From NCBI GenBank assembly GCA_002690445.1, contig NZER01000096.1:1-10654 (forward strand): a stretch of DNA of 10,654 nt. Direction: 5' to 3'. This stretch comes from Candidatus Pacearchaeota archaeon (lineage in GTDB: Archaea; Nanoarchaeota; Nanoarchaeia; Pacearchaeales; GW2011-AR1). Of this stretch, positions 1 through 10,654 are shown in pieces. The notes below the pieces were generated by a model that worked only from the letters and a program-made list of their open reading frames with translations, had not been told where the DNA came from and made no database searches. A program made the position numbers and the translations under genes. Within the stretch, counting starts at the first letter, position 1. Each line of letters opens with the position of its first letter.

Positions 1-1086
1 CATCGCTTTGGCAGCATTGGTATCGTTAATTTCAATACCCTTTTTAGAAGCTTCCTTCTCAGCCTCAGAAGCGGCCCTCTGCATAGCCTGTGCGATATCT
101 GGAAGAGGGGCCTCTGCACCTTCTCCCTTACTGGGGTCACCATATTTACGAGTTCGGCCTGTACCAGCACCGAATGAAGAATCACCTTCTAGATTCTTAC
201 GAAGCTTCTGTGCTGTTTTAGCACCGCCATACGCTTCAGGCCAATCAGCACTTGGAGGCAAAACTCCAGTGGCATTGTTATTTATTCTTTCAACATGAAG
301 AGCAACCTGATCTACAGTAGTTTCAAGCTTCTCCGCTCCCTGAACTACTGAATCATAAGCTTGGGCATAGTTTGCCATAGCTCCATGCCAATCATTCTTG
401 GACTCTTTATGTTCTGCTAGAGCAGCATTAAAATCCTTTCGATTCATATCTCCAGCATCAAAAGCCATAGCGGCCCTCTTCAACTTCTGATCCGCTCCCA
501 TTGCCGCATTCTCTGCATCCGCATAATTAACATCAGCGTGAGCTAGTTGTGATGCCAACTCACCTCGTCTCTTTGCATATTCAGCTGGACGCTTCCTAGC
601 TAACTCACTTTTAGCAGGCTTGTTAGCCTGTATCATTGCCTGCTGTCGAGCCTTTCCGGCATCCATACCCGCCTTAAAACCACGAACCGCACCCTTGATT
701 TTATCCTTAAAACCACGGGGGTCTGGAGCAGTAATAGGACTATGCTTCTCTCCACCTTGCGAGAGCGTCTTAACCTCCTCCTTAACTTTCTCATCAAGCT
801 CTGGAGTATCGGGAATTTTAGGGGTATCGGGAGTAAGTGTTACAACGTCATCCCAGCCAGTCTCATTTGGCCCGCCCCCTAAAATAGCCTCGACGGCTGC
901 GGGAGCCTTGACCAAAAGTTCATCTGTAAGCTCTTTTAGTTGCAGATGAAACATTTCCTCAGAAGATTTAATAAATATTCCTGATTCCACAACAAGCGGA
1001 TATTCCAAAACATCCAAGGTATTCTTGATGAGTCTTATCTCATCAAGGAATTCACCATTAAACTTCTCTGGAGGAGCTAGTACCAT
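1..1086 (-). CDS. Post-portal Ala/Lys-rich helical protein, possible scaffold or minor head protein (partial)
   Basis: I translated this frame by hand. It starts at ATG 1086-1084 and stays open for 362 codons to the left edge, so the C-terminus is missing. The start directly abuts the portal stop (TAGATG), and the purine-rich portal end (GAAGAAGAG) can serve as ribosome binding site, so translation is probably coupled. Residues 1-75 look globular (begins MVLAPPEKFNGEFLDEIRLI). Residues about 80-130 are rich in Pro, Asp, Glu and Thr and probably flexible. Residues about 130-275 are Ala/Lys/Glu/Gln-rich and likely long helices or coiled coil. After that comes a Gly/Ser-rich linker and another Ala/Glu-rich helical stretch. 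I recognise no family and see no protease or capsid motif. Position after the portal and composition suit a scaffold, minor head or internal virion protein; this is inference. Confidence 0.8.
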   Translation of the reverse strand, partial: MVLAPPEKFNGEFLDEIRLIKNTLDVLEYPLVVESGIFIKSSEEMFHLQLKELTDELLVKAPAAVEAILGGGPNETGWDDVVTLTPDTPKIPDTPELDEKVKEEVKTLSQGGEKHSPITAPDPRGFKDKIKGAVRGFKAGMDAGKARQQAMIQANKPAKSELARKRPAEYAKRRGELASQLAHADVNYADAENAAMGADQKLKRAAMAFDAGDMNRKDFNAALAEHKESKNDWHGAMANYAQAYDSVVQGAEKLETTVDQVALHVERINNNATGVLPPSADWPEAYGGAKTAQKLRKNLEGDSSFGAGTGRTRKYGDPSKGEGAEAPLPDIAQAMQRAASEAEKEASKKGIEINDTNAAKAM

Positions 1087-2958
1087 CTACTCTTCTTCCT
1101 CTGTTTCTTCTTCCATATCATCCAACAGACCACCTTCAGTAATCTGAGGACTTTCTGGTGGAGGTGGGGGTGGAGCTAGACCAACTCCGCCACCAGCAGG
1201 AGCTTCTTCAGGAACCCCTCCCATAGGAGGCGGCATTCCAGGTAAACCACCCTCCATACCAGGCATTCCAGGCATTCCTCCATCCATTCCGGGCATTCCC
1301 ATTCCTGGAGGCATGGCTGCTTTCTTATATGTAAATCTGATCTCTTTACCTTTCTCCTTAACAGGCTCATACCCAAGCTGTTGCATTTGCATGGCAACTT
1401 CAAGTCTGGCCTTCTCAATGGAGATACTGTCATCCTCAGTCTTCTCAACTGGGGGAGATAGCTTGATTTCAAAATCAGTAACACCCAACTGCTCTAGAAG
1501 ATGCGGCATGATCTGATCATTAATAATATTTTGATAAGACTCAATAAGATTATCGTGCATAGATGTCTGAGCAGTTTCTTTGGCAAGAGAACCGCCAGCA
1601 CTAGAAGCATCACCAGTAAAGAGAGGAGTTACTCCCCAGAGCATGGCAATACGTTCACGTATTTCCTGACGAACAGGCATATAGTCCAATTCTTGGAATG
1701 TGTAAGCTAACTTTACGAAATCCGTCTTACCACGGTTATTTCTTGCAGATGCCGCAACCCACGGGAACGTATTCGGATCATTCAACATCTGCGTCTTGAT
1801 CCGTTCGATCTCCGTTTCTAGGGAATCTGGGTCATCTGTATATGTGATTATCAATCCCGGTGGTATACGTCGCTCATACCAGTATCTATATAGAGTCCTG
1901 TCAGCACCAACCAGAGCAAGAACCTTCTCAAATACTGTAAGAACAGGACTGTATCCATAGGTCTTGGATGGACTGAAGAATGAGGCATGAAGAATCTCAT
2001 CCTTTGTGTAATACCTGTAACGGCCCCTCCAGTAATATCGATACATAGCAGGAATTAATATAGCGTTACAGGAGTACCCCTCATCGTTAAGAGCAACACA
2101 ATTCCCAGGGGCAGTGTGTGTTTGCTGCTCCCGATGAAGAGGACACATCCAGTGAGATCGCTCAGGAAGTCCGTCCTTCCTATCAATATCGTACTCAGTA
2201 AGAGCAGGATGCAGTCTGGTTATCTCAAATATACGCTGAGAAGATACCTCTCCAGTCTCCCTATCAACCTCATATTCCTTGTTCAGGAGTAAAAATCCAT
2301 CATCTGCTATAAGAACATCAGCTAAAAACTCAGTTAGAACTGAAGTAAGAGGTTGATGAAAACTGTTAGCGTCACGAAGAAGAGGCTCAAAAGCAAACTG
2401 CTGTGTTATATCGGGCACCATCATTTCATGCCTGACACGCTCTCCATCCTCTCCCCTCTTATATCTCTTAAATCTTCGAGTTGACAACGTATCATTCTCT
2501 GGATCAATGATTTCTTGTTCAACTATCTCATAGATATAACAGCTATCACATTCTTCCTGCTCATCATCCTCACTTTCCTCACCGCATTGAGGACACTTAC
2601 GTGCCCACTTCTGCTCCCAATTACCAAATCCTTTCCTGAACACCTCTCTTTGAATAGAAAGAATGACAGAACGAATTTCTGTAACTTGGAAGGCCAGAAC
2701 AAATAAGTCCTGAAGAATGGATCGTCGATAAATAAACTGCTGTCTAACCCAGTCTTGGATGATTGCATCCAATCCAAGAGGTGACATACGTCCCTGTGAT
2801 GATTGACCCTGACCAGTCTCAGCAGCTTTAACAAGAGCATCGAGAGTACCAAGTACCCCCTGCATTTTGCCGTAGTTCTCCACACCGCTTACACCAGATG
2901 CAGGACTAGTTCCGTTCTGTCCCTGAAAAACATTAGCTAGGGAGTCTAAAATACCCAT
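1087..2958 (-). CDS. Phage portal protein with two zinc-ribbon-like insertions
   Basis: The 623-residue protein would form the dodecameric ring at one capsid vertex through which DNA is packaged and ejected. Support is its place just after the large terminase and portal-like sequence at about residues 300-500: a Tyr/Arg-rich strand (309-318), KDEILHASFFSPSKTYGYSP, the helix VFEKVLALVGADRTLYRYWY, and the later segment MPVRQEIRERIAMLWGVTP. Two Cys clusters interrupt it: C122-x2-C125 with C137-x2-C140, and C272-x2-H275 with C287 and C297. Both look able to bind zinc and are unusual for portals. The tail is Gly/Met/Pro-rich (549-583), then Pro-rich (595-601), then acidic (613-623). The ATG shares one base with the large-terminase stop (TGATG), and an AGGA lies about 11 nt upstream. 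At 623 residues it is longer than many portals, as expected from the insertions and tail. Confidence 0.85.
   Translation of the reverse strand: MGILDSLANVFQGQNGTSPASGVSGVENYGKMQGVLGTLDALVKAAETGQGQSSQGRMSPLGLDAIIQDWVRQQFIYRRSILQDLFVLAFQVTEIRSVILSIQREVFRKGFGNWEQKWARKCPQCGEESEDDEQEECDSCYIYEIVEQEIIDPENDTLSTRRFKRYKRGEDGERVRHEMMVPDITQQFAFEPLLRDANSFHQPLTSVLTEFLADVLIADDGFLLLNKEYEVDRETGEVSSQRIFEITRLHPALTEYDIDRKDGLPERSHWMCPLHREQQTHTAPGNCVALNDEGYSCNAILIPAMYRYYWRGRYRYYTKDEILHASFFSPSKTYGYSPVLTVFEKVLALVGADRTLYRYWYERRIPPGLIITYTDDPDSLETEIERIKTQMLNDPNTFPWVAASARNNRGKTDFVKLAYTFQELDYMPVRQEIRERIAMLWGVTPLFTGDASSAGGSLAKETAQTSMHDNLIESYQNIINDQIMPHLLEQLGVTDFEIKLSPPVEKTEDDSISIEKARLEVAMQMQQLGYEPVKEKGKEIRFTYKKAAMPPGMGMPGMDGGMPGMPGMEGGLPGMPPPMGGVPEEAPAGGGVGLAPPPPPPESPQITEGGLLDDMEEETEEEE
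1232..1316 (-). repeat. Imperfect repeats coding the Gly/Met/Pro-rich portal tail
   Basis: The plus-strand octamer GGCATTCC recurs at 1232, 1262, 1271 and 1292, with partial copies between. On the coding strand it gives the GMPGMPGM-type stretch of portal residues about 549-583. Short in-frame repeats of this kind can change length by slippage, so strains may differ here. The region is probably disordered and external to the portal core. Confidence 0.7.
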
Positions 2959-4925
2959 CAGTTATCAAATCCTAATTGACTCATTAAGTATGGATCAGGT
3001 TCTCTGAGAATTTCCCATGAAACTCCATCGAACTTAGAACGGTGCCAACGTGTCCCGCAAATTATACATTGTCTAGTCATGGCAAGGATAGGATCAAACG
3101 TACGTCCTCCGGCCTCATCTGAGTACTCTATTCCGCCCAACCTACTACAGGTATCACAGACATCCCTGCTACTACTGACTATCCTCTTTGCTATATCAGC
3201 CTGTCGGAAACTTGTACCTGGATTGTTCATTTCCTCAACAACAGGATTTTTATACCTAGGATCAGCATCCACGGTAACAGTTGGGGAACTGAACAAGGTA
3301 TTCAAATTACCCACATTTCCCATACGAGTAACGATACCTCTCTCCTTTAAAACTCCGTGAACGGCCCCTGCAACTGCATCAGCCATGTCTTTTTTCTGTC
3401 CAGGTCTGGCATCAATACGCTCTCCATATACAACATCAAGTCCCAAAATCTCTTCTATGGTCTCTTTATGGAAGAAACCATCCAGTTTCTCCTGATATAT
3501 AAGGTCTTTCAGGGTGTCATAAGCCTCTCTTCCCCTTCCTACAGCCTTATATTTAGCAGGAATTCCTGCATTTTGAAGTGTTTGAAGAGAATTCACTGAC
3601 TGGTAGTTATCATAAGTAACACTGGCTATTCGATACCCCTGCTCTCGCAGCCTAATAATGAATCTCTCAATGCTTCTAAAATCAACATCCTTATCAGGTT
3701 CGGGAGCCCAGACTTTTATAGCATCCAGATAAACACTTTCTTCAGCTTGGTGAGCAATACAGAGAGCTGCATCCGAATGACGTAATCCTAAGTCCACATG
3801 GATATAGTAGTACTTACCTTTCTCCAGCATGAACTCATCTCGAACTTCTTTGATACCTGCCCAGATGATATCCCCCGTCTCATCAGTGTCAGCATCAAAT
3901 GCTCTTAGAACTGGAAGGGGATCACGTATAAAAGCATCTCTTGCATACGGAGGATCACATTCAAATCTAGCCCTAGCAAGAACTGGGTCATTCAAATAGA
4001 AATCTTCGAAATCTTCTTTCTTTTTAGAGGGATTAAACTCCCACGTAGCATAAGGAGTGCCATCATCCTTACAGGCTACATAAGTTCTAGACTCTAACTT
4101 CCCTGCCTCAAATCTACGTTGGATAAATGATCCTCTAAATCGAGGCCACGAAAGACTAATTACTTTCCCGACTCCAGGAAATCTCGATTGTATAAGTGCT
4201 TTAGCCGTTTTATATACACCTTCGGCACCCTCACTTCGGAGTGATCGACTACGTTGAAGCTCCTGCTCCGATTTAAAGGCATCAATCTCATCCAAAATAA
4301 TAAGAATCGGAGTATATCCCTGCCAAGCTTCATTTTCCGAGTTACCACTTATTAACCTTATATTCTTAGGAAAATTCAGAACTGTCTGAGTAGAAGAATA
4401 TTTAATAGTTCCGGGTTCGTTACCCTCATCAATAAAAAGAGGAGAATTGCGTAAAACATTGGAGAGGGTCTGAAAATAGATATTCTTCGCTAGGTCCGCA
4501 TTCGGGGCCACATTAATAGTGTCAATGAATCCACTTGTATCCATACCAAGATAGGTCTGAGGAGATTTCAAACAATTCAATAGATAGACAATTCGGAGGC
4601 CTATAAATATAGAACAGGTGTCTTTACCAGAGCCCTGACCTGACATAAGAACACCCTCAGTCATAGGACGTTCACCAAAAATATCAGAAAGGTTTTGTAT
4701 TAAATCTACTTGAGGATCAGAAAGAGTTATCCCAAGGTTGAGATATCTTGGTCCGTATAAAAACTCGTTTATATCAACTGGTCTTTCATCCCATATACTA
4801 TCTGTATCAACAGATTGACCATCTACAATATCATCAATTAGCCACTGTCCTGCTATTGTAAAGTCTGCCGAGGGCGACGAGTTTTTCTCCGATTCTCTGG
4901 CGGGTGATTGCATCAGGAACCTCAT
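2958..4925 (-). CDS. terL: Terminase large subunit (packaging ATPase and nuclease) with C-terminal zinc ribbon
   Basis: This is the DNA-packaging motor: an N-terminal ATPase translocates DNA and a C-terminal RNase H-like nuclease cuts concatemers. The Walker A-like loop is GQGSGKD (residues 96-102), with Asp where Ser/Thr is usual. Walker B is ILIILDE (207-213; D212, E213). The nuclease acidic residues are probably D378 (YIHVDLG), D439 (VTYDN) and D513 or D516 (KKDMADA). Beyond the nuclease, residues 590-628 hold C590-x2-C593 and C620-x2-C623 with H628, a predicted zinc ribbon. The total of 655 residues is long for the family because of this tail. ATG 4925 has AGGA 9 nt upstream. ATG 4913 (residue 5), with GAGG 6 nt upstream, is an equally good start. 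The gene overlaps the small-terminase end by 92 or 80 nt and shares one base with the portal start. Confidence 0.92.
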   Translation of the reverse strand: MRFLMQSPARESEKNSSPSADFTIAGQWLIDDIVDGQSVDTDSIWDERPVDINEFLYGPRYLNLGITLSDPQVDLIQNLSDIFGERPMTEGVLMSGQGSGKDTCSIFIGLRIVYLLNCLKSPQTYLGMDTSGFIDTINVAPNADLAKNIYFQTLSNVLRNSPLFIDEGNEPGTIKYSSTQTVLNFPKNIRLISGNSENEAWQGYTPILIILDEIDAFKSEQELQRSRSLRSEGAEGVYKTAKALIQSRFPGVGKVISLSWPRFRGSFIQRRFEAGKLESRTYVACKDDGTPYATWEFNPSKKKEDFEDFYLNDPVLARARFECDPPYARDAFIRDPLPVLRAFDADTDETGDIIWAGIKEVRDEFMLEKGKYYYIHVDLGLRHSDAALCIAHQAEESVYLDAIKVWAPEPDKDVDFRSIERFIIRLREQGYRIASVTYDNYQSVNSLQTLQNAGIPAKYKAVGRGREAYDTLKDLIYQEKLDGFFHKETIEEILGLDVVYGERIDARPGQKKDMADAVAGAVHGVLKERGIVTRMGNVGNLNTLFSSPTVTVDADPRYKNPVVEEMNNPGTSFRQADIAKRIVSSSRDVCDTCSRLGGIEYSDEAGGRTFDPILAMTRQCIICGTRWHRSKFDGVSWEILREPDPYLMSQLGFDN

Positions 4926-5361
4926 CCTTTATTATCCTAGCTATGTCTATAAGAAACTCTCTTGATATTTCTGCCCCACGAATTTCAACTTGTCCCTGAA
5001 GACCAGTTACTACTGCATCTATAGCCTGTTTCTTATCTCTAAAACGTAGCTCATCGTCCTGTACCCCATCCTCTCCAACCTTCGCTATAAGCTGGTAACC
5101 CTTTAAAAGCTGTTTCTTAGCTTCGGTTATGGCACTTACGGAATTTTCAAATATCTCTAGCTCAGCATCAGTAGTCAGTGCTATCTGATAAGCTTTCCAC
5201 TTATCCCTATAACGCCATGACGTTATGGTAGAAAGGGGAATTCCAGTTGTATCACTGATCTCCTCTACTGTTTGCCCTTGTCCGTAGAGGTCTTTTGCTT
5301 GTTGCCGGATTTCTTTGGGCCAGGCTTTTCTAACAAGCTGTCCTTTATTTGGTTCTGCCAT
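4834..5361 (-). CDS. terS: Probable terminase small subunit (HTH DNA-recognition protein)
   Basis: The 175-residue protein has an N-terminal helix-turn-helix at about residues 17-56: EIRQQAKDLYGQGQ, then TVEEISDTTGIPLSTITSW, then a basic RYRDKWKAY. This is the pattern of small terminases and other phage HTH proteins. The rest (about 65-165) is largely charged helix, fitting the oligomerisation region of small terminases, which bind the packaging site and hand DNA to the large subunit. Placement directly before the large terminase supports the call. ATG 5361 has AGGTG 8 nt upstream, and a later start would remove the HTH, so the 97-nt overlap with the preceding 106-residue gene appears real. 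The 3' end overlaps the large-terminase start. An HTH regulator is the alternative, but position makes it less likely. Confidence 0.8.
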   Translation of the reverse strand: MAEPNKGQLVRKAWPKEIRQQAKDLYGQGQTVEEISDTTGIPLSTITSWRYRDKWKAYQIALTTDAELEIFENSVSAITEAKKQLLKGYQLIAKVGEDGVQDDELRFRDKKQAIDAVVTGLQGQVEIRGAEISREFLIDIARIIKDEVPDAITRQRIGEKLVALGRLYNSRTVAN

Positions 5362-5585
5362 TGCTCAAGCACCTGTTTGCTATAACTTTTATCAATAACG
5401 GGACCTTCCTTCACGATCCTTCCTTCCAGTGCTGGAATCCAACCGTAAAGCATTGAGACAAATTCTTTATAGTCATCAATATCTTGAAACCCAATTATGG
5501 GAGCGGGGCATATAAGAGATATTTTTCCTTGCAACGGATCAACCATTACAGAAAAATCATCGAAATCAGAATCTGGTAAAGACAT
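5265..5585 (-). CDS. Hypothetical protein, 106 residues, upstream of the small terminase
   Basis: I recognise no family. The N-terminus is acidic (MSLPDSDFDDFSVMVDP), the middle is probably mixed helix and strand (LICPAPIIGFQDIDDYKEFV, then a hydrophobic MLYGWIPALEG), and the C-terminal 25 residues are Lys/Gln/Gly-rich and probably disordered. There is no signal peptide or membrane helix. ATG 5585 is preceded by AGGGGG about 4 nt upstream, and this site overlaps the stop of the previous gene (TAGGGGGCATTATG), so coupling is likely. The last 97 nt also encode the start of the small terminase in another frame, so the basic tail may be shaped by that overlap. The strong ribosome binding site and tight spacing argue that it is real. 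A small packaging-accessory role is conceivable only from position. Confidence 0.75.
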   Translation of the reverse strand: MSLPDSDFDDFSVMVDPLQGKISLICPAPIIGFQDIDDYKEFVSMLYGWIPALEGRIVKEGPVIDKSYSKQVLEQWQNQIKDSLLEKPGPKKSGNKQKTSTDKGKQ

Positions 5586-5593
5586 AATGCCCC

Positions 5594-6079
5594 CTATACA
5601 GAATATTTTCTAGGACCACTGGAGGATCGCCCACTCCAAGAATCGGGGGCATTGGACATCATCCCATAGCCACCCTCCGCAATTCGTCTCCAATCAACTG
5701 CATCCTTATGCTTTCTATTAGAGAACGATCTACAGGTAGGAATTTTGTGCTTCTCTAACCTGTCGTAGTATTCAGTATTATCAACGTATATATTGGATAG
5801 CTCACACGTATTTTCTTTGTTGAAGAGACATCTATTCTCAAAACAAACTATACCGTCAGCATCTTCATTTTTGTTATAGCTATCACATATTTCCAGAAAC
5901 TTTTTAATTCCAGACAGAGAGATGGAGTTATCCTTCTGGATAACCATTCCGTTTTTTCGACACGTACCCCTGTACTGATCCATGTCTCCAATAGGAACAA
6001 ACCCAGGTTTTCGTTTCCTCTGTACTGGTTCATCCAGTTCTTCCCAATTAGAACAGTCTGTGACATTGCAGTAGATCAC
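5594..6079 (-). CDS. Cys-rich protein with two tandem DUF1540-like Cys4 modules
   Basis: The 161-residue protein has eight cysteines in two parallel sets. Module 1 is C4-x4-C9, then GTC40, then C65-DSY. Module 2 is C79-x4-C84, then NTC92, then C116-RSF. Module 2 (CFENRCLFN, C-x4-IYV, TCRSF) closely follows the spacing I know from DUF1540 small Cys-rich proteins, which are thought to bind metal. Module 1 is the same plan with a longer insert between its second and third cysteines. The C-terminal 40 residues are basic and Gly/Ser-rich and probably disordered. The start is GTG (6079-6077), inside a 4-nt GTGA overlap with the stop of the 99-residue gene. AAGG lies about 10 nt upstream. Function is unknown. 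The family assignment is from recalled motif spacing and needs a profile search. Confidence 0.72.
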   Translation of the reverse strand: MIYCNVTDCSNWEELDEPVQRKRKPGFVPIGDMDQYRGTCRKNGMVIQKDNSISLSGIKKFLEICDSYNKNEDADGIVCFENRCLFNKENTCELSNIYVDNTEYYDRLEKHKIPTCRSFSNRKHKDAVDWRRIAEGGYGMMSNAPDSWSGRSSSGPRKYSV

Positions 6080-6375
6080 TTAACAGCAACCTTTTTCTCT
6101 TTGACTGTTGTCACTAATTTTTTGCACCAATTTTCAAACCATGCATGCTCACTATCTTTAGATGCAAACTCACTGAGTTGTCTAAAGACAGTTACAGCAC
6201 GGGCTTCTATATCCTCATCGGGAAGGCCGATTCCTCTCATGTAAGAAACAATCGACAAACGAACAACAGCGGAAAAAACAGCAGATGTCGGATAATCGAA
6301 CACATGTATGGTTTCTTTAATGTGCCCTAAGAGCCGCTCTCTAGCGGCATTATCTATGAAAAAAGAAGAAGGCAT
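6076..6375 (-). CDS. Hypothetical helical protein, 99 residues
   Basis: I recognise no family. The sequence looks mostly alpha-helical: residues 8-25 (DNAARERLLGHIKETIHVF), a moderately hydrophobic stretch at 30-47 (TSAVFSAVVRLSIVSYMRG), an acidic helix (LPDEDIEARAVTVFRQL), and a Lys-rich end (KKLVTTVKEKKVAVK). The hydrophobic stretch contains Arg and is probably a buried helix, not a membrane span. ATG 6375 has AGGGGG about 9 nt upstream. Both lie inside an inverted repeat (6371-6395) that could hide the start codon in mRNA. A -10-like TATACT sits 24 nt before the start, so this gene may open its own transcript, with the Cys-rich gene coupled behind it through a 4-nt overlap. Confidence 0.75.
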   Translation of the reverse strand: MPSSFFIDNAARERLLGHIKETIHVFDYPTSAVFSAVVRLSIVSYMRGIGLPDEDIEARAVTVFRQLSEFASKDSEHAWFENWCKKLVTTVKEKKVAVK

Positions 6376-6395
6376 AGCGGAATTCCCCCTATGCC
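6371..6395 (-). promoter_or_regulatory. Inverted repeat enclosing the ribosome binding site and start codon of the 99-residue gene
   Basis: On the minus strand GGCATAG (6395-6389) pairs perfectly with CTATGCC (6377-6371) across an 11-nt loop that itself contains the palindrome GGAATTCC. The second arm holds the ATG at 6375-6373. The AG of the AGGGGG ribosome binding site is in the first arm and its remaining G run is in the loop. In mRNA this hairpin would mask the start codon, so it could limit initiation. As DNA it could also be a protein-binding dyad. The seven-base perfect match is seen directly; function is inferred. Confidence 0.5.
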
Positions 6396-6399
6396 TAAT

Positions 6400-6405
6400 A
6401 GTATA
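6400..6405 (-). promoter_or_regulatory. Candidate -10 box (TATACT) before the 99-residue gene
   Basis: TATACT matches five of six bases of the bacterial sigma-70 -10 consensus and lies in the only spacer within the 6447-to-5594 gene string. No good -35 hexamer is present 16-18 nt upstream, where TAGCAC and neighbours match poorly. The -35 zone touches the dyad at 6427-6445, so an activator or repressor site is possible. The hexamer is short and the call is weak. Confidence 0.3.
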
Positions 6406-6426
6406 ACGATAGAAACGCCAGTGTGC

Positions 6427-6445
6427 TAGTGCAGAATTTGCACTA
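6427..6445. promoter_or_regulatory. Perfect 7-bp dyad, possible operator
   Basis: TAGTGCA and TGCACTA flank a five-base centre (GAATT), giving a 19-bp dyad that begins immediately after the stop codon of the 85-residue gene. No U-run follows on either strand, so an intrinsic terminator is unlikely. Its outer edge reaches the -35 zone of the TATACT candidate, so a dimeric regulator site is a plausible reading. An RNA processing hairpin is the alternative. Confidence 0.45.
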
Positions 6446-6446
6446 T

Positions 6447-6704
6447 TTAGTCACTAATTTGCTGATTATTGCGTCTCTGCTGCAATTTCTCTGCAATTCG
6501 TTGGCGAATTTGCATATCCATCCACTCTTCATCGTCCATCAGAAGCTCTTGAGTGTATTGGGATGCTACTTCATCCTCATCATCATCCGATTCCTCCAGT
6601 TCAGCAGTACGAGCTAGCATCTCCAGAGTATGAGGTTCTGAATATTCTTGAGACTCGTAGAATTTCTTTAGGGCCTCTAAAGCCTCTTTATTTCCTATAT
6701 CCAT
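6447..6704 (-). CDS. Small acidic hypothetical protein, 85 residues
   Basis: I recognise no family. The N-terminal 20 residues form a probable helix (NKEALEALKKFYESQE), followed by another (HTLEMLARTAELEE) that runs into an acidic patch, ELEESDDDEDE (35-45). Later comes a probable helix with a Gln/Arg-rich end (IRQRIAEKLQQRRNNQQ). The strong net negative charge and short length are common in phage accessory or DNA-mimic-like proteins, but no function can be claimed. ATG 6704 has no good ribosome binding site at normal distance. The purine run GAAGGGAG lies about 18 nt upstream and a TATACT box ends 7 nt before the start, so a leaderless message is possible. It sits 37 nt after the stop of the giant protein gene. 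Confidence 0.68.
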   Translation of the reverse strand: MDIGNKEALEALKKFYESQEYSEPHTLEMLARTAELEESDDDEDEVASQYTQELLMDDEEWMDMQIRQRIAEKLQQRRNNQQISD

Positions 6705-6711
6705 CTTAAGT

Positions 6712-6739
6712 AGTATACCACACTCCCTTCACAGGTAAA
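6712..6739 (-). promoter_or_regulatory. Candidate sigma-70-like promoter before the 85-residue gene
   Basis: On the minus strand TTTACC (6739-6734, four of six matches to TTGACA) is separated by 16 nt from TATACT (6717-6712, five of six matches to TATAAT). The start codon follows 7 nt after the -10 box, so a transcript begun at the usual distance would start at or next to ATG 6704, giving a leaderless message. If the host is archaeal this reading would not apply. Confidence 0.35.
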
Positions 6740-6741
6740 GA

Positions 6742-9700
6742 CTATTTCTTCTTGCGTTTCGTAGTTGCTTTCTTTATCTTAGGACGGGCATACGTAACAA
6801 CTCCGCTTGGAGAAATCTTCCATCCTTTCTTCTGCAAGTCGCCTATCTTCTTATTAATAGACTTCCATTTACGAGTATCCATAGACATTATCCGACTGGT
6901 TAATTCCTCAGTCTCCATCTGGTTATACTCGTTCCATTCATTAAATAGATCAGGATCAATGTAATTATCCAAACATGTAGTAGGTTCATTACCTAGTGCA
7001 TTTGAAGCAGGCTCTGCAATAGCTAACTTGGCAGAATCCTGACGACGCTGTATCCATTGTCTACAAATATTCTCCGTCTCCGCCTCAGACAATAAAGCAA
7101 GTCCAGCGTCACCAAGCTTCTTATTCTCGCTTGTTATGTTCGTTGCAATGGCAGCTTCAACAGACCCCATAAATTCCTCAGCCGATAAAGAAGAAACATT
7201 TCTATCACCTATTGAGGCAGTTGTTGGAATATCAGAAGAAGCTAATAAATCCTTAGCCACCATATTAGCCTGAAGAGTACGAATGGTTCGAGCAGTGACC
7301 TTACTGTCAGGAACAGCCCCCTTAGAGATAGAGTCTATGTAATCACTTGTGCCACCAACAGGAGATGTTCCTGTACCACCCCACGCCTTGGTAGAGAATA
7401 TATAGTCCTCATCACCAAGATTCTTATCTTTACTGAATTCTATTAATTTCTTGGCTAGGACAGGATCAGTGACAGGAGCATGGTTAACCTTGGCAGACTT
7501 ACCAATAAAAGAAAGCATTACGGAGCCATCTGACTGAGGCACTATATGACGTTTCTGCAAGGTAGATATACCGAAAGTTCTAACTGAGAAACCAGTTAAT
7601 ACTTTGTCCTTTCCCTCTCCTCTCATAATAGGAGCCAAGAGATCGCTCTTTACAACGGAAACATCCCTGCCTTCCTTCTCCTTTTTAACAGCTTGCACTG
7701 CTTTGACTGCCTTAGCAGTCGAAATCTTTCCTCCAGAAGTCATCAACTTCTCACCATCAGGAACATTTATATTCGATTTCCGACTAGTGGCACCAGGACG
7801 ACGGGCAGTATGGAAAACTAGAGCCGCAGACATAGCATTTCTTTGAATTGTCAAACCACTAGCCTTTGGTTGATCTGGAAGAGGCTGAGGATTAGAAATA
7901 TCAGAGATAGCCCTCTTCTTGAGGTCACCAAGAATCCCTGATTCAACTAGCTTTCCAACCTTAGCAAACTTAGCCCTGCTGCTATGTGCAGCCCAAGACC
8001 AGCTATACTTGGTATGATCTGAACCGTCAGGTGCTGTATATTTGAGTTGGATTTTCCCATTACCATTTCTGTTCACAGAAACGTCAGTATTTCCACCAAT
8101 AGCAAACCAGTGCCCATCTCCAGTGGTTATCCCAGAAAGATTTCTTTCTACCTCTCCTGTCTCTTTATTCTCGTTCTCTGAATAAACAGCGACATTGGGC
8201 TGAAGAGGAGTAGTACCTATTGAACCAGAACCCTGTCCAGTCACATATGCCTGCCTAACTTGTGCATTTAGATCACCCATAGATACCTCAGGAAGTCCAG
8301 AAGCAAAATCCTCTACGGATGTCATGTCCATGACACTCTCTGGGCCTTTCACAAAATCAACAGGCTCAGAGGTCTCCTTAGGAACAAGGGCCTCTCTAGG
8401 AGCCCCTGCACCAGTTGTCTGACCAGGACCAATCGCCTTTCCTTCCGTATCTACTTCATACCCAATAACATCATATCGACCTCCTTTAGGACCGACATGT
8501 CTGCCATTCGGAACGGTGTAGTCTTTCTGATCTTCAGGTAATTTCCAAGTCCAATCTTCATATCGTGCCCACTGAGATTCTTTATATAGATACTCAACAG
8601 CAGATAGAAGAGACATGACTTCTGCCATATCATCAGACTTTTGAACAGGAGCTACTGTGCCACCTTCTAAAATCTGTGCCAGCTTTGGATTGACGTTCTT
8701 ACCAGCTGGACCAGCCCTAACCGACGAATAAAGTGTCCTCATCCACTTACGGAATGGAGTTTTCCAATTCTCTCCACCCAATTGCTCAGTACCATCCTGA
8801 GCCTTTTGAATGTCTTCATGTCCCTTATAAAGTTCTTCTTCCAGTGCATCAGCTAACTGTTCTTCATTCTCAGCTTTCCAATGACCATTTGCCACACCAG
8901 ATTCATCGGCAGCAGCCTGCTTCTGCTCTGGAGTTAAGTCCCTTCTATATACACGACCTATGCCACGAATCATATCCTTAACATCATCTACAGATAGAGA
9001 TTGCTGAAAAGTATTAGCATCCTCTTGCAACACAGTCAGAGCCGTAAGGTCTTCATTACTCATTGACTCTAAAACCTTAGGAACTTCTGAAATCTTAAAC
9101 GAGTCATAATTAGTGGTCTGACCGTTATAGCATCCAAGTCCATCCCTATCTTTCATATCACAATTGGCACAGGTCCAATTATTTCCAGTAGGCTTAACCT
9201 CGAATCCTATCTTAGGGTCCGCCGTCTCTTTTCTCCCGTCATCGATAGGACACATATTCACGCCGAGATGTTTTCTGTCATCACTAGGCTGAATAGCCCG
9301 AATCTTTTTCATGTCTTCGGTAGTAGCCCCATTTATTGGATTATTTAAATCCCTAACAGGAAGAACTACCTGAATACGATCTTTATATTTCTCAGCATAC
9401 GAAAGGTTCTTATCGAGTTCCGCTTGCCTCTCTTCCTCTGTTCGGACCTTGCCAGTCCTCCTGTCTTTTACTGGACCCTTCCCCGTGAATACAAATGCTA
9501 TTGGAAGATCATTACCTTCAGCTATCTCTGGATTATCCTGATCGACACTCAACAACCTGATATTTTCTTTCGCTACCATATTTAAAAATGGTGGACGTTT
9601 GGAAAATACATGAACTCGAATACCAGTGCCTCTGGGAGTCTTCGCTTTATTGACGTGATAAATTACTTTAGCCCAAGCCTCAGACCCTTCCCCCCTATCA

Positions 9701-10654
9701 AAGAATCGTAAAGCACGATCATTTTCATAAAGAACTTTTCCTTTACCTGATACAAAATCTTTTACAACTAATTCTGCAAATCTCTTCGGATCATTATTAA
9801 CAGCCCACTCCAGAAATTCGGATTTAAGAATAATGTCAGGCCATGTACCTCTGGCAGTATAGGCATAACAAAAATCCTTACAATCGCCTGAGGGATTACA
9901 ATTTAACGCACTTGAAGCAACAGCCCCCACGGGCTTAGCAGGCGCACCCATAACCTCAGTTCTCTCAAGATAGGACCAGATAGCTTCACCACCATTCTCA
10001 AGAATAGCTTTAGCAAGATCATTTCTAGCCCTTGAAGTGGGAGCTACCTCACCCTTCTTATTCTCTTTAAGCTGAAACATCATATTCTCAGTTATCGGAC
10101 TACCATCTCCACTAAGTAAAGCAGCTATTCCTCTCCTAGCTTCAACAGATTTCTGAACCGCTTTTCCCCAGGGACTTTTCTTCCATTCCTCCCTGTCTTC
10201 TTCTGGAATTTCCATCTCATCCAAAACATCATCTAAAGTTTTTCCCAACTTTTTGGCCTGTTCTTCTAAACTCTCAATCGACCAAACATCTAATCTGTCC
10301 TCGATAGGGCCAAGACCTACGTTCTGCCCATTTACAAATCCTGCATGGTCCATGTCATCTAACCATGAACCAGCTATCTCTTGAACTCTATCTTCCGGAG
10401 TTTTTCCTAAACTTCCCCATCCTTTTAGAAGAGACCCTACAAACTGAAGCCTCTCTTCGCTTAAGTTGGGATGAAGCTCACGCAACTTTGATAGGTGGGC
10501 ACCTATGGACTCTTCCTGTGCTGCCTGTGTAGTCTCCTGTGCCTGAGGAGTAGCCTGTCCTGCCCGCCACCACTGTTTTCCAGGCGCACCAGTGCTGGAT
10601 GAAGGAGTAGTTAGAATCTGTGCATTCTCAGGGGGTGGAGTAGAACTGGAGTAG
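6742..10654 (-). CDS. Giant multidomain protein: GP88-like Cys domain fused to a C-terminal topoisomerase IB-like domain (5' partial)
   Basis: The frame is open from the right edge to TAG 6744-6742, at least 1303 residues. The first 56 lie upstream of an internal TTG at 10485 and are Pro/Gln/Ser/Thr-rich. Numbering from that TTG: residues 1-140 are helical and charged. Residues 185-455 resemble phage 'gene product 88' proteins: C196-x5-C202-x3-C206-YA, RFFDRGEGSEAW (260-271), HVFSKRPPFL (292-301), C412P, and C439-x2-C442 with C452. Residues 460-790 are largely unassigned, with GRHVGPKGGRYDV at 661-673. Residues 790-1178 look like topoisomerase IB: IQLKYTAPDG and KYSWSW, TARRPG (Arg896), FGISTLQKRHI, FIGKS (Lys996), ARTIRT (Arg1069) and GNEPTTCLDNYIDP (Tyr1175). 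These align with the family's Arg, Lys, Arg and Tyr; Asn in GNEP replaces the viral His, as I recall for bacterial members. The tail is Lys-rich. It may relax DNA during packaging or entry, which is inference. Confidence 0.82.
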   Translation of the reverse strand, partial: YSSSTPPPENAQILTTPSSSTGAPGKQWWRAGQATPQAQETTQAAQEESIGAHLSKLRELHPNLSEERLQFVGSLLKGWGSLGKTPEDRVQEIAGSWLDDMDHAGFVNGQNVGLGPIEDRLDVWSIESLEEQAKKLGKTLDDVLDEMEIPEEDREEWKKSPWGKAVQKSVEARRGIAALLSGDGSPITENMMFQLKENKKGEVAPTSRARNDLAKAILENGGEAIWSYLERTEVMGAPAKPVGAVASSALNCNPSGDCKDFCYAYTARGTWPDIILKSEFLEWAVNNDPKRFAELVVKDFVSGKGKVLYENDRALRFFDRGEGSEAWAKVIYHVNKAKTPRGTGIRVHVFSKRPPFLNMVAKENIRLLSVDQDNPEIAEGNDLPIAFVFTGKGPVKDRRTGKVRTEEERQAELDKNLSYAEKYKDRIQVVLPVRDLNNPINGATTEDMKKIRAIQPSDDRKHLGVNMCPIDDGRKETADPKIGFEVKPTGNNWTCANCDMKDRDGLGCYNGQTTNYDSFKISEVPKVLESMSNEDLTALTVLQEDANTFQQSLSVDDVKDMIRGIGRVYRRDLTPEQKQAAADESGVANGHWKAENEEQLADALEEELYKGHEDIQKAQDGTEQLGGENWKTPFRKWMRTLYSSVRAGPAGKNVNPKLAQILEGGTVAPVQKSDDMAEVMSLLSAVEYLYKESQWARYEDWTWKLPEDQKDYTVPNGRHVGPKGGRYDVIGYEVDTEGKAIGPGQTTGAGAPREALVPKETSEPVDFVKGPESVMDMTSVEDFASGLPEVSMGDLNAQVRQAYVTGQGSGSIGTTPLQPNVAVYSENENKETGEVERNLSGITTGDGHWFAIGGNTDVSVNRNGNGKIQLKYTAPDGSDHTKYSWSWAAHSSRAKFAKVGKLVESGILGDLKKRAISDISNPQPLPDQPKASGLTIQRNAMSAALVFHTARRPGATSRKSNINVPDGEKLMTSGGKISTAKAVKAVQAVKKEKEGRDVSVVKSDLLAPIMRGEGKDKVLTGFSVRTFGISTLQKRHIVPQSDGSVMLSFIGKSAKVNHAPVTDPVLAKKLIEFSKDKNLGDEDYIFSTKAWGGTGTSPVGGTSDYIDSISKGAVPDSKVTARTIRTLQANMVAKDLLASSDIPTTASIGDRNVSSLSAEEFMGSVEAAIATNITSENKKLGDAGLALLSEAETENICRQWIQRRQDSAKLAIAEPASNALGNEPTTCLDNYIDPDLFNEWNEYNQMETEELTSRIMSMDTRKWKSINKKIGDLQKKGWKISPSGVVTYARPKIKKATTKRKKK

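Follow-up and report, generated by a model that had tools for sequence, protein, structure and literature searches.

A phage-type multidomain protein joining a GP88-type domain, a recurring leader module and topoisomerase IB as putative virion cargo

The polyvalent proteins that phages and conjugative elements encode were defined by Iyer et al. 2017 (PMC5512222). For the delivery of single proteins into phage heads, two other papers describe short targeting sequences: ten N-terminal residues suffice for capsid targeting of IPIII in T4 (PMC9026906) and thirty N-terminal residues do so for DarB in P1 (PMC9024508). The stretch of DNA that we analysed (the window, 10,654 nucleotides) encodes a protein that, in our best reading, represents a new branch within the polyvalent proteins already known from phages; it carries a cargo, topoisomerase IB (TopIB), that the main text of Iyer et al. 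does not name, and a leader that is likely a capsid-targeting tag. The scenario that we favor (probability roughly 0.6) is that this polyvalent-type protein, composed of a GP88-type domain, a leader and TopIB, is packed into the virion by its leader and injected to relax DNA shortly after entry. The features on which the argument draws are collected in the table.

Table. Features of the window (residue numbers are those of the open frame)
Feature	Coordinates	Strand	Remarks
Whole multidomain ORF	6742..10653	(-)	1303 codons in window; 5' end past window edge
Second kind of leader, tail (S-S ... P-E-x-A ... W-W)	10558..10653	(-)	residues 1-32
Helical N-terminal part of GP88 module	9973..10476	(-)	residues 60-227
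GP88-type core	9094..9972	(-)	residues 228-520; predicted radical-SAM-like barrel with C-x5-C-x3-C
C252, C258, C262 (C-x5-C-x3-C)	9868..9900	(-)	
C468, C495, C498, C508	9130..9252	(-)	possible zinc-type Cys cluster
Spacer travelling with GP88	8641..9033	(-)	residues 541-671; 61-74% among P0001, P0002, P0003
Leader module	8395..8643	(-)	residues 671-753, ~80 residues
Putative counterpart of TopIB N-terminal beta domain	7861..8349	(-)	residues 769-931
TopIB catalytic domain	6904..7860	(-)	residues 932-1250
R952	7798..7800	(-)	aligned with R137 of Deinococcus TopIB via relative L034
K1052	7498..7500	(-)	aligned with K174 of Deinococcus TopIB
R1125	7279..7281	(-)	aligned with R239 of Deinococcus TopIB
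N1222	6988..6990	(-)	aligned with N280 of Deinococcus TopIB
Y1231	6961..6963	(-)	aligned with Y289 of Deinococcus TopIB
Lys-rich C-terminal tail	6745..6804	(-)	last 20 residues: 9 K/R, no D/E
Terminase small-subunit-like gene	4834..5361	(-)	Terminase_5, E 1.7e-8
Terminase large subunit	2958..4925	(-)	~33% to Streptomyces phage terminases
Portal protein	1087..2958	(-)	phrog_18178, E 3.7e-40

The leader module is the most distinctive feature of the protein and was overlooked in the original prediction. It consists of a helix (S-D-D-x-x-E-x-M-x-L-L-x-A-x-E-Y-L-x-K) followed by H-x-G-P-x-G-G-x-Y-D-V-I-G, and precedes TopIB in the window protein and GP88, a CCA-adding enzyme or kinase-like domains in relatives. 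A profile seeded with nine copies also placed it ahead of kinase-like ORFs in L031, L032 and L037, none of which had supplied a seed. Six records of named phages gave leader matches (best E 4), which we took as chance, and we found no support for the leader helix in other genes of G001. By analogy with the T4 and P1 tags, the leader is likely a capsid-targeting tag that would bring its cargo into the prohead as those sequences do. The helix carries A-x-E, the motif described for the SPN3US protease (PMC10052503), in 14 of 19 aligned copies. In L015 a prohead protease (Peptidase_S78) is the second gene after a leader ORF. A head protease may cut at the leader, perhaps after the conserved Glu.

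At the level of sequence, the middle cargo has been exchanged between relatives. In P0004 the position occupied by GP88 in the others is taken by ART-PolyVal (5.5e-10), a Pfam family named for polyvalent proteins, whereas the last 632 residues of P0004 show 96.5% identity to P0005. Identity between P0001 and P0002 is 84% in GP88 and 62% in TopIB, and between P0002 and P0003 it is 54% and 77%, respectively. Such discordant module identities are also what one would see if the leader were an interaction module or a linker prone to recombination that persists because it permits cargo shuffling, with delivery, if any, achieved by other means. Leaders are common to neighbouring genes and can therefore serve as recombination sites, and virion targeting by the leader is itself a prediction. 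However, leader-like segments stand at the equivalent place before TopIB in distant phages, which suggests a function at the protein level and not merely homology at the DNA level. We consider the linker explanation unlikely, if a serious competitor. A broader version of the reading that we favor is that this phage lineage possesses a modular virion-cargo system, in which an 80-residue address module precedes exchangeable enzymes, both within and between genes, heads are thereby filled with a varying stock of ready-made enzymes, and TopIB, one of these, resets topology on entry; we hold this tentatively, at a little short of even odds.

Close relatives of the fusion are few, with at least four proteins, the window's own included, among 7,993 candidates scored; a further search added three more TopIB proteins. 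Two scans of genome contigs found no relatives, and a plasmid search with the TopIB part returned nothing at E 1. Searches of named phages with the window protein, with P0005 and with P0012 gave no match, and L034, a distant relative, was the only query to find records there (two of 50,697). Matches of the CCA-containing protein to fecal 'Bacteriophage sp.' records may be ordinary CCA enzymes. Two ADP-ribosyltransferase-like units spotted by eye in a 1768-residue gene were not confirmed by Pfam. Several loci are views of the same contig: L035 is the L028 contig, L038 the G001 contig, and L020 and L021 the L014 contig, while L003, L010, L016-L019, L025-L027 and L029 repeat the G001 or L001 contig. 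The copy of the protein on the L001 contig is identical to L002, and we regarded L013 and L011 as repeats too.

After packing, the enzymes would be ejected together with the DNA, and TopIB would relax either the entering genome or the DNA of the host, allowing early transcription to begin. The original prediction had the protein acting on topology either during packaging or at entry. Of these we favor entry, on indirect evidence, since the swapping in of an ART cargo fits early infection better; for packaging, gene order is the sole argument. That order was described correctly, as the multidomain gene lies a few small genes ahead of the terminase and portal genes, and in G001 and L032 it sits between ribonucleotide reductase and terminase. 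TopIB is found upstream of terminase in six of ten loci (L002 being included by construction of the profile); two are not decidable, and in two related phages, L028 and L036, the interval from reductase to terminase contains no TopIB match.

The position shortly ahead of terminase and portal would also suit a late, cytoplasmic role for TopIB and GP88, in replication or packaging and outside the virion, with the leaders as assembly or DNA-binding modules. TopIB could then clear supercoils or tangles from replicated DNA, and the Lys-rich tail, present in all 11 TopIB proteins (8-12 K/R in the last 20 residues), would be in keeping with this, as would the solo TopIB gene of 765 bp that Bacteroides phage BS162P1 carries amid hypothetical genes. 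Against it, the absence of TopIB from that interval in L028 and L036 indicates that the enzyme is dispensable for packaging as such, unless it is encoded elsewhere in those genomes. Furthermore, the leader also precedes CCA-adding and kinase-like domains, and ART-PolyVal occurs in the same frame, none of which has a known packaging role. We judge a late cytoplasmic role improbable.

On sequence grounds, the assignment of the C-terminal domain to topoisomerase IB is secure, and the domain would be expected to relax DNA. Enzymes of this family require neither ATP nor metal. The PF01028 matches of the window protein (E 9.7e-5, 22.3 bits) and of P0002 (22.2 bits) lie just below the curated cut-off of 23.7, those of P0003 (2.4e-7), P0004 (9.7e-8) and P0005 (4.5e-8) above it, as do those of four relatives upstream of terminase in related phages (1.3e-13 to 1.5e-20). 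The catalytic residues of Deinococcus TopIB are R137, K174, R239, N280 and Y289, the last being the nucleophile; other known TopIBs have His in place of the Asn. The window protein has counterparts of all five in the same order, and 11 of 11 aligned proteins conserve them. In this alignment P0002 was counted once together with its L002 copy, from which it differs at 1 of 1367 residues, and L030 was excluded because it represents the last 476 residues of the L031 protein; L030 was counted among the ten loci for the TopIB slot. The landmarks named in the original prediction are all present in the frame, and its Y1175 is our Y1231.

L034 matches Deinococcus TopIB (2f4q) at E 2.9e-8. In the region of the putative N-terminal beta domain, residues 319-404 of L034 are colinear with 2f4q 53-140, a stretch that is not significant when taken alone (i-E 3.9); a profile of four N-terminal TopIB pieces found no match in the PDB. 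Rows 1-14 of the Foldseek comparison are all TopIB, two of them with E < 0.001 (best 1.8e-4), and the alignments in three variola TopIB rows extend over residues 7-483 of the model (rmsd 7.5-8.1). The alternative that the domain is a tyrosine recombinase (an integrase or resolvase) was foreseen in the original prediction as what would overturn it. Matches to TopIB were found in both profile and fold comparisons, and tyrosine recombinases rank below nearly all TopIB rows; we regard this alternative as very improbable.

The Cys-rich domain was identified as GP88-type through P0003 and P0012 and not by a direct match, the window protein itself giving no PF17338 (GP88) match at E <= 0.1 in the Pfam scan. 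Its orthologue P0003 reaches E 0.0024 against the GP88 profile, below the cut-off. P0012 lies just above it (24.9 bits against 24.4), its siblings P0008-P0011 below, and P0012 matches the family profile of the window protein at E 1.9e-38. Through P0012, the window domain shares the conserved Cys pattern and core of PF17338, all seven Cys included, although its own sequence has diverged too far for a direct score. The best BFVD match of the domain is a 1122-residue 'Gene product 88 domain-containing protein' of an uncultured phage (E 8.6e-13, 32%). For the helical N-terminal part, the counterpart in P0003 shows a partial alignment with P0008-P0012, which are stand-alone relatives. C258 and C262 are kept in eight of eight aligned proteins, C252 in seven (Tyr in P0009), and each of C468, C495, C498 and C508 in all eight. 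These are the seven Cys previously numbered C196/C202/C206, C412, C439, C442 and C452, and every one is present. It had also been stated that the motif is not the classic radical SAM C-x3-C-x2-C, which is right by sequence (C-x5-C-x3-C), though a medium-confidence structure prediction places radical-SAM barrels as the closest folds. GP88 may be an iron-sulphur modifying enzyme, perhaps radical-SAM-like in its chemistry. Designed beta-trefoil matches in the PDB (whole-sequence E 1.2e-6 at best) were set aside as repeated weak matches of one stretch of ~30-45 residues: the targets are threefold-repeat proteins, and 15 of the 16 rows lack any single stretch that passes. Matches to ribosomal L37Ae (E 1.2) were not significant.

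The expectation of a single frame of more than 1300 codons joining a Cys-rich to a TopIB-like domain is borne out, with no internal stop and the frame open at the window edge. The original residue numbering implied a start at the TTG at 10485 (an offset of 56). This start is unlikely because residues 1-48 of the frame match residues 83-127 of P0004 (45%, E 1.7e-5), and the true start most likely lies upstream of the window. The tail of the second kind of leader was recognised by eye in P0004 and L014 too. Two proteins that come from other records, P0002 (1367 aa) and P0003 (1345 aa), align over 97% and 95% of the query with identical domain order, and the fusion is therefore not an assembly accident of the window. 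That the window is a short record might suggest an assembly chimera or a decayed gene, but the shared domain order, the uninterrupted frame and a dN well below dS between window and L002, both in GP88 (0.09 against 0.89) and in the TopIB core (0.29 against 2.7, the latter near saturation), make this a negligible prospect.

If our favored reading is true, a topoisomerase would be added to the enzymes with which phages likely equip their particles, which would point to DNA topology as a difficulty met early in infection. The leader would then offer a natural, self-repeating means of directing proteins into phage heads, as well as a handle with which to search uncultured phages for more cargo. 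The discordant module histories, for their part, reveal how such multidomain proteins get built.

With regard to known systems, the window protein shares with Deinococcus radiodurans TopIB (2f4q) the active-site set R, K, R, N, Y, the Asn included, and apparently the order of domains. It differs in an insertion of ~60 residues that follows R952 and in a stretch from R1125 to N1222 that is ~55 residues longer, and, unlike 2f4q, it is fused to other domains, with a leader ahead and a Lys-rich tail. As in the T4 internal proteins and P1 DarB, one conserved tag is found on different and unrelated cargo (GP88, TopIB, the CCA-adding enzyme and the kinase-like ORFs); in contrast to the IPIII and DarB tags, it is an 80-residue module that recurs inside polyproteins, and its targeting role is predicted. 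Among the matches listed in our search of open-licence papers, none reported a TopIB in a polyvalent protein and none dealt with the GP88 domain. The main text of Iyer et al. (PMC5512222) names no GP88 and no topoisomerase domain ('topoisomerase' occurs once, in a reference), and the sections covered here describe no recurring leader before domains ('linker' does not occur, and 'repeat' occurs twice, once on secreted toxins). Relative to that main text, TopIB as cargo of a polyvalent protein is new. A further difference is that the Pfam scan of the window protein gave no zincin peptidase match. The features in common with polyvalent proteins as described there are: (i) several unrelated predicted activities per polypeptide, here GP88-type with TopIB in the window and ART with TopIB in P0004; (ii) domain swapping; (iii) a position near portal and terminase genes; and (iv) predicted delivery with the DNA. 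This likeness had already been proposed in the original prediction, and it gains support from the ART-PolyVal domain in a relative with the same C-terminal part.

The sequence comparisons show that the GP88-TopIB fusion is real. Searching 5.8 billion proteins for the family, with 7,993 candidates scored, gave four members: the window protein (P0001), P0002, P0003 and P0004. A copy of P0002 differing at one of 1367 residues is encoded on G001, a viral contig of 105 kb (7887-11990 in its locus view, L002), together with genes for the tape measure, DNA polymerase, methyltransferase, terminase and portal. The order GP88-TopIB is kept in P0002 and P0003. For GP88, comparing the window with L002 gives a dN of 0.09 against a dS of 0.89; for the TopIB core, dN reaches 0.29 and dS is close to saturation. 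These values fit purifying selection on both parts.

In the window the fusion belongs to a co-directional gene block (see table), whose large terminase is, among the best matches listed, about 33% identical to terminases of Streptomyces phages of 128-136 kb. The large frames after the portal in the window (1-1086) and in G001 (63058-66162) are related (30% over 199 residues, E 2e-12), and a Pfam scan of the two gave no match below E 0.1. A tRNA search of the window found none; one tRNA gene (Tyr) was found in G001, which also has a second PolyA_pol/HD gene of the CCA-adding type after the portal (57013-58620; L006 17013-18620).

Coordinates of the gene block and of other frames discussed
Feature	Location	Strand	Remark
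GP88-TopIB frame	window 10653 down to 6742	minus	1303 codons, stop-free, open at window edge
Four small frames	window, between GP88-TopIB frame and terminase small-subunit-like gene	minus	
Terminase small-subunit-like gene	window 4834-5361	minus	
Terminase large subunit	window 2958-4925	minus	
Portal	window 1087-2958	minus	
Open frame after portal	window 1-1086	minus	
1768-residue gene	L002 2571-7877 = G001 75950-81256		directly upstream of GP88-TopIB gene
Kinase-like frames	L031 1-3456; L032 1754-3325; L037 1440-3149; L034 1-1044		upstream of TopIB
Genes with stretches like the leader's second half	L030 15892-16482; L030 13129-15495; L033 13467-14741		after portal

The original prediction had seen no recurring leader; profile comparison found such a module before several different units. 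At roughly 80 residues long (window protein 671-753), it pairs a helix built around L-L-x-A-x-E-Y-L-x-K with a second half containing H-x-G-P-x-G-G. Two copies each occur in P0002 and P0003, one in P0005, and one full and one partial in P0004. The 1768-residue neighbour gene in G001 has three, preceding a CCA-adding-enzyme/HD unit and two units that lack a Pfam match and look ADP-ribosyltransferase-like by eye. Furthermore, a GP88-bearing protein in L014 begins with the leader, and in L015 one frame holds its second half, the gene two further on matching NUDIX and prohead protease (Peptidase_S78). Stretches resembling the second half (G-P-R-x-G) were also seen in post-portal genes with the near-leader profile (E 4e-5 to 0.02).

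A related segment precedes TopIB in the distant loci L031, L032, L034 and L037. The initial profile did not pick up these segments at E 0.001; they were added by eye, and the widened profile placed a leader before the kinase-like frames of L031 (E 1.4e-13), L032 (1.1e-16) and L037 (4.7e-9), the fourth such frame being truncated by the locus start. PI3_PI4_kinase matches in the four have E 1e-6 to 1e-3, one over cut-off; L031 has DUF192 as well. As a cross-check, a profile from the four distant copies alone was run against 2,520 frames, with shuffled frames as control (best 3.6 bits). Below its own seeds it ranked the three leader-bearing kinase-like frames and an L030 fragment, then near copies in P0004, P0003, G001 and P0005 (E 7e-5 to 2e-4), with the window leader lower still (E 0.024). 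Given these scores, the near leaders are likely, though not overwhelmingly likely, to be linked to the distant ones.

Module comparisons show that cargo is exchanged between these proteins: (i) P0004 resembles P0002 at the N terminus (81% over 59 residues) and has the same C-terminal leader-TopIB, with ART-PolyVal (PF18760, E 5.5e-10) replacing GP88 in the middle; (ii) over its last 632 residues it matches P0005, which has 664 residues and no middle cargo, at 96.5% identity; and (iii) the identities of the modules are discordant, P0001 and P0002 sharing 84% in GP88 and 62% in TopIB, P0002 and P0003 54% and 77%. In a survey of ten loci with local profiles, L002 itself being part of the TopIB profile, TopIB lay upstream of terminase in six (L002, L030, L031, L032, L034 and L037); two (L014 and L033) are cut by the contig end. 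A Pfam-confirmed ribonucleotide reductase flanks the other side of TopIB in L002 and L032. The same profiles gave no TopIB match between reductase and terminase in L028 and L036, where the gap is about 1.9 kb, versus 12.1 kb in L002.

The terminase large subunit match at L034 6885-9998 is split (10-328 and 708-1034) by some 380 inserted residues that may represent an intein; close by, the Thy1 gene (3402-5330) shows both intein and HNH matches. A 480-residue frame at L037 1-1440 has a sub-cut-off metallopeptidase profile match (best E 2.3e-5); zincin-type peptidases are described as typical of polyvalent proteins.

By the TopIB probe used, TopIB is rare in named phages: it hit 2 of 50,697 records, and in one of these, Bacteroides phage BS162P1, the match is a solo gene carrying the annotation DNA topoisomerase 1B. 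Neither a topoisomerase domain nor GP88 is named in the main text of the polyvalent-protein paper (PMC5512222), and against that text we regard the GP88-TopIB protein as a polyvalent protein that has a new cargo and a recurring address-like module.

We favor the possibility that the leader is a putative capsid-targeting module and TopIB a putative injected enzyme that would relax DNA as infection begins, because of the polyvalent-like architecture and gene position and the precedent of the T4 and P1 tags. A head protease might cut the leader after its conserved Glu. This residue lies in A-x-E in 14 of 19 aligned leader helices, and A-x-E is the head protease motif of SPN3US (PMC10052503); a three-letter motif in related copies hints only weakly at a cleavage site. 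Polyvalent proteins are proposed to be co-injected with DNA, and their genes typically lie near late genes (PMC5512222); the GP88-TopIB protein shares their architecture and gene position. Ten residues of T4 IPIII suffice for entry into the head (PMC9026906), and thirty of P1 DarB carry a reporter into the P1 capsid (PMC9024508). As with these tags, for which targeting is experimental, the leader is common to unrelated cargo.
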